Source: Allobosea lupini (GTDB taxonomy: Bacteria > Pseudomonadota > Alphaproteobacteria > Rhizobiales > Beijerinckiaceae). From it: a stretch of DNA of 64,000 bases. The stretch lies in assembly GCF_900109525.1 (NCBI RefSeq), contig NZ_FOAN01000003.1:558001-622000 (forward strand), read 5' to 3'. Of this stretch, positions 1 to 64,000 are shown in pieces; the stretch's first letter is position 1, and every line of letters starts with the position of its first letter. Below the pieces are notes generated by a model. That model worked only from the letters and a program-made list of their open reading frames with translations. It made no database searches and was not told where the DNA came from. Both the position numbers and the translations under genes were made by a program.

Positions 1-96
1 CCGCCCGGCGAATTCGGACAGGGACAGGGTCTGGTCGGGCGTGACGCGAAGCGTGAAGGCGGGCGCTTTCGTGCCGGATGCGAGAATTGTGGCCAT
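1..96 (-). CDS. Redoxin (AhpC/TSA-type peroxiredoxin), N-terminal fragment
   Basis: Only the first 32 codons lie in the window; the gene continues past the left edge. The translation begins MATILASGTKAPAFTLRV and continues into TLSLSEFAGR. The pattern G-x-K-A-P-x-F-x-L followed by LSEF-x-G is the usual opening of thioredoxin-fold peroxiredoxins, which reduce peroxides in the cytoplasm. The catalytic cysteine would lie outside the window, so activity cannot be judged. A GAAAGGA ribosome-binding site precedes the ATG. It starts 22 bp after the hdeD stop on the same strand and is probably co-transcribed with it. Confidence 0.7.
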   Translation of the reverse strand, partial: MATILASGTKAPAFTLRVTPDQTLSLSEFAGR

Positions 97-118
97 GTCT
101 AGATCCTTTCCCGATCGC

Positions 119-730
119 TCAGGCCGCGCCGGAGGCGGCGAGATTGCCCGGCAATCCGGTTCGGTGGGATCGCAGCCTGTACGCCAGCACCAGAAGCGTG
201 CCGCCCAGCACGAGCGCATGCGCGCCGGTCCAGAAGGTGAGCACCAATGCGCCGATGAACGGCGATATGACGAGGAGAACCCCGAGCACGATGCTGGCGA
301 TGCCGCCGATCACCAGCCAGACACGGCCATGGTCGATCTTGAGCCGGAAAGCCGAGATCAGCATGAGCGTGCCCGATATCAGCGCCCATGCCGCCATCAG
401 GAGGACGAAGGCCAGCACTGTGAGGCCGGGCCACAGCGCCGCGACGACGCCGGCGGCGATACCGAAGATGCCGCTCAGCAGCAGCCAGACCCAGCGCTCG
501 CCCTTTCGCGCTCCCCGCACCGACATGACGATCCCGAAGACGCCGTCGACGATGCTGAAGGCGGCGAAGACGAAGACCAGCGACAGCATCGTGACGACCG
601 GCATCGCAAAGGCGGTGATGCCGAACAGGATCGCGACCGCGCCGCGCAGCGCGACGGCCCACCAGTTATCGGCGAGCATGTCGTTCATCGCCTGGGTTTT
701 CGCGCCGTCATTCACAGGGAGATCCGTCAT
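119..730 (-). CDS. hdeD: HdeD-family (DUF308) membrane stress protein
   Basis: This 203-residue protein is almost entirely hydrophobic, with about six predicted membrane helices (roughly residues 24-44, 48-70, 80-99, 103-125, 137-157 and 160-184) and short polar loops. That layout and the internal two-fold repeat of GxxxxxFG-type helices match the HdeD/DUF308 family of inner-membrane proteins linked to acid resistance in enteric bacteria. The molecular function is not known. The start is supported by GGAGAG six bases before the ATG. An FNR/FixK-like box lies at 787-800 with a TAGGTT hexamer at 759-764, about 30 bp from the box centre. The redoxin fragment follows 22 bp downstream. Confidence 0.85.
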   Translation of the reverse strand: MTDLPVNDGAKTQAMNDMLADNWWAVALRGAVAILFGITAFAMPVVTMLSLVFVFAAFSIVDGVFGIVMSVRGARKGERWVWLLLSGIFGIAAGVVAALWPGLTVLAFVLLMAAWALISGTLMLISAFRLKIDHGRVWLVIGGIASIVLGVLLVISPFIGALVLTFWTGAHALVLGGTLLVLAYRLRSHRTGLPGNLAASGAA

Positions 731-786
731 CGTGCTCTCCGTTCAGATCCGTGGCCGAAACCTACTCCGCCAGGCCCGGTGGAACC

Positions 787-800
787 TTGATGGCCGTCAG
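787..800 (-). promoter_or_regulatory. FNR/FixK-like box upstream of hdeD (site A)
   Basis: Read toward hdeD the site is CTGA-CGGCCA-TCAA, preceded by AAA. It fits the 14-bp TTGA-N6-TCAA operator of the Crp/Fnr family except for the first base. Three more copies occur at 3671, 5221 and 9176, all in the same orientation relative to the minus strand. A TAGGTT hexamer at 759-764 gives the -41.5 spacing of a class II FNR-type promoter. The regulator is inferred to be the Crp/Fnr gene at 9311-9979. Confidence 0.6.
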
Positions 801-894
801 TTTTGCCGCAACGGCTCGACCTTTCGGATCGCCCGGGCGCCGCGCCGGGAAGGACGATCGGCTGAGCTCGGTCGCCCGCGCCGGTCCTCGGCAG

Positions 895-2595
895 TCAGGC
901 CGCAAGCCCGTTGACCTCGACGAGCTCCGCCCTGACCCCGTTCACGATGCGAGCTGCGTCGTCCTGCGACTTCCCGCACAGCAACAGCGCCCGGTCCGCA
1001 AGCGCGAGGCCGGCCGCGAGGTTTTCCGGAAAGACCGCGGTCGCCTCGAGGCGCGCGAAGTGCGCCATGTCGAGATCGTCGGCGGTCGACACCAGGGATG
1101 CCGGCCCTGGCTCGATCGCCCTGACCCGGTGCAGGATGCTTTCCACCGTGTTCAGATGATCGAAGGTGATCGCGACCAGAAGGGCCCGGTCCAGACCCGC
1201 CGCCTCGAGAATGCGGTGATGTCTCGCATCGCCGAAGACGACCTCGTGACCTTGGCGGCGAGCCGTCCGGAATCGGGGCAGATCCGTCTCGATGGCAATA
1301 TACGCAATCCCCGCGGCTTCCAGGACGGTCGCTACGAGCCGGCCCACGCGACCACAGCCACACAGGATGACGTGATCATGCAGGCTGCCGCTTTGCATGC
1401 GAATCGATGCCTCTGTGGCGGCGATGCGACGTTCGCGACGGTCGAATAGCCATGCGGCCCAATGGTTGCGCTGGATCAGGAGGGGGGCGAACCCCATCGT
1501 CAGGGCAAGCGCGATCAGCGCCGGTTGGCCCAGCGCCGCCGGCACCAGGCCGGACTGGAGGGCGAGCGATGTCAGCAGCAGCCCGAACTCGCCGCCATGT
1601 GCCACGATAACGGCGGTCCGCGCGGAGGCCTCACGTGGCGCCCCGGCAATCAGGCCGGTCACGAAGGCCACGAGCGGCTTCGCCAGAACGAGCACGAGCA
1701 GCCAGACAACGATCATGCCGGGAAAGCTCGCTGCAGCCGACGTGTCGATGCCCATGCCAACCGTGATGAAGAAGAGGCCTACGAGCACGTCACGGAATGG
1801 CCGGATGTCTTCCTCGACCCGATGACGGAATTCGCTCTCGCCGATGACCATGCCCGCGACGAAGGCTCCGATCGGCGCAGGCAGCCCCGCCAGATGGACG
1901 ACATAGGCGGTGCCAAGTGCGGTCATCAGCGCCCACAGCAGGAAGAGGTCGGCGGAGCGCGACTTGAGCACCCAAGAGAAGCCGAGACGGATCAGAGGCC
2001 GCGCGATCACGGCGGCGGCGACGAGAGCCCCGGTCGCAACCGCGATCTGCTTGAGAATCTCCATCGGCGCCAGCGATCCGTTCTGGGCCCAGGCGCCGAC
2101 CAGAATGATGAGAGGCAGCGTCGCCAGATCTTGGAATAGCAGTATCCCGAGCGCGAGCCGTCCGTGGCGGCTGCTGATTTCGCCCTGCTCGGCGAGTTGC
2201 TTCAGCGTGACGGCGGTCGACGACATGGCGATGGCGCCGCCCATGATGACGGCCGGCTGCACCGGCACGCCCGTCAGTACAAGCCCCGCCGTCACAAGCG
2301 TCATCATGAGGCCGACATGCACGCTGCCCGCGACGAGCACGTCCCGCCCCGCGCGCAGAATTGTCGGCATCGAGAATTCGAGCCCGACCATGAACATGAG
2401 GAAGATCAGGCCGAGCTCCGCAAGAAACTTCGTGTGCTCGGCATTGTCGATCAGGTTGAGCGCATGCGGCCCGAGCACCGCGCCCACGACGAGGTAGCCC
2501 ATCACCGCGGGCATTCGCAGCATGGTGAGAAGCCCGACCGCGAGGCCCGACGCGGCGAGGAGAATGAGTGTGCGGGCCAGGAGATCGTCCATCAT
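895..2595 (-). CDS. CPA2-family (Kef-type) cation:proton antiporter with RCK domain
   Basis: The 566-residue protein has an N-terminal sodium/hydrogen exchanger domain with about 12 membrane helices (residues about 5-380) and a C-terminal TrkA-N/RCK nucleotide-binding domain from about residue 405, with the dinucleotide motif GCGRVG near 412-417. This is the KefB/KefC architecture, which exports potassium in exchange for protons and in enteric bacteria is gated by glutathione adducts. No KefF/KefG-type ancillary oxidoreductase gene is adjacent. Its ATG overlaps the stop of the small upstream gene (ATGA at 2592-2595), indicating translational coupling. KefB-type genes also occur with hdeD and hsp20 in transmissible stress-tolerance loci. 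Confidence 0.9.
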   Translation of the reverse strand: MMDDLLARTLILLAASGLAVGLLTMLRMPAVMGYLVVGAVLGPHALNLIDNAEHTKFLAELGLIFLMFMVGLEFSMPTILRAGRDVLVAGSVHVGLMMTLVTAGLVLTGVPVQPAVIMGGAIAMSSTAVTLKQLAEQGEISSRHGRLALGILLFQDLATLPLIILVGAWAQNGSLAPMEILKQIAVATGALVAAAVIARPLIRLGFSWVLKSRSADLFLLWALMTALGTAYVVHLAGLPAPIGAFVAGMVIGESEFRHRVEEDIRPFRDVLVGLFFITVGMGIDTSAAASFPGMIVVWLLVLVLAKPLVAFVTGLIAGAPREASARTAVIVAHGGEFGLLLTSLALQSGLVPAALGQPALIALALTMGFAPLLIQRNHWAAWLFDRRERRIAATEASIRMQSGSLHDHVILCGCGRVGRLVATVLEAAGIAYIAIETDLPRFRTARRQGHEVVFGDARHHRILEAAGLDRALLVAITFDHLNTVESILHRVRAIEPGPASLVSTADDLDMAHFARLEATAVFPENLAAGLALADRALLLCGKSQDDAARIVNGVRAELVEVNGLAA

Positions 2596-2852
2596 GCCCT
2601 CGACGATCCGCGACGGACCTGTGTCATCACGGCAGGATCAGCTGGAGACGTTTCGTCAGCCTGGCGACGGGTCTCGTCGACACCAGGCGCCGTGGCAGTG
2701 TCCGACGGCTGCGCTGTCGAGCGGCGGCCGACATGCAAGGGCGCCCACGAAGGCGGGTCGCTCGCAGGAAACGAGTCCAGACTGGCTTGCTCGACCGGGT
2801 CGGGACCTACGGTCTCGGGCAGATCAGGTTTGCGCGCCCACGTGTGGTTCAC
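2592..2852 (-). CDS. Small conserved protein with SFPASDPPSW motif
   Basis: I choose the GTG at 2852 because AGAGGAG lies seven bases upstream; an ATG at 2894 has no ribosome-binding site and falls inside a hairpin. The 86-residue product contains DPVEQASLDSFPASDPPSW. This motif recurs, from my memory of the clade, in short uncharacterised proteins of Rhizobiales stress loci. Apart from the motif the protein is polar and looks disordered, with no signal peptide or membrane helix. Its stop overlaps the antiporter start by four bases, so translation is probably coupled. I assign no function. Confidence 0.55.
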   Translation of the reverse strand: MNHTWARKPDLPETVGPDPVEQASLDSFPASDPPSWAPLHVGRRSTAQPSDTATAPGVDETRRQADETSPADPAVMTQVRRGSSRA

Positions 2853-2875
2853 GTCGAAAGCTCCTCTGCGACAGT

Positions 2876-2908
2876 GACCGGCCGGACCGGCCAAAGGTCC
2901 GGCTGGTC
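2876..2908 (-). terminator. Strong hairpin between the BON gene and the antiporter operon
   Basis: A 13-bp stem with one G-T pair (GACCGGCCGGACC against GGTCCGGCTGGTC) encloses a 7-base loop. It sits 15 bp past the BON stop and 23 bp before the GTG of the small gene. There is no T-tract after it, so it may be a terminator of reduced strength, a processing signal or an RNA stabiliser. Confidence 0.4.
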
Positions 2909-2922
2909 CCTCCTCTGCTGCA

Positions 2923-3576
2923 TCACGGAGAAATGATGATGCGGTTCTCGACCTTGGTGACGCCCGGCGCCCGCCAGGCTGCGCGCTCGGCCTCCTGGCG
3001 CTCCGCCCAGGACCGGACCGTTCCCGAGAGGGTCACGACCCCGCCGTCGGTGGCGACCGTCACGCGCTTCGCGTCCACCTCCGCCATCCGCGTCAACGCC
3101 TCCTCGATCTTGGACTTGATCTCCGAAGGCGCGATGCGTGGCTTGAGCGTCACCAGGTTCGATATGCCCTTGACGCTCCTGACCTTTCGCGCCGCCGCCT
3201 CCGCGCGGTTGCGCTGATACTCCCACTCGGCCGTGCCCTCGAGGGTCACCCAGCCGCTCTTGACCACGACCTTGATGTTCTCGTGGGAATAGGGAAGCTC
3301 GTTCTTGATCGCCTCGACGACGGCGCGGGCGACTTCGGGATCGGGCTTTTCGTGGACCAGCGGGAGACGGACCTCGATGTCGTTGGCGATGCCGAGCACT
3401 CCCTTGACCCGCTTCGCCGCCTTCTCGGCCTCATACTTCTGGCTGTAGCTGCGGACGAAGCCGCTCAGCGTGACGACCCCATCCTTGGCCGCGACGCCGA
3501 TGTCGGAAGCGTCGATGTCCGGATCCCATTTCAGTTCGCTTTCCACGTCGCGCTTGATGTCGCTGTCTGCTCTCAT
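2923..3576 (-). CDS. Triple BON-domain protein without signal peptide
   Basis: The start at 3576 is supported by GGAGGATT before the ATG; the longer open frame upstream covers the promoter. The 217 residues form three consecutive BON domains (about 4-70, 78-146 and 149-217), each with the GVVTLSG or GWVTLEG strand followed by an A-x-x-A-x-x-V-x-G-V helix. BON domains bind phospholipid in OsmY-like envelope proteins. This protein begins [10 protein letters not shown] and lacks a signal sequence, so it is predicted to be cytoplasmic, which is unusual for the domain. An FNR-like box lies at 3671-3684 with a TAGCCT hexamer about 30 bp downstream. Confidence 0.85.
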
Positions 3577-3670
3577 GATGCAATCCTCCGTGGCGGGTGA
3601 TTGGCCTGGGCTGGGCGAAGACATCCCCGCACAGCGATGGGAGGCTAGCGTCTGCGCACCGCCGCCAGCC

Positions 3671-3684
3671 TTGACGGCCATCAG
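3671..3684 (-). promoter_or_regulatory. FNR/FixK-like box upstream of the BON gene (site B)
   Basis: Read on the minus strand it is CTGA-TGGCCG-TCAA, preceded by AAA, nearly identical to sites A, C and D. A TAGCCT hexamer at 3642-3647 is placed like a -10 element for class II activation. The box lies between the end of the hsp20 operon and the BON gene, so it belongs to the latter. Confidence 0.6.
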
Positions 3685-3726
3685 TTTTGGGGCAGGGCGT
3701 GTCCTCCCCGTCCGCCGGTGCTGCAC

Positions 3727-3760
3727 AAGAAAAGTCCGCAACCGTCGGGCGGTCGCGGAC
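3727..3760 (-). terminator. Intrinsic terminator of the hsp20 operon
   Basis: On the minus strand a 10-bp stem (GTCCGCGACC with GGTTGCGGAC, one wobble pair) encloses a 7-base loop and is followed directly by TTTTCTT. It lies 35 bp beyond the stop of the last hsp20 gene. Confidence 0.75.
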
Positions 3761-3794
3761 AGTGAGGCGGGTCGCGGGGCAATGGGGAGGGAGG

Positions 3795-4298
3795 TCAACC
3801 CGCCTGGACTGGAATGCGTTTCGTTTCGGCCTGCGCCTCTGCGGACTTCGGAATCACGATCGTCAGCACGCCGTTGTCGAAGCTGGCCTTGGCGGCGCCG
3901 GCGTCGATACCCGCCGGCAGGGGAACGATCCGCTCGATGGCGCCGTAAACCCGCTCCCTGACGAGAACGCCGCTTTCCTCGGCTTCACGCTCGGACTTCT
4001 TCTCGCCGCGGATCGTCAACTGGCCATTGCCGACCGACAGCTCGACATCCGTGTCGCTCAAGCCGGGCAGCTCCGCGGTGACCGTGATCTCTTTGCCGTT
4101 GTCGGCGACATCAACGCTGACAGGCTGCGTTGGTGCCAAGGCGCCGACCGGGGCGAACGGGCTCAGCACCATGCGCCAGAACCGGTCGAAGGCGCGGTCG
4201 ACGTCGAGCTGCAGTGCACGGACGGGGTCCGTCGCGTCGGTTCCGGCGGCGACGTGGCGGCCCGCGCCACGCCATGGGACGAGGTCCGTGATCTTCAT
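3795..4298 (-). CDS. Hsp20/alpha-crystallin small heat-shock protein (third gene of operon)
   Basis: The start at 4298 ([11 protein letters not shown]) is chosen for the GGGAG nine bases upstream. The 167-residue product has a variable N-terminal arm, an alpha-crystallin domain at about residues 58-155, and the conserved end A-x-F-x-N-GVLTI-x-I-PK. A C-terminal R-I-P-V stands in for the I-x-I oligomerisation motif. Small heat-shock proteins hold unfolding proteins for refolding by DnaK. This is the last of three hsp20 genes spaced 13 bp apart and is followed by a clear terminator. Confidence 0.92.
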
Positions 4299-4311
4299 CG
4301 GGCTTGCTCCC

Positions 4312-4695
4312 TCAGTCGGCTTTGACATTGATCTTGGCGGCTGGGGACGGCGCGGCCTTCGGAAGGGTCAACCGGAGCACGCCATCCTTCAGCACCGCCT
4401 CGATCCTCCCGACGTCGATCGGCTCGGAGACGGTAAAGCTGCGCTCGTAACTGCCGTCCCGATACTCGGCGTGGACCAGGGCGTAGCCGTCCGGCCCGCT
4501 CGATTGGGATCGGGCCGAAATCCGCAGGACGCGATTATCGAGGGTGACGTCGAGGGTGTCGGGATCCGCGCCCGGCATGTCGAGGACCATCTGGACGCCG
4601 GCCGTGGTCTCGACGATGTCTGTCGGCGGGGTGAAAGCAGGCTCGCTGCGCGTGGCTTCGGCCGGTTGGAGGCCATTGGGCTGCTGGTCGCTCAT
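4312..4695 (-). CDS. Hsp20/alpha-crystallin small heat-shock protein (second gene of operon)
   Basis: The start at 4695 (MSDQQPNG) follows a GAGGA and lies 13 bp after the previous stop; the longer frame overlaps the upstream hsp20. The 127-residue protein is short for the family, with a brief N-terminal arm and an alpha-crystallin domain at about 35-120 ending in LKDGVLRLTLPK. There is no obvious C-terminal I-x-I, which suggests it joins hetero-oligomers with its neighbours. That is an inference from sequence. Confidence 0.9.
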   Translation of the reverse strand: MSDQQPNGLQPAEATRSEPAFTPPTDIVETTAGVQMVLDMPGADPDTLDVTLDNRVLRISARSQSSGPDGYALVHAEYRDGSYERSFTVSEPIDVGRIEAVLKDGVLRLTLPKAAPSPAAKINVKAD

Positions 4696-4708
4696 GGCGG
4701 CTTCGTCC

Positions 4709-5149
4709 TCAGATGCGGCTGACGGTGATCTTGTGCGGCTTGTCCGCCTCGGGTCTGGGCAGATCGAGCCGCAGCACACCGTTCCGGAATGTTGCCTTGA
4801 CGCGGTCCCCGTCGACGCGGAAAGGCAGGACGAGATTGCGGGCGAAAGCCCCGGTGATGCGTTCCTGGCGGTGGACGACCGCGTCGTCCGCCGGCGGCTG
4901 GGCCGTGCGGCGGCCGCGCAGCGTCACCGTGTTCTGATGGACGGCGATATCGAGTTCCTCGGGCACAACGCCGGGAATCTCGGCCGTGACCACGGCGCCG
5001 TCGCTTCCGGCCCAAACGTTCATCGGCGGAAATTCGGGAGGCGCGGCGACACGGAGATTGTCGAAAAGCCGGCTCATATCCCTCTGGGCGAAGCGCATCT
5101 GGCGTACCGGGTCAAACCCGCGCCCCGTATTGTCGAGATTGTGCAGCAT
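4709..5149 (-). CDS. Hsp20/alpha-crystallin small heat-shock protein (first gene of operon)
   Basis: I choose the ATG at 5149 (MLHNLDNTGRG) because AGAAGGA precedes it and the upstream region holds the promoter. The 146-residue protein has an alpha-crystallin domain at about 45-140, with FRNGVLRLDLPRPE near its end. It heads the three-gene hsp20 operon, whose predicted operator is the FNR-like box at 5221-5234, about 78 bp upstream. The three paralogues differ substantially in sequence, so they are old duplicates or separately acquired. Confidence 0.9.
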   Translation of the reverse strand: MLHNLDNTGRGFDPVRQMRFAQRDMSRLFDNLRVAAPPEFPPMNVWAGSDGAVVTAEIPGVVPEELDIAVHQNTVTLRGRRTAQPPADDAVVHRQERITGAFARNLVLPFRVDGDRVKATFRNGVLRLDLPRPEADKPHKITVSRI

Positions 5150-5220
5150 GCCGATCGTCCTTCTGCGCGCGTGAGACGCCGATGTCCCGGACACCGTGCC
5201 TCGGCTGGACGCGGGCGGCA

Positions 5221-5234
5221 TTGATGACCGTCAG
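5221..5234. promoter_or_regulatory. FNR/FixK-like box between the hsp20 operon and cbpA (site C)
   Basis: On the minus strand it reads CTGA-CGGTCA-TCAA after AAA, in the same orientation toward the hsp20 operon as the other sites toward their genes. It can also serve cbpA on the plus strand: a TAGGTC hexamer at 5257-5262 stands 30 bp from the box centre, the class II distance. No convincing -10 hexamer is visible in the hsp20 direction. Confidence 0.6.
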
Positions 5235-5339
5235 TTTGGGAGCACTGAATTCCGGCTAGGTCTTGCCAGCATCCCGACGCACGCCGCCAACGGCGATCAT
5301 CACGCCGGGGCCGCGCCCGCGAAGGACAGGTCCGCGATC

Positions 5340-6251
5340 ATGCCGACGAGCAGCGGCGATCCCTATGAGACCCTCGGCGTCAAACGCGACGCCTCGCAGA
5401 GCGATATCCAGGCTGCCTATCGCCGGAGGGCCAAGAAGCTGCACCCGGACCTCAATCCCGGAAACAAGCAGGCCGAGCAGGACTTCAAGGCCCTGTCGGC
5501 GGCCTACGAGATTCTGCGCGACGAGGACAAGCGCGGGCGCTTCGATCGCGGCGAAATCGAAGCGACGGGAGCCGAAAAGGCCGAACGACGCTACTATCGC
5601 GACTTTGCCGGCGCGGATGCGGGCGCAGGGTCCTATGGCGAAGGCTTCGCGGATTTCGGCGGCGACGACCTCTTTGCCGAGTTCTTCTCGCGCCAGAGGA
5701 GTGGACCGTTCGGCAAGCGCGGCGGCGACATCCGCTATTCCATGGAGATCGATTTCCTTGAGGCGGTCAATGGCGGCACGCATCAGGTGACGCTGCCCGG
5801 AGGCCAGACGCTGGACGTCAGGATCCCACCCGGTGCGCGCGATGGGCAGACCCTTCGGCTGCGGGGCAAGGGCAGCGCCGGCGACGTCGGAGTGAAAGCC
5901 GGTGACGCGCTGATCGAGCTCCATGTGCGCGCCCATCCCTTCTATCGGCGCGAGGGCGACGACATCCGGCTTGATCTCCCGATCTCGCTCCGCGAGGCCG
6001 TGCTCGGCGGCAAGGTCAAGGTGCCGACGCCGGCAGGCACGGTAGCCGTATCCGTGCCGATGAATTCATCCAGCGGGCGCACGCTGCGGCTGAAGGGACA
6101 GGGTGTCGCCCGGCGGGACGGGAGCCGGGGCGACGTCTACGCAACACTCAAGATCGTCCTTCCGGAACAGCAGGATCCCGAGCTGAAGGCATTCGTCGTT
6201 GGCTGGTCAGCCGGCAAGGACTTCAATCCGCGGCAGGCAATGGGGGTCTAG
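5340..6251 (+). CDS. cbpA: CbpA-type DnaJ co-chaperone
   Basis: The start at 5340 (MPTSSGDPYETLGV) is preceded by AAGGACAGG. The 303-residue protein has a J domain at about residues 8-70 with the HPD motif at 35-37, which stimulates DnaK ATPase. A glycine-rich linker and two C-terminal client-binding domains (about 120-295) follow. The CxxCxGxG zinc finger of classical DnaJ is absent, which places it in the CbpA class. The cbpM gene starts at the very next base, and grpE and dnaK face it from the other strand, so this is a compact second chaperone set. Confidence 0.93.
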   Translation: MPTSSGDPYETLGVKRDASQSDIQAAYRRRAKKLHPDLNPGNKQAEQDFKALSAAYEILRDEDKRGRFDRGEIEATGAEKAERRYYRDFAGADAGAGSYGEGFADFGGDDLFAEFFSRQRSGPFGKRGGDIRYSMEIDFLEAVNGGTHQVTLPGGQTLDVRIPPGARDGQTLRLRGKGSAGDVGVKAGDALIELHVRAHPFYRREGDDIRLDLPISLREAVLGGKVKVPTPAGTVAVSVPMNSSSGRTLRLKGQGVARRDGSRGDVYATLKIVLPEQQDPELKAFVVGWSAGKDFNPRQAMGV

Positions 6252-6605
6252 ATGCTCGATCACTTCGAACCCAAGAGACATCGTCCTGTCGACGATGACA
6301 CGCTGCAGGCCTTCGTCGACAGGGGCTGGATCTTGCCGCCCGTTCGCGAAGGTCAGCGCGTGATCCGCGACGTCGATGTCGCGCGTGCGGCCCTGATCGT
6401 GGATCTGACCGATGGGATGGGTCTGAACGAGGAAGGCGTCGATCTGGTGCTGGATCTGATCGACCAGCTCTATGGCCTGCGTTCCGCCCTCGGCCATCTG
6501 ATCGATACGCTGGCGGTGCAGCCTGATGGCGTTCGGGCTCGCCTCGTGAGCGACCCGAGGCGGCTTTACACGCTGAGCTACCGCCGGCCCCCGGCTGTCC
6601 GCTGA
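6252..6605 (+). CDS. cbpM: CbpM-like chaperone modulator
   Basis: The 117-residue protein begins immediately after the cbpA stop codon with no gap. It resembles the MerR-like CbpM family, which binds the J domain of CbpA and restrains it. Visible features are an N-terminal helical part with the sequence AFVDRGWILPP, followed by VDVARAALIVDLT and a C-terminal helix pair LDLIDQLYGLRSAL. The position behind cbpA matches the enteric cbpAM operon. The stop lies 3 bp from the end of convergent grpE. Confidence 0.85.
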   Translation: MLDHFEPKRHRPVDDDTLQAFVDRGWILPPVREGQRVIRDVDVARAALIVDLTDGMGLNEEGVDLVLDLIDQLYGLRSALGHLIDTLAVQPDGVRARLVSDPRRLYTLSYRRPPAVR

Positions 6606-6608
6606 CTC

Positions 6609-7176
6609 CTAGCCGGCGGCCGGGCCGCCATCGTGCGGTTCGCGAACCGCCACGCCAACCATCGCCGGGCGAAGCACCCGGTCGTGAAGCGTATAGCCTG
6701 GCTGCAGGATCTCGACGACGGTGCCGTCCGCCGCTGTCTCGTCCGGTCGCTGGAAAATGGCGTGATGGATATGCGGATCGAAGGCCGCGCCGAGCGGATC
6801 GATGCGTCGCATGCCATGCCGCGCCAGCGTCGCCAGCAGATTGCTTTCGGTGGTCTCGACACCTTTCAGCAGCGGCCCGATCGACGCGTGAGCCGAGTCC
6901 CCCGTGGGCACGCTCTCGATCGCGCGGCGCAGATTGTCGAGCGTGTCCAGAAGGTCGCCGACCAGTTGCGAGGCCGCGAACTTGACGGCCTCCTCGCGCT
7001 GGCGCTGCATCTGCTGGCGGATGTTCTGCTGCTCGGCCAGAGCACGCAGCAGCTTGGTCTTCGCATCGGCGAGCTCGAACTCGAGCGCCGCCTGCGAGGC
7101 CGGGGCGGCAGATTGCGCGGAGGGCGTGTCCGGTGACTGCGGCATCGGCTCCGTAGTTTTCTGTCCGTGGGAAGCC

Positions 7177-7196
<20 letters not shown>
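6609..7196 (-). CDS. grpE: GrpE nucleotide exchange factor
   Basis: The 195-residue protein has an N-terminal coiled coil (about residues 40-100, with [26 protein letters not shown] split across it) and a C-terminal beta domain. The latter carries the family signature around [30 protein letters not shown] and VAV. GrpE releases ADP from DnaK. The first ATG overlaps the dnaK stop and follows AGGAGGTG, though the spacing of 12 is long; a second ATG at 7184 is possible. Placing grpE downstream of dnaK, without hrcA, differs from the usual heat-shock locus. Confidence 0.95.
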
Positions 7197-9087
<1,891 letters not shown>

Positions 9088-9175
9088 CTTCCATCTCCAT
9101 CGAAATTGGGCGCCTGATGCGGCCGGTGCGACTGCGCCCGCATCCGAAGCCTTGCTGATGGCTAGGCCGCCGGCC

Positions 9176-9189
9176 TTGACGGTCGTCAG
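9176..9189 (-). promoter_or_regulatory. FNR/FixK-like box upstream of dnaK (site D)
   Basis: On the minus strand it reads CTGA-CGACCG-TCAA, again preceded by AAA and in the same orientation as sites A to C. It stands about 95 bp before the dnaK start. A CTAGCCA element follows, but closer to the box than at sites A and B, so the exact promoter is uncertain. Confidence 0.6.
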
Positions 9190-9310
9190 TTTCAAGCCTG
9201 TCGACGATTTTGCGCTGCGACGGCGGCTCGGCGTCGAGCCGGGTTTTCTCGAGGAGAAAGGAGAGGCGACGTTACGGATGGCAGGTAGTTCGGCGCCGCG
9301 TCATCCGCCC

Positions 9311-9979
9311 TCAGCCATTTTGGCCGCCTCGCCTCCGGGTGATCCTGATGCGGCGCGGGCCCTCCAGCGAGATGACGCCGCGCGCCTGCAGATCGGTAAT
9401 GGCGCGGCAGACCGTTTCGGGCGAGATACCCAGCATGTCGGCGATGTCGTAGCGCGAGATCGGCAGCGCCATGCCCTCGTCCTTGTCGGCCGAAAGCCTC
9501 CGGTGAAAGTAGAGCAGGAATTCCCGGACCTTTTCCTGGGCCGTCATCGTGCCGATCACCAGGAGCTGCTGCTGCAGCCGTTCCAATGCCTCGAGGATCT
9601 GCCTTCTGATTTCGAGGGCGGTCTCGGAATCTTCCCTGGCCAGCGCCTCGACACGCTGGCGCGGGTAGCAGGCGATCACTGTCCCTTCAGTCACGGCCTG
9701 GACGGCAAACCGATGGTGCAGGCGGGAGGTGAAGCCGAACAGATCTCCCGGCAGATAGATGTCGACCAGTTGCCTGCGCCCGTCGGCGCGCATCAGAAAT
9801 TTGCGCGCCGAGCCGGACATGACACGATACCAGGTGTCGCTGCGCTCCTCCTGGCCGTAGATGTCCTGCTCGCGATCGAAGCGACGCAGGTGCGCCAGCG
9901 ACCGCAGCCGTGTCGGCTCGGCGGTCGGCGCGCTTGGCAGGCGTTGCAGGGTCGCGGACGTCGCGGATGCGTCGAGCAT
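9311..9979 (-). CDS. Crp/Fnr-family regulator, FixK-like, no iron-sulphur cysteines
   Basis: I choose the ATG at 9979 (MLDASATSATL) because GGGGAGG precedes it; a start at 10021 lacks such a site. The 222-residue protein has a cyclic-nucleotide-binding fold (about 28-140), a dimer helix, and a winged helix with DIADMLGISPETVCRAITDLQ at 178-198. Glu188 and Arg192 match the residues that read TTGA in FNR; the serine between them is Cys191 here. The N-terminal cysteine cluster of oxygen-sensing FNR is missing, so it resembles FixK or Dnr types. It is the probable regulator of the four boxes at 787, 3671, 5221 and 9176. Confidence 0.88.
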   Translation of the reverse strand: MLDASATSATLQRLPSAPTAEPTRLRSLAHLRRFDREQDIYGQEERSDTWYRVMSGSARKFLMRADGRRQLVDIYLPGDLFGFTSRLHHRFAVQAVTEGTVIACYPRQRVEALAREDSETALEIRRQILEALERLQQQLLVIGTMTAQEKVREFLLYFHRRLSADKDEGMALPISRYDIADMLGISPETVCRAITDLQARGVISLEGPRRIRITRRRGGQNG

Positions 9980-10310
9980 GGTGGCCTCCCCATCCTCCGC
10001 CAGCGCGCGAAGGCTTGCCATGCACCATTCGTCAGCCTTCGTCGAAGGGGAATTTGGGGTCTGTCCGTATCGTAGAATCCCGCATCCCGCTGATCAGGGC
10101 GTCTCCCTTCGATATGGCTGGCGGTCATGGGGGTAAGACGCGCCTGGTCCTTCGCGGCTGTCACGACGACGCAAGCCTGTATCCACCCGGCCCCAGGCGG
10201 GAAAGGGCCATGCTTGGCCACCGTCAGTCGCCTCGGCACCAGGAGGTCAATGGGCTGATAGACGACGGCGCGCACGAACTCCGCGAGCGACCCACTAGCC
10301 CATACCTTCC
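9980..10310. other. 331-bp non-coding stretch upstream of the Crp/Fnr gene
   Basis: The open frames crossing this stretch show no family pattern and overlap the Crp/Fnr gene. It presumably holds the Crp/Fnr promoter. A degenerate box TTGG-N6-TCAG at 10214-10227 is the closest match to the island operator, too weak to call. I see no RNA gene or repeat in it. Confidence 0.4.
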
Positions 10311-10439
10311 CTAGGGACGAAAGTCAGGCGCACGTCCGCTGAACGTTGTGCGGCCCATGACCGCGTCCACAAGGTCCTTGGGGACGCGTTTGCGGTGGTA
10401 GTAGACCCGGGTCTTCGGATGTTTCCAAGGATTGGCCAC
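10311..10439 (-). pseudogene. Remnant of a phage-type integrase (DUF6538-like N terminus)
   Basis: The frame reads VANPWKHPKTRVYYHRKRVP, then KDLVDAVMGRTTFSG, and stops about 42 codons in. The string P-K-T-x-V-Y-Y-x-R-K-R-V-P-K-D-L-x-x-x-x-G is the start of many phage tyrosine recombinases that carry the DUF6538 arm-binding domain. The rest of the enzyme, including the catalytic R-H-R-Y residues, is absent. It lies about 80 bp from the 3' end of tRNA-Thr on the same strand, where an integrase gene would be expected beside an attachment site. I take it as the trace of a lost or decayed element. Confidence 0.6.
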
Positions 10440-10490
10440 GCAGAGTACCAAGTGTACCACTCGGTGGTCGCCAAACCCTTGCTGGTGCAG

Positions 10491-10510
10491 CCTTATTCCG
10501 CAAAATAAGG
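10491..10510 (-). terminator. Hairpin downstream of tRNA-Thr
   Basis: A perfect 7-bp stem CCTTATT / AATAAGG with a 6-base loop begins 11 bp past the tRNA 3' end. There is no T-run after it on the minus strand. It may be a weak terminator or part of an old attachment site. Confidence 0.4.
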
Positions 10511-10520
10511 GGGGTGGGGC

Positions 10521-10595
10521 TGGTGCTGCGAGAGAGGATTGAACTCTCGACCTCTCCATTACCAATGGAGTGCTCTACCACTGAGCTACCGCAGC
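10521..10595 (-). tRNA. tRNA-Thr (anticodon GGT)
   Basis: The minus strand folds as a complete tRNA: acceptor stem GCTGCGG with TCGCAGC (one G-T pair), D arm with AGCTCAGTGGTAGAGC, anticodon stem CTCCA-TTGGTAA-TGGAG with anticodon GGT, TPsiC arm GAGAG-TTCAATC-CTCTC, discriminator A and encoded CCA. It decodes ACC and ACT. The integrase remnant downstream suggests that this gene once served as an attachment site. Confidence 0.97.
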
Positions 10596-10790
10596 AGGAC
10601 CGGGGATGTGCTGGCGTTTCGGGTCGATCGAGGACCTGGAAAGCGCCGCGCCGTTCCGAAGCGGCGTCCTGATGCCACAAGCCCCGCCCCGACGCAACCT
10701 GTTCCGCACATATCCCTGCACATGAAAATGAAGGGCTGTTGAGCACTCCCTTCACACGGGAGGGGTCACAGGTCCGATCTCCGTGCGCCT

Positions 10791-11501
10791 TCAGTCCGGC
10801 AGCAGCAGGCGCGGGTCGATGCGGAAGAGCCTGCCGTCGCCGAGAAGATGGGCGCAAAAGCCCAGGCTGAACAGCGGCCGGAAGGCGATGTCCCGGACAT
10901 TGAGCCCACCGGCATAGGCGCCCATCGCCGGCATGACGCAGCGGCTCGGCGAGATCGCAAAGCAGCGCCGGCGCAGCGCCCGGCCGCGCATGCGGATCTT
11001 GGCGGCAGGGTGCAGATGCCCGGCGATCTCCGGCAGCGCACCGGCGGGGCTTGGCTCGTGCCGCAGCATGACGCCGCGGAGATCGAGCTCACCGGTTACC
11101 GTGCCGCCCATCGCCGCCGAGATCATCGGGTCGTGGTTGCCACTGATCCAGAGCCAGTCGCGGCCGGCCTGAGAGGCGCGCAAGCTCGCAAGGCAGCTTT
11201 CGTCGATCCGCGCCTCGGCGCCGCGGTCATGGAAGGAATCGCCGAGGGCGATCACGCGTGCCGGCTGGTAGCGCAGGATCGCGGCGCCGAGCAGCCGCAA
11301 TGTCGCGGCGGAATCATAGGGCGGCAGCAGCACGCCGCGCGCCGCATAGGCCGAGCCCTTCTCAAGATGCAGGTCGGCGACGACGAGCGTGCGCTCGTCC
11401 GGCAGATAGAGCGCGCCGGACAGGTCGGGCACGACAGCCAGCCGGCCGAGCATGAACGCCTCGGCTGCCACCTCTCCGGTTTCCTTCGCCGCCAGGTTCA
11501 C
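10791..11501 (-). CDS. pdeM: PdeM, ligase-associated DNA damage response endonuclease
   Basis: The 236-residue calcineurin-like phosphoesterase carries the metal-binding blocks VVADLHLEKG, ALGDSFHD, SGNHDP and AGHLHPAAK in order. The family is encoded with an Lhr-like helicase, an MBL-fold exonuclease and an ATP-dependent ligase as a DNA damage response group; all four are present here. The GTG start overlaps the helicase stop (GTGA at 11498-11501), so the two are translationally coupled. Confidence 0.92.
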   Translation of the reverse strand: MNLAAKETGEVAAEAFMLGRLAVVPDLSGALYLPDERTLVVADLHLEKGSAYAARGVLLPPYDSAATLRLLGAAILRYQPARVIALGDSFHDRGAEARIDESCLASLRASQAGRDWLWISGNHDPMISAAMGGTVTGELDLRGVMLRHEPSPAGALPEIAGHLHPAAKIRMRGRALRRRCFAISPSRCVMPAMGAYAGGLNVRDIAFRPLFSLGFCAHLLGDGRLFRIDPRLLLPD

Positions 11502-13984
11502 GCCATCGCCTCTTCGAGCATCTGCGCTTCCGCCTCCGCCAGGATCTCGTCGGCCGCTTCGCCATGGACCGCCTCGCGTCCGATCTCGAGCATGACCGAG
11601 ACCGAGAGCGGCGAGACGTGATCGAGCGGCTGATGCACGATTCGCCCGCTGATCCGTGTCAGCATCTGACCCAGGCGGCCGATGTCGAGCAAGCCCGTCG
11701 CCGCGTCGGCGCGCGCGGCGCGCAGGAGCACATGGTCGGGCTGGTGCCTGCGCAGTACGTCATAGACGAGGTCGGTCGAGATCGTCACCTGCCGCCCGCT
11801 CTTCTCCTGGCCGGGGAAACGGCGCTCGATCAGGCCGCCGATCACGGCGCAGGAGCGGAAGGTGCGCTTCATCAGCGCCGATTCGGCCAGCCATTCCTCG
11901 AGATCGTCGCCGAGCATGTCCTGCGCGAAGAGATCGTCGAGCGAAAGCGCCCCGCGCGCGATCGCCGCGCCCATGTCGCCGAGCGTCCAGACGGCGATGC
12001 CATAGTCGTTGCAGACAAACCCGAGCGGCTTCAGCCGGGCCCGCTCCAGCCGTCGCGTCAGCAGCATGCCGAGCGTCTGGTGGGCGAGGCGGCCTTCGAA
12101 CGGGTAGGCGACGAGGAAGAAGCGCCCGGCGCGCGGGAAGGTCTCGACAAGGAGCTCGCCGGGCTTGGGCAGGCGCGATTTCAGCCTTTGCGCATGCAGC
12201 CAGGACGAGACCTCGTCGGGGAGCTTCGCCCATTCCTTCGGCGTCGCCAGGATGGCGCGGACCCGCGCCGCAAGGAAGGTCGAGAGCGGGAACTTGCCGC
12301 CGGCATAGGACGGGATCTTCGGGTCGGTGCCGGCGCTGGTGCGCGAACAGACCACCTCGTTCTCGACGATGCCCTCGAAGCGCAGCACCTCGCCGGCGAA
12401 GACGAAGGTGTCGCCCGGCGTCATCGTCTCGGCGAAATACTCTTCGAGCTCGCCGAGCACGCGCCCGCCGCGGCTGAGCATTTTCTGGCCGCCGGGACGA
12501 GCCGGCCTGGAGCGGCCGAGCCGGACCTTGAGCATGGTCGACTCGACGATGGTGCCGACATTCATGCGGTATTGCTGGATCACGCGGGCGTTGCTGGCGC
12601 GATAGAGCCCGTCCTTGCTCCGCCGCAGCTTGGCGAAGCGTTCATAGCTCTTCAGCGCATAGCCGCCGGTCGCGACGAAATCGACCACCGCGTCGAAATC
12701 GGCGCGGTCGAGACCGGCATAGGGCGAAGCTGTGAGGATCTCCCGATAGAGCGCGTCGGGCTCGAAACCGTCGGAGCAGGCGACCCCCAGCACATGCTGG
12801 GCGAGCACGTCGAGCGCCCCTAACCGCGGCGGCGGCGTATCCTGCGCCGCCTCCACCACGGCATCGAGCGCGGCACGGCATTCGAGCAGTTCGAAGCGGT
12901 TCGATGGCACCAGCAGGGCCTGCGAAGGCTCGTCCATGCGGTGATTGGAGCGGCCGATGCGCTGCATCAGGCGGCTGGCGCCCTTCGGCGCGCCGACATT
13001 GACGACGAGGTCGACATCGCCCCAGTCGATGCCGAGATCGAGCGTCGCGGTGCAGACGACGGCTTTCAGCTTGCCCGCCGCCATCGCCGCCTCGACCTTG
13101 CGGCGCTGGCCGACATCGAGCGAGCCGTGATGCAATGCGATCGGCAGCGTCTCCTCGTTCACGCTCCACAGCGCCTGGAACATGAACTCGGCCTGCATGC
13201 GCGTGTTGACGAAGACCAGCGTCAGCTTGTGCGCTTGGATCGCCGCATAGATGTCGCCGACTGCATGGGCGGTGACATGGCCCGCCAGCGGCAGCCGCCG
13301 GCTCGTATGCATGATGCCGATCTGCGCTTGTGCGCCGCCCTTGACGGTGACGAGGCCGGACGGAGTGCCGGCGCCGCCCAGATAGGCTTGCAGGTCCGCC
13401 GGCTCGCGCACCGTCGCCGACAGGCCCACGGCGCTCATCTGCGGCGCCAGCATGCGCAGACGGGCGAGGTCGAGCGAGAGCAGGTCGCCGCGCTTGGAGG
13501 TGACCAGCGCATGCAACTCGTCGAGCACGACGCGGCGTAGGTTCGCGAAGAACGGCTTGGCGTCGCGGTGAGAGACCAGGAGCGCGAGCTGTTCCGGCGT
13601 CGTCAGGAGGATGTCGGGCGGGCGCTCGATCTGGCGCGCGCGCTTGGCCGGCGAGGTGTCGCCGGTACGCGTCTCGACCTTCACCGAGAGGCCCATTTCC
13701 CTGATCGGCGTCTCGAGATTGCGGGCGATGTCGACCGCGAGCGCCTTCAGCGGCGAGACATAGAGCGTGTGCAGGCCGTCGCGTTCGCCGCCGCGCTGGG
13801 TCAGTTCGACCAGCGAGGGCAGAAAACCGGCGAGCGTCTTGCCGGCGCCGGTCGGTGCGACCAGCAGCGTCGAGCGCCCGGCCCGGGCTTCCTCCAGCAG
13901 AGCGAGCTGATGCGCCCGCACGCTCCAGCCACGGCTGGCGAACCAGGCGGAGAAGGCGGGCGGGAGAGGCGAGGGCGCATCCAT
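11498..13984 (-). CDS. Ligase-associated DEXH-box (Lhr-like) DNA helicase
   Basis: The 828-residue protein has a superfamily 2 helicase core: Walker A APTGAGKT at 43-50, DELH (VVLDELHAL) near 150, SAT in VGLSATVRE, and motif VI QRIGRSNHRM. The Lhr winged-helix and C-terminal core follow to about residue 810. At about 820 residues it is the short bacterial form, not the 1500-residue Lhr. It unwinds DNA ahead of the partner nuclease and ligase. It forms an operon with pdeM. Confidence 0.94.
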   Translation of the reverse strand: MDAPSPLPPAFSAWFASRGWSVRAHQLALLEEARAGRSTLLVAPTGAGKTLAGFLPSLVELTQRGGERDGLHTLYVSPLKALAVDIARNLETPIREMGLSVKVETRTGDTSPAKRARQIERPPDILLTTPEQLALLVSHRDAKPFFANLRRVVLDELHALVTSKRGDLLSLDLARLRMLAPQMSAVGLSATVREPADLQAYLGGAGTPSGLVTVKGGAQAQIGIMHTSRRLPLAGHVTAHAVGDIYAAIQAHKLTLVFVNTRMQAEFMFQALWSVNEETLPIALHHGSLDVGQRRKVEAAMAAGKLKAVVCTATLDLGIDWGDVDLVVNVGAPKGASRLMQRIGRSNHRMDEPSQALLVPSNRFELLECRAALDAVVEAAQDTPPPRLGALDVLAQHVLGVACSDGFEPDALYREILTASPYAGLDRADFDAVVDFVATGGYALKSYERFAKLRRSKDGLYRASNARVIQQYRMNVGTIVESTMLKVRLGRSRPARPGGQKMLSRGGRVLGELEEYFAETMTPGDTFVFAGEVLRFEGIVENEVVCSRTSAGTDPKIPSYAGGKFPLSTFLAARVRAILATPKEWAKLPDEVSSWLHAQRLKSRLPKPGELLVETFPRAGRFFLVAYPFEGRLAHQTLGMLLTRRLERARLKPLGFVCNDYGIAVWTLGDMGAAIARGALSLDDLFAQDMLGDDLEEWLAESALMKRTFRSCAVIGGLIERRFPGQEKSGRQVTISTDLVYDVLRRHQPDHVLLRAARADAATGLLDIGRLGQMLTRISGRIVHQPLDHVSPLSVSVMLEIGREAVHGEAADEILAEAEAQMLEEAMA

Positions 13985-14039
13985 CGAGCGACAGAGATAG
14001 GCTCTGCCGAACGAAAAGGGAACGGTGGTCTCTCGCCTT

Positions 14040-14729
14040 TCAGACGGCCGGGTTGCCGCTTGATCCCAATACGACGACCCTGCTGCCGACCGGCACGCGC
14101 CGATAAAGATCCATGATGTCCTGGTTCAGCAGCCGGATGCAGCCGGACGAAACCATCCCCCCGATCGTCCACGGCTCGACGGTGCCGTGCAGCCGGTAGA
14201 GCGTGTCGCGACCGTCGCGATGGAGGTAGAGCGCGCGCGGGCCGAGCGGGTTGCCGGCGCCGCCTGCCAGGCCGCCCGCATAGCGGCCATAGCGCTGCGG
14301 TTCGCGGCGGATCATATCCTGCGTCGGCGTCCAGCGCGGCCATTGCGCCTTGCGCGCTATCGTCGCGGCGCCGCGGAAATTGAAGCCCTCTTCCTTGCCG
14401 ACGCCGATGCCGTAGCGGATCGCGCGTCCGCCTTCGCCGACGAGGTAGGCGTAGCGCTCGCCAGGATCGACGACCACGGTTCCAGGCCGCTCGGCCGTGC
14501 GATAGCCGACCTCCCGCCGCAGGAATTCGGGCTCGATTTCGCTGAGGTCGATGGCCGGCACCGGAAAAGGCTCGCCGTCGACGGCTGCATAGATCGAGGC
14601 ATAGTCGGCATCGAACGTGTCGAGGCGTCCGGCGGGCGATTGGCCGGAAAGTTCGGGCGCGGGTCTCGTCACGCAGCCGGACAAAAGGAATGGGCTGCCG
14701 AGCAGCAAGCGGCGTCGGTCGATGGGCAT
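14040..14729 (-). CDS. Lipoprotein L,D-transpeptidase (YkuD/ErfK family)
   Basis: A twin-arginine-like RRRLLLGSPFLLSGC start has the lipobox LSGC with Cys19, so the mature enzyme should be lipid-anchored. The catalytic motif is HGT (His181) followed by SSGCIRL with Cys197. These enzymes make 3-3 peptidoglycan crosslinks or attach proteins to peptidoglycan in the periplasm. The 229-residue length fits. It is divergent from the LysR gene at 14836, with a 106-bp gap, and separates the helicase-pdeM pair from the exonuclease-ligase pair. Confidence 0.93.
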   Translation of the reverse strand: MPIDRRRLLLGSPFLLSGCVTRPAPELSGQSPAGRLDTFDADYASIYAAVDGEPFPVPAIDLSEIEPEFLRREVGYRTAERPGTVVVDPGERYAYLVGEGGRAIRYGIGVGKEEGFNFRGAATIARKAQWPRWTPTQDMIRREPQRYGRYAGGLAGGAGNPLGPRALYLHRDGRDTLYRLHGTVEPWTIGGMVSSGCIRLLNQDIMDLYRRVPVGSRVVVLGSSGNPAV

Positions 14730-14835
14730 TTCAGGCTATCGGCTCGCGTGACGGGATCGGTGCGGCGATAGAGCAATTTGCCGCGGCAGCGTCGATCCGT
14801 TATGAGGTCATGGATATCATAACCAATGGCTATGC

Positions 14836-15765
14836 ATGGATATCGCCGCCGCCCTGAGAGCTTTCGTGCACGTCGTGGAACGTGGCTCGGTCACCGCCGC
14901 AGCGCGCGATCTGTCGGTGTCGCAACCGGCCGTCACCAAGCAGCTGCGCAATCTCGAACGGCATGTCGGAGCGCGCCTGTTGGAGCGCTCAGCCCGCATG
15001 GTCCGGCCGACCGCGCAGGGCATAACGCTCTATGAGGCCAGTCGGAGCGCCCTCGCGACAATCGATGCGGCGTTGGAAGGCGTTCGCCACGAGATGGGCG
15101 CGATCGAAGGGCTGTTGCGCGTGCATGCGCCGTCCTGCATCGGCGCCAAGCATCTCCACCCGATCGCGCTTGCCTTTCAGGAGCGCCATCCCAGCGTAAC
15201 CATCGATCTGGTTCTGGAGAATCGCGCGGTCGATCTGGTTTATGAGGGGTTCGATCTCGCGCTGCGCTACGGCCGGCCGGATGGCCAGGAGCTGATCGTC
15301 AGGCGCCTTGGCCTGGTGCGCCGCATCCTTGTCGCTTCCCCGCAGTTCCTGGCCCGATCGGGGCCGATTGGGACGCCGGCGCAACTGTCTGAGATCGATG
15401 TCGTGACTTCTGCGACGCTGCTATCGCCCCGCGATAGCCTCCCGCTGCAGCGAGGAGGAGAGAGCATCAACGTACCGGTGCGGCCGATCATGCGTGTCAA
15501 CCACGCCGACGCTGTCACCGCGACCCTGCTGTCCGGCCGGGCTGCCGGCCCCGTCCAGCATCTGCTCGTCACGGAAGAACTCGCGGCAGGAAGCCTCGTC
15601 AGAATCCTGCCGGATTACGAGGTCAAGCCGACCGAGGCCTTCTGGACCTTTCCTTCGGTGCGCTTCATGCGCCCGGTCGTGCGCGCCTTCACTGATTTCG
15701 CCATCCCGGCCCTGCGCGCCGTCGAGGGCGTCGATGCCGGGGATATGCGGTCGGAGGCGGCCTAG
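14836..15765 (+). CDS. LysR-family transcriptional regulator
   Basis: The 309-residue protein starts MDIAAALRAFVHVVERGSVT and has the standard LysR winged helix (SVTAAARDLSVSQPAVTKQLRNLE at about 18-41), then a periplasmic-binding-like effector domain to about residue 290. It resembles the CrgA/DmlR branch often found singly. The intergenic region toward the divergent L,D-transpeptidase holds the interrupted palindrome ATGA-N11-TCAT at about 14801-14819, a possible LysR site. The target is unknown; the transpeptidase is one candidate. Confidence 0.88.
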   Translation: MDIAAALRAFVHVVERGSVTAAARDLSVSQPAVTKQLRNLERHVGARLLERSARMVRPTAQGITLYEASRSALATIDAALEGVRHEMGAIEGLLRVHAPSCIGAKHLHPIALAFQERHPSVTIDLVLENRAVDLVYEGFDLALRYGRPDGQELIVRRLGLVRRILVASPQFLARSGPIGTPAQLSEIDVVTSATLLSPRDSLPLQRGGESINVPVRPIMRVNHADAVTATLLSGRAAGPVQHLLVTEELAAGSLVRILPDYEVKPTEAFWTFPSVRFMRPVVRAFTDFAIPALRAVEGVDAGDMRSEAA

Positions 15766-15786
15766 ACTGGCGCCGGCCTCGTGCCC

Positions 15787-16746
15787 TCAGTGGCGCTCGG
15801 CGATGACCAGCAGCCCCGGCACCGGCTGGCCGCGATCGATCCTCGTGCTACGTGGCTCGACCAATACGGGCCTCAGCCCGGCTTCGGCAAGCGCCTCCCT
15901 GATCCAGCTCTCGGCATGGGCGAAGCGCCGGTCCTGCCCGACGGTGATGCCCTCGCCGTCATGGCTCTGCACGGTGAAGGCGAGGAGCCCGCCTGTCTTG
16001 AGCACCCGCGCGCTCTGATGGAAGCACGGGGCGAGATCGCCGAGATAGACGAAGACGTCGGCGGCGATGACGAGATCGGCGCAGGCGTCGGGCCGGCTCG
16101 CCAGAAAGGCCGTGAGGCCGGCGGTCGCGAGCTTGTCGTAGAGCGGCCCGCCATCCTCGCGCGTCTTGGCCTGCGCCTTGGCGATCATCCGGGGCGACAG
16201 ATCGCAGCCGGCGAGGAATTCGGTTTCGGCGCGGATCGCTTCGCCCATCAACCCGGTGCCGCAGCCGAGATCGAGGACCGTCCCAAAATGAAGAGGATGG
16301 TCCGCCTGCACGCAATGCCTCGCCAGCGCCTCCTTCAGCAGCGCCGGCGCCTGATAGTGCAAGGCACCGACGAGGTGGCTGTCGAAGCGCTCGGCGTAAG
16401 CATCGAACAGTGCGCCTGAAAAATTCTCCGAGGTCGCCTGCTCGGCCGGCAGCGCGCCGATGCGGGCGAGGTCGAGCTTGGCGCCGACATGGTCGTTTGG
16501 ATCGAGGTCGAGGCATTGCCGCCAGGCGGTCGCGGCCTCCTCATTGTGCCCGAGCGCCTCCTGGGCCAGCCCGTAAAGATGCCAGGCGGCGGTGAAACCG
16601 TAGTTCTCGGCGAGCGTTTGATCGAGGATGTCGATCGCCGCCTGCGGGTCGCCATCCTTGAGCGCTGCCTCGGCCCAGGCATAGCGACGGTCGAGACGTT
16701 CATCCCCGGAACTGGCGGAGTACACGCTGCTGCCCTTTTCGATCAT
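15787..16746 (-). CDS. TPR-containing class I SAM methyltransferase
   Basis: The 319-residue protein begins with tetratricopeptide-like repeats (about residues 20-95, including AAWHLYGLAQEALGHNEEAATAWRQCLDLDPND in two parts). A Rossmann methyltransferase domain follows with motif I LDLGCGTGLMGE at 158-168, CDLSPRMI for motif II and VIAADVFVYLGDL for motif IV. The substrate is not evident; similar TPR-methyltransferases are annotated only as type 11/12 enzymes. It is divergent from the exonuclease gene with a 39-bp gap. Confidence 0.85.
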   Translation of the reverse strand: MIEKGSSVYSASSGDERLDRRYAWAEAALKDGDPQAAIDILDQTLAENYGFTAAWHLYGLAQEALGHNEEAATAWRQCLDLDPNDHVGAKLDLARIGALPAEQATSENFSGALFDAYAERFDSHLVGALHYQAPALLKEALARHCVQADHPLHFGTVLDLGCGTGLMGEAIRAETEFLAGCDLSPRMIAKAQAKTREDGGPLYDKLATAGLTAFLASRPDACADLVIAADVFVYLGDLAPCFHQSARVLKTGGLLAFTVQSHDGEGITVGQDRRFAHAESWIREALAEAGLRPVLVEPRSTRIDRGQPVPGLLVIAERH

Positions 16747-16785
16747 GCTGCGGGTTTACCGAAGGCAGATGACACTGGCCAGACG

Positions 16786-17841
16786 ATGAAGCCTTCCGAT
16801 CTGCTGACGCCGACGCCGGCCGGGCTCTATTGCCCGGCGGCCGATATCTACATCGATCCAGTCCGCCCGGTGGCGCGGGCGCTTATCACCCATGGCCATT
16901 CCGATCATGCCCGCGCCGGCCATGGCGCGGTCCTGGCGACGCGTGAGACGCTGGCGATCATGGCGCTGCGCTATGGCGAGGCTTTCACCGGCTCGCAGCA
17001 GGTGGCCGCTCCCGGCGAGACAACCCGCATCGGCGCGGTCGATTTCCGCTTCGTCCCGGCCGGCCATGTCCTCGGCTCCGCCCAGATCGTGGTCGAGCAC
17101 AAGGGCCTGCGCATCGTCGTCTCCGGCGACTACAAGCGCGAGCGCGACCCGACCTGCGCGCCCTTCGAGCCCGTCCCGTGCGACGTCTTCATTACCGAGG
17201 CGACCTTCGGCCTGCCGGTGTTTCGCCACCCGCCAGCCCATGCCGAGGCGGCTAAGCTGCTCGATTCCGTCCGGCTCTTCCCCGATCGCACCCACATCGT
17301 CGGCGCCTATTCGCTGGGCAAGGCGCAGCGCCTGATGGCGCTGATCCGCGAGGCCGGCTATGAGCGGCCGATCTTCATCCATGGCGCGGTCGAGAAGATC
17401 ACCGAGTTCTACCAGGCGCAGGGCATCCCGCTCGGCGAAATCCGCAAGGTCGAGCCGAGCGGGCGCAAGGCCGAGGGACGCAAGGCGTTCGCCGGCGAGA
17501 TCGTCATCTGCCCGCCGAGCGCGATCCAGGACCTGTGGTCGCGCCGCTTCCCCGATCCGGTCACCGCCTTCGCCTCGGGCTGGATGCGGGTCAGGGCACG
17601 AGCGCGCCAGAAAGGCGTCGAGCTGCCGCTGATCATCTCCGACCATGCCGATTGGGACGACCTTCAAGCGACGATCCGCGAGGTCCAGGCGAACGAGATC
17701 TGGATCACCCATGGCGAGGCCGAAGCGCTGGCGCATTGGTGCGGCACGGTCGGCCTCAAGGGCATGCCGCTCCATCTCGTCGGCTATGGCGACGAGGGCG
17801 AGGCCGAACCCGAGGCCAAGCCTGCGGAGGCGTCCGCATGA
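16786..17841 (+). CDS. Ligase-associated DNA damage response exonuclease (MBL fold)
   Basis: I start at the ATG at 16786 (MKPSDLLTPTPAG); the longer frame overlaps the divergent gene. The 351-residue protein has a metallo-beta-lactamase core with HGHSDH at 36-41, FVPAGHVLGSAQ, SGDYKRERDP, and a C-terminal beta-CASP part ending in SDHADWDDL and ITHGE. This is the SNM1/CPSF-like nuclease of the ligase-associated repair group. Its stop overlaps the ligase start by four bases (ATGA), so both are made together. Confidence 0.92.
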   Translation: MKPSDLLTPTPAGLYCPAADIYIDPVRPVARALITHGHSDHARAGHGAVLATRETLAIMALRYGEAFTGSQQVAAPGETTRIGAVDFRFVPAGHVLGSAQIVVEHKGLRIVVSGDYKRERDPTCAPFEPVPCDVFITEATFGLPVFRHPPAHAEAAKLLDSVRLFPDRTHIVGAYSLGKAQRLMALIREAGYERPIFIHGAVEKITEFYQAQGIPLGEIRKVEPSGRKAEGRKAFAGEIVICPPSAIQDLWSRRFPDPVTAFASGWMRVRARARQKGVELPLIISDHADWDDLQATIREVQANEIWITHGEAEALAHWCGTVGLKGMPLHLVGYGDEGEAEPEAKPAEASA

Positions 17842-19472
17842 ACCGCTTCGCCTGGCTGCTCGACCGCCTCGCCTATGAGCCGCGCCGCAACGGCAAGCTC
17901 GCGCTTATCGCCGATTACCTGCGCACGACGCCCGACCCCGATCGCGGCTATGCCCTGGCGGCGATGACTGGCGGGCTGGTCTTCCAGAACGCCAAGCCCG
18001 GCCTGATCCGCGCCTTGATCGCCGAGCGCGTCGACCCTGTCCTGTTCGCACTCTCCTATGACTATGTCGGCGACCTCTCCGAGACGGTCGCGCTGATGTG
18101 GCCGGCCCGGCATGGTGCGAACGACGTGCCGCATCTGCCCGACGTCGTCGCCGGCCTGCGCAACTCCGGCAAGACCGAGCTGCCGCGCCTGATCGCCTCC
18201 TGGCTCGACGCGCTTGACGAGACCGGCCGCTGGGCCCTGCTCAAGCTGATCACCGGATCGCTCCGTATCGGCGTCTCCGCCCGCCTCGCCAAGACCGCCG
18301 CCGCGAGCCTCGGCGGCATACCGGCCGACGAAGTCGAGCAGGTCTGGCATGGGCTGGAGCCGCCTTACACCGCGCTCTTCGCCTGGCTGGAGGGCGCGGG
18401 CGCACGGCCGGAGGCGACCGATCCGGCGCCGTTCCGCCCGGTCATGCTCTCGCATGCGATCGAGGACGGCGATTTCGGCAAGCTGAACGCCGACGAATTC
18501 GCCGCCGAATGGAAATGGGACGGCATCCGCGTTCAGGCCGTCGCCGGCACGCGCGTCGATGGCAGCCGCGTCGTGCGCCTCTATTCCCGCACCGGCGAGG
18601 AGATCGGCGGCGCCTTTCCGGATCTCACCGAGGCGCTGACCGAGGACGGCGCGATCGACGGCGAATTGCTGGTGATGCGCGATGGCGTCGTCCAGAGCTT
18701 CAACACCTTGCAGCAACGGCTCAACCGCAAGCAGGTGACGCCGAAGATGCTGGCCGAATTCCCGGCCCATATCCGCGCCTACGATCTCCTGGCCGAAGCC
18801 GACGATGATCTGCGTGCCCTTCCCTACACGGAGCGGCGGACCCGGCTCGAGGCCTTGCTCGGCAGGCTCGACAACGCCCGCTTCGACCTCTCGCCGCGCA
18901 TTACCTTCGCAAGCTGGGAGGAACTGACCGAGGCGCGTGCCGATCCGGCTTCCGCCGGGGCGGGCGCAGATGCCGAGGCGGTCGAGGGCTGCATGCTGAA
19001 GCGGCTCGATTCGCCTTACTTGCCGGGCCGCCCCAAGGGCTACTGGTATAAATGGAAGCGCGATGCCCGGCTGGTCGATTGCGTCCTGATGTACGCCCAG
19101 CGCGGCCACGGCAAACGCTCCTCCTTCTATTCCGACTACACCTTTGGCGTCTGGCGGGTTGGGGAGGCGGGCGCGGACGAGCTGGTGCCGGTCGGCAAGG
19201 CCTATTTCGGGTTCACCGACGAGGAACTCATCGAGATCGACCGCTATGTCCGCAAGAACACGCTGAATCGCTTCGGCCCGGTGCGCGAGGTGACGCATAC
19301 CCTCGCGAGCGGTCTCGTCTTAGAGGTGGCTTTCGAGGGTCTGCAGCGCTCGACGCGGCACAAATCCGGCGTCGCCATGCGCTTTCCCCGGATCAACCGA
19401 ATCCGCTGGGACAAGCCGCCGGGCGAGGCCGACCGGATCGAGACATTGGAGGCGCTGCTCCCCGCCAATTAG
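17838..19472 (+). CDS. ATP-dependent DNA ligase of the DNA damage response group
   Basis: The 544-residue enzyme has an N-terminal DNA-binding domain (about 1-200), then the nucleotidyltransferase motif EWKWDGIR with the adenylated Lys226, motif III YSRTGEEIGG, motif IV GAIDGELLV, motif V EGCMLKRLDSPY and KWKRD, and an OB-fold end with SGLVLEVAFEG. It corresponds to the family named for cisplatin damage response, distinct from NAD-dependent LigA and from LigD. It is coupled to the exonuclease by ATGA overlap. Confidence 0.94.
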   Translation: MNRFAWLLDRLAYEPRRNGKLALIADYLRTTPDPDRGYALAAMTGGLVFQNAKPGLIRALIAERVDPVLFALSYDYVGDLSETVALMWPARHGANDVPHLPDVVAGLRNSGKTELPRLIASWLDALDETGRWALLKLITGSLRIGVSARLAKTAAASLGGIPADEVEQVWHGLEPPYTALFAWLEGAGARPEATDPAPFRPVMLSHAIEDGDFGKLNADEFAAEWKWDGIRVQAVAGTRVDGSRVVRLYSRTGEEIGGAFPDLTEALTEDGAIDGELLVMRDGVVQSFNTLQQRLNRKQVTPKMLAEFPAHIRAYDLLAEADDDLRALPYTERRTRLEALLGRLDNARFDLSPRITFASWEELTEARADPASAGAGADAEAVEGCMLKRLDSPYLPGRPKGYWYKWKRDARLVDCVLMYAQRGHGKRSSFYSDYTFGVWRVGEAGADELVPVGKAYFGFTDEELIEIDRYVRKNTLNRFGPVREVTHTLASGLVLEVAFEGLQRSTRHKSGVAMRFPRINRIRWDKPPGEADRIETLEALLPAN

Positions 19473-19587
19473 CGATCCGCTGTGTCTCCCTGCGATTGGA
19501 GCATTGACAGGGTAAGATGGGGGGCGCTTGAACGTTCAAGGGGGAATCGCGCGGCATCTTGCCGGGCTTCGGCGCGCGGAGGGCATG

Positions 19588-20253
19588 ATGACACGGATCG
19601 TGATCGCGGACGATCATCCGCTCTTCCGCGGCGCATTGCGCCAGGCGGTGTCGCATGCACTCGCCGGCTCGGAGGTCAGCGAGGTCGGCTCGCTCGAGGC
19701 GCTCGGCCAGGCGCTCGCCGAAGCCTCGGACATCGACCTCATCCTGCTCGATCTCTCCATGCCGGGCGTGCAGGGCTTTTCCGGCCTGCTCTTCCTGCGG
19801 GCATCCTATCCCGAGATCCCGGTGATCGTCGTCTCCGCCAATGACGATCCCGCCGTGATCCGCCGCTGCATCGAATTCGGCGCGCTCGGCTTCCTGCCCA
19901 AGACCGCCGAGGTCGCGCAGATGGGCGAGGCGATCCAGGCCGTGCTCGACGGCGGCGTCTGGACCCCGCCGGGCGTCGATCTCTCAGCTCCGGTCGACCA
20001 CGAGACCGCCGACATGGTCCGCCGTTTGGCGACGCTGACGCCGCAGCAGGTGCGCGTGCTGATGATGCTGTCCGAGGGGCTGCTCAACAAGCAGATCGCC
20101 TATGAGCTCGGCGTCTCCGAGGCGACGGTCAAGGCGCATGTCTCGGCGATCCTGACCAAGCTCAACGTCGACAGCCGTACCCAGGCCGTGATCGCCGCCG
20201 CCAAGATCGCCGGCGCCGGCTGGGCGGCACAGGGCGCCTCGGCGACGAGCTGA
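19588..20253 (+). CDS. LuxR/NarL-type response regulator
   Basis: I choose the second of two adjacent ATGs (19588) because GGAGGG lies at the right distance. The 221-residue protein has a receiver domain with DDH at 8-10, the phosphoacceptor Asp55 in LILLDLSMPG and Lys105 in FLPKTAEV. A LuxR helix-turn-helix (about 150-215) contains LTPQQVRVLMMLSEGLLNKQIAYELGVS in two blocks and ATVKAHVSAILTKL. No histidine kinase gene is adjacent, so it is an orphan in this window. Confidence 0.9.
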   Translation: MTRIVIADDHPLFRGALRQAVSHALAGSEVSEVGSLEALGQALAEASDIDLILLDLSMPGVQGFSGLLFLRASYPEIPVIVVSANDDPAVIRRCIEFGALGFLPKTAEVAQMGEAIQAVLDGGVWTPPGVDLSAPVDHETADMVRRLATLTPQQVRVLMMLSEGLLNKQIAYELGVSEATVKAHVSAILTKLNVDSRTQAVIAAAKIAGAGWAAQGASATS

Positions 20254-20337
20254 ACGCTCGGCGGTTGACGGCGGCGTTCAGGCCCGGTTCAAGCAGGGTC
20301 TGATTTATCTCGCATGTCGATCCGAGGGGAATTTTCC

Positions 20338-20610
20338 ATGGCCAATGGCGGCGGCACCGAGCGTTTCCTGGGCGGCTCCGTCCTCAGCGTACTGGTGCGC
20401 CTGTTCTTCATCTCGCTGCTGGTCGGGGCGGCCATGGCGTTCCTCGGCCTGTCGCCGAGGGGCCTCTTCGACTCGGCGCTGCGCTTCGTCCGCTCGATCA
20501 CCGATATGGGCTTCGATGCGGTCCGCGAGGTCGGCGGCTGGGCGCTCGCCGGCGCTCTGGTCGTCGTGCCGCTCTGGCTGATAAGCCGCCTCTTCGCCTC
20601 GAAGCGATAG
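20338..20610 (+). CDS. Small two-helix membrane protein (DUF6460-like)
   Basis: The start at 20338 follows GAGGGGAA; an in-frame ATG at 20314 lacks a ribosome-binding site. The 90-residue protein has hydrophobic segments at about 15-37 and 63-83 with a short amphipathic loop (LSPRGLFDSALRFVRSITDMGFDAV split), ending ASKR. It resembles the short DUF6460 proteins of Rhizobiales by length and layout. The function is unknown. It stands alone after the response regulator. Confidence 0.6.
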   Translation: MANGGGTERFLGGSVLSVLVRLFFISLLVGAAMAFLGLSPRGLFDSALRFVRSITDMGFDAVREVGGWALAGALVVVPLWLISRLFASKR

Positions 20611-20652
20611 CCGGGAGCGGGCCCCCGGCACGCCTGCGAGGCAAGCGCGCAT

Positions 20653-20961
20653 TCAGCCTCGGTGTGAGCCCAGCACGGGCCGGCTCATTCGACGCTTCCA
20701 GCACAGCAGGCCGACGATCACCGCGCAGCAGACCGTGTTGGCGGCGAATGCGACGAGCATGGCCCGGTCCCCGGTCACGCAGCCGGCATAGAGCGCCGAG
20801 CACAGGTTCGAAACGCAGAAAAGGGTCCATGTCGCGGCGGAGACGGTCTTCGCCCGGCCATCATCGCGGGCGATCGCGATGATCTGCGGGAGGTAGGCGA
20901 GAATCCGCGCCAGATTGGTGATCAGGAAAGCGAGCATGACGGCGGTTTCGGTCGTGACCAT
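20653..20961 (-). CDS. PQ-loop (SemiSWEET-like) small membrane protein
   Basis: The ATG at 20961 is chosen for GAGGAGG six bases upstream. The 102-residue protein has three membrane helices, and its first helix contains ARILAYLPQIIAIARDDGRAK, written here as two parts: the LPQ signature and the following basic loop. One three-helix PQ-loop unit is the size of a SemiSWEET protomer, which transports sugars as a dimer; the substrate here is unknown. It starts 32 bp after the Bug-type binding-protein gene and is probably in the same transcript. Confidence 0.65.
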   Translation of the reverse strand: MVTTETAVMLAFLITNLARILAYLPQIIAIARDDGRAKTVSAATWTLFCVSNLCSALYAGCVTGDRAMLVAFAANTVCCAVIVGLLCWKRRMSRPVLGSHRG

Positions 20962-20993
20962 GACCATCCTCCTCGAATCGCTCGAGAAACGGT

Positions 20994-22025
20994 TCACTCG
21001 GTAGCCCGCAGGCCGAGCCGCGCGATCACGGCGTTCCATCGCCTGGCCTCGGTCTCCTGGAGCCGTTGAAGCTCCTCGGGGTCGGTGCCGAGCACTTCGC
21101 TGCCGGACCGGTCGAGCCCGCCGCGCGCTGCGGGGTCCGTGGCGAGCGCCGACCGGATGACGGTGGCCAGGCGTCTGGCCATGGCTTCGGGGAAGCTTGC
21201 CGGCGCGATCATGCCGGACCAGCCGAAGAAGGGCGCCGAAGGCACCTTGAGCTCCTGCAGGGTCGGGATGTCGGGCAGGAAGCTGGTCCGCGTCGCGCCG
21301 GTCTGCGCGATGCCGACCAGCCTGCCGGCGGCAATGTGCTCGGCTGCCGCGGCGGCGACGTTGAACATCAGCTGGCACCGACCCGCGGCGAGATCGAGGC
21401 TGGCCTGCGGAAAACCCCGATAGGGCACATGGACGATGTCGAGATTGAGCGTCGCCTTCAGTTCCTCCATGGCCAGATGCGTGACGGTGCCTGGGCCGAT
21501 GGAGGCATAGGACAGCCGGCCCGGCTGGGCACGGGCCTGGTCGATCACGTCGGCGAAGCGTGCCCCGGGGCTGAAACTGCCTGCATGCACGGTCAGCACG
21601 AAGGAGGAGCGGTTGAGCAGGCTGATCGAACGGAACGCGGTTGCCGGGTCATAGGAGAGGTTGGGGTTCATGGCCTTGGCGGTCGTGGTCGGCCCACCCA
21701 GCACGATCCCCAGGGTGTGCTCGTCATCGGCTCGCGCGACGGCGGCCGCGGCGGCGGTGCCGCCGGCGCCCGGCATGTTCTCGATTACGAAGGGTTGACC
21801 GAAGGCGGCGCTGAGATGCGGAGCGAGCCCGCGGGCCATCGGATCGGAACCCGATCCGGCCGGCTGACCGAGCAGGAGGCGCACCGGCCGGGTCGGCCAG
21901 TTGCTCTGGGCGAGGGCGATGCCGCCGAGGGCCGGCATCGCGCAGAGGGAGGCGACGAGGCGGCGACGCGACATGGCGCGGGGTGCTGGCTGCGTGGTCG
22001 CAAGCTGCGGTGAGAAGGTATCCAT
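20994..22025 (-). CDS. Bug-family tripartite tricarboxylate transporter binding protein
   Basis: The start at 22025 follows AAGGAG nine bases upstream. The 343-residue protein has an export signal (SRRRLVASLCAMPALGGIALAQ, a Tat-like RRR with an AxA-like end). The Bug pattern follows: NWPTRPVRLLLGQPAGSGSD, ENMPGAGG, GPGTVTHL and VPYRG. Bug proteins capture small carboxylates in the periplasm for TctAB-type transporters, or act as signal receptors. No tctA or tctB gene is in the window, so it is an orphan receptor. It is divergent from the CadC-like regulator gene, with a 93-bp shared upstream region. Confidence 0.9.
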   Translation of the reverse strand: MDTFSPQLATTQPAPRAMSRRRLVASLCAMPALGGIALAQSNWPTRPVRLLLGQPAGSGSDPMARGLAPHLSAAFGQPFVIENMPGAGGTAAAAAVARADDEHTLGIVLGGPTTTAKAMNPNLSYDPATAFRSISLLNRSSFVLTVHAGSFSPGARFADVIDQARAQPGRLSYASIGPGTVTHLAMEELKATLNLDIVHVPYRGFPQASLDLAAGRCQLMFNVAAAAAEHIAAGRLVGIAQTGATRTSFLPDIPTLQELKVPSAPFFGWSGMIAPASFPEAMARRLATVIRSALATDPAARGGLDRSGSEVLGTDPEELQRLQETEARRWNAVIARLGLRATE

Positions 22026-22118
22026 CGGTGGGGCTCCTTGGTGATCCATGATGGCGCCACCATGCCGGCGATGCAGCGGTCTCGTCCTGACAGCACGCTG
22101 AAGCTGTGCTGAAATTCG

Positions 22119-23708
22119 ATGATGACGCAGAACCAGCCGAATTATGCTCCCGAGGAGAACGCCGTGCCGGAGGCGATCGGCTTCGAGGGGTTCGTCATCG
22201 AACCGGCCAGGGGCCGGCTGCTCGGGCGCGACGGCGGCGAGATCGCCATCCGGCCCAAGGCGTTCGAGCTGCTGGCGGTGCTCGCCGGGGCCGGCGGCCG
22301 TCCACTGGGCAAGGCCGAGCTGCTCGACCGGATCTGGGCGCGTGTCAACGTGACCGAGGACAGTCTCTTCCAGGCCGTCAAGGATGCGCGCAGGGCGATC
22401 GACGACGGCGAGGGCAGGCTGTTGCGCCATCTACCGCGGCGCGGCTATCTGCTGGACTGCAGATTGAGCCTGGTGGACAGCAATGCCGCCCCGCCGGCGA
22501 TCACGCACCAGGACGATCGGCCTTCGCTAGCGGTCCTGCCATTTCGCCTGCTCGGCGAGGCAGGCCATGCCTATCTCGCGGAAGGGCTGGTGGAAGAGAT
22601 TTCCATTGCCTTGTCCCGCTTCCGCTGGCTGATCGTCATCGCGCATGCCTCGGCGGCGCGCAGCGGCGCCGGCGATGGCGAGGACGTCGCCGCCATCGGC
22701 TCGCGCCTGGGGGCTCGCTATCTCGTCGATGGCTCGTTCGGGGGCGAGGGGGGGAGCCTACTCGTTCGCTGCCGTTTGATCGACGCGCAGTCCACCCGGC
22801 AGATCTGGCAGGAGAGCTTCCGGGCCGGCCGCGGCGAGATCGTCGCCCTCTACGAGACGATGACTGGCGCGATCGCAGCTGCGATGGAGCCACGCCTCCT
22901 CAAGGCGGAGATCGACCGCGTGCTACGCAAGGGCACGGGCGATCTCGACGCGTTCGACTGCTACCTTCGCGCGCTGCCTGGCTATTATGCTCGGTCGCGA
23001 GGCGGCAATGCCTCGGCGATCGCGCTCTTGGAGCGGGCGCTGGCCCGCGATCCCCATTTCGTGCTGGCGCGCGCATTACTGGCGCGCTGCGTCGCGACCG
23101 CGATCTGGCTCGGCGCCGAGCAGGACTATCAGTTCGGCAAGCAACGGGCGCTGGAACTGGCGCGCGAGGCGCTGACCGCGGACCGGTCCGATCCGCAAAT
23201 CCTGGCGCTGTGCGGCCATCTGTTTTCCGTTCTGGGTGGCGAGCATGACGAAGGCCGTGCACTGCTCGACCTGTCCTTGCGCCTCAACCCGAACAGTGCC
23301 GAAGCCTGGCGCCTGGGAGCGTGGGTGGCGGTCTGGAGCGGCGAAGCCGACCTGGCGCTGTCGCGCGCTGCAGAGGCCGAGCGACTTGACCCGCTGTCGC
23401 CGCTGCAGGCCGATCTTCTCGCAGTCCGTTCTGCGGCGCTCTTCTATGCGGGGCGGTACGATGAGGCCGTGACGGCCGCTCGCCGCTCGCTTGCGAACGT
23501 CCCGGAAGCGACGACACCGAGACGCTATCTCACCGCGGCGCTCGTCCATGCCGGCGACCTGCCGGGGGCGCGTGCCGAACTCGCCGAACTCGTCAGGCTT
23601 CAGCCGAACGCCTCGCTGGGCCGGACGCGGGCGATGCACCCGTTGAGGGACAAGGCGTCGCTCGAACGCTATGTCGAAGCGCTTCGTCAGGCGGGCATGC
23701 CTGAATAG
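22119..23708 (+). CDS. CadC-like winged-helix regulator with TPR domain
   Basis: The 529-residue protein opens with an OmpR-type winged helix (about 20-115; RPKAFELLAVLAG, DSLFQAVKDARRAI, RGYLLD). A domain with RPSLAVLPFRLLGE and YLVDGSF follows (about 130-260), as found in TolB/FlgO-like parts of this regulator class. Tetratricopeptide-like repeats run from about 270 to the end. No membrane helix separates the DNA-binding and TPR parts, unlike true CadC, so it is soluble. It faces the Bug-type gene and is the obvious candidate regulator. Its stop abuts the convergent pyrD stop. Confidence 0.85.
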   Translation: MMTQNQPNYAPEENAVPEAIGFEGFVIEPARGRLLGRDGGEIAIRPKAFELLAVLAGAGGRPLGKAELLDRIWARVNVTEDSLFQAVKDARRAIDDGEGRLLRHLPRRGYLLDCRLSLVDSNAAPPAITHQDDRPSLAVLPFRLLGEAGHAYLAEGLVEEISIALSRFRWLIVIAHASAARSGAGDGEDVAAIGSRLGARYLVDGSFGGEGGSLLVRCRLIDAQSTRQIWQESFRAGRGEIVALYETMTGAIAAAMEPRLLKAEIDRVLRKGTGDLDAFDCYLRALPGYYARSRGGNASAIALLERALARDPHFVLARALLARCVATAIWLGAEQDYQFGKQRALELAREALTADRSDPQILALCGHLFSVLGGEHDEGRALLDLSLRLNPNSAEAWRLGAWVAVWSGEADLALSRAAEAERLDPLSPLQADLLAVRSAALFYAGRYDEAVTAARRSLANVPEATTPRRYLTAALVHAGDLPGARAELAELVRLQPNASLGRTRAMHPLRDKASLERYVEALRQAGMPE

Positions 23709-24797
23709 CTACAGCGCCTCTCCACGCGCCACCGCCTCGGCATCGCGCCCGACCAGAGCGTCGAGCCGCGGCAGGCCGGCTTTGCGCATCTGCATGTCGA
23801 GCCCGCGCTTGACCTCGCCGACCAGCCTCGGACCCTTGAACACCATCGCCGAATAGAACTGCAGGAGGCTCGCCCCGGCACGGATCTTGGCGAAGGCGGT
23901 CTGCGCCGAATCGATGCCGCCGACGCCGATCAGCGGGAACTGGCGTTCGACCCGCAGGAAGGTCTCGGCGAGGATCCGCGTCGAGGCCGAGAAGAGCGGC
24001 TTGCCCGAGAGGCCGCCGGTCTCGGCCTTGCTTGTGCTGCGCAGGCTGTCTGGTCGCGCGATCGTGGTGTTCGAGACGATCATGCCGTCGACCTTGCGGC
24101 GGCGGGCGACGGCGACCATGCCGTCGAGTTCGGCCATGGAGAGGTCTGGCGCGATCTTGATCAGGACCGGCGTCGGCTTGCCTCCGGCGGCGGCCTCGTC
24201 GCGGGCGGCGAGGGTGCGCGCGATCAGGTCGTCGAGCGCGTCCTCGGCCTGCAGGTCGCGCAGCCCAGGCGTGTTCGGCGAAGAGACGTTGACGGTGAGG
24301 AAATCGGCGAGCGGGGCGAGCCGGCCGGCCAGCACCGCGTAGTCGGCGCTGCGATCAACCGAGTCCTTGTTGGCACCGAGGTTGACGCCGACGATGCCGC
24401 TCTTCTTGCGGCGGGCTTGAAGCCTTGCCGCGACCGCCTCCATGCCGTCGCTGTTGAGGCCGTAGCGGTTGATCACGGCCTCGTCCTCCGGCAAGCGGAA
24501 GACGCGCGGGCGTGGATTGCCCGGCTGCGGCAGCGGCGTCACCCCGCCGACCTCGACGAAGCCGAAGCCGAGGCCCAGCGCGCCGTCGACAGCTTCGGCA
24601 TGCTTGTCGAAGCCGGCAGCGAGACCGACCGGATTGGCAAAGCGTAGTCCGAAGGCCTCGACCGCCAGCGACGGCGGATCGGCCGCCGGCCGCAGCGGAG
24701 GCGCGGCCGACAGTGCCGCGATCGTCAGCCGGTGAGCCTGCTCCGCGTCGAGCTTGTGGATCAGCGGCCGCGCCAGGCCGAACAGCGCTCCGATCAC
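23709..24797 (-). CDS. pyrD: Dihydroorotate dehydrogenase (quinone), class 2
   Basis: The 362-residue protein has the N-terminal amphipathic extension of membrane-bound class 2 enzymes ([19 protein letters not shown]) and FMN-barrel motifs: [36 protein letters not shown] in parts, [15 protein letters not shown] with the catalytic serine, and [15 protein letters not shown]. It oxidises dihydroorotate to orotate and passes electrons to quinone in pyrimidine synthesis. The GTG start overlaps the stop of the upstream DUF952 gene by four bases. Confidence 0.96.
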
Positions 24798-25135
24798 GCG
24801 ACATCCTCCGGAAACACATGGCCGGCTTCGCCCAACGGCAGCGGCGCGATCCAGCGCGCCTGCTTGGGGGCGAGCGTGGCGTAGAGATGCGGGAACAGCG
24901 CCCCGCCGCGCGATGGCTCGTAGCGCAGGGCCGCGCCGAGCACGGCATCGTCGATGGCGATCAGCAGCAGCCCGTCCTGGCCGGCGAAATGCCTGGCAGC
25001 GGTTTCGCGGGCCTGCGCGCCGGTCGAGAAATGGATGAAGCCGTCGGCGAGGTCGACCGGCGCTCCTTGGAACAGGCCTACGGCCTCGGCTTCGCGCCAG
25101 AGCGCCTCGGGACAGATCTTGTAGATGAGCGGCAT
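24794..25135 (-). CDS. DUF952 family protein
   Basis: The ATG at 25135 starts [13 protein letters not shown], the normal family opening; the longer frame covers promoter sequence. The 113-residue protein shows the DUF952 pattern [12 protein letters not shown], then [16 protein letters not shown]. The fold is of the ADP-ribosyltransferase-like DUF952 type, without a known activity. It is coupled to pyrD by a GTGA overlap, an association I recall as common in Rhizobiales. Confidence 0.88.
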
Positions 25136-25294
25136 GTTGCGGACATATCGCCTGACGGCCGTCGGCAAAAGGGGAAAGCGTGTCGCGCCGGACCGGTTCG
25201 CCGTTTTCTTTGCCGGGTGCCGGCCCGCGCCCGTCGGCGCGCTGTCTGAAAGTGAAAAAGCGGCATGCCTAGCCAATCAGAGCGATAAATCAGA

Positions 25295-25323
25295 TTGAAT
25301 TCTTATAGGATAGGGGATATTTC
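25295..25323 (+). promoter_or_regulatory. Promoter of the XRE-S24 regulator
   Basis: TTGAAT at 25295-25300 and TATTTC at 25318-25323 are separated by 17 bp, a good sigma-70-type pair. The surrounding 60 bp are much more AT-rich than the window average. Confidence 0.5.
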
Positions 25324-25327
25324 CTAT
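25305..25327 (+). promoter_or_regulatory. Inverted-repeat operator overlapping the -10 element
   Basis: ATAGGA at 25305-25310 and TCCTAT at 25322-25327 form a perfect 6-bp inverted repeat with an 11-bp spacer, over the predicted -10 region of the XRE-S24 gene. This is the placement expected for autorepression. Confidence 0.5.
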
Positions 25328-25379
25328 TTCAATCCCCGCTTTGCGCCGCCGGCACCATCAGGAACGAGGCCTCCCCGCG

Positions 25380-26006
25380 ATGCTGTCCCATGACCAGATC
25401 TGGAGTGCGATCGACACGCTCGCCCAGCGTTATGGCCTGACGCCGTCGGGCCTCGCTCGCAAGGCCGGGCTCGACGCCACCACCTTCAACCGCTCGAAGC
25501 GGCTTAGTGCTGACGGGCGCGAGCGCTGGCCTTCGACCGAATCGATCGCCAAGATTCTCTCCGCCACCGGCGCCTCGTTCGATGAGTTCATGAACGTGCT
25601 GCGCCGCGGCATGCCGCCGGCCCATACGATTCCGCTGATCGGCTTCGCCCAGGCCGGCTCCGGCGGCTTCTTCGACGATGGCGGCTTTCCGGTCGGCTCC
25701 GGTTGGGACGAGGTCGCCTTTCCCGGCCTGCAGGACGAGAAGGCCTATGCGCTCGAGATCGCCGGCGATTCGATGCTGCCGCTCTATCGCGACGGCGACA
25801 CCATCATCGTCTCGCCCGGCGCTGCGATCCGCCGCGGCGACCGGGTCGTGGTCAAGACCGTCGAGGGCGAGGTGCTGGCCAAGCAGCTCAGGCGCCAGAC
25901 CGCCAAGACGGTCGAGCTCGCCTCGCTCAATCCCGAGCACGCAGATCGCGTGCTCGCGCTCGCCGAGATCGCCTTCATGGCGCGGGTGATCTGGGCGAGC
26001 CAGTAG
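25380..26006 (+). CDS. XRE-type repressor with S24 (LexA-like) peptidase domain
   Basis: The start at 25380 (MLSHDQIWSAIDTLAQ) follows GAGG. The 208-residue protein has an N-terminal helix-turn-helix (about 18-70, LTPSGLARKAGLDATTFNRSK split) and a C-terminal S24 domain. The latter has GDSMLPLYRDGD with the nucleophile Ser131 and the predicted general base Lys168 in EVLAKQL. An Ala-Gly pair at 92-93 could be the self-cleavage site. It is the architecture of phage CI-like repressors and damage-sensing regulators, but no phage genes surround it. A palindrome covers its promoter. Confidence 0.85.
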   Translation: MLSHDQIWSAIDTLAQRYGLTPSGLARKAGLDATTFNRSKRLSADGRERWPSTESIAKILSATGASFDEFMNVLRRGMPPAHTIPLIGFAQAGSGGFFDDGGFPVGSGWDEVAFPGLQDEKAYALEIAGDSMLPLYRDGDTIIVSPGAAIRRGDRVVVKTVEGEVLAKQLRRQTAKTVELASLNPEHADRVLALAEIAFMARVIWASQ

Positions 26007-26043
26007 GCGTAGCCGAGGGCGCTTCCTTACCGAAAAGGCGCGG

Positions 26044-26157
26044 GTCGTCCCGGGCGTAGCGAAGCGAAGACTCAGGGACCTGTTCCGGAGCCTGAATCGA
26101 AAAGGTTCCGGAATGGATCCCGGATCGGCGCGGCTTCGCCGCTTGTCCGGGATGATC
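26044..26157. repeat. Long imperfect palindromic intergenic repeat (GTCxTCCCGGGCG family)
   Basis: The 114-bp element reads outward from TTCCGGAACC-like inner arms (GTTCCGGAG and GGTTCCGGAAT) to outer arms GTCGTCCCGGGCG and CCGGGATGATC. It fills the gap between the convergent XRE-S24 and histidine kinase genes and may act as a bidirectional terminator. The element at 54893-54969 is built the same way. Confidence 0.65.
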
Positions 26158-26172
26158 GGTTAGGGTTGAAAA

Positions 26173-27627
26173 TCAGGCAGCTATGCGCTGCGCCGGCAGT
26201 GACACCGTGAACACCGCGCCGACCTCGGACGGCTCCAGCGCGATCATGCCGCCATGCAGCCGCACCAGCTCGGCGGCGATGGCGAGGCCAAGCCCGGTGC
26301 CGCCAGGGTTGACCGAGCCGCGGAAGGCCTGGAACAGGTTCTCGCGCGCCCGCGGCGGCACGCCCGGCCCGTTGTCGGCGATGCGCAGGACGATCTCCTC
26401 ATGACGCCGGCCGGCGCTGATCCGGAGCATCGGGCTGCGCTCGCCGGCTTCCATGACGCTGTCGAGCGCCTGGATCGCATTGCGCATCAGGTTGGAGAGC
26501 ACCCGCGCCATCTGGTCGGGATCGCAGGGGGCGACCACCTCGGCCGGGACCTCGTTGACGAAGCCGATCGCGCCGTTCTCGCCGAGGCCGAGCAGCTCGG
26601 CCTGTTCGGCGACGAGCTGTCGCAGCGCCACATCGCGCAGTGTGGGCGTCGCCTCGGTGGCCCGGCCATAGGCGAGCGTCGCCTGGCAGAAATCGATGGC
26701 GCGCCCGAGCGTCGCGATCAGCCGTGGTGCGAAGCGCCGGATCTTCGGGTCGCGCGTCTCGGTCAGCCGGTCCGACATCAATTGCGCCGCGGCCAGCATG
26801 TTGCGCAGGTCGTGGTTGATCTTGCTGACGGCCAACCCGAGCTCGGCGAGATGCTTCTTGGCTCTGAGGTCGTCGGCAAGCGTCGCCTGCATGCGTGCCA
26901 GCGCCCGCTGCGCCTCGCCGATCTCGTCGGCGCGTTCAGTCGGTTCGATGATACGGCGCGGATTCTCCGGGTCGTGCTCGAACTCCATCACATTGGCGGC
27001 GAGATGCCGGATCGGCTGCACGATCAGCCAGTTCAGCGAGAGATAGACCAGCCCGGCGGTCAGGATCGAGATGATCAGCGTGACCATCGTCAGGTTGACC
27101 GAGAATTTCAGCATGGCCCGGTGCAGCGGCCGCTCGTCGATGACGATCTCGACGAAGTCGGCGGCGCCGACCGCCTGTCCGACCACCCGGATCGGCATCT
27201 CATGCGAGGGGCTGACCAGCGTCGCCACCGATTCGACGATCGACTGCATCCAGCTCTGGTCGCGCAGGTCGACGGTCCTGGCGACTTCGTGCGGCATCGA
27301 ATCGAGGCTGAGCAGCCGGCGCGCCCCGCCGACGCGTGCCGCGATGGCGGAGGCGCCGACGCCGGCCAGCAGCCGCTCTTCGCTGCCCTCGGGCAGGCCC
27401 TCCGCGGGGGCGTTTTCGAGCACCAGCACGGCGATCTGCGCCGCTGCGAGCCGATCGTTCAGCCAGTTGCGCCGGAAGTTCGCGACCGAAGGCAGGTAGA
27501 TCAGCACCTCGGCCAACATCACGAACAGGACGGTGAGCACGAGCAGCTTGGCCGAGAGGCCGAGCTGCGTCGGCCCGCGCGCTACGCTGATCGACAAGGT
27601 GTTGGGATCGAACCGTCTTACTGACAT
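26173..27627 (-). CDS. Membrane sensor histidine kinase, orphan
   Basis: The start at 27627 (MSVRRFDPNTLS) gives 484 residues; the longer frame overlaps the upstream gene. Two membrane helices at about 26-46 and 176-200 bound a periplasmic sensor of about 130 residues, followed by HAMP (about 200-255), the phosphoacceptor His272 in KINHDLRN, and an ATPase domain with NLMRNAIQA (N box), ADNGPGVP and GGTGLGLAI. It starts 11 bp after the FAD oxidoreductase stop, so the two form an operon. No response regulator gene is next to it. The H box with NHDLRN rather than SHELRT is a recognised variant. Confidence 0.92.
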   Translation of the reverse strand: MSVRRFDPNTLSISVARGPTQLGLSAKLLVLTVLFVMLAEVLIYLPSVANFRRNWLNDRLAAAQIAVLVLENAPAEGLPEGSEERLLAGVGASAIAARVGGARRLLSLDSMPHEVARTVDLRDQSWMQSIVESVATLVSPSHEMPIRVVGQAVGAADFVEIVIDERPLHRAMLKFSVNLTMVTLIISILTAGLVYLSLNWLIVQPIRHLAANVMEFEHDPENPRRIIEPTERADEIGEAQRALARMQATLADDLRAKKHLAELGLAVSKINHDLRNMLAAAQLMSDRLTETRDPKIRRFAPRLIATLGRAIDFCQATLAYGRATEATPTLRDVALRQLVAEQAELLGLGENGAIGFVNEVPAEVVAPCDPDQMARVLSNLMRNAIQALDSVMEAGERSPMLRISAGRRHEEIVLRIADNGPGVPPRARENLFQAFRGSVNPGGTGLGLAIAAELVRLHGGMIALEPSEVGAVFTVSLPAQRIAA

Positions 27628-27638
27628 CAACAGCCAGT

Positions 27639-29084
27639 CTATCCGAAACGGCTGAGGAAGCCGATGAGGCGGCGGATGCCCGGCTTTGCCGCGAGCGGCG
27701 CCTGGAAGGAGAGCGCCGCTTTCTGCGACAGCTCCGACAGGCTTTGAGATGGCACGATCAATCCGGCCATCTCCTTGACGTTCACCCGCTTCTGGATGGC
27801 GAGCCCCCAGGGCACGATCAATTCGGACGCCTGAGCCCCGGCGATGACGACACCGAGAATACCGCCCTTGCGATCGGTCATCAGCTTGATCAGCCCTTCC
27901 GTTTGTCGCTCGGCTTGGGCGCGTCCGCTCTCGGCATAGGGGAAGCGCAGCACCCGGATTTCGCCCAGCGCGGGCGCCTGCGCCTCGCTCAGGCCGACGC
28001 ATGCCAGTTCGGGCCGGCCATGGACGGTGCGGGGGACCCATTCACGCCTGAAGCGGGTCGGCTGGCGGAACAGGGCGTTGCGTAGCACCAGCCCGGCCTG
28101 ATGCTGCGCAGCCTGGCTGGACGTCGTTCCGGCGGCCGCGCCTCCGGCGCAATCGCCGACGGCGTAGATGTTGCGATTGGCGGTCCTCAGCGAGGCATCG
28201 ACGACGATGCCGGCTTCGTCGCTGCGCACGCCGGCGAGGTCGAGTTCCAGGCCTGCGATATTGGGTTTGCGCCCATTCGCGACGAGTAGATGTGTGCCGT
28301 CGATCCTGATTTCGCCTTCGAGAACGAGGCGAGGGCGCTGGCGATGGCTCTCGGCCCGCAGGATCGGCCGGCCTTCGTGCAAGGCGATGCCGTCGCCGAG
28401 CAAGGCCCGACGGAGCACCCCGACCGCTTCGGGGTCTTCGTCCAGCAGGAGCCCGTCCCGCGCGATCAGCGCGACCTCGCTGCCGAGCGCGCGCATCGCT
28501 TGCGCCAGCTCGACCGCAGCCGCCGTGCCGCCGAGCACGATCAGCCGCTCGGGGCGCTTGACCAACTCGAAGATGCTGTCCTCGGTGACGACGGGCAGCT
28601 CGGCCAGGCCGGGAATATCGGGCAGCGCCGGTAGCGATCCCGTTGCGACGACGAAGCGGCGCGCCTTGACCACGCTCTCGCCCACGGCGATCTGGCGGCG
28701 ATTCTGGAAGTGCGCCTCGCCCTTGAGCACGAGCACGCCTAAGGCGACGAGGCGTTCGTCCGAGTCGTTCGCGGCCAGTTTCGCCGATACCTGGTCGAGA
28801 TGGGTGCGCACGCGCCCGTAATCGATCTCGCTGGTCCCCGCTGCGATGCCGAAGGCCTGGGCATCAGCAATGGCCCGCGCGTGCTGGGCCACGGCCCGCA
28901 GGGCCTGGCCGCGTGCACCCTGGCTGAAGGACGGCGCGCTGCCGCTCTGCCGGACCAGCACCGTCCGGACGCCGAACAGCGCGGCCGCGGTCGCGACTGC
29001 GAGCCCGCCAGGTGTATCGCCGATGACGCAGATATCCGGCGTCAGCGGCTCCTTGCTGGCTGCAGGGCTGGCGGTTTGGCTCAC
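27639..29084 (-). CDS. FAD-dependent pyridine nucleotide-disulphide oxidoreductase lacking redox cysteines
   Basis: A GTG start follows GGGAG. The 481-residue protein has the lipoamide dehydrogenase-like fold: FAD site ICVIGDTPGGLAVATAAA, FVVATGSLPALPDIPG, NAD site IVLGGTAAAVELAQAM, and NIYAVGDCAGG. Where the family has GGTCxxxGCIPSK, this protein has SGSAPSFSQGARGQALR, so both redox cysteines are missing. The C-terminal HxxxxE dyad is also replaced (VPSQSLSELSQKAA). It cannot be a classical disulphide reductase; it may be an NAD(P)H oxidase-like flavoprotein or a redox-sensing partner of the coupled kinase. Confidence 0.85.
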   Translation of the reverse strand: MSQTASPAASKEPLTPDICVIGDTPGGLAVATAAALFGVRTVLVRQSGSAPSFSQGARGQALRAVAQHARAIADAQAFGIAAGTSEIDYGRVRTHLDQVSAKLAANDSDERLVALGVLVLKGEAHFQNRRQIAVGESVVKARRFVVATGSLPALPDIPGLAELPVVTEDSIFELVKRPERLIVLGGTAAAVELAQAMRALGSEVALIARDGLLLDEDPEAVGVLRRALLGDGIALHEGRPILRAESHRQRPRLVLEGEIRIDGTHLLVANGRKPNIAGLELDLAGVRSDEAGIVVDASLRTANRNIYAVGDCAGGAAAGTTSSQAAQHQAGLVLRNALFRQPTRFRREWVPRTVHGRPELACVGLSEAQAPALGEIRVLRFPYAESGRAQAERQTEGLIKLMTDRKGGILGVVIAGAQASELIVPWGLAIQKRVNVKEMAGLIVPSQSLSELSQKAALSFQAPLAAKPGIRRLIGFLSRFG

Positions 29085-29102
29085 GCCGCATCTCCCGGTC
29101 GC

Positions 29103-29172
29103 TAGAGCCGGATGATTTCAGTTGGAATCGCAAGGCGATGCCAACTGAAATCTGAATCCGTCTCTCCTCAAA
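29103..29172. repeat. Palindromic repeat with GATTTCAGTTGG arms
   Basis: Twelve-base arms GATTTCAGTTGG (29114-29125) and CCAACTGAAATC (29141-29152) are perfect inverted copies with a 15-bp spacer, within a unit starting AGAGCCGGAT. This is one of the short AGAGC-type dispersed repeats of Rhizobiales genomes. Confidence 0.6.
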
Positions 29173-29176
29173 GGGT

Positions 29177-29229
29177 TAGAGCAGGATCGATGCGAAAAGC
29201 CGGTTCCCACTTTTTCGCATCCTGCTCTA
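29177..29229. repeat. Palindromic repeat with TAGAGCAGG arms
   Basis: TAGAGCAGG and CCTGCTCTA bound a 53-bp unit; inside, GATGCGAAAA and TTTTTCGCATC pair as well, around a CCGGTTCCCAC core. It resembles the very common rhizobial element recognised by GAAAAAGTGGGAACCGG-type cores. It is adjacent to, but different from, the repeat at 29103. Confidence 0.65.
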
Positions 29230-29332
29230 GCTTGCTCGTGCAGATGCGTTGCCGTTGCGGCGGAATCAAGCTCGTTGCTGCGATAACCGGGTGGAAGCAG
29301 TCAATTCGGGCGGGACGATGGTCCAGCCGCCA

Positions 29333-31717
29333 TCAGGCGATCTTGCGCGGCTCGTCGCCCTTGCTGAATTCCGATACCGGCTGCGGCCGGCCGAACAGAT
29401 AGCCCTGGGCGCGCTGGGCGCCGAGCAGTTGCACCGCCATGCGCTGTGCCTCGGTCTCGATCCCCTCTACGACGACGTTCATCGACAGGCGCCGGGCAAG
29501 CTGGCAGACCGCCTCGATCACCGCCTTGGAAGCCTCGTCGCTGTTGACGTCGCGGCTGAAGCTCTGGTCGATCTTCACCTGCGAGAACGGGTAGGTCGAG
29601 AGATAGGCGAGGGAGGAATAGCCCGTCCCGAAATCGTCGAGCGCGAACTTCACGCCGATCGCGCGCAACTCGTTGATGACGTCGAGCGTCGTCTTGTTGT
29701 CCTCGATGAGCAGCGATTCCGTCACTTCGAGCGTCAGGCGGCCCGGCGCGAGATGTGCGAGCAGCAGCGCATTCTTGACGGTCTCGACGATCCGGCCCGG
29801 CTCGCGGAACTGCAGCGGCGAGATGTTGACGGAGACGCCGATGCCGCCCGGCCATTTCGCTGCGTCGCGGCAGGCCTGGCGGATGGCCCAGTCGCCCATG
29901 CCGGCGATCAGGCCGGATTGCTCGGCGATTGGGATGAAGACGCCTGGCGGGACCATGCCGCGGGTCGGGTGCCGCCAGCGCATCAGCGCCTCGCGCGTCA
30001 CGATCTCCTGCGTGCGCAGGTCGATGATCGGCTGATAGTAGAGCTCCAGCGCGCCTTCGGTGGTCGCCTGACGCAGGTCGACCTCGATCTCGTGGCGTTC
30101 GAGCATCTCCTCGGCCATCGCCGGGTCGAAGAAGGTCGCAGTGTTGCGACCGGCCGCCTTGGCCTTGTAGAGCGCGGTGTCGGCATGGCGCAGCAGGTCG
30201 GCCGGGATCGCGCCGTCCACTGGGGCGAGCGCGATGCCGATGCTGGCCGTGACGTAGACGGTCTTGGTGTCGAGCTCGAAGGCGCGGTCCATCGCCTCGA
30301 TCATACGCTGCGCGATCATCCTGACCGTCGCGACATCGGTCGCCGGCAGGATCAGGACGAACTCGTCGCCGCCGAAGCGGGCGAGCAGGTCGTTGTGGCG
30401 GATCGCGCTCTTCAGCCGCGCCGCCGTCTGGACCAGCACCCGGTCCCCGATGTCGTGGCCGAGATTGTCGTTGACCTGCTTGAAACCGTCGAGGTCGATA
30501 TAGAGCAGCGCGAAGGTCTCGCCGGTCCGCTCCTGCCGGCGGAAAGCCTCGGCGAGCTGTGTATTGAACTCGAAGCGGTTGGCGAGCCCGGTCAGCTCGT
30601 CGAAGCGCGCCATCTGCTCGATCCGCGCTTCGGTCGCCTTCCGCTCGGTGGCGTCTTCGGTCAGCATCAGCACGCCGCCCTCGGCCGCGGGCGCGATGGT
30701 GACGACGAGCATGCGGCCGTTACGCGACTGCAATTCGTAGATGGCCGCCTGCTGCGTCGCCTGGACGCCGTCGAGGGCTGCCTTGATGTCGCGGACCTGC
30801 TCTGGCGTCATCACTTGCCGCTCGACCAGGAAGCGCGCGATCGCGCTGATCGGCGTGCCCGGCAAGGCGAGTGTCTCGGGAATGCCGTAAAGGGCTGCAT
30901 GTGGCGCGTTCGAGACCGCAAGGTCGAGCTTGCGGTCGAACATCGCCAGGCCGTGGATCATCGTGTTGAGCGCGGCGTCGAGCGTCAGGTTCTGCGAGCG
31001 CAGTGCTGTCGCCAGCGCCTTGGATTGCTTGGTCGCGTCGCTCAGCGCAAGCAGGTTGCGGTGCAGCGAGTTGGTGATCGCGATATTGGCGACGACATAC
31101 AGGAAGGCGAAATAGCCGATGTACTGGTAGTAGGGATTGTGCGCCTGGATCAGGCCGACCGCCATCGGCACGCAGAAGGTCAGCAACTGGACGGCGACGA
31201 ATTTCGGCCGCCCGGCATTGCGCGCGACATAGCCGGAGGCAAGCGCGATCGTCGACGATACCGAGGTGATGTGGGCGGCAGGATCGTCCGTCCAGGCCAG
31301 CGCGGCATAGCAGCTGAAGCCGAGCACGGCGCTGAATACGGTTGCGCCGAAGAAATACTCCCGGTCCCAGCGCGTGGTCTGGGCGAGCGTGTCCTCGGCA
31401 TGGTCGAGGCGGCGATAGCGGACCACGGTGATGATCCGCATGACGACGACCAGCGCGACGCAGATCGTCAACGCCATGAACAGCTCGGCACCGGTCGAGA
31501 TCCAGCACAGGAAAGGCGTGAGAATGCCGGCGATCCCGCCCGGGATGATCGAGCCCGGCGAGGAGAACAGCGAGGAGACCAGCAGGCGATAATCGGCGAG
31601 ATCGACCGCGCTCCGGCCGTCGTGTCCGGCCGGCTGCTCTGCGATCGCTCTATCGGCGCTGGCGCTATGCAACCGGTTCGCCACTCCCGCCATCCACTCC
31701 TGCCTTGTGACGGTCAC
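29333..31717 (-). CDS. Membrane GGDEF-EAL cyclic-di-GMP enzyme with PAS-like domain
   Basis: The 794-residue protein has about six membrane helices in its first 230 residues, a PAS-like segment (NTMIHGLAMFDRKLDLAVSNA split), then GGDEF (ARFGGDEFVL) and EAL (TREALMRW) domains with DDFGTGYSSL and QGYLFGRP. The GGDEF active site is intact and is preceded by an RHND inhibitory site five residues upstream. The EAL catalytic glutamates and metal ligands also look intact. It may therefore both make and degrade cyclic-di-GMP. It lies 143 bp downstream of the RpfF-like gene on the same strand, which suggests a shared signalling role. Confidence 0.94.
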   Translation of the reverse strand: MTVTRQEWMAGVANRLHSASADRAIAEQPAGHDGRSAVDLADYRLLVSSLFSSPGSIIPGGIAGILTPFLCWISTGAELFMALTICVALVVVMRIITVVRYRRLDHAEDTLAQTTRWDREYFFGATVFSAVLGFSCYAALAWTDDPAAHITSVSSTIALASGYVARNAGRPKFVAVQLLTFCVPMAVGLIQAHNPYYQYIGYFAFLYVVANIAITNSLHRNLLALSDATKQSKALATALRSQNLTLDAALNTMIHGLAMFDRKLDLAVSNAPHAALYGIPETLALPGTPISAIARFLVERQVMTPEQVRDIKAALDGVQATQQAAIYELQSRNGRMLVVTIAPAAEGGVLMLTEDATERKATEARIEQMARFDELTGLANRFEFNTQLAEAFRRQERTGETFALLYIDLDGFKQVNDNLGHDIGDRVLVQTAARLKSAIRHNDLLARFGGDEFVLILPATDVATVRMIAQRMIEAMDRAFELDTKTVYVTASIGIALAPVDGAIPADLLRHADTALYKAKAAGRNTATFFDPAMAEEMLERHEIEVDLRQATTEGALELYYQPIIDLRTQEIVTREALMRWRHPTRGMVPPGVFIPIAEQSGLIAGMGDWAIRQACRDAAKWPGGIGVSVNISPLQFREPGRIVETVKNALLLAHLAPGRLTLEVTESLLIEDNKTTLDVINELRAIGVKFALDDFGTGYSSLAYLSTYPFSQVKIDQSFSRDVNSDEASKAVIEAVCQLARRLSMNVVVEGIETEAQRMAVQLLGAQRAQGYLFGRPQPVSEFSKGDEPRKIA

Positions 31718-31860
31718 TGGAGAGGCGGGTGAACGACCCCTTCCTTCGCCGCATCATCTAACGGCTTTAAGAGGGAAAGGTAAAAGTTTCATGAGGGTTA
31801 CGCGGCGGAGTCGCGCGATCGGCGCGAACGCCGACCGCACCGGGGCTTTCCGCTGTCCGC

Positions 31861-32823
31861 TCAGGCGGCGCCGACGTTGGCGAGTGCCTCCTCCGGGCCG
31901 CGCTGGTAGACGCGGGCCAGCATGCGGTCCTGCGTCTGGGCGATACGCTGCAGCTTGGAGATCGCGCTCGGGTGCAGGCGCAGCATGCAGTCGGTCCAGA
32001 GCTGGCCGAGATATTCGAGCTCTTCGCGCAGATTGCCGGCACGGCGATTGAAGGCCGAGAACAGCGCGGTGCGGGCTGCGTGGATCGGCAGCGAGTCGGA
32101 GGCGTATTTGCGGATCCAGTCCTCGCCCGTGCCGATCGGCACCACCGCCTCCAGCCCGCCCGCCGCCAGGAACTCGGCCGCGCTCATCTCCTCGCCCGAT
32201 TGCAGCATGTGCTCGGCGGCGCGCGCGCCCATCCGGCGCGACAGCACGCCGACGGCGGTGATCGGGAAATGGTTGAACTTGATCTCGGGGTAGACGAACG
32301 AGGCCTGCTCCTCGGCGATCATGACGTTGCATGAGCGCGGTGCGTCGATGCCGCCGCCGATCGCCTTGGCATGGATCGTCGACAGGGTCACGGCCATGCC
32401 GTTGAGGCCGCTGGCATTGCGCAGCGCGCCTTCGACCGAGAGCCGGGCATATTCCGCAAGCGCCGGGCGGTCGTTCTTGGCGAGGCAGTCGAGATAGAAG
32501 TCGAGATCGCCGCCGAGGGTGAAGAACGGCCCGGTACCGCGGAAGGCGAGGAAGCGCACCGGCGCGCTATGATACTGCTCGGGCGTGCCCCAGAGGTCGA
32601 TGATCGCCTGCTGCACCTTGCCGAGGCTTTCGAGCAGCTGCAGCGTGAAGACCGGCTTCAGCTCCGGCTTGATCGTGACCCAGAGCAGGCGCAGCTCCTG
32701 CTCATAGGCGAGCTGGACCTCCGGCAGGAATCCGGCGTGACGGCGGATCGTCTCGATCACCTCTCCATCGGCGATCTCGGCAGCAGCCTGGCCGCCCACC
32801 GTCGGTGCATAGCTCTGAAACAT
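31861..32823 (-). CDS. RpfF-like crotonase (DSF synthase family)
   Basis: The 320-residue crotonase-fold protein matches the RpfF group better than ordinary enoyl-CoA hydratases: GGDLDFYLDCLA, a long helical C-terminus, and the block KAIGGGIDAPRSCNVMIAEEQASF (in parts) followed by YPEIKFNHFP. RpfF makes diffusible signal factor fatty acids using two glutamates. The second is present here (Glu180 in YPEIKF); the first, in GGGFEA of RpfF, is Asp160 (GGGIDA). It could be an active variant or have another specificity. The neighbouring GGDEF-EAL gene fits the DSF to cyclic-di-GMP link known in Xanthomonas, though no RpfC or RpfG is nearby. Confidence 0.8.
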   Translation of the reverse strand: MFQSYAPTVGGQAAAEIADGEVIETIRRHAGFLPEVQLAYEQELRLLWVTIKPELKPVFTLQLLESLGKVQQAIIDLWGTPEQYHSAPVRFLAFRGTGPFFTLGGDLDFYLDCLAKNDRPALAEYARLSVEGALRNASGLNGMAVTLSTIHAKAIGGGIDAPRSCNVMIAEEQASFVYPEIKFNHFPITAVGVLSRRMGARAAEHMLQSGEEMSAAEFLAAGGLEAVVPIGTGEDWIRKYASDSLPIHAARTALFSAFNRRAGNLREELEYLGQLWTDCMLRLHPSAISKLQRIAQTQDRMLARVYQRGPEEALANVGAA

Positions 32824-33331
32824 CGTGTCGTCTCCGCCTAGTCCCGCACCCCTCGACGCCGCCGAGGGTAGAGAAAGTTAATAATCTGTAAACGCAAACT
32901 GCCGGAAATGGTTAATTTCGTTAGGCTTTGTTCGCTAATGCCAAAGTCGGCTCACGGTCTGGAAGCACATCCATCGGTTGTTCTGCCGTCGCCGCTATCG
33001 CTGTCGTCGATGCACGCAATGGGCGTGCCAGCATAACACCCGTCGGTCAGGGTTGCCGAGATAATAAAAATTTTACCAATCGCGGCAGGGCCTTGCGGCC
33101 TCTCTCGGCCGGAGCGGCGCAGCTTTCCGATCGGGTGGGCCGATGCGGCTGCAGGCGGGCTTGGAGCAGGGCTGTTTCATCCGGAGACCGGCGACGCCGC
33201 AGTTGTGCCGCAATCGACCGTGCAAGGAATGTTGTGCCGCCGCGCTGGTCTTGTCCGGGGCGGGTTCAGCGGCTAACCATGAACCAACGTCCGCCGCCGC
33301 AAGGTTGCGGGCATTCCGACGAGCTGACGCC
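32824..33331. other. 508-bp intergenic region between the RpfF-like gene and the murA cluster
   Basis: Two short AT-rich patches (32875-32935 and 33058-33080) stand out from the GC-rich background and probably hold the divergent promoters. At 32878-32892 TTAA-N7-TAAA is one base from a CtrA-type box. The rest shows no RNA gene or convincing frame. A tiny frame MNQRPPPQGC... from 33280 overlaps the TTG of the next gene. Confidence 0.4.
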
Positions 33332-33496
33332 TTGAGCCGCCAGACCGAAGCCGAGGATGAGAGAAGGGCGCGCCTCGCCGCCGCCCTCCGCGAAAACCTG
33401 AAGCGCCGCAAGGCGCAGGCAAGGGCCCGGCGTGCCTCGGATACGGCGGCCGAGGACACGCCACCGCCCGCCCAGGCCGAACCTCCCCGGTCCTGA
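33332..33496 (+). CDS. Small basic conserved protein upstream of murA
   Basis: From a TTG at 33332 the frame reads [34 protein letters not shown] in two stretches, then a proline-rich tail. The [21 protein letters not shown] helix is a pattern I recall in short proteins encoded just before murA in Rhizobiales. At 54 residues it is one long basic helix with no known function. The start is uncertain: there is no good ribosome-binding site, but the TTG overlaps the stop of an 18-codon upstream frame (TTGA), so coupled translation is possible. Confidence 0.5.
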
Positions 33497-33549
33497 TCCC
33501 CATTCTTTCCGGCCGGCGCCTCCGCCGGCCGTCCTGCAGGACGAGCCCG

Positions 33550-34839
<1,290 letters not shown>

Positions 34840-34870
34840 CGCAAGGCACGGCCCCCGCCAGATAGGATCC

Positions 34871-35311
34871 ATGTCCGATCCCGCCGCCGAGCCGCTGAAA
34901 CTGATCGCCCTGGACGCCGAGGATCTCTCGGTGATCTCGGCGCATCTGCAGGACGCGGTGCTGAAGCGCGGCGACATTGCCTATCGGCCCGCCGAGAAGC
35001 GTTTTGCCCTGGCGCTGCGCCGTTTCGACTGGGAAGGCGCGGCGCAAGGGCAAAAGCGCCGGCGGCTCGCCGCTCTCCATTTCGAACGCGTGACGGCCGC
35101 GCGCAGCAGCAAGGTCGCGGCCGGCGATGTGGTGCTCAGTCTGCTTGCCGTCACCTTCGCCGAGACCGACGGCCCTGCCGGGGAGGTTACCCTGCATTTC
35201 GCCGACGGCGCCGCCATCCGCCTCGATGTCGAGTGCATCGAGGCGCAGATGAAGGATCTCGGTCCGATCTGGGAAGCCGTCGCGACGCCGGCCCACCCGG
35301 ACGCCGGCTGA
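34871..35311 (+). CDS. DUF2948 family protein
   Basis: The 146-residue protein starts MSDPAAEPLKLIALDAEDLSVIS and contains HLQDAVLKRGDIAYRPAEKRFAL and FERV, then DVECIEAQMKDLGPIW. This matches the alphaproteobacterial DUF2948 family, which is nearly always encoded between murA and hisD. The function is unknown. The spacing to murA (31 bp) and hisD (26 bp) indicates one operon. Confidence 0.9.
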   Translation: MSDPAAEPLKLIALDAEDLSVISAHLQDAVLKRGDIAYRPAEKRFALALRRFDWEGAAQGQKRRRLAALHFERVTAARSSKVAAGDVVLSLLAVTFAETDGPAGEVTLHFADGAAIRLDVECIEAQMKDLGPIWEAVATPAHPDAG

Positions 35312-35337
35312 ATCACACCTGCGGTCAGGACAGCACC

Positions 35338-36630
35338 ATGCCGATCAGGCTTGACGCACGCAATGCCGGTTTCGAGCGGGAGTTCTCTGCCCTGCTCGCG
35401 ATGAAGCGCGAGGTTTCCGAGGATGTCGACCAGGTCGCGGCCGCGATCATCGCCGATGTCCGCGCCCGTGGCGATGCGGCGCTGATCGACTACACCGAGC
35501 GCTTCGACAAGCTCTCTCTGACGCCGCAGACCCTGCGCGTCACGCAAGGCGAGATCGAGGCGGCCTTCGCCGCTTGCACGCGCGAGCAGCTCGCCGCGCT
35601 CGAAACGGCCCGCGCCCGGATCGAGGCCTATCACCTGCGCCAGAAGCCGGCCGATTCCTGGTCGCGCGATGCGCTCGGCGTCGAGAGCGGCTGGCGCTGG
35701 AGCGCGGTCGAGGCGGTCGGCCTTTACGTACCGGGCGGCACGGCGAGCTATCCGTCTTCCGTGCTCATGAACGCTGTGCCGGCCAAGGTCGCCGGTGTGA
35801 AGCGCCTCGTCATGGTCGCCCCGACTCCGCGTGGCGAAGGCAATCCGCTGGTGCTCGCCGCGGCGAAGCTCGCCGGCATCGACGAGATCTACAGGATCGG
35901 CGGGGCGCAGGCCGTGGCCGGGCTCGCCTATGGCACCGCGACGATCGCGCCCGTCGCCAAGATCGTCGGCCCCGGCAACGCCTATGTCGCCGCCGCCAAG
36001 CGCCGTGTCTTCGGCACGGTCGGCATCGACATGATCGCCGGCCCCTCCGAGGTCCTGGTCCTGGCCGATGCCAACGCCAATCCCGACTGGATCGCCGCCG
36101 ATTTGCTCGCCCAGGCCGAGCACGACACCGCCGCCCAGTCGATCCTGATCACCGACGACGCAGCGCTGGCGGACGCGGTCGAGCGCGCGGTCGAAGGCCA
36201 GCTCCGCACCCTGCCACGCGCCGAGATCGCGGGCGCAAGCTGGCGCGACTTCGGCGCGGTCATCCTGGTCGAGACGCTCGCCAGCGCGATCCCTCTGGTC
36301 GACCGGTTGGCGCCGGAGCATCTCGAGATCATCGCCGACGATGCCGAAGGGCTGGCGGGGCGTATCCAGAACGCCGGCGCGATCTTCCTCGGCGGGCACA
36401 CGCCCGAGGCGATTGGCGACTATGTCGGCGGCTCGAACCATGTCCTGCCGACAGCGCGCTCGGCCCGCTTCTCCTCCGGGCTCGGCGTCCTCGATTTCAT
36501 GAAGCGCACCTCGCTGCTGAAATGCGATCCCGAGTCGTTGCGGGCGCTTGCCGGCGCCGCGACGGAACTCGCTGAAGCCGAGGGCTTGCAGGCTCACGCG
36601 CGTTCCGTGACGATCCGACTCAACGGCTGA
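35338..36630 (+). CDS. hisD: Histidinol dehydrogenase
   Basis: The ATG at 35338 ([13 protein letters not shown]) is preceded by AGGA. The 430-residue enzyme shows the family blocks [25 protein letters not shown] in parts, [32 protein letters not shown], and the zinc and catalytic region [32 protein letters not shown] in parts. It performs the last two oxidations of histidine synthesis. In the usual rhizobial order it is followed by UPF0262 and a low-molecular-weight phosphatase, as here. Confidence 0.98.
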
Positions 36631-36676
36631 CGGCAGGCTGGCGATTCTGCGCCTGCACGGAGCTGGCGGAGGGCAC

Positions 36677-37150
36677 ATGTCGGAACGCAACCACTTGGTC
36701 GCCGTCACGCTCGACGAGGCCTCGCTCGGCCGCGGCAGCGCCGACCAGGAGCATGAGCGGGCCGTTGCGATCTACGACCTGATCGAACGCAACCACTTCG
36801 CCCTTCCCGATTTCGACGGCGGCCCCTATGCCGTCCATCTCGCCCTGGTGGAGCGCCGGCTTGCCTTCGAGGTGAAGAGCGCGGACGGCGCCCCGATCGT
36901 CACCCACCACCTCTCACTGACTCCGCTCAAGCGCATCATCAAAGACTACGAGATGGTCTGCGACAGCTATTACGCCGCCATCCGCACCGCGACGCCCTCG
37001 CAGATCGAGGCGATCGACATGGGGCGCCGCGGATTGCACGACGAGGCGGCGGTTCTGTTGGTCGAGCGGCTGGCGAACAAGGTCGAGATCGACAACGAGA
37101 CGGCCCGGCGCTTGTTCACCTTGATCTACGCATTGCACTGGAAGGGCTGA
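36677..37150 (+). CDS. UPF0262 family protein
   Basis: The 157-residue protein begins [20 protein letters not shown] and contains [56 protein letters not shown] (in segments) and [12 protein letters not shown]. These are the strongly conserved parts of UPF0262, an alphaproteobacterial family of unknown function encoded between hisD and a phosphatase. It is cytoplasmic with no signal or membrane segment. Confidence 0.93.
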
Positions 37151-37154
37151 ACGC

Positions 37155-37601
37155 TTGGAGCCGCCCGTATCGCGCAAGCTCCAGAGCGTCCTGTTCATGT
37201 GCGCCTACAACGCGGTGCGCTCGCCCATGGCCGAGGCCATGGCCAAGCACTTCTTCGGCAAGTCGGTCTATGTCCAGTCGGCTGGGGCCCGTAAAGGCGA
37301 TGTCGATGCCTTCGCGCTGGAGGCCCTCGACGAGATCGGCATCGATGCGCGCAAGCACAAGCCCAAGACAGTCGAGGAGCTGGAGGAATGGGAGGGGCTC
37401 AATTTCGACCTGATCGTCTCGCTCTCGCCCGAGGCGCACCACAAGGCGCTGGAGCTCACCCGCACCCTCGCCGCCGAGGTCGAGTACTGGCCGACCCCGG
37501 ACCCGACCATCGTCCAGGGTTCCCGCGAACAGGTGCTCGACGCCTATCGCGCCGTTCGCGACGGGCTGATGCAGCGGATCAAGGTGCGGCTGCGGTCCTG
37601 A
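37155..37601 (+). CDS. Low-molecular-weight phosphatase (arsenate reductase-like)
   Basis: A TTG start lies 4 bp after the UPF0262 stop, with AAGGG in range. The 148-residue protein has the P-loop CAYNAVRS (C-x5-R-S) at the N terminus and the acid loop PTPDPT near residue 115, which together define low-molecular-weight tyrosine phosphatases and thioredoxin-coupled arsenate reductases. In related genomes infA and maf usually follow; here the convergent tadG gene follows after 4 bp, so that cluster is broken at this point. Confidence 0.9.
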   Translation: MEPPVSRKLQSVLFMCAYNAVRSPMAEAMAKHFFGKSVYVQSAGARKGDVDAFALEALDEIGIDARKHKPKTVEELEEWEGLNFDLIVSLSPEAHHKALELTRTLAAEVEYWPTPDPTIVQGSREQVLDAYRAVRDGLMQRIKVRLRS

Positions 37602-37605
37602 ATCC

Positions 37606-39285
37606 CTACTGGATCAGGACCGCGCCGCCGCAGCGCACGCCGCTGACCCAGCTGTCGGCCTGACCGAGGCCGATGCCGAGCGTGCTGAGCAGGCTCGTCA
37701 GCACCTGGTCGAGCGGGGCTGCCGCGCCGGCGATGACGCCGGTGACGGCCCCGTCGAGCCCGGGTATGGGCAGACCCAGCCCCAGCAGCTCGACGCGCAG
37801 GTCGAGATCCCCGACCAGCCGCGACAGCAGGCTTGCGACGAAGTTCTGCGTCGAGGTCGTCTTCTTGTCGGCTCGCTGGATCTCGGCATAACTGAAGCTG
37901 ACGGCGGTCTCGCTGGTGTTGCTGATCGTGACATGCGCCCGAGCCTTCACCTTGGCGAGACCGAGCAGGTCGAGCACAGTGGCAGCCGGTGGATTTGGCC
38001 GTGTGCTGAAATTGCCGAATTCGGCGTTGGAGACCTGCCCGATCCAGGCATCCACGACGGCCGGCGTCACGCCGAGCGTCACCCGCGAACTGGTGACGTC
38101 GCCGGCGCCGCAGGAGATCGCGGTCAGCCGGGCCGTCGCGGAAGCGAGCTCCAGATACAGCGGCAGTCTCACCAGCGAGGCCTGGCCGCTGCCGACCAGG
38201 GTGAGCGTGAGCAGCAGGCGTGTCTGGGCGGTGTGAACGCTTGCTCCGGCACGGCCGACCCGGACGAGGCTGGTCCCAACCGGCCGTTCGCCGATGGCCA
38301 GCTTGAGCGAGACCGCGGCGAGGCCGGGCACGTTGACCGCGAGACCGAGGTCGAGCTGGCGTGAGCCATTGGCAATCTGGGCCGCTGCCGAGATCAGGTC
38401 GAGCGCCGCCAGCGAGGCCTTGAGCGGGACCTCTTCACTGAGCTGCCGGCCGCCGTAGACGCCGAACGAGACGAGGCTCTGCAGGTTGATGCGCTGGCCC
38501 GAGCTGCCGAGGGCGCTGGAAAGGCGCCCCAGCGCCGCAATCGCGTCGCTGCCGGCTCCCTGGTCGCGAGCCGCATCCTGGGCTGCCAGAACGATGTCGC
38601 CGATGCGGACATTGGCGCGCAGGACCTCCTCGAAGGTCAAGGCGGAGATCGAGGCACGCGTCGCCAGCCGGCGCGCGAAGCTGAACAGGTCGATCCGCGC
38701 TCGGGCCAGCCCCTCATAGTCCATGACCGACAGCGACAGGCTGGTTCCGAGCAGGCCGCCGAGCAGGCCGTTGAGGGCGCCGCCCTCGACGCGGGCCAGC
38801 CGAGAGCCGATGGCGAAGGCTGCCTGCGCATCCTGCGCGGCGATGGCCTGCGTCACGATGGCGACCTCTCCGCTCTCGCCGCCCAGGCTGGAGGCCAGGA
38901 CGCGGCCGAGGATCAACGGCGTGGTCGCCCGCATCTCGACCCGGGCGGCGTTGGCCGCGGGTCCCGAGCCCTGTTGGAAGCGTGCTGCCGGCGCCAGGCG
39001 CGGATCGGGCGTATAGGTGCCGGCCTGGACGGTGCCGACGGCGTCGGCCGGAAAGCCGTTGCGGCTCGCGCTGGCCCGGGCCGCGTTCGTGGCACGCTCG
39101 ATATCGGCCGCAGCCGCGAGCGCCGCGAGATCGGTCGCGGTCTGCTGCCGGCGCTTCTGGTAGAAGATGCTCCCGACATCGACAGCCATTGCACCGAACC
39201 CGAACAGGACCAGGGAGGTGCCGGCGAAGACGATGGTCGAGAGGCCGCGGCGGTCGGCCAGGAATGTCCGGAACGAGCGGATCAT
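37606..39285 (-). CDS. tadG: TadG-like pilus assembly protein
   Basis: The 559-residue protein opens with the TadE/G motif: a basic start (MIRSFRTFLADRRGLSTIVFAG), one membrane helix, then DVGSIFYQKRRQQTATDLAALAAAADI. A large extracytoplasmic region follows, with no cysteine pattern of note. TadG proteins are minor pilins or assembly factors of the Flp/Tad system. This one has the putative-Flp-anchor domain but no von Willebrand domain that I can see. It is 34 bp downstream of tadE; no other tad genes are in the window. Confidence 0.85.
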   Translation of the reverse strand: MIRSFRTFLADRRGLSTIVFAGTSLVLFGFGAMAVDVGSIFYQKRRQQTATDLAALAAAADIERATNAARASASRNGFPADAVGTVQAGTYTPDPRLAPAARFQQGSGPAANAARVEMRATTPLILGRVLASSLGGESGEVAIVTQAIAAQDAQAAFAIGSRLARVEGGALNGLLGGLLGTSLSLSVMDYEGLARARIDLFSFARRLATRASISALTFEEVLRANVRIGDIVLAAQDAARDQGAGSDAIAALGRLSSALGSSGQRINLQSLVSFGVYGGRQLSEEVPLKASLAALDLISAAAQIANGSRQLDLGLAVNVPGLAAVSLKLAIGERPVGTSLVRVGRAGASVHTAQTRLLLTLTLVGSGQASLVRLPLYLELASATARLTAISCGAGDVTSSRVTLGVTPAVVDAWIGQVSNAEFGNFSTRPNPPAATVLDLLGLAKVKARAHVTISNTSETAVSFSYAEIQRADKKTTSTQNFVASLLSRLVGDLDLRVELLGLGLPIPGLDGAVTGVIAGAAAPLDQVLTSLLSTLGIGLGQADSWVSGVRCGGAVLIQ

Positions 39286-39319
39286 GAGGGCCTCCTGTCC
39301 GGTCGGTTCGGGGATCGCG

Positions 39320-39748
39320 TCAGTAGCCGCCGCGCTGGACGACGGCGCGGCGCTCGACGACCGGCATCGGCAGTGCGACCATCGAGCTGAGCCGGTTGAA
39401 GACGCTGTCCGAGTAGTCGTAGACGACCGTGACCTCGAAGCTCGGCGCCGGGGCCCCGAGCGCTGTCGTCCGGACGGTCAGCTTGCTCGGTTCGAGGAAA
39501 GCGTAGGAGCCGATGTTGCGGGTGATGAAGGAGCGGGCCAGCCGCTCGCGCTCGGCATCGTCGAGGCCGGCGACGGATGCCCGAGCTGCTTCCGCGGCCA
39601 GCTGCTGCACGCCATGGTAGACGCCGAAAGCGTGGCCGTAGCCGATGATCCCGAACAGCAGCAGCAGCAGGATGGGGGCGATGAAGGCGAACTCGACCGC
39701 CGTGCTGGCCGACTGGTCGGTTCCGAGCGCAAGAGGATCATGGCGCAT
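39320..39748 (-). CDS. tadE: TadE-like pseudopilin
   Basis: The 142-residue protein has the prepilin-like TadE start: STAVEFAFIAPILLLLLFGI with Glu in the helix as fifth-residue analogue, followed by a hydrophobic stretch to about residue 40 and a small extracellular domain. TadV-type prepilin peptidases process such proteins. It heads the tadE-tadG pair. A palindrome (39770-39784) and a CtrA-type box (39858-39872) lie upstream. Confidence 0.88.
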   Translation of the reverse strand: MRHDPLALGTDQSASTAVEFAFIAPILLLLLFGIIGYGHAFGVYHGVQQLAAEAARASVAGLDDAERERLARSFITRNIGSYAFLEPSKLTVRTTALGAPAPSFEVTVVYDYSDSVFNRLSSMVALPMPVVERRAVVQRGGY

Positions 39749-39769
39749 GGCGTGCTGCTCATCGTTTTA

Positions 39770-39784
39770 ACAACTATAAGTTGT
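39770..39784 (-). promoter_or_regulatory. ACAACT-ATA-AGTTGT palindrome upstream of tadE
   Basis: A perfect 6-bp inverted repeat around ATA lies 22 bp before the tadE start. A second half-site with the same core (ACAACTTTTA on the minus strand) stands about 25 bp farther up. It may bind a dimeric regulator at the tadE promoter. Confidence 0.4.
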
Positions 39785-39857
39785 AAGGACGAGCGATTGA
39801 CGAAACGTAAAAGTTGTACTCTCGGCCGGCGCCGAATTGTGAAGCTCCTCCAGAGGC

Positions 39858-39872
39858 TTAACAGAAATTTAA
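39858..39872. promoter_or_regulatory. CtrA-type box TTAA-N7-TTAA
   Basis: TTAA at 39858-39861 and TTAA at 39869-39872 are spaced by 7 bp, the exact consensus for the cell-cycle regulator CtrA. It lies 46 bp before the 126-codon gene that leads into the chemotaxis receptor gene and 110 bp before tadE. Motility and pilus genes are typical CtrA targets in alphaproteobacteria. Confidence 0.55.
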
Positions 39873-39917
39873 GAAACCCAGATCAGGAACATTGCTGAGG
39901 GCAACGTTACGTTAGCC

Positions 39918-40298
39918 ATGCCGAGAGCCGAGCCGAGGATGAGTTCAGTCGCGATATCGACCGCATCCCGTTTCAGGCTCCGGCAATGGCGCGACATCGG
40001 CCTGATCGCAGGTCTGGCGCTCTGCTCCGGTTTCCTGGCCCTCGCGAGCCTGCCCGGGCCCGTCGCGGGGCCGCCCGCTCCGCTGGCTGCTGTCTTTCCG
40101 CCCTGGGTCGTGGGCGAGGAGGCCGTGGCGCGCAGCCTGGCGACCGGCGCCAGGGTCCTGCGGCAGGGGACTGTCCCCTTCGTCGTCGTTCTCGCGCCGG
40201 AGACGACAGCAAGGCCCGTCGGCGCCCTGCTGATGCTGCGCCTCGACGGCCTAGCCGGCTGCATCATCTCACCCGAGGCCGAAGCGAGCCGCTCATGA
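39918..40298 (+). CDS. Hypothetical single-helix membrane protein
   Basis: I do not recognise the family. The 126-residue frame has one hydrophobic segment (about 27-47, [19 protein letters not shown]), a proline-rich link, and a small domain with [24 protein letters not shown] and [19 protein letters not shown]. The start is not certain; an internal ATG at residue 8 is possible. Its stop overlaps the start of the chemotaxis receptor gene (ATGA at 40295-40298), so the two are coupled and it may be an accessory to that receptor. Confidence 0.55.
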
Positions 40299-41752
40299 CA
40301 TTGACTTTGCCCGGCTTGCGGGACCTCGTTGCGCGCTGCCTCCTTGGCCTTGCCTTCCTCCATGTCCCGCTGCTCGTACTGGCGTCTCTGGCCCAGGCCG
40401 GCGACGGTCTGATACCTGGGCTCAGCGCGTTGATGCTGGCGCTCGCGGCGCTGATCGCCTATCGCAGTGCCGGGGCCACGCTGATCGCGCAATTCGCCAT
40501 CGCGATTGCCCTGATCGGTCAGGTTTCGATCCTGGTCGCGGTCTTCTCCGGGCATCCCTGGCAGCCCGACATGCATATGTATTATTTCGCCGTGCTGGCG
40601 CTGCTCGCCGGCTTCTGCGACTGGCGACCGATCATCCTCGGTGCTGCACTCACGGCGGCGCATCATCTGGTTCTGCAATTCGTCCTGCCTGCCGCCGTCT
40701 TCTACCAGGGCGGCAATCTGCAGCGGGTGGTGCTGCACGCGGTGATTGTGGTCATCGAGACCGCCTTCCTCGCGGTGATCGCGTTGATGACCGCGCGCAT
40801 CTTCGCGCAGACCGAGGCGAACCTGCGCCGCGCCGAGGAGGTTGCCGGGCGCGAGCGTCTGGCGGGAGAACGCGAACGGGCGCTTGCCGATGATGCGGAG
40901 ACCCGGGCCCGGAGCCTGCGCGCCATGGTCGAGAAGTTCCGCGACGAGATGGACGGCGCCATGGTCATTCTCGACAAGGCGTCCGAGGCGATGCAGGTCG
41001 ATGCCCGCGGCCTCACTGGCGCGTCCGAACGGGCGCGGCAGCAGATCGCCTCCGTTTCGCGCAATTCGAACGAGATGACGATCAGTATCGAGCAAACGGC
41101 GGCCGCCAGCCAGGAACTCGCCTCTTCGATCGCTGAGATCGGCCGCAACGTCTCGCAGACCGCCGACAGCTCGCAATCGGCGGCAAGGTTGGCGCGTGCT
41201 GCCAGCACCGAGATCGAGGCGCTGGCGCGCACCGGCGAAAGCGTTGGGGCGGTCGTCGAGATCATTCGCGGAATCGCGGCGCAGACCAGCATGCTGGCTC
41301 TGAACGCGACCATCGAGGCGGCTCGCGCGGGCGCCATGGGCAAGGGCTTTGCCGTCGTCGCCAGCGAGGTGAAGACGCTCTCGGCCCAGACCGCGAGCGC
41401 AACCGACGAGGTCGCGCGCTCGATCGAAGCGATCCAGATCGCCTCGCAACGCTCGCTCAAGTCGATCCGCGAGATCGTCGCGGCGATCGGCGAGGTCGAG
41501 ACCGTCTCGATCGCGATCGCTTATGCGGTCGGCGAACAGGATCGCGCCACGGCAGAGATCGCCAAGGAGGTGCAGATCTCCTCCGACGGCATCAGTCGCA
41601 GTGCCCAGAGCCTGCAGAGCTTCGAGACGGTGACGGAGCGCACCTATGCTGCTGCCGGCAGCCTGCAAAGCTCCTCCAGCGATCTGGCGACGCAAGCCCA
41701 GCGCATCCGCCGCGAAGTGGCCGAGTTCTGCGAGCGCGTCGCGGCCGCCTAG
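40295..41752 (+). CDS. Methyl-accepting chemotaxis protein without periplasmic domain
   Basis: The start at 40295 ([12 protein letters not shown]) lies in an ATGA overlap. The 485-residue protein has about six membrane helices (residues 5-180) with very short loops, then a linker coiled coil and the signalling domain. The hairpin tip reads [24 protein letters not shown] (in parts), followed by [15 protein letters not shown]. With no periplasmic sensor, the signal should be sensed in the membrane or inside the cell, as in energy-taxis receptors. No che genes are adjacent. A CtrA-type box precedes the operon. Confidence 0.92.
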
Positions 41753-41814
41753 AGCATTTCCGAGCGAAGTGGATTCCGGTTCGCGTGAAGAAAATGCGAT
41801 GAACCGGAAGCTCT
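41751..41814. repeat. AGAGC-bounded dispersed repeat
   Basis: A 64-bp unit runs from AGAGCATTTCC to GGAAGCTCT, with GGATTCCGGTTCGCGTGAAG and AAAATGCG inside. It is the same class of AGAGC-ended rhizobial repeat as those at 29103 and 29177, and it overlaps the stop codon of the chemotaxis receptor gene. It lies between two convergent genes. Confidence 0.6.
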
Positions 41815-41816
41815 GA

Positions 41817-43034
41817 CTACCAGGCGCGGCCTGGACCGATCGCGCCGAGCGTCAGCCACTCTCCGAGCGTCGCGGCGATGTCGGCGAAGCTCTCGCGGCG
41901 GCCGAGCAAACCGGCCGGCACATCCGGCCCGAAGGCCAGAATCGGCACGTGCTCGCGCGTATGGTCGGATCCCGGCCAACTCGGGTCGTTGCCATGGTCG
42001 GCTGTGATGACGGCGAGGTCGCCCGGCAGCAGCAGGGCCTCCAGCTCGGGCAGATCGCGATCGAAGGCTTCGAGCGCCGCCGCATAGCCGGGAATGTCGC
42101 GGCGATGGCCGTATTCGGTGTCGAAATCGACGAGATTGACAAAGCAGAAGCCGCCATCCGGCAGACGTTCGAATGCCTCGAGCGCCGCCGCGAACATGGC
42201 GGCGTTGCCGAAAGGCTTGATCTCCTCGCCGGTGTTCCGGTGGGCGAAGATGTCGCCGATCTTGCCGACCGTGACCACGCTCCGGCCCTTGGCCACGAGC
42301 CGGTCGAGGATCGTTTCGTCCGGTGGCGGGATCGCGAAGTCCTTGCGGTTGCCGGTTCGGGTGAAGCCGGTCTCGGTCGTGCCGATGAAGGGCCGGGCAA
42401 TGACGCGTCCGATCCGCAGCGGATCGACCAGGACACGAACCCTCTTGCAGAGCGCATAGAGCCGCTCCAGGCCGAAATGCTCCTCATGCGCCGCGATCTG
42501 CAGCACAGAGTCGACCGAGGTGTAGCAAATCGGCTTTCCGGTCGAGATATGTTCCTCGGCGAGCTCGTCGATCACGGCCGTGCCCGAGGCATGCTTGTTG
42601 CCGAGGATCCCGGGCAGGGCGCCCTCGCGGATGATGGCGGCGACGAGGTCCGGCGGGAAGGTATTCTCCAGCGCGGTGAAATAACCCCATTTGAACGGCA
42701 CCGGGCAGCCGGCGATCTCCCAGTGGCCAGAGGGCGTGTCCTTGCCCTGGCTGATCTCGACACCATAGCCGTACCGGCCTTGCGGTGCCGCTGGCCGTGC
42801 CACGCCGGCGAGCGGCTTGCCGGTCGAAGCCTCGCAGGCATGGCTGAGGCCGAGGCGGGCGAGATTGGGGATGTGGAGCGGCCCCTCACGCAAGCCTTCG
42901 CGGTCGCCGCGCCCCTGGGCGCAGGCCTGCGCGATATGGCCGAGCGTGTCGGAACCCTCGTCGCCATAGGTCGCCGCATCCTCGGCGCCGCCGCAGCCGA
43001 CGGAATCGAGCACGATCAGGATGGCGCGCGCCAT
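41817..43034 (-). CDS. deoB: Phosphopentomutase
   Basis: The 405-residue enzyme of the alkaline phosphatase superfamily starts [20 protein letters not shown], with metal ligands in [17 protein letters not shown] and [12 protein letters not shown]. It interconverts ribose or deoxyribose 1- and 5-phosphates in nucleoside salvage. Its ATG shares one base with the stop of yejF, so it is translated as the last gene of the yej operon, an unusual partner for a peptide transporter. Confidence 0.96.
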
Positions 43035-44662
43035 CAGTCGCGCACCGCGGCGTTGTTCGCAGGCTCAAGATTGAGGGCCGCGGCGAGCAACGCCTGCGTA
43101 TAGGCCTCGCGGGGGCGCTGGAAGATCTCCTCCGCCGGCCCTTCCTCGACGATCCTGCCGTTCTGCATCACCACCACCCGGTGCGACAGCGCCCTGACCA
43201 CCTTGAGGTCGTGGCTGATGAAGAGATAGCCGAGCTTGCGCCTGGCCTGCAGCCCGCGCAACAACTCGACGATCTGCGCCTGGACGGACATGTCGAGCGC
43301 CGAGGTCGGTTCGTCCAGAACGACGAATTTCGGGTCGAGCGCCATGGCGCGGGCGATCGCGATGCGCTGGCGCTGGCCGCCGGAGAATTCGTGCGGATAG
43401 CGGTCCATCGTCGCCGGGTCGAGTCCGACATCGGCGAGCGCCTGCGCCACGATCTCGCGCTGGCGCTGATAGCTCAGCCCCTTCTGCTGGACGGTGAGCC
43501 CTTCGGCGACGATGTCGGCGACCGACATGCGCGGCGACAGCGAGCCATACGGGTCCTGGAAGACGACCTGGAGATCCCGGCGCTTCGGCCTGATAGCCTT
43601 GCTCTTCAGCCCGTCGATGCGGTCGCCGAGGAAGACGATCGGCCCCTCGGATGAAATCAGCCTGAGGATGGCGAGGCCGAGCGTCGTCTTGCCTGAACCG
43701 GATTCGCCGACGATGCCGAGCGTCTCGCCCTCGCGCACCGTCACCGAGATGCCGTCGACCGCCTTCACATGGCTGGTGGTCCGGCGCAGCAGCCCGGTCT
43801 TGACCGGGAACCAGACCTTGACCGGCCCGGCCTCCAGCAGGGTCGGCGCGCCGTCCGGCACCGGTTCCGGCCGGCCTTTGGGCTCGGCCGCGAGCAGGCG
43901 TTGCGTATAAGCGTGCTGAGGATTGCCGAAGATCTCGGCGACGGGGCCCTGCTCGACGATCTTGCCCTTCAGCATCACGCAGACCCGGTCGGCGATGCGC
44001 CTGACGATGCCGAGATCATGCGTGATGAACAGGATCGCCATGCCGAGCCGTGCCTGCAGCTCCTTCAGCAGCGTCAGGATCTGCGCCTGCACGGTGACGT
44101 CGAGCGCCGTGGTCGGCTCGTCGGCGATCAGCAAATCGGGCTCGTTGGCGAGCGCCATCGCGATCATCACGCGCTGGCGCTGGCCGCCGGAAAGCTGGTG
44201 CGGATAGGCGTCGAGGCGGCTCGCCGCGTCACGGATGCCGACCAGGGTGAGCAGTTCGAGCGTGCGGGCGCGCGCCTTCTCGCCGCGCAGGCCCTTGTGC
44301 AGTTCGAGGATCTCGCCGATCTGCCGTGCGATGGTTTGCAGCGGGTTGAGCGAGGTCATCGGCTCCTGGAACACCATGGTGATGTCGTTGCCGCGGACCT
44401 TGCGCATCGCGTCTTCGTTGGCCGCGATCAGGTCCTGGCCGTTGAACAGCACCTTGCCCGACGGATGATGCGCCGCCGGATAGTTCAGCAGCTTCAGGAT
44501 CGACAGCGCCGAGACCGACTTGCCCGAGCCGGACTCGCCGACCAGCGCAAGCGTCTCGCCCTTGGCGATCTCGAACGAGACCTTGTCGACCGCGAGCGTT
44601 TCCTGCCCGCCTTGGCGGAAGGCGACGGAGAGGTCCTGGATGGAGAGGAGGGGGGCGATCAT
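43034..44662 (-). CDS. yejF: Microcin C/peptide ABC transporter, double ATPase
   Basis: The 542-residue protein contains two complete ABC modules: Walker A GESGSGKS (about 42) and GESGSGKT (about 320), signatures LSGGQRQR and FSGGQRQR, and Walker [14 protein letters not shown] and [12 protein letters not shown]. Fused tandem ATPases are typical of YejF, which drives the YejABE oligopeptide/microcin C importer. Its start overlaps the stop of the preceding vapC gene by four bases, so the toxin gene sits in frame with the operon's translation. Confidence 0.95.
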
Positions 44663-45084
44663 TCCCAGATATTCATCTCTCTAACGGCCTCGGCGTCGAT
44701 GCGCCTCATGCCGTCGGGCAGATGGATGCGCAGATCGGAGGATATGAAAACCGAGCACCCGGCAAGCGCCGCAGTGGCGATATGAATTGCGTCGGGAGCC
44801 TTGTTGCCGAGCGTAGCGCGGAGTTCTGCGCTTCGGCGCAGGATCGCACGGTCGACAGGAGTAATGTCAATTTCGTTGTCCACCCCGAACAGCGTCTCGT
44901 AGACAGACAGCAATTCGGTGTTGTTTTCCCGAAGCGGCAGCACCAAAACCTCAGCCAGTGTGAACTCGCTCGTATAAAGTCGCTTCTCACCGTCCCGAGT
45001 GTGATCGAGCAACGAGTCGAACAGATCGTAGTCGGTTTCCACAAATCGGATGATGTCGTTTGCGTCCAAATAGACTGACGTCAC
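44659..45084 (-). CDS. PIN-domain toxin (VapC family) inside the yej operon
   Basis: The 141-residue PIN protein has the four acidic residues of the nuclease site at Asp7 (VYLDAND), Glu45 (LAEVLV), Asp98 (KAPDAIHIA) and Asp117 (ISSDLRI). VapC toxins cleave RNA. A GTG start at 45084 is 10 bp after the antitoxin stop. It ends in an ATGA overlap with yejF. The gene is less GC-rich than yejE and yejF, which suggests that the pair was inserted into an existing operon. Confidence 0.85.
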   Translation of the reverse strand: MTSVYLDANDIIRFVETDYDLFDSLLDHTRDGEKRLYTSEFTLAEVLVLPLRENNTELLSVYETLFGVDNEIDITPVDRAILRRSAELRATLGNKAPDAIHIATAALAGCSVFISSDLRIHLPDGMRRIDAEAVREMNIWE

Positions 45085-45094
45085 TTACGATTGC

Positions 45095-45337
45095 TCATGA
45101 GGGCCATTCGTCGCGCAGCTTGCGGATGCGGTCCACGGCTTCTTGCGAGGTCACGCGCTTTATCTGCCCTGAACGGACCAACTCGCGTGCCCGCCGAAGC
45201 GCGGATCGCGTGCACGAATCCGTCGAGGTCTCGGGGGTTTCGATCGTTAGGCGCACAGATGTCGCTGTGCCGACCGCAATCCGCAGATCCTCGGGCAGCT
45301 TCTCGACCGGATAGTGCTCGCACACGATCTTGTTCAT
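45095..45337 (-). CDS. Antitoxin partner of the PIN toxin (VapB-like)
   Basis: The ATG at 45337 follows AAGGAG. The 80-residue protein starts MNKIVCEHYPVEKLPEDLR, an opening seen in antitoxins of type II modules, then a beta strand (VRLTIET), and an acidic to basic helical tail with SALRRARELVRSGQIKR and AVDRIRKLRDEW. A small palindrome AGCAC-G-GTGCT at 45363-45373 could be its operator. It starts 34 bp after the yejE stop. Confidence 0.75.
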   Translation of the reverse strand: MNKIVCEHYPVEKLPEDLRIAVGTATSVRLTIETPETSTDSCTRSALRRARELVRSGQIKRVTSQEAVDRIRKLRDEWPS

Positions 45338-45371
45338 CGCCTCTCTCCTTGCGGCGATCATAGCACGGTGC

Positions 45372-46550
45372 TCACGCGAAGGTCTTCCTCGGGTCGAAGG
45401 CGTCGCGGACGGCTTCGCCGATGAAGATCAGCAGCGATAGCATCAGCGCGATCACGACGAAGCCGGACAGGCCGAGCCAGGGCGCCTGCAGGTTCGCCTT
45501 TCCCTGCGCCAGCAATTCGCCGAGCGAGGGCGAGCCCGGCGGCAGGCCGAAGCCGAGGAAGTCGAGCGAGGTCAGCGTCGTGATCGAGCCGTTGAGGATG
45601 AAGGGCAGGAAGGTCAGCGTCGCCACCATGGCGTTGGGCAGGAGATGCTTGACCATGATCGCACTGTTGGAGAGGCCGAGCGCGCGCGCCGCGCGGACAT
45701 ATTCGAAGTTGCGCGCCCGCAGGAATTCGGCACGGACCACGCCGACCAGCGCCACCCATGAAAACAATAACAGGATGCCCAGGAGGACGAAGAAGCTTGG
45801 CGTGATGATCGCCGCGACGATGATCAGGAGATAGAGCGCCGGGATCGAAGTCCAGATCTCGATGACGCGCTGGAAGATCAGGTCGGTCCAGCCGCCGAAA
45901 TAGCCCTGGATCGCGCCGGCGGCGATGCCGATCACCGATGAGATCGAGGCCAGGATCAGCCCGAACAGCACAGAGATCCGGAAGCCGTAGATCAGTCGGG
46001 CGACGACGTCACGGCCCTGGTCGTCGGTGCCGAGCCAGTTCCATTCGAGCTCGCGGCAGGTCATGCCGCCGGTTCGCTCGGCGATCGGGCGGCACTGCTC
46101 GTCCTTGAGCAGCCAAGTCGGCGGGGCAGGGGCCGGCACCGGCAGGTCGAGGTTGTGCGTGCGGTAGGAATAGCGGATCAGCGGCCATAAGGCCCAGCCA
46201 TTCGCTGCGATTTCTCTGGCGATGGTCGGGTCGCGGTAGTCGGTGGTGGCGAGGAAGCCGCCGAATTTCTCCTCGGGATAGTTCACCGCGACCGGAAACA
46301 GCGTCTCGCCCTTGTAGCGTACGATCAGCGGCCGGTCGTTGGCGATGAACTCGGCGAAGAGCGAGAGCACGAACAGCGTCAGGAAGATCCAGAACGACCA
46401 CCAGCCGCGCTTGTTGGCCTTGAAGCTCTCGAGGCGACGTCGGTTGATCGGCGAGAGCTTGAGCCAGCCCTGCTTTGTCTGCGGGGGGGCAGCGACAGGC
46501 GCGGCGGAGCGCAGGGCCGGTGGCGGGGCGTCGAGGAGGGTATCGCTCAC
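45372..46550 (-). CDS. yejE: Peptide ABC transporter permease
   Basis: A GTG start at 46550 (VSDTLLDAPP) follows GGGAGG and lies one base past the yejB stop. The 392-residue permease has an N-terminal OppC-type helix (KRGWWSFWIFLTLFVLSLFAEF in parts), a periplasmic insert, and the binding-protein-dependent transport domain with the EAA-type loop FEYVRAARALGLSNSAIMVKHLLPNA in parts. The WNWLGTDDQGRDV motif is characteristic of OppC/YejE. It partners YejB. Confidence 0.94.
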   Translation of the reverse strand: MSDTLLDAPPPALRSAAPVAAPPQTKQGWLKLSPINRRRLESFKANKRGWWSFWIFLTLFVLSLFAEFIANDRPLIVRYKGETLFPVAVNYPEEKFGGFLATTDYRDPTIAREIAANGWALWPLIRYSYRTHNLDLPVPAPAPPTWLLKDEQCRPIAERTGGMTCRELEWNWLGTDDQGRDVVARLIYGFRISVLFGLILASISSVIGIAAGAIQGYFGGWTDLIFQRVIEIWTSIPALYLLIIVAAIITPSFFVLLGILLLFSWVALVGVVRAEFLRARNFEYVRAARALGLSNSAIMVKHLLPNAMVATLTFLPFILNGSITTLTSLDFLGFGLPPGSPSLGELLAQGKANLQAPWLGLSGFVVIALMLSLLIFIGEAVRDAFDPRKTFA

Positions 46551-46551
46551 T

Positions 46552-47643
46552 TCACGCCTCCCGCGATTCGAAGTCGATGCGCGGGTCGACCCAGGCATAG
46601 GTCAAATCGGTGATCAGGTGCACGATGAGGCCGATCAGCGAGAAGATGTAGAGATTGGCGAAGACGACCGGATAGTCGCGGTTGACGATCGCCTCGAAGG
46701 ACAGGAGCCCGAGCCCGTCGAGCGAGAAGATCGTCTCGATCAAGAGCGACCCTGCGAACAGCGCATGCACGAAGGCCCCGGGAAAGCCTGCGATTACGAT
46801 CAGCATGGCGTTGCGGAAGACATGGCCATAGAGCACGCCGCGCTCCGACAAGCCCTTCATCCGCGCCGTCAGCACGTACTGCTTCCGGATCTCGTCGAGG
46901 AAGGAGTTCTTGGTCAGCAATGTCGAGGTCGCGAAGGCGCCCAGCGCCATCGCCAGCACCGGCAGGGCGATGTGCCAGAAATAATCGCCGATCTTGCCGA
47001 TCAGGCTGAGCTGGGCCCAGTTCTCCGAGGTCAGGCCGCGCAAGGGGAATATCTGCCAGAACGAGCCACCGGCAAAGAGCACGATCAGCAGGATCGCGAA
47101 GAGAAAGCCCGGTATGGCGTAGCCGACGATGACGACGGCGCTCGTCCAGGTGTCGAAGCGCGAGCCGTCCTTGACTGCCTTGCGGATGCCGAGCGGAATC
47201 GAGATCGCATAGGAGAGCAGGGTCATCCACAGGCCGAGCGTGATCGAGACCGGCAGCTTCTCCTTGATCAATTGCAGCACCGGCGCATCGCGGAAATAGC
47301 TGCGGCCGAAATCGAAGGTGGCATAGTCCTTCAGCATCTTGAAGAAGCGCTCATGCGCCGGCTTGTCGAAGCCGAACTGCTTTTCCAGCTCCTTGATGAA
47401 GGCGGGATCCAGCCCCTGCGCACCGCGATAGGCCGAGCCCGAATCCATCGACTGCGCGCCGGCATCGCCGCCGGAGCCGCCGCCGACGCGCTCGGCCGCG
47501 CCGCTATTGGGATTGTTGAGCTGCGAGATGATCCGCTCGACCGGCCCGCCCGGAGCGAACTGCACGATGACGAAGGAGATCAGCAGGATGCCGAACAGGG
47601 TCGGCACCATCAGCGCCAGACGCCGGGCGATATAGTTCAGCAT
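46552..47643 (-). CDS. yejB: Peptide ABC transporter permease
   Basis: I place the start at 47643 ([19 protein letters not shown]), the standard OppB-type opening; the extension upstream overlaps the hepT-proximal spacer. The 363-residue permease has six membrane helices, an extra periplasmic loop rich in Gly/Ser (GGGSGGDAG), and the EAA-type loop [27 protein letters not shown] (in parts). The ribosome-binding site is poor. A toxin-antitoxin pair lies between it and yejA. Confidence 0.93.
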
Positions 47644-47719
47644 GAGCGGCAGATGCTGGAGAGAAGGGTGGAAAATTGCAACATGGAACGGGACGAGTGC
47701 GGTTGCCGCCTGGTGACGA

Positions 47720-48085
47720 TCATGGCTTCTCCTCGGCGGCTGCAATGATCTCCGGCAAGCGAGCGACGAGTTGAGGCAGAGCGGTTCGCGCCGTTTCCCA
47801 GACGATGCCTAGATTGATGTCGAAGTAGCCATGCGCGATCCGGTTGCGCATCCCCTTCATGCTTTTCCACGGCACATCGGCATAGTTGTCGAGAAAATCG
47901 GCATGGGTTTGCAGCAGCTTAGTTGCGGCTTCGCCGATGATCACGAGGTTGAGAACAACAGCCTGCTGAGTGCGTTCGTCGGCCAGAAAGTCGGCCCTCT
48001 CCATGCCATCGATATAAACGCCCGACTTGCGCGCTGCATCGAACATATGTCGCAAATAGTCAGCCAGCCTCTGATGGCGATTCAT
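47720..48085 (-). CDS. hepT: HepT-like HEPN toxin
   Basis: The 121-residue helical protein ([14 protein letters not shown]) carries the HEPN ribonuclease motif R-x4-H-x-Y as R80-NRIA-H85-G-Y87. This is the toxin of the HEPN/MNT pair; the partner MntA silences it by adding AMP to the tyrosine. It overlaps mntA by four bases (ATGA) and is followed after 76 bp by yejB. Confidence 0.9.
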
Positions 48086-48372
48086 ACCGGCCGCGCCTCG
48101 GCCAGTACGTGATTGCGGAAACTGGGCGGCAGGTCTTCGGCGGTCAGGACGTCGACGTTGACGCCGAGAAGTTCCTCCAGCGCGACCTGCAGACCGCCGA
48201 TATCGAACAGCGTCGCGCCCGGCAAGGGGTCGATCAGGATATCCAGGTCGCTGCCTTGTCGATCCGTGCCGTGCAGGACGGAGCCGAAGACGCGAGGATT
48301 GCTGGCCCGGAAACGGCTCATCGCCTCGCGCACCGCGTCGCGATTGAGAGCAAGGGCGGTCGATGGCTTCAT
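48082..48372 (-). CDS. mntA: MntA minimal nucleotidyltransferase antitoxin
   Basis: The 96-residue protein shows the minimal nucleotidyltransferase motif G-S-x10-D-x-D as G30-S31, D42 and D44 (FGSVLHGTDRQGSDLDIL). It is expected to AMPylate the HEPN toxin encoded directly downstream. The order antitoxin then toxin with overlapping codons is standard for this family. It begins 49 bp after the yejA stop. Confidence 0.9.
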   Translation of the reverse strand: MKPSTALALNRDAVREAMSRFRASNPRVFGSVLHGTDRQGSDLDILIDPLPGATLFDIGGLQVALEELLGVNVDVLTAEDLPPSFRNHVLAEARPV

Positions 48373-48421
48373 GGCAGCTTCTTACCCGCTTCGGCGTCCA
48401 AACGTCTCGCCCTGCAATCAA

Positions 48422-50290
48422 TTACGCCTTCCCGATCCGCTTGGCCTTTTCCGCATCGTACCACCAGGTGCCCGGCGCGCCGGAACCGAATTTCGGCTTG
48501 GTCTGCGGGCGCTCGTACATGTCCCAATAGGCCAGCCACTCGCTGGCATTCCACCACATCGGGATCCAGTAGCGCCCGGCCCGCAGCAGCCGGTCGAGGC
48601 ATTTGGCGGCGACCACCACCTCGGCATAGCTCTTGGCCTGGCCGACCTTGTCGATCATCGCGTCGATCGCCGGATCGGCGATCCCGCCGACATTACGCGA
48701 GCCGCGCGTCCTGGCTGCTTCCGAGCCGTAGATCACGCGCATCGTGTCGCTCGGGATGGCGCTGCCGCTCATCGCCCGGCTGATCATGTCGAAGTCGAAC
48801 TCGTCGAGTCGGCGCTGGTACTGGGCGCCATCGACGATGCGCGAGGTCGCGTTGATGCCGAGCCGCTTGAGATTGGCCTGGAAGGGCTGGGTGTGCGGTT
48901 GCAGCGAGGGGGTCGAATCGAGGAACTCGATCTCGAAGGGCTGGCCGTTCGGCAGCTTCATGACATTGCCGTCGCGCTTGCAGCCGGCGGCACGCAGCAT
49001 CTCGTCGGCCCGGCGCAGCAAGGCGCGGTCGCTGCCGGAGCCATCCGAGACCGGCGGCAGGAAGGGCTCGCCGAAGACCTCGTCCGGGACCTTGCCGCGG
49101 AACGGCTCGAGCAGCGCGAGCTCTTCCGGCGAGGGCTTGCCGACCGCCTTCGAATCCGAGTTCTCGAAATAGGATGTCGCCCGCGAGAAGGACGAGAACA
49201 TGATGTTCTTGTTGGTCCACTCGAAGTCGAAGGCGAGGCCGAGTGCCTCGCGGATGCGCGGGTCAGCGAACTTCTCGCGGCGCAGATTGTAGATCCAGCC
49301 CTGCGAGCCGATCGGTTCGGTCTTCGGCAGGGCCTCTTTCTTGACCTTGCCTTCGTGGATGGCCGGGAAGTCGTATCCCGTCGCCCAGATCCGCGAGGTG
49401 AACTCCTCCTGGAAGGTGATCACCCCGCTCTTGAAGGCTTCGAAGGCGACCTGCCGGTCGCGGAAATACTCCCAGCGGACACGGTCGAAATTGTTCTGCC
49501 CGACATTCACCGGCAGATCCTTGGCCCAGTAATCCGGCACGCGGTCGAACTCGATGAAGCGGCCCTGCTCGAACTTTCCGACCTTGTAGGCGCCCGAGCC
49601 GAGCGGCGGCTCCAGTGTCGAGGCCTCGAAATTGCGGGTCGACCAGTATTTCTCCGAGAAGACCGGCAGGCCGGCGACGACGAGATGCAGATCGCGGCTG
49701 CGCTTCGCCGAGAGCTTCACCACGAGAATGTCGTCGCTCTCGGCGACTGCCGATTCCATCTCGCCAAGGATCAGCCGGTAGGTCGGATGGCCCTTGCTCT
49801 TCAACAGGTTGAACGAGAAGGCGGCGTCGCCGGCGGTGACCCGCGAGCCGTCATGGAACTTCGCCTCCGGCCGCAGGCGGAAGCGGTAGGTCAGCTTGTC
49901 CTGCGAGACCGAGACGCTCCTCGCGATCAGGCCGTAGAGCGAGCCGGGTTCGTCGCCCGAGCCGGCCATCAGGCTGTCGAAGCAGGCATCCATGCCGGCC
50001 GCGCCGTCGCCCTGCAGCACATAGGTGTTGAGCGTGTTGAAGGTGTCGAAGCTCTGATTGCCGCCGGCACGCTTGATCTGGATGGTGATCGAACCGCCCT
50101 TCGGCGCTTTCGGATTCACATAGGCGAAATGCGGGAAGTCCGGCGGCAGTGCCAGCTCGCCGAAGGTCGAGAGGCCATGGACCTCGTTCTCCTGCGCCAG
50201 CGCCGCCGTGAGCGAGACCGGCAGCGTGGCCGCGCCTGCGATGGCACCGCCGGCTTCGAGCAGCCTGCGGCGGGTGATCCGGATCGCCAT
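48422..50290 (-). CDS. yejA: Peptide/microcin C ABC transporter substrate-binding protein
   Basis: The 622-residue protein has a Tat-like signal (ITRRRLLEAGGAIAGAATLP, cleavage near TAALAQ) and the family-5 solute-binding fold: PKGGSITIQIK, FRLRPEAKFHDGS, REALGLAFDFEWTN and PMWWNASEWLAYWDM. YejA delivers oligopeptides to YejBEF in the periplasm. It is the first gene of the yej operon; mntA-hepT separates it from yejB. Confidence 0.94.
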   Translation of the reverse strand: MAIRITRRRLLEAGGAIAGAATLPVSLTAALAQENEVHGLSTFGELALPPDFPHFAYVNPKAPKGGSITIQIKRAGGNQSFDTFNTLNTYVLQGDGAAGMDACFDSLMAGSGDEPGSLYGLIARSVSVSQDKLTYRFRLRPEAKFHDGSRVTAGDAAFSFNLLKSKGHPTYRLILGEMESAVAESDDILVVKLSAKRSRDLHLVVAGLPVFSEKYWSTRNFEASTLEPPLGSGAYKVGKFEQGRFIEFDRVPDYWAKDLPVNVGQNNFDRVRWEYFRDRQVAFEAFKSGVITFQEEFTSRIWATGYDFPAIHEGKVKKEALPKTEPIGSQGWIYNLRREKFADPRIREALGLAFDFEWTNKNIMFSSFSRATSYFENSDSKAVGKPSPEELALLEPFRGKVPDEVFGEPFLPPVSDGSGSDRALLRRADEMLRAAGCKRDGNVMKLPNGQPFEIEFLDSTPSLQPHTQPFQANLKRLGINATSRIVDGAQYQRRLDEFDFDMISRAMSGSAIPSDTMRVIYGSEAARTRGSRNVGGIADPAIDAMIDKVGQAKSYAEVVVAAKCLDRLLRAGRYWIPMWWNASEWLAYWDMYERPQTKPKFGSGAPGTWWYDAEKAKRIGKA

Positions 50291-50394
50291 GCGATACCCC
50301 TTGCGATTCGTCGTCCGATTATGTCGTTACGCCGAGCTAACGCCAGCGCTGCGCGCATTTCCGGTCATGGTGACGGCAATTGCATGGCGCCGAC

Positions 50395-50422
50395 AAGCAA
50401 AAGCCGGGCTTTCGGCCCGGCT
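50395..50422 (-). terminator. Intrinsic terminator of the cytochrome c gene
   Basis: On the minus strand an 8-bp stem AGCCGGGC / GCCCGGCT with a CGAAA loop is followed by TTTGCTTG. It lies 36 bp past the stop of the cytochrome gene. Confidence 0.75.
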
Positions 50423-50457
50423 CATGACGTCACATCGGCGCGAGGCGCGCTATCAAA

Positions 50458-51003
50458 TCAGGGCTTCGGCAGCGGCTTCGGCGAATCGGCGAGGCTGTTG
50501 AGATAGGCGACCACGTCGGCGCGGGCCTCGGGGCGGGCGATGCCGGCAAAGGCCATCGCGGTGCCGGGGACGTAGGCCTTCGGGTTCTTCAGGAAGTGGT
50601 CGAGCGCGTCGGCGTCCCAGCTCTTGTCGCCGCGGGCCTTCATCGCCGCGGAATAACCGAAGCCGGCGACCGAACCCTCGGCGCGGCCATAAACGTCATA
50701 GAGATGCGGGCCGACCTTGTTGGCGCCGCCCTTCTCGAAGGTGTGGCAGGCCTTGCAGGCGCCGACGGCCTTCTCGCCCTTGGCCACGTCCGCCTTGGCG
50801 AGGCGCACCGCGATCGGCTCTTCGACTGCCGCTGCAGCGCCCGCGCCGCCAGCTGCCGCCGCCGGCTCGAGGCTAGGCAGGTCATAGCCAGGGACAACCG
50901 GCTTCTTCGGGGCGAAGACGATGCCGGCGCCCATGTTCAGGGCCATAACGACGAGCAGGGTCGACAAACCCGCGCCAGCGATCTTGTTCAGTTCGATATT
51001 CAT
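50458..51003 (-). CDS. Membrane-anchored class I cytochrome c (CycM-like)
   Basis: The 181-residue protein has an uncleaved N-terminal anchor (about 10-30), an Ala/Gly/Pro-rich linker, and a cytochrome c domain with the heme site CKACH at 83-87, [12 protein letters not shown] and the distal methionine in GTAMAF. Such cytochromes (CycM, cytochrome c552) carry electrons from the bc1 complex to aa3 oxidase in rhizobia. It is divergent from kdsB, an arrangement I recall as conserved in this order. Confidence 0.93.
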
Positions 51004-51176
51004 CGTCTCTCACAACCCCCGGCCCGCCCGTCGGCGAAGCAAGACAGCGCTGCGGCCGGACCCTTGCGGGAACCGGCACGTCTGCGCTGCTTAACCGCTT
51101 TGCGCGCTGCATTGCAACTCGTATAAGCACGCTCCGCTTTGAGACCTTTTGCCGCCCCCGCGAGCTTCCACAGCCA

Positions 51177-51914
51177 ATGCCCAACCCGCTGATCCTGATC
51201 CCGGCCCGCATGCAGGCGACGCGCCTGCCGGGCAAGCCGCTGGCCGACATCCTGGGCGAGCCGATGATCGTCCGCGTCTGGCGCCGTGCCATCGAGGCTG
51301 GTGTCGGCGATGTCGTGGTCGCGACCGATGACGAGCGCATCCTCGCGGCGATCGAGCAGGCCGGCGGCCGGGCGGTGATGACCAGCCCCGCGCACCAGAC
51401 CGGCTCCGACCGGATCAAGGAAGCCGCCGACATCGTCGATCCGAAAGGCGAGCACGACATCATCGTCAACGTCCAGGGCGACTTCCCGACGTTGGCGCCG
51501 GCTGCAATCGCGGCTGCGGTCGAGCCGCTCGCCGATCCGGCCGTCGACATCGCGACGCTGGCCGGCGAGATCACCGAGGACGAGGAGAAGACCGCGCCGA
51601 GCGTGGTCAAGCTGATCGGCAGCGAGGTTTCGCCCGGCCGGATGCGGGCGCTCTACTTTACCCGCGCGACGGCCCCTTATGGCGATGGCCCGCTCTATCA
51701 CCATGTCGGCCTCTACGCCTATCGCCGCCGCGCGCTCGACCGCTTCGTCTCGCTGCCGCAATCACCGCTGGAGCTGCGCGAGAAGCTCGAGCAGCTGCGG
51801 GCGCTAGAGGACGGCATGCGCATCGACGCGATGATCATCGATCACGTCCCGCGCGGCGTCGATACGCCCCCCGATCTGGATCGCGCCCGCGCGTTCCTGA
51901 CATCCAAAGCCTGA
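51177..51914 (+). CDS. kdsB: 3-deoxy-manno-octulosonate cytidylyltransferase
   Basis: The 245-residue enzyme opens [20 protein letters not shown] and contains [31 protein letters not shown] and [13 protein letters not shown], all typical of KdsB. It activates Kdo as CMP-Kdo for lipopolysaccharide. A 16-bp gap to pheA suggests co-transcription. Confidence 0.96.
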
Positions 51915-51930
51915 GCCTGAAAGTCCTAGA

Positions 51931-52785
51931 ATGTCAGTCGTCGTTTCCTATCAGGGTGAGCCCGGAGCCTTCTCCTCGCAGGCCGCCCTCCAGGTCTTTC
52001 CGGATTGCGAGCTCTTGCCCTGCCGGACCTTCGAGGACGCGCTCGCCGCGGTCTCGGACGGCGCCGCCCGCTACGGCATGATCCCGATCGACAATTCGAT
52101 CGCGGGCCGCGTTGCCGACATCCATCATCTGCTGCCGCGCTCTGGGCTCCACATCATCGGCGAGCACTTCCTGCCGATCCGCTTCCATCTGATGGCGGTC
52201 GAGGGTGCGACGCTGGCGACGCTGAAGACGGTGCAGAGCCACATCCACGCGCTCGGCCAGTGCCGCAAGATCATCCGCAAGCTCGGACTCAAGGCCGAGG
52301 TCGCGGCCGACACTGCCGGCTCGGCCCGGCAGGTCGCCGAGGCCGGCGATCCGACGCGGGCCGCGATCGCGCCGCACATCGCCGCCGAGGTCTACGGGCT
52401 CAACATCCTGATGGAGGACATCGAGGACGAGAAGCACAACACCACGCGCTTCGTCGTACTCTCGAAATATCCGGAATTCGCCCGCCAGGGTTCTGGCAAG
52501 ACGGTGACCACGCTGATCTTCCAGGTCCGCAACCTGCCGGCGGCGCTCTACAAGGCGCTTGGCGGCTTCGCCACCAATGGCGTCAACATGACCAAGCTCG
52601 AGAGCTACATGGTCGATGGCCATTTTTCGGCGACGATGTTCTACAGCGACGTCGAGGGGCATCCCGACGACCCGGCGCTGCGTCGCGCGCTCGACGAGCT
52701 CGCCTTCTTCTCGAAGGAGCTGAAGATTTTGGGCGTCTATCCCGCGCACGAATTCCGCGACAGCTTCCCCGAGCCGGGGGAGTAA
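51931..52785 (+). CDS. pheA: Prephenate dehydratase
   Basis: The 284-residue enzyme has the dehydratase domain (VSYQGEPGAFSSQAA at the start; PIDNSIAGRV; HNTTRFVVLSK with the catalytic TRF) and a C-terminal ACT domain for phenylalanine feedback, with KLESYMVDGHFSATMFY in place of the ESRP of enteric enzymes. There is no chorismate mutase domain, as usual in alphaproteobacteria. It makes phenylpyruvate. It is followed by a strong hairpin. Confidence 0.96.
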   Translation: MSVVVSYQGEPGAFSSQAALQVFPDCELLPCRTFEDALAAVSDGAARYGMIPIDNSIAGRVADIHHLLPRSGLHIIGEHFLPIRFHLMAVEGATLATLKTVQSHIHALGQCRKIIRKLGLKAEVAADTAGSARQVAEAGDPTRAAIAPHIAAEVYGLNILMEDIEDEKHNTTRFVVLSKYPEFARQGSGKTVTTLIFQVRNLPAALYKALGGFATNGVNMTKLESYMVDGHFSATMFYSDVEGHPDDPALRRALDELAFFSKELKILGVYPAHEFRDSFPEPGE

Positions 52786-52789
52786 GGCG

Positions 52790-52816
52790 CACCTTCTCCC
52801 CTCTGGGGAGAAGGTG
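52790..52816. terminator. Perfect hairpin after pheA, part of a dispersed repeat
   Basis: CACCTTCTCCCC and GGGGAGAAGGTG form a 12-bp perfect stem with a 3-base loop, starting 5 bp after the pheA stop. There is no T-tract. The same arms recur at 52906-52928. Confidence 0.55.
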
Positions 52817-52928
52817 CCGGCAGGCGGATGAGGGCGGTACGACCGGGTGAGACGAAGGCAGGTTGAGCCTATTCTTCCCTCATCCGTCTCGGCTTCGCCG
52901 AGCCACCTTCTCCCCCGAGGGGAGAAGG
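52790..52928. repeat. Composite palindromic repeat with CCTTCTCCCC hairpins
   Basis: Two copies of the CCTTCTCCCC / GGGGAGAAGG hairpin face each other across GCGGATGAGGG and CCCTCATCCG, making a larger palindrome; a CTCGGC / GCCGAG mini-hairpin sits in the right half. Such elements are common between convergent genes (here pheA and nudC) in related genomes. Confidence 0.65.
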
Positions 52929-52938
52929 ATTCCGAGCG

Positions 52939-53895
52939 CTACGGCTCCTCGCCGTCGACCGCCCACGCCTTCAGGATGGTGTTGGCGATCGCCATATGCG
53001 GCGGGCAGAACAGATTGTCGGGGTGCTTGCCCTCCAGCATCTGCAGTGCCTCCGCCCGGCTGAACCAGCGGCCGGCTTCGAGCTCGGTGCCATCCAGCAC
53101 GATGTCGTCGTTCAGCGCTTCGGCGATGCAGCCGATCATCAATGAGCCGGGGAAAGGCCAGGGCTGCGAGGCAATGTAGCGAACCGTGCCGGTGCGCAGG
53201 CCGGCTTCCTCCCAGGTCTCGCGCCTGACCGCGTCCTCGAAGGTCTCGCCCGGCTCGACGAAGCCGGCGATGCAGGAATACATGCCGGGCGCGAAACGAG
53301 ACTGGCGGGCCAGCAGGCAGTTGTCGCCGCGCACCGCCAGCATGATCACGACCGGGTCGGTGCGCGGGAAATGCTGGGCGCCGCAAGCCTCGCATTGCCG
53401 TTTCCAGCCGGCCGAGCCGAGCTTGGTCGGCGCGCCGCACTGGGCGCAGCAGCGATGGCGGGCATGCCAGTCGAGCAGGGCCTTGGCCTCGCCGAGCGGG
53501 CCAAGCTCATCCTTCGGCACCAGCCGCTTTAGCGCGACGCTGCGCAGATCAGTGACGACGAGTACGGCCTGCTCGCGCAGGCCATCGAGCAGTTCGCGGT
53601 CGATCAGCCGGCCGAAGCGCGGCGCCCCGTCCGGATCGAGCCCGAGGAAGACCTCTTCCTGCGCCGGGCCCAGGCCATCGGCACCGCTCTCGTCGAACCA
53701 GACGGTCTGCGTCTCGGCACCCGTCCGCAATAGGATCGGCGTCTCGCCGGCAACGACGGCGAAACGCGTGTCGCTGCGTTCTCGCAAGGCGGCGACCTCG
53801 TCCGGCCGGTCGCGCAGATCGGCGCGGCGGTCGAGCGGGCTGGTGGCGAAGCCGGTCTGGGCTGAGCGTTCTTTGCGGCGGGAGGCGTCGTTCAT
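52939..53895 (-). CDS. nudC: NudC-type NAD pyrophosphatase / RNA decapping enzyme
   Basis: I start at the ATG at 53895 (MNDASRRKERS). The 318-residue protein has an N-terminal NudC domain, a zinc ribbon (CAQCGAPT and CEACGAQHFPRTDP), the Nudix box GFVEPGETFEDAVRRETWEEAGL (in parts), and the NudC marker SQPWPFPGSLM. It hydrolyses NADH and removes NAD caps from RNA. It is convergent with pheA. Two adjoining palindromes lie upstream at 53951-53970. Confidence 0.95.
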   Translation of the reverse strand: MNDASRRKERSAQTGFATSPLDRRADLRDRPDEVAALRERSDTRFAVVAGETPILLRTGAETQTVWFDESGADGLGPAQEEVFLGLDPDGAPRFGRLIDRELLDGLREQAVLVVTDLRSVALKRLVPKDELGPLGEAKALLDWHARHRCCAQCGAPTKLGSAGWKRQCEACGAQHFPRTDPVVIMLAVRGDNCLLARQSRFAPGMYSCIAGFVEPGETFEDAVRRETWEEAGLRTGTVRYIASQPWPFPGSLMIGCIAEALNDDIVLDGTELEAGRWFSRAEALQMLEGKHPDNLFCPPHMAIANTILKAWAVDGEEP

Positions 53896-53950
53896 GCCTC
53901 CCGTCCTACTCCGCTTTCGGTCCGACCGGAACGGGGTCGAACGCAGAATT

Positions 53951-53970
53951 ATACGTATGCGAACGTTCGC
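53951..53970 (-). promoter_or_regulatory. Adjoining palindromes upstream of nudC
   Basis: ATACGTAT (8 bp) is followed directly by GCGAACGTTCGC (12 bp), both perfect palindromes, 56 bp before the nudC start and just past the mmsB stop. This may be an operator for nudC; no regulator is suggested by the context. Confidence 0.35.
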
Positions 53971-53977
53971 GGGCTGC

Positions 53978-54865
53978 TCAGCTGTTTCCGCGCCCACGCA
54001 GCAGATGGATGATGCCGGAGAAGTCGGTGCCGCCTTCGCCCCAGGCATTGTGCAGGCCGTAGACCTGCGCGGCCGCCGAGCCCAGCGGCGTCGAGGCGCC
54101 GGCGGCCTGCGCCGCCTCCTGGGCGAGCTTCAGATCCTTCAGCATCAGCGCCGAGGCGAAGCCGGGCTTGTAGTCGTTGTTGGCCGGGGAGGTCGGCACC
54201 GGGCCGGGCACCGGGCAATAGGTCGTCAGCGACCAGCACTGGCCGGACGAGGTCGAGGCGACGTCGAACAGCGCCTGATGCGACAGGCCGAGCTTCTCGG
54301 CCAGCACGAAGGCCTCGGAGACGCCGATCATCGAGATGCCGAGGATCATGTTGTTGCAGATCTTCGCCGCCTGGCCGTTGCCGGCGTCGCCGCAATGCAC
54401 GACCTTCTTGCCCATCGCGGACAGGATCGGCTCGCCGCGCTTGAAGGCATCGGCACTGCCGCCGACCATGAAGGTCAACGTCGCGCCCTGGGCGCCGCCA
54501 ACGCCGCCCGAGACCGGCGCGTCGAGCGAAAGGCAGCCGCGCTCGGCGGCGAGCGCATGCGCCTTGCGGGCGCTCTCGACGTCGATGGTCGAGGAATCGA
54601 TCAGGAGGGTGCCCGGCTTCACGGCGGGGAGGATGTCGGTCCAGACCCCCAGCACATGCTTGCCGGCCGGCAGCATGGTGACCACGATCTCGGCATCCGC
54701 GACCGCCTCCTTGGCCGAACCGGCGATGCCGACGCCGAGCGCCGCGGCGGCGTCCTTGGAAGGCTGCGACAGGTCGAAGGCGGAGACCTTGTGCCCGGCC
54801 TTGACCAGGTTGCCGGCCATCGGCCCGCCCATATGGCCGAGCCCGATGAAGGCGATGGTGCTCAT
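53978..54865 (-). CDS. mmsB: 3-hydroxyisobutyrate dehydrogenase
   Basis: The ATG at 54865 follows GGGAAGGA. The 295-residue enzyme has the NAD-binding start TIAFIGLGHMGGPMAGNLVKAGH (in parts), the substrate-binding DAPVSGGVGGA and the catalytic lysine in GNGQAAKICNNM. It oxidises 3-hydroxyisobutyrate to methylmalonate semialdehyde in valine breakdown, feeding MmsA encoded in the same cluster. Confidence 0.95.
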   Translation of the reverse strand: MSTIAFIGLGHMGGPMAGNLVKAGHKVSAFDLSQPSKDAAAALGVGIAGSAKEAVADAEIVVTMLPAGKHVLGVWTDILPAVKPGTLLIDSSTIDVESARKAHALAAERGCLSLDAPVSGGVGGAQGATLTFMVGGSADAFKRGEPILSAMGKKVVHCGDAGNGQAAKICNNMILGISMIGVSEAFVLAEKLGLSHQALFDVASTSSGQCWSLTTYCPVPGPVPTSPANNDYKPGFASALMLKDLKLAQEAAQAAGASTPLGSAAAQVYGLHNAWGEGGTDFSGIIHLLRGRGNS

Positions 54866-54892
54866 GGTCGTATCCTTCCCGCTACCGTTCGC

Positions 54893-54969
54893 GTCATGCT
54901 CGGGCGCAGACCCGAGCATCTCTTTCAGGAGATTCTCGGGTCTGCGCTTCGCTTCGCCCGAGAATGACG
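54893..54969. repeat. Palindromic intergenic repeat (GTCATxCTCGGGCG family)
   Basis: Outer arms GTCATGCTCGGGCG and CGCCCGAGAATGAC enclose inner arms AGACCCGAGCATCTC and GAGATTCTCGGGTCT. It lies between the acyl-CoA dehydrogenase and mmsB genes, which could lower or separate expression of mmsB. It is similar in design to the repeat at 26044. Confidence 0.7.
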
Positions 54970-54977
54970 TCTGAGTT

Positions 54978-56132
54978 TCAATTCCCCTTGGCGCGTCCGA
55001 CCAGCGAGCGCGCCACGATCATCCGCATCACCTCGTTGGTGCCCTCCAGAATCTGGTGGACCCTGAGGTCGCGGACGATCTTCTCGATGCCGTAATCGGC
55101 GAGATAGCCGTAGCCGCCATGGATCTGCAGCGCCTGGTTGGCGACCTCGAAGCCGGTGTCGGTCGCGACCCGCTTGGCCATGGCGCAGAGCTTGCTGGCA
55201 TCCGGCGTCTTCTCGTCGAGCGCTGCCGCAGCACGCCACAGAAAGGTGCGGGCCGCCTCAAGCTCGGTCGCCATGTCGGCGAGCTTGAACTGCAGCGCCT
55301 GGAAGTCGGCGATGCGTGCGCCGAAGGCCTTGCGCTCCTGGGCATAGCCGAGGGCCTTGTCGAGCGCGCCCTGCGCCCCGCCGATCGAGCAGGCGCCGAT
55401 ATTGAGCCGGCCGCCGTCGAGGCCGGCCATGGCGATCTTGAAGCCGATGCCTTCCGGGCCGATCCGGTTGGCGACGGGCACGCGGCAGTTCTCGAAGATC
55501 ACGGCGCGCGTCGGCTGGGCGTTCCAGCCCATCTTCTTCTCGTTGGCGCCGAAGGAGAGGCCGGGCGTGCCCTTCTCGACGACGATGGTCGAGATGCCGG
55601 ACGGGCCGGCCTCACCGGTGCGGACCATCACGACATAGATGTCGGAGACGCCGGCGCCGGAGATGAACTGCTTCTGGCCGTCGAGGACATAGTGGTCGCC
55701 GTCGAGCACGGCCTTGGTCTTCAGCGCGGCGGCGTCCGAGCCGGCGCCCGGCTCGGTCAGGCAGTAGCTCGCCAGATGCTCCATGCTGCAGAGCTTCGGC
55801 AGGAACTTGTGGCGCTGCTCTTCCGACCCGTAGCGGTCGATCATCCAGGCGCACATGTTGTGGATCGAGATATAGGCGGCGACTGTCGGGCAGCCGGTCG
55901 ACAGCGCCTCGAAGATCACCGCCGCGTCGAGGCGCGACAGGCCGGAACCGCCGACATCGTCGCGGATGTAGATGCCGCCCATGCCGAGCGCAGCCGCCTG
56001 GCGCATCTCCTCGACCGGGAAATGCTTCTCCTCGTCCCAGCGCACGGCGTGCGGCGCCAGGGTTTCGGCAGCGAAACCCTGGGCCATGTCGCGGATCGCG
56101 ATCTGGTCTTCGGTGAGGGAGAAAGCGGTCAT
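54978..56132 (-). CDS. Acyl-CoA dehydrogenase, probably isobutyryl-CoA dehydrogenase
   Basis: The ATG at 56132 ([17 protein letters not shown]) gives 384 residues. Family blocks are [35 protein letters not shown], and [32 protein letters not shown] (in parts) with the catalytic glutamate expected in LEGTNEV. With mmsA and mmsB in the cluster, oxidation of isobutyryl-CoA from valine is the likely role (inference). Its start overlaps the stop of the vapC gene by four bases. Confidence 0.9.
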
Positions 56133-56548
56133 GGCTTCCAGTCCGCGAGATGGATGATGCGATCCGCGTGGGCGGTCGCCGAGAATTTTCGCAGCATGCG
56201 CTCGTCGGCCGTGATCAAGTAGGAATCGATGTGGCGTGCCAGCGCGATATAGAAACAATCATAGGCCGAATGGTCGAATTCCAACGCCATCGTCCACGCT
56301 ATGTCAGTCAGATCTCCCAGCGGGAAATAACCTGCCATCAGGCGATCGATCGTCGCGACCATTGCTTTGGCCTGCTCTAGGCTCAGCTCGCCTTTGCGAC
56401 GGTAGACCAGCGCCGTATTTCTAACCTCGGCAATAAACAGATCGGGAGCAACTAACGGCAGATCGGTCGCTGGAAGCGGATAGACCGCTGCGCCAGGTGA
56501 GGCGGGAATGAACCAGCGAAGGGCTGCGCTTGCATCAACGACGATCAT
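56129..56548 (-). CDS. PIN-domain toxin (VapC/FitB family) inside the valine operon
   Basis: From the ATG at 56548 ([13 protein letters not shown]) the 139-residue PIN protein has its acidic site at Asp5, Glu41 (FIAEVRN), Asp97 (SAYDCFY) and Asp115 (ITADERML). A GTG at 56560 is an alternative start. The 3' end overlaps the acyl-CoA dehydrogenase start (ATGA), as the other vapC does with yejF. Confidence 0.87.
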
Positions 56549-56783
56549 CGCGCCGGTCACGCTCGTCGCGAATGATGTCTTCGGGTGGGGTCACCATTCG
56601 CAACTGGCCGTGCTTCTCATGAAACTCGGCCAGCAAGGCGATCTTTTCGCTGCCAGTCAGCGGCGCAGCCGCGCGCAACGTGTCGCGCGCGAAGGTTTCG
56701 AGAGAAACACCGGCCAAGCGAGCCTTGACCTTGAGGCCAGCGATTGTCTCGTCGTCGATGTTGCGGACAAGCATCTGGCCCAT
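56535..56783 (-). CDS. Ribbon-helix-helix antitoxin (FitA/VapB-like)
   Basis: The 82-residue protein starts MGQMLVRNIDDETIAGLKVKA and continues with GVSLETFARDTLRAA, the FitA-type ribbon-helix-helix pattern. Its 3' end overlaps vapC. AAGGAG lies six bases before the ATG, and a perfect 20-bp palindrome sits 14 bp upstream, the expected autoregulatory operator. Confidence 0.87.
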   Translation of the reverse strand: MGQMLVRNIDDETIAGLKVKARLAGVSLETFARDTLRAAAPLTGSEKIALLAEFHEKHGQLRMVTPPEDIIRDERDRRDDRR

Positions 56784-56796
56784 AGGCTTCTCCTTA

Positions 56797-56816
56797 TGCT
56801 ATCATAAATGATAGCA
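56797..56816 (-). promoter_or_regulatory. Perfect palindromic operator of the FitAB-like module
   Basis: TGCTATCAT-AA-ATGATAGCA is a perfect inverted repeat of 9-bp arms in the 49-bp gap between mmsA and the antitoxin gene. Ribbon-helix-helix antitoxins bind such sites with their toxins and repress their own promoter. Confidence 0.7.
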
Positions 56817-56832
56817 CGATTGCTCTTGCCGC

Positions 56833-58329
56833 TCAACCCATCGTCGGGATGACGAAGCTGGCGCCGTCCTTGATGCCGGACGGCCAGCGCGCCGTCACCG
56901 TCTTAGTCTTGGTGTAGAAGCGGATCGAGTCCGGGCCGTGCTGGTTGAGGTCGCCGAAGGAGGAGCGCTTCCAGCCGCCGAAGGTGTAGTAGGCCAGCGG
57001 CACCGGAATCGGCACGTTGATGCCGACCATGCCGACCTGGACCTTCGAGGCGAAGTCGCGGGCGGCGTCGCCGTCGCGGGTGTAGATCGCGGTGCCGTTG
57101 CCATATTCGTGGTCGTTGGTCAGCTTCAGCGCCTCGTCATAGCTCTCGGTGCGCAGCACGGAGAGGACCGGGCCGAAGATCTCCTCCTTGTAGATGCGCA
57201 TGTCCTTGGTGACGTTGTCGAACAGGCAGCCGCCGACATAGAAGCCGTTCTCATAGCCCTGCATCTTGAAGTCGCGGCCGTCGACGACGAGCTTGGCGCC
57301 TTCCTGGATGCCGATGTCGACATAGGACTTGATCTTCTCCATCGCCGCCTTGGTGACGACCGGGCCGTAATCGGCCGAGGTGTCGGTCGAGGGGCCGATC
57401 TTCAGGCTCTCGACGCGGGGAATGAGCCGCTTGACCAGCTCGTCCGCGGTGGCCTTGCCGACCGGGACGGCGACCGAGATTGCCATGCAACGCTCGCCGG
57501 CCGAGCCGTAGCCGGCGCCGATCAGCGCGTCGACGGCCTGGTCCATGTCGGCGTCGGGCATGATGATCATGTGGTTCTTGGCGCCGCCGAAGCACTGCAC
57601 GCGCTTACCATTGGCGCAGCCGCGAGCGTAGATGTACTCGGCGATCGGCGTCGAGCCGACGAAGCCGACGGCCTTGATGTCGTGGTCGTCGAGGATGGCG
57701 TCGACCGCCTCCTTGTCGCCGTTGACGACATTGAGGATGCCGGGAGGGCCGCCGGCCTCGATGAACAGCTCGGCGAGGCGCATCGGCACGCCGGGATCGC
57801 GCTCGGACGGCTTCAGGATGAAGGCGTTGCCGCAGGCGATGGCGGGGCCGAGCTTCCAGAGCGGGATCATCGCCGGGAAGTTGAACGGGGTGATGCCGGC
57901 GACGACGCCGAGCGGCTGGCGCAGCGAGTAGATGTCGATTCCGGGGCCGGCGCCGTCGGTGAACTCGCCCTTCATCAGGTTGGGCACGCCGAGCGAGAAC
58001 TCGATCACCTCGACGCCGCGCTGGATGTCGCCCTTGGCGTCGGGAATGGTCTTGCCGTGCTCGCGGGCGAGCAGTTCGGCGAGCTCGTCATTGTTCTGCG
58101 CGATCAGGTCGAGGAACTTCATCAGCACGCGGGCGCGGCGCTGCGGATTGACCGCCGCCCATTTCGGCTGGGCCTCGGCGGCGTTCTCGACCGCGGTGCG
58201 CATCTCGGCGGCGGAGGCGAGCGCGACCTTGCCGATCACCGAGCCGTCCATCGGCTGGTAGACGTCGGCCGTGCGGCCCGAGGTGCCAGCGACGTGCTTG
58301 CCGCCGATGAAGTGACCGATCTGACGCAT
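56833..58329 (-). CDS. mmsA: CoA-acylating methylmalonate-semialdehyde dehydrogenase
   Basis: The 498-residue aldehyde dehydrogenase has GVVAGITPFNFPAMIPLWKLGPA in parts, FVGSTPIAEYIY, the MmsA-type GGAKNHMIIMPDAD and the active cysteine in GSAGERCMAIS. It turns methylmalonate semialdehyde into propionyl-CoA. It is the first gene of the valine cluster and is divergent from a LysR gene. Confidence 0.96.
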   Translation of the reverse strand: MRQIGHFIGGKHVAGTSGRTADVYQPMDGSVIGKVALASAAEMRTAVENAAEAQPKWAAVNPQRRARVLMKFLDLIAQNNDELAELLAREHGKTIPDAKGDIQRGVEVIEFSLGVPNLMKGEFTDGAGPGIDIYSLRQPLGVVAGITPFNFPAMIPLWKLGPAIACGNAFILKPSERDPGVPMRLAELFIEAGGPPGILNVVNGDKEAVDAILDDHDIKAVGFVGSTPIAEYIYARGCANGKRVQCFGGAKNHMIIMPDADMDQAVDALIGAGYGSAGERCMAISVAVPVGKATADELVKRLIPRVESLKIGPSTDTSADYGPVVTKAAMEKIKSYVDIGIQEGAKLVVDGRDFKMQGYENGFYVGGCLFDNVTKDMRIYKEEIFGPVLSVLRTESYDEALKLTNDHEYGNGTAIYTRDGDAARDFASKVQVGMVGINVPIPVPLAYYTFGGWKRSSFGDLNQHGPDSIRFYTKTKTVTARWPSGIKDGASFVIPTMG

Positions 58330-58450
58330 GGCATCCTCCCCTAAAGTCGTGTGACGCTGATTTGAGCTACCCCTATCATTATCGTTTGCGCACGGCTATA
58401 GGCGGATATCGGCGGGCGTCGTGCAAAAAAACAGATACGGGAGGAGCGCC

Positions 58451-59389
58451 ATGGAACGGTTCGACTGGGACGACCTGCGTTTCTTCCTTGCCGTCGCCCG
58501 CTCGGGCCGGCTCACCGCGGCGGCGCGCCGTCTTGGCGCGGACCACGCCACCGTCTCGCGCCGCATCACCTCGCTGGAGGAATCGCTCAAGGCCAAGCTG
58601 TTCGAGCGCCGCCCGCAGGGCTATGCGCTGACCGGCCATGGCGAGCAGTTGCTGGCGAAAGCCGAAAGCATGGAAACCGAGGCGCTGGCGATCCAGAGCG
58701 AGATCGGCGGCGCCGACATGGCGCTCTCCGGCACGGTCCGGATCGGCGCGCCCGATGGTTTCGGCTCGACCTTCCTCGCCTCGCGTTTCGCCGGTCTCGC
58801 CAAGTCCTATCCCGGGCTGGAGCTGCAGCTCATCGCGATGCCGCGCCTGCTCTCATTGTCGAAGCGCGAGGCGGATGTCGCCATCACGCTGGCCCCCCCT
58901 AAGGAGGGCAAGGTCGTCGCCCGCAAGCTCTGCGACTACCGGCTCGGCCTTTACGCCGCGCAGAACTATCTCGACGCCATGCCGAAGATCACGGCAGCCG
59001 AGGATCTCTTCGGCCATCGCATCGTCGGCTATATCGACGACCTGATCTTCACGCCTGAGCTCGACTATCTCGACGAGGTCGCCAAGGGCTTGCGGGCCCA
59101 TATCCAGAGCTCCAGCGTGCTAGCGCAGATGAACGCCGTCGCGGCCGGCGCCGGCATCGGCGTGATCCACCATTTCATGGCGGTCGACGAACCCAGGCTG
59201 GTGCCGGTGCTGCCCGAGAGCGTGTCGATCACGCGCTCGTTCTGGCTGCTCGTCCATGCCGACCTCAAGGACGTGGCCCGGGTGCGGGCGGTCGTCGACT
59301 TCATCGTGCGCGAGTCGAAGGCGAGCCGCGCCTTGTTGATGGGCGAGCTGGCGGCAGCCGGCGGCGCGCGCCTCGCCGCGGCAAGCTGA
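58451..59389 (+). CDS. LysR-family regulator divergent from mmsA
   Basis: The ATG at 58451 follows GGGAGGAG. The 312-residue protein has a LysR winged helix (DLRFFLAVARSGRLTAAARRLGADHATVSRRI in parts) and an effector domain. The helix variant with HATVSRR instead of QPAVSRQ is a recognised LysR subgroup. Divergent placement 121 bp from mmsA makes it the probable regulator of the valine operon (inference). Confidence 0.9.
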   Translation: MERFDWDDLRFFLAVARSGRLTAAARRLGADHATVSRRITSLEESLKAKLFERRPQGYALTGHGEQLLAKAESMETEALAIQSEIGGADMALSGTVRIGAPDGFGSTFLASRFAGLAKSYPGLELQLIAMPRLLSLSKREADVAITLAPPKEGKVVARKLCDYRLGLYAAQNYLDAMPKITAAEDLFGHRIVGYIDDLIFTPELDYLDEVAKGLRAHIQSSSVLAQMNAVAAGAGIGVIHHFMAVDEPRLVPVLPESVSITRSFWLLVHADLKDVARVRAVVDFIVRESKASRALLMGELAAAGGARLAAAS

Positions 59390-59399
59390 CGCCGCGTGC

Positions 59400-60704
59400 T
59401 CAGCCCGCGAGGCGCACGCAGTTGCGTCCCTCGCGCTTGGCCGCATAGAGCGCCCGGTCCGCGGCGATCAGCTGCTGGTCGAAATTGCCGGCACCATCGA
59501 TCTCTGCAACGCCGATCGACGCCGTCAGCGTGACCTGCTGACCGCCCACGGTCAGGGTCTCGTGCGAGACGTCGAGCCGGATGTGGTCGCTGAGCCGCAT
59601 CGCCGCCTTGGCGTCGACACCAGGGAACAGGATGGCGAATTCCTCGCCGCCGATGCGGGCGAGCAGATGGCCGCTGCCTTCCACCGACTGGGCGAGGCAG
59701 CGCGCCACATTGGCGAGCGCCCGGTCGCCGAAATCATGACCGTGGCTGTCGTTCAACTGCTTGAAGTCGTCGATATCGAGGATGGCGACGGCACTCTTGC
59801 GCTTCTTCGCCTGCGCCTCCTCGATCAGCCTGCCGGCGTTGGCGAAGAAATGGCGGCGATTGAACAGCCCGGTCAAAGCATCGCGGGAGGCGAGGCTATG
59901 GAGTTGCTCGAGCTGTTCGAGCGTCTCGACATTGCTCGCGATCCGGCATTGCAGTTCTTCCGGGATGAAGGGCATCGAGATGAAGTCGTTGGCGCCGGCC
60001 TTGAGGAAGCCGACCGAGACCATGCGGTCGCTCGACGAGGAGACGCCGATCAGGCGCAGCCGGTCGGAGGCGAACTCGCGGCGAATGCGCCGCGTCAGCT
60101 CGTAACCATCCATATCGGGCATGTAATAGTCGCTGACGACCAGCTTGATGTCGGGATCGTCCTTGAGAAGGGCCAGCGCCTCGTCCCCGGAGGCGACCTC
60201 GATCACCTCGTATTGCTGGACCTTCAGCATATGGGCGAGCAGCTTGCGCGTTGCCGAGGTGTCGTCGACGACGAGGATGCGGGTCTGGCGGTTGCCGAGC
60301 GCACGCCTGGCGGTCCCGACCACTGTCTCGAGCGTGAAGGCGCTGTCCTTCGGGACGTAATCGATGACGTCGCGCTCCATGATCCGGTTGCGCGTCTCGA
60401 TGTCGAAGCTGGCGGTGTGGACGATGGTCGGTATTCCGCGCTGGACGGTGAAGTCGATGGCTTCGCCGCGTGGCGCGTCGGGAAGGTTGAGGTCGACCAC
60501 GGCCAGGGTGAAGGCGGCGCGATCCTCGGTGACGACCTCGTGCAATTCGTTGAGCGACTGGCAAACGACGATGGGCAGCTGAAGCTCGGTCTCGAGGCGG
60601 CGCGAGAGCGCCAGCGCGTAGGTCCGTGAATCCTCGACGAGAAGGACCTTGAGCTCCTGAGTGATGGGTTCGCTCTCGCGGCGTCCGGTTGCGCGATAGG
60701 CCAT
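59400..60704 (-). CDS. PleD-like diguanylate cyclase with two receiver domains
   Basis: From the ATG at 60704 (MAYRATGRRES; a GTG at 60713 with better spacing to AGGGA is possible) the protein has 434 residues. Receiver 1 (about 18-135) has Asp71 and Lys119. Receiver 2 (about 142-260) has Asp192, but Met244 replaces the conserved lysine. The GGDEF domain reads GGEEF at 352-356, an active form, but lacks the RxxD inhibitory site (GSGH at that position). PleD makes cyclic-di-GMP during cell-cycle transitions. A CtrA-type box lies about 110 bp upstream. Confidence 0.92.
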   Translation of the reverse strand: MAYRATGRRESEPITQELKVLLVEDSRTYALALSRRLETELQLPIVVCQSLNELHEVVTEDRAAFTLAVVDLNLPDAPRGEAIDFTVQRGIPTIVHTASFDIETRNRIMERDVIDYVPKDSAFTLETVVGTARRALGNRQTRILVVDDTSATRKLLAHMLKVQQYEVIEVASGDEALALLKDDPDIKLVVSDYYMPDMDGYELTRRIRREFASDRLRLIGVSSSSDRMVSVGFLKAGANDFISMPFIPEELQCRIASNVETLEQLEQLHSLASRDALTGLFNRRHFFANAGRLIEEAQAKKRKSAVAILDIDDFKQLNDSHGHDFGDRALANVARCLAQSVEGSGHLLARIGGEEFAILFPGVDAKAAMRLSDHIRLDVSHETLTVGGQQVTLTASIGVAEIDGAGNFDQQLIAADRALYAAKREGRNCVRLAG

Positions 60705-60811
60705 TGAGCTCACGAGTCCCTGGTCGATGCCAGCAGGGTTTGCGGCAGGTTTCGAGCTCTGCTTTGCGATGAAAAGGCGAACTCCATGCGGCAGACCTTC
60801 CTGCCGCAACG

Positions 60812-60826
60812 TTAATTTGGGTTTAA
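60812..60826 (-). promoter_or_regulatory. CtrA-type box TTAA-N7-TTAA upstream of the PleD-like gene
   Basis: TTAA at 60812-60815 and TTAA at 60823-60826 are spaced by 7 bp and followed by CC, an exact match to the CtrA consensus. It is the second exact match in the window. Confidence 0.6.
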
Positions 60827-60888
60827 CCAGCACCCTGTCGCCCGGGGGTGATAGGGGGTGCTTATCGGTGTTGCGGGAGTGCTGCAGT

Positions 60889-62634
60889 TCAAATCCGCCA
60901 GGGCAGGATGTTGGCCGGCAATTTGCGGCCGAGCGCGTCGAGCCCGAGCATGACCGCGAGGATCACCGCGCAGGCGCTGATCGCCACCGCCGCTGCCTCG
61001 CCGGCGAGCCCGGCTTCCTTCAGGCTGAACAGCACGACGCCGAGCGTCTCGGTGCCGGAGGACCAGAGCAGGGCCGAGACGGTGAGCTCGTTGAAGGCGA
61101 CGAGGAAGACCATCAGCCCGCTGACGGCGGCTGCCGGCGCCAGGATCGGGGCGACGATGAAGCGCAGCATCTGCCAGAGCGTGACGCCGTCCAGCTTCGC
61201 GGCTTCCTCGTGATGCGCCTCGATCTGCGCCATCGCCGCGACCGGGGCCTTCAGCGCCAGCGGCAGGAAGCGTGCGACATAGGCGAACAGGATGATGAAG
61301 GGCGTGGCGTAGATGCTGACGCCGATCAGCGGCAGCGGCTTCAGGAACATCAGGATGCAGGCGATGGCCAGCACGACGCCGGGCAGAGCATAGGGCAGCT
61401 CGATCACCACCTCGACCACGCGCCGGAGCTTGCCCATGCGCCGCTCCAGTCCATAGGCGAAGGCGATCGAGAGGAGGGCCAGCAACACTGCGGCCGAGCC
61501 TGCAAAGAAGAAGGAGTTGCGGAAGGCGCGCACCGTCACGTCTTGCCGCAGCAGCACCTCGGCGAACTTGTCGAAGGTGAGGTTCTGCCAGGTCAGCGCG
61601 ACGCCGAGTGCTGGCGTCAGCGCCTCGCCGAGCAGTGCCAGCAGCGGCAGGCCGAGCTTGAGCGCGATCAGCAGCCAGAGACCGGCGGCTACGAAGGGAC
61701 GCGCGGCTCCCAGCTGCCAGAAGGGTTGCAGCGGCCGTTCGATCTCGACCTTGCCGCCGCCGCGCCGGGTTGCGAGCAGGCCGGCGACGATGCCGAGGCC
61801 GGCGACGAGCACGACCAGCAGCGAGAGCGCGGCCGCGTCCGGCAGCCCGGCCGGGCCGAAGCTCGACAGCCGGCGATAGATCAGCGTCGGCAGCGTGAGG
61901 TAGTTCACCGGCAGGCCAAGCAAAGCCGGGATGCCGAAATTGCCGATGCCGGCGACGAAGGCGAGCAGGGCCGCGGCCATGATCTGCGGCCGCAGCACCG
62001 GCAAAAGAATGCGCGCGACGATGGTGGCGGGCGCCGCCCCCTCCATCTGCGCGGCCTCGACCAGCGTATGTGGCACGCTGCGCAGACCGGTCCAGAGAGT
62101 GATGGCGACCAGCGGCGCATGATGCAGGGCCATCACCAGGATGATGCCGCCGCGTCCCAGCAGCGGATTGGGCGTGCCCGGCGCCGGCGCCAGCCCGAGT
62201 ATGCCCAGCAGGGCCGAGTTCGGCGCGAACAGGCTGAGGAAGGCCAGCGCCGCCACCTGCGGCGCGACCATCATCGAGAAGACCAGCGCGAAGGCGAGCG
62301 GGCGCTTGCCGCGGACATCGGTGACGGCGAGCAGGATCGCCGCCATTCCACCGATCAGCAAAGCACCGAGCGCTGAAAGCCCGGCCGTCTCGAAGGTGTG
62401 CAGGGTCGCGTTGACCGCGGCGCGGCTGGAGATCTCGGCCAGGGCCGCTTCGGGTGCGAACTGCCAGCCCGGCGCGAAGGCGGCGACGAGCAGCCGCAGG
62501 AAGGGCAGGGCGCCGAACAGGGTCGCGCAGAGCAGGACCAGCGCCGGCAGGCCGAGGCCGGCCGGCAACGCGAGGCCGGGCAGGACCGGGCGGATGCCGG
62601 TCTGCCTCAGCTCGGCGGGGGCTGCGAGCGTCAT
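60889..62634 (-). CDS. Iron-type ABC transporter permease, fused double domain
   Basis: The 581-residue protein has about twelve membrane helices in two halves, each with an EAA-type loop: LVEAAQMEGAAPATIVARILLPVL (in parts) in the first half and HEEAAKLDGVTLWQMLRFIVAPIL (in parts) in the second. Fused permeases of this kind belong to the FbpB/ThiP group. With the adjoining FbpA-like protein, ferric iron uptake is the best guess. No ATPase gene is in the cluster. It starts 33 bp after the binding-protein stop. Confidence 0.88.
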   Translation of the reverse strand: MTLAAPAELRQTGIRPVLPGLALPAGLGLPALVLLCATLFGALPFLRLLVAAFAPGWQFAPEAALAEISSRAAVNATLHTFETAGLSALGALLIGGMAAILLAVTDVRGKRPLAFALVFSMMVAPQVAALAFLSLFAPNSALLGILGLAPAPGTPNPLLGRGGIILVMALHHAPLVAITLWTGLRSVPHTLVEAAQMEGAAPATIVARILLPVLRPQIMAAALLAFVAGIGNFGIPALLGLPVNYLTLPTLIYRRLSSFGPAGLPDAAALSLLVVLVAGLGIVAGLLATRRGGGKVEIERPLQPFWQLGAARPFVAAGLWLLIALKLGLPLLALLGEALTPALGVALTWQNLTFDKFAEVLLRQDVTVRAFRNSFFFAGSAAVLLALLSIAFAYGLERRMGKLRRVVEVVIELPYALPGVVLAIACILMFLKPLPLIGVSIYATPFIILFAYVARFLPLALKAPVAAMAQIEAHHEEAAKLDGVTLWQMLRFIVAPILAPAAAVSGLMVFLVAFNELTVSALLWSSGTETLGVVLFSLKEAGLAGEAAAVAISACAVILAVMLGLDALGRKLPANILPWRI

Positions 62635-62667
62635 CGTGTCGGCGCCTGGGGCTGGATTCCGTCGGGC

Positions 62668-63654
62668 TCAGCCTTCGAAGATCGCGCTGAAGCGCTTGCG
62701 GGCGGCCGGCTCGTCGGCCAGCGCCTTGGCCGCGTCGAAAGGCATCAGCTTGATCGCGCCGCGGGCCGGGTAGCCGGCCGGCAGGGCGACATCCGGATGG
62801 GCCGAGACATAGCCCTGCTTCAGCGCCAGCTCCTGGCCGTCCTTGGAGATCAGGAAATCGACCAGAGCCTTGGCGGCCTCGGGATTCTTGCTGCTCTTCA
62901 GGATCGCGACCGGCTCGCTCACCGCCGAGACGCCTTCCTTCGGGAAGACGAATTCGACCGGGGCGCCCTTGGCTTTCTCGCGGATCGGCATGAAGTCGAC
63001 GATCATGCCGTAGAGCTTCTCGCCGGTGGCGACCTGGCGCAGGATGTCGCCATTGGCGCCGGCGGCGAGCGTGCCGTTCTCCTTCAGCTTCTCGTAGAAG
63101 CTCCAGCCGCCGGGCAGGTTGCCGGTCAGCGTGATCGTGTGGATCATCGCGGCGCCCGAATTCAGCGGGCTCGGCATGGCGAGCTGGTTCTTGGCCTCCG
63201 GCTTGGCGAGGTCGAGCCAGCTCTCCGGCTTCAGCGCCGCCTTGGTGTTGTAGACGATGCCAGTGGTGATCAGCTTGGTCGCGAACCACATCTTCGCGGG
63301 GTCGTGCACGCCGGCCGGGAAGGCCGAGACATCGGCCTTGTCATGGGCGAGCAGACGGCCTTCCTTCTTCAGGCCCTCCATGGTCACGGCATCGGCGATC
63401 AGCAGCACGTCGGCCTGCGGCGCGCCGGCCTCGATCTCGGCCCGGAGCTTGGCCATCACGCGCGGCGTGCCGTCGCGCACGAAGCTGACCTCGACCTTGG
63501 GATACTTCGCCTTGAAGGCGTCGATCGTCTGCTGGGCGTCGGTGTTGGGCTGGCTCGTATAGAGCACGAGCTTGCCTTCGACCGCGCCGGCGGTGTCGAC
63601 CGCCGGCAGGGCCAGGCCGAGCGCAAGGACGGCGGTGATTGCGAGGGCGCGCAT
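62668..63654 (-). CDS. Ferric-iron-type ABC substrate-binding protein
   Basis: The 328-residue protein has a cleavable signal (MRALAITAVLALGLALPAV, cut near TAGA) and a type II binding fold opening KLVLYTSQPNTDAQQTIDAF, with TGIVYNTKAA and PSPLNSGAAMIHTI. These are the FbpA/AfuA-like blocks; members bind ferric iron, but some take other ligands such as aminophosphonates or thiamine. It starts from an ATG preceded by GCGGAG. Confidence 0.88.
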   Translation of the reverse strand: MRALAITAVLALGLALPAVDTAGAVEGKLVLYTSQPNTDAQQTIDAFKAKYPKVEVSFVRDGTPRVMAKLRAEIEAGAPQADVLLIADAVTMEGLKKEGRLLAHDKADVSAFPAGVHDPAKMWFATKLITTGIVYNTKAALKPESWLDLAKPEAKNQLAMPSPLNSGAAMIHTITLTGNLPGGWSFYEKLKENGTLAAGANGDILRQVATGEKLYGMIVDFMPIREKAKGAPVEFVFPKEGVSAVSEPVAILKSSKNPEAAKALVDFLISKDGQELALKQGYVSAHPDVALPAGYPARGAIKLMPFDAAKALADEPAARKRFSAIFEG

Positions 63655-63955
63655 GTGAAACTCCGCAGGTCTGCCGCGCGGCGAGAGCGCGCGAACGTCA
63701 GGACATGGATCTTGCGGCGCGGGGTAAGCCGCGCGCATGACATATCAGTGACATCGTCCTCTTTGACGCGGCCGGGCTGCGCCGTCAAAGCAGATTCACG
63801 TCGGTGCGGCAGAAGGGAACGAGGACACGTCCGATCGAACATCGCATGAAAATCGTGCAACCCAGCCGCTTGTGAGTTGCATGGCTCATCGACTAGTGTT
63901 TATGAGGACTAGGGCACAAAAAGCTCAATCTAAACGTTTTAAATGGGAGGATACC
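63655..63955. other. 301-bp intergenic region between divergent transport genes
   Basis: No frame here shows a family pattern. The left half should hold the promoter of the iron-type operon; direct TGACAT copies at about 63737 and 63749 are the only repeat seen there. The right half holds the promoter of the last gene and an inverted pair GTGCAA / TTGCAT (63855-63882). Confidence 0.4.
63877..63905 (+). promoter_or_regulatory. Predicted promoter of the last gene
   Basis: TTGCAT (63877-63882) and TTATGA (63900-63905) are spaced by 17 bp, 50 bp before the ATG. Confidence 0.4.
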
Positions 63956-64000
63956 ATGAAATTCGTGCGTTCTCTGGCTGCCGGTGCAGCCTTGGCCGCA
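63956..64000 (+). CDS. Exported protein, N-terminal fragment
   Basis: Fifteen codons are visible: MKFVRSLAAGAALAA, a typical start of a Sec signal peptide, after GGGAGGATACC. The gene runs past the right edge. A periplasmic binding protein of an ABC transporter is likely but cannot be shown. Confidence 0.6.
   Translation, partial: MKFVRSLAAGAALAA

What the first reader, a model, noticed from the sequence alone, without database searches (positions are those of the whole stretch)
787..9979. A self-contained FNR/FixK-type stress regulon with four near-identical operators
Four sites (787, 3671, 5221, 9176) share AAACTGA-N6-TCAA in the same orientation in front of hdeD, the BON gene, the hsp20 operon (and cbpA) and dnaK, and the only Crp/Fnr gene lies at the end of the same island. 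Sites A and B, and C in the cbpA direction, have a TAG-start hexamer at the class II activation distance. This would place a whole protein-folding set under an energy or oxygen signal instead of sigma-32.
Basis: partly seen in the sequence, partly recalled or inferred. Interest (0 to 1): 0.75.

Follow-up and report, generated by a model that had tools for sequence, protein, structure and literature searches.

The report
Stress island with its own regulator
A block of protein-folding genes in a soil-type bacterium appears to be switched on together by one FixK-like regulator encoded in the same block, through a DNA sign that recurs in front of the same kinds of genes in distant relatives; the signal that triggers it is still unknown.

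Summary
Four AAACTGA-N6-TCAA sites stand exactly where stated (0.14 expected). In the 6.13 Mb genome the looser AAANTGAY-N4-RTCAN occurs 8 times, 5 of them within 10.2 kb; the fifth lies just left of the window, before a PRC-barrel gene. The sites are FNR/FixK-type palindromes. Rhizobium BK399, Sinorhizobium fredii NGR234 and unnamed alphaproteobacteria carry related gene sets, a homologous Crp/Fnr gene, and such operators before several of the same genes. Freely varying operator positions are 77-85% identical where outer flanks are 30%. A -10-like hexamer sits at class II distance. Best reading: an island-borne FixK-like activator of chaperone promoters. Binding and signal are not shown: the regulator has no N-terminal Fe-S cysteines, and the nearby FixL/FixJ-like pair lacks a FixL-like sensor part. 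'Instead of sigma-32' concerns only an extra dnaK copy. FixK2- and FnrN-controlled chaperones are already known, so this is a new variant, marked by its private regulator and a half-site shifted towards CTGAC.

The parts
787..803 (-). Operator A before hdeD, AAA CTGACGGCCATCAA, centre 64 bp from the hdeD start
759..764 (-). -10-like TAGGTT at class II distance from operator A
3671..3687 (-). Operator B before the BON gene, AAA CTGATGGCCGTCAA, centre about 104 bp from the start
3642..3647 (-). -10-like TAGCCT at class II distance from operator B
5221..5237 (.). Operator C between divergent hsp20 operon (78 bp) and cbpA (112 bp); written AAA CTGACGGTCATCAA on the minus strand
5257..5262 (+). -10-like TAGGTC towards cbpA
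5193..5198 (-). weak -10-like CACGGT towards the hsp20 operon; CACCTT, CACGAT or CATCAT at about the same place in relatives
9176..9192 (-). Operator D before dnaK, AAA CTGACGACCGTCAA, centre 96 bp from the start
9148..9153 (-). weak -10-like AAGGCT; CATAAT, CATACT, GATACT or AAGACT near this place in relatives
9311..10021 (-). FixK-like Crp/Fnr regulator, 236 aa, no N-terminal Cys, recognition helix S-P-E-T-V-C-R (Cys205 at the FNR Ser212 place)
119..730 (-). hdeD-like (DUF308) protein
895..2595 (-). KefB-like cation:proton antiporter with TrkA_N domain; no operator of its own seen
2923..3576 (-). triple BON-domain protein (best NCBIfam match OsmY, below cut-off)
3795..4298 (-). Hsp20 A
4312..4695 (-). 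Hsp20 B
4709..5149 (-). Hsp20 C, first gene of the hsp20 operon
5340..6251 (+). CbpA-type DnaJ
6252..6605 (+). CbpM-like modulator (MerR_2, 27.3 bits, below the 29-bit cut-off)
6609..7196 (-). GrpE
7177..9087 (-). second DnaK copy of the genome

Best explanation
A FixK-like Crp/Fnr activator encoded at the end of the island binds, as a dimer, the 14-bp operators YTGAY-N4-RTCAR (flanked by AAA upstream) and activates the island's promoters in the class II manner: operator centre near -41, contacting RNA polymerase beside the -10 element. In this way hdeD, the BON gene, the hsp20 operon, cbpA-cbpM, dnaK-grpE and a PRC-barrel gene left of the window are raised together. The regulator carries no obvious sensor cofactor. 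Its level or activity is probably set by an upstream signal, perhaps by the FixL/FixJ-like pair coded just left of the window, or by oxidation of Cys205 at the DNA face. Shown by sequence: operators, their conservation and spacing, and their company with the regulator gene. Inferred: binding, activation and signal.
For: Sites not expected by chance and nearly private to the island. Matching places in relatives. In 13 loci, 49 operators lie within 260 bp upstream of recognised island genes; expectations from 60 first-order Markov shuffles per locus sum to about 1.3. The unconstrained centre is 77% and the AAA flank 85% identical over 31 pairs, against 30% in outer flanks and 42% at +8 to +28. 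-10-like hexamers peak 29 nt from the operator centre, z 5.4 over 55 site-gene pairs, with weights of my choosing. The regulator's nearest solved relative is FixK2, E 2.8e-32. Fourteen regulators from island loci fall in one clade of 16 rows, support 97/99. In BK399 and NGR234 the regulator gene has an operator 88 and 100 bp before its start. Four loci that share cargo genes but hold no match to this regulator at E 1e-3 (Mesorhizobium, two Paraburkholderia, Bosea Tri-49) have 5 pattern matches in all, none near the shared BON or hsp20 genes.
Against: No binding, transcript or phenotype data. The genome has an FnrN-like regulator that could read the sites too. Not every island gene has an operator: none was seen directly before kefB in any locus, before hdeD in G087, or before dnaK in the two Azospirillum loci. 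The Bosea MAG with a 93% identical regulator shows no sites; its contig ends 241 bases past the gene, on the side where the island would lie. In this genome the regulator gene itself has no operator match upstream. The clade also holds L036 and L056: around L036 (G174) 20 kb showed no operators and no island gene other than a partial kinase match; around L056 nothing was read. The four control loci share only part of the cargo, and regulators further away in those genomes were not sought.
Confidence: 0.78

Rival explanations
1. The sites belong to the host's general FNR/FnrN oxygen regulon: the chromosomal FnrN-like protein reads them, and the island regulator is secondary or silent.
For: The genome has an FnrN-like protein with E-T-V-S-R helix and a Cys pattern. 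FnrN drives an sHSP gene in R. leguminosarum through TTGA-N6-TCAA boxes (PMC11784457, passages read).
Against: All four window operators have CTGA in place of TTGA on one side and GC-rich middles (GGCC, GGCC, GGTC, GACC), unlike TTGAT-N4-ATCAA. The AAA-flanked form is nearly confined to the island. Operators keep company with the island regulator across families, and none was seen near the shared genes in four loci without a match to it. I did not search this genome for TTGAT-N4-ATCAA boxes.
Confidence: 0.12
2. The island regulator acts as a repressor (or class I activator) at these sites rather than a class II activator.
For: Operator positions relative to gene starts vary from 34 to 118 bp in the CTGAC-clade loci; several -10-like hexamers in this genome are weak (CACGGT, AAGGCT).
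Against: The -10-like hexamer keeps its distance to the operator, not to the gene, as expected of class II activation and of no obvious use to a repressor.
Confidence: 0.07
3. The repeats are remnants of duplicated promoter DNA, not regulatory sites.
For: They are near-identical within the window.
Against: Surrounding promoter DNA of orthologous genes has diverged (30% in outer flanks) while the same places are occupied in distant loci.
Confidence: 0.02

Closest known systems
FixK2 regulon of Bradyrhizobium diazoefficiens (groEL5, hspC2, a dnaJ, universal stress protein with FixK2 boxes or in box-led operons; PMC9104804, passages read)
   Same: Crp/Fnr regulator of the FixK type; 14-bp box upstream of chaperone genes; FixLJ above FixK2; nearest solved structure to this regulator
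   Different: There the chaperones are part of a regulon of about 970 genes with TTGA/C-N6-T/GCAA boxes. Here the regulator sits in the island with its targets, the set is DnaK-GrpE-CbpA-Hsp20 x3-BON-HdeD, the first half-site base is often C, and the place that I take for FixK2's Cys183 holds Ser in this protein (alignment; that the 4i2o entry is the C183S form, and hence the place, is recalled)
FnrN control of the small heat shock protein RLV_1399 in Rhizobium leguminosarum (PMC11784457, abstract passage and other passages read)
   Same: FNR-type palindrome before an hsp20 gene; shown there to be microaerobically induced
   Different: single gene, FnrN copies on different replicons, TTGA-N6-TCAA boxes
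Transmissible locus of stress tolerance / locus of heat resistance, tLST (PMC8290217, passages read)
   Same: mobile set with Hsp20, HdeD, KefB and thioredoxin genes
   Different: tLST carries ClpG/ClpK and, in many variants, FtsH, and a MerR-like Orf1; the passages read describe multiple promoters not fully explained and mention no FNR-type operator
lxa low-oxygen-activated locus of Burkholderia cenocepacia (PMC9104464, passages read)
   Same: stress locus switched on at low oxygen
   Different: six universal stress proteins plus metabolism and transport genes; no sequence comparison made here

Membership tests
Crp/Fnr superfamily | N-terminal cNMP_binding fold plus C-terminal Crp-type HTH | tested here: met
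   PF00027 43.6 bits, PF13545 57.3 bits, both over cut-off
FNR (Fe-S oxygen sensor) | N-terminal cysteine cluster | tested here: not met
   only two Cys in 236 aa, at 118 and 205
FixK/FNR/DNR DNA-recognition group | E-x-x-S-R in the recognition helix (E and R conserved in all, Ser well conserved, as described in PMC2908626, passages) | tested here: not met
   E and R kept, Ser replaced: E-T-V-C-R; Cys in 9 of 42 homologues, Ser in 33
FixK (NCBIfam equivalog) | score over NF050806 cut-off of 300 bits | tested here: not met
   125.5 bits, best family hit
FixK/FnrN operator | TTGA-N6-TCAA palindrome | tested here: inconclusive
   core TGA-N6-TCA kept (fixed by my search pattern); base 1 is C in 38 of 56 half-sites of the seven CTGAC-clade loci
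FixLJ two-component pair left of the window | FixJ and FixL equivalog cut-offs | tested here: not met
   RR 218.2 bits to FixJ against 255; HK 301.4 against 850 and only residues 329-574 match
FixLJ two-component pair left of the window | heme bound in the sensor PAS domain | not testable with these tools
   a PAS match at 176-268, but solved-structure matches, FixL chimeras among them, cover only the kinase half
tLST / locus of heat resistance | ClpG/ClpK disaggregase and FtsH with Hsp20 | tested here: inconclusive
   neither found among the 10 + 8 proteins scanned; not every ORF of the island was scanned
sigma-32 heat-shock promoters | CTTG-N16-19-CYHAT before the gene | tested here: not met
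   0 of 5 island promoter regions (the PRC promoter was not tested); 1 in the region before the other dnaK; consensus recalled, simple pattern only

The most novel reading that the evidence does not exclude
Mobile stress islands of alphaproteobacteria repeatedly carry a private FixK-type regulator that switches the whole folding set on as one unit, independent of the host's sigma-32 and FNR networks. In at least two lineages (this clade and sphingomonad plasmids) the operator has drifted from TTGAY to CTGAC together with a changed residue at the FNR Ser212 position (Cys or Thr), giving an insulated operator code. Cys205 at the DNA face could also act as a thiol switch.
Probability: 0.35. Interest if true: 0.7.

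Novelty: new variant of a known kind. Interest (0 to 1): 0.57.

Why it matters
If right, a transferable block of chaperones brings its own on-switch and does not need to fit the heat-shock wiring of each new host, which would help explain how such blocks spread. It also offers a natural series of FNR-type regulators and operators (TTGAC, WTGAC, CTGAC) for working out how this family reads its first base. S. fredii NGR234, a much-used laboratory strain, carries the island, so the prediction can be tested directly.

Tried and rejected
Considered and dropped: cAMP-type control (nearest solved relative is FixK2, and the CRP family cut-off is not met). Chance repeats. Sigma-32 promoters hidden in the same regions.

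Specificity code. A first grouping gave base 1 = C in 38 of 56 half-sites of the seven CTGAC-clade loci against 2 of 42 in six other loci (Fisher p 6e-11; sites and loci are related, so the p value overstates). In that call I had put G1343 with the Ser type; one search showed it has Cys, yet its operators are T/A at base 1. Regrouped by residue: Cys 38 of 64, Ser 2 of 34. The Phenylobacterium plasmid regulator (30% identical, P-E-T-L-C-R) also stands beside TTGA operators. So Cys alone does not predict the base. I keep this as a lead only.

Control loci. Of the five plasmid loci first read as possible controls, Phenylobacterium turned out to have a Crp/Fnr gene, and Sphingomonas koreensis had operators and, just beyond the stretch, two Crp/Fnr genes; so only three remained, plus Paraburkholderia phymatum (searched, where a match at L119:4042 has no gene context).

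Rows dropped: G174 and G036 were examined (15 locus sets) but left out of the counts (13 sets), because no match there was upstream of a recognised gene. The Bosea MAG (L032) has no island sequence past the regulator. Azospirillum record H4 and the plasmid hits below 45% identity were not fetched. Of the 5 two-mismatch genome hits outside the island, the gene context could not be settled. In some searches at most 7 first-look candidates per genome were scored, so the tallies are lower bounds. In the tree the Phenylobacterium and Sphingomonas regulators have very long branches and lie outside the island clade with unsure place, and the tool warned of a long branch (the FnrN-like row) meeting the clade. 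Structure prediction and fold search were not used.

Literature searched without finding this island described: (open-licence PMC papers only; listings, capped). In PMC4999443, a comparative study of FnrN/FixK regulons, the terms heat shock, chaperone, universal stress and Hsp20 have no occurrence in the main text.
Full report
What is there. The window's left end (119-10021) holds hdeD, a KefB-like antiporter, a triple-BON protein, three hsp20 genes, cbpA-cbpM, grpE, dnaK and a Crp/Fnr-family gene. To the left, outside the window, the same block continues with a redoxin, a DsbA-like protein and a PRC-barrel gene. Beyond that, on the other strand, lie a histidine kinase and response regulator of FixL/FixJ type. 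To the right lie a tRNA-Thr at 10521-10595 and a short ORF with a weak, below-cut-off match to DUF6538, the kind of edge expected of an inserted island (inference).

The sites. All four named sites are exact and unexpected by chance. In the whole genome (6.13 Mb, 24 contigs) TTGAYGGYCRTCAGTTT with at most one mismatch occurs four times, all here. AAANTGAYNNNNRTCAN occurs eight times, five of them within C11:557043-567192, with none for the reversed control. The fifth site precedes the PRC-barrel gene and has a counterpart before that gene in Rhizobium BK399 and S. fredii NGR234.

Who else has it. Relatives of the regulator are sparse: at E 1e-45, 4 of 397 genomes of the order and 3 of 385 of the class, own genome included; at 1e-35, only the own genome of 398 in the phylum draw. 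These draws score at most 7 candidates per genome. In the family 78 of 199 passed the loose 1e-20, but only the own genome and G087 exceeded 50% identity. Draws around G518, G433 and G850 gave back only those genomes (1 of 28, 1 of 20, 1 of 43); a draw around G199 gave 2 of 103. Two named genomes came from the contig collection: a Bosea MAG (93%) and Rhizobium BK399 (78%). Plasmids gave NGR234 (77%) and three Azospirillum records at 46-49%.

Conservation of the sites. In BK399 a pattern from the window gave 7 matches against 0.84 expected, 0 of 200 shuffles reaching 7. In the CTGAC-clade loci where the gene was found, operators stand before hspC (66-84 bp, 6 loci), dnaK (82-98 bp, 6 loci) and BON genes (92-118 bp, all 7 loci), and in some of them before cbpA, hdeD and PRC; in more distant loci before BON, cbpA, dnaK, hdeD, redoxin or PRC, each in at least one. 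Not every gene has one: none directly before kefB, none before hdeD in G087 or dnaK in the Azospirillum loci. Over 13 loci, 49 operators lie upstream of recognised genes, where shuffles predict about 1.3 in sum. The six core bases are fixed by my pattern, so their identity proves nothing. The four central bases (77%) and the AAA flank (85%) are free, and far above the outer flanks (30% at -50 to -11 and at +36 to +60); the stretch at +8 to +28 is 42% identical (31 pairs).

Promoter geometry. Scoring for a TATAAT-like hexamer over 55 site-gene pairs gives one sharp peak, 29 nt from the operator centre (z 5.4; next 2.1 at 30 nt). That places the operator centre about 41 nt before the start, the class II position (inference from known CRP/FNR promoters, recalled). 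At the cbpA/hsp20 divergence one operator serves both sides, with hexamers at the same distance each way, better towards cbpA than towards hsp20 in this genome.

The regulator. It is nearest to FixK2 among solved structures but far below the FixK and FnrL family cut-offs (125.5 and 93.9 against 300). It has two cysteines, at 118 and 205. Fourteen regulators from island loci and two others form a clade with 97/99 support; the eight of the CTGAC clade have 100/98. Its recognition helix is E-T-V-C-R, where FNR, FixK and DNR have Ser (PMC2908626, passages). Cys occurs in 9 of 42 homologues. The CTGAC clade's operators begin with C in 38 of 56 half-sites; the other six loci have C in 2 of 42. The link with Cys is not clean: G1343 and Phenylobacterium have Cys with A/T or T at base 1. 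Sphingomonad plasmids show CTGAC operators with Thr at that place in one of their two Crp/Fnr proteins.

The signal. Relatives of the FixJ-like and FixL-like genes lie next to the regulator gene in G850 and G1343, in pieces in G1370, and also in G036, which shows no island; G819 and both Azospirillum loci have a response-regulator match beside it. NGR234, G087, G518, G403 and G433 show a match to the kinase's front half near the regulator gene, and NGR234 no full pair in the 40 kb read. The kinase's sensor part does not match FixL. Oxygen is therefore a guess by family resemblance. FixK2 is inactivated by oxidation of Cys183 near DNA (PMC9104804, passages); that place appears to be Ser here (place recalled), while Cys205 sits in the recognition helix, so a thiol switch is conceivable but untested.

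Controls. Four plasmid loci that share BON or hsp20 relatives but hold no match to the regulator at E 1e-3 have 5 pattern matches in about 94 kb, none near the shared genes; in the three annotated ones the match lies inside a gene. Two other loci picked the same way did have Crp/Fnr genes and operators (Phenylobacterium, Sphingomonas koreensis).

Known and new. FixK2 already controls groEL5, hspC2 and a dnaJ (PMC9104804), and FnrN an sHSP (PMC11784457); predicted FixK regulons list an Hsp20 (PMC2908626). The general idea of folding genes under an FNR-type regulator is therefore not new. What I did not find described is a chaperone island with its own FixK-type regulator and its own operator set. 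Sphingomonad and Phenylobacterium plasmid islands suggest the arrangement has arisen or spread more than once.

Limits. Everything rests on sequence. The host of the window is probably Bosea (a Bosea MAG has a 93% identical regulator), which is an inference.

Noticed in passing
L031:14993-17348 (genome C11:553493-555848, left of window): FixL-like histidine kinase and FixJ-like response regulator pair; the kinase matches FixL only in its kinase core.
   Followed up: partly
window 10311-10595: tRNA-Thr(GGT) next to an ORF with a weak DUF6538 match, possibly an integrase remnant marking the island edge.
   Followed up: partly
L115, L118, L120 (Sphingomonas plasmids): Stress islands with two adjacent Crp/Fnr-family genes and CTGAC-N4-RTCAG sites before dnaK, usp, dps and BON.
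   Followed up: partly
L113 (Phenylobacterium zucineum plasmid): DnaK-GrpE-ClpB-YfdX-BON-DUF308 island with its own Crp/Fnr gene and TTGA-type palindromes before dnaK and between YfdX and BON.
   Followed up: partly
L031:17388-17945: 185-aa ORF without Pfam match, 75% identical relative at the NGR234 island.
   Followed up: no
L069:14107, 14180, 16853: Extra palindromes of the same kind left of the NGR234 regulator gene, before genes not identified here.
   Followed up: no
L033:15228-15440: The antiporter gene of the BK399 island matches over a short piece only (residues 114-184).
   Followed up: no
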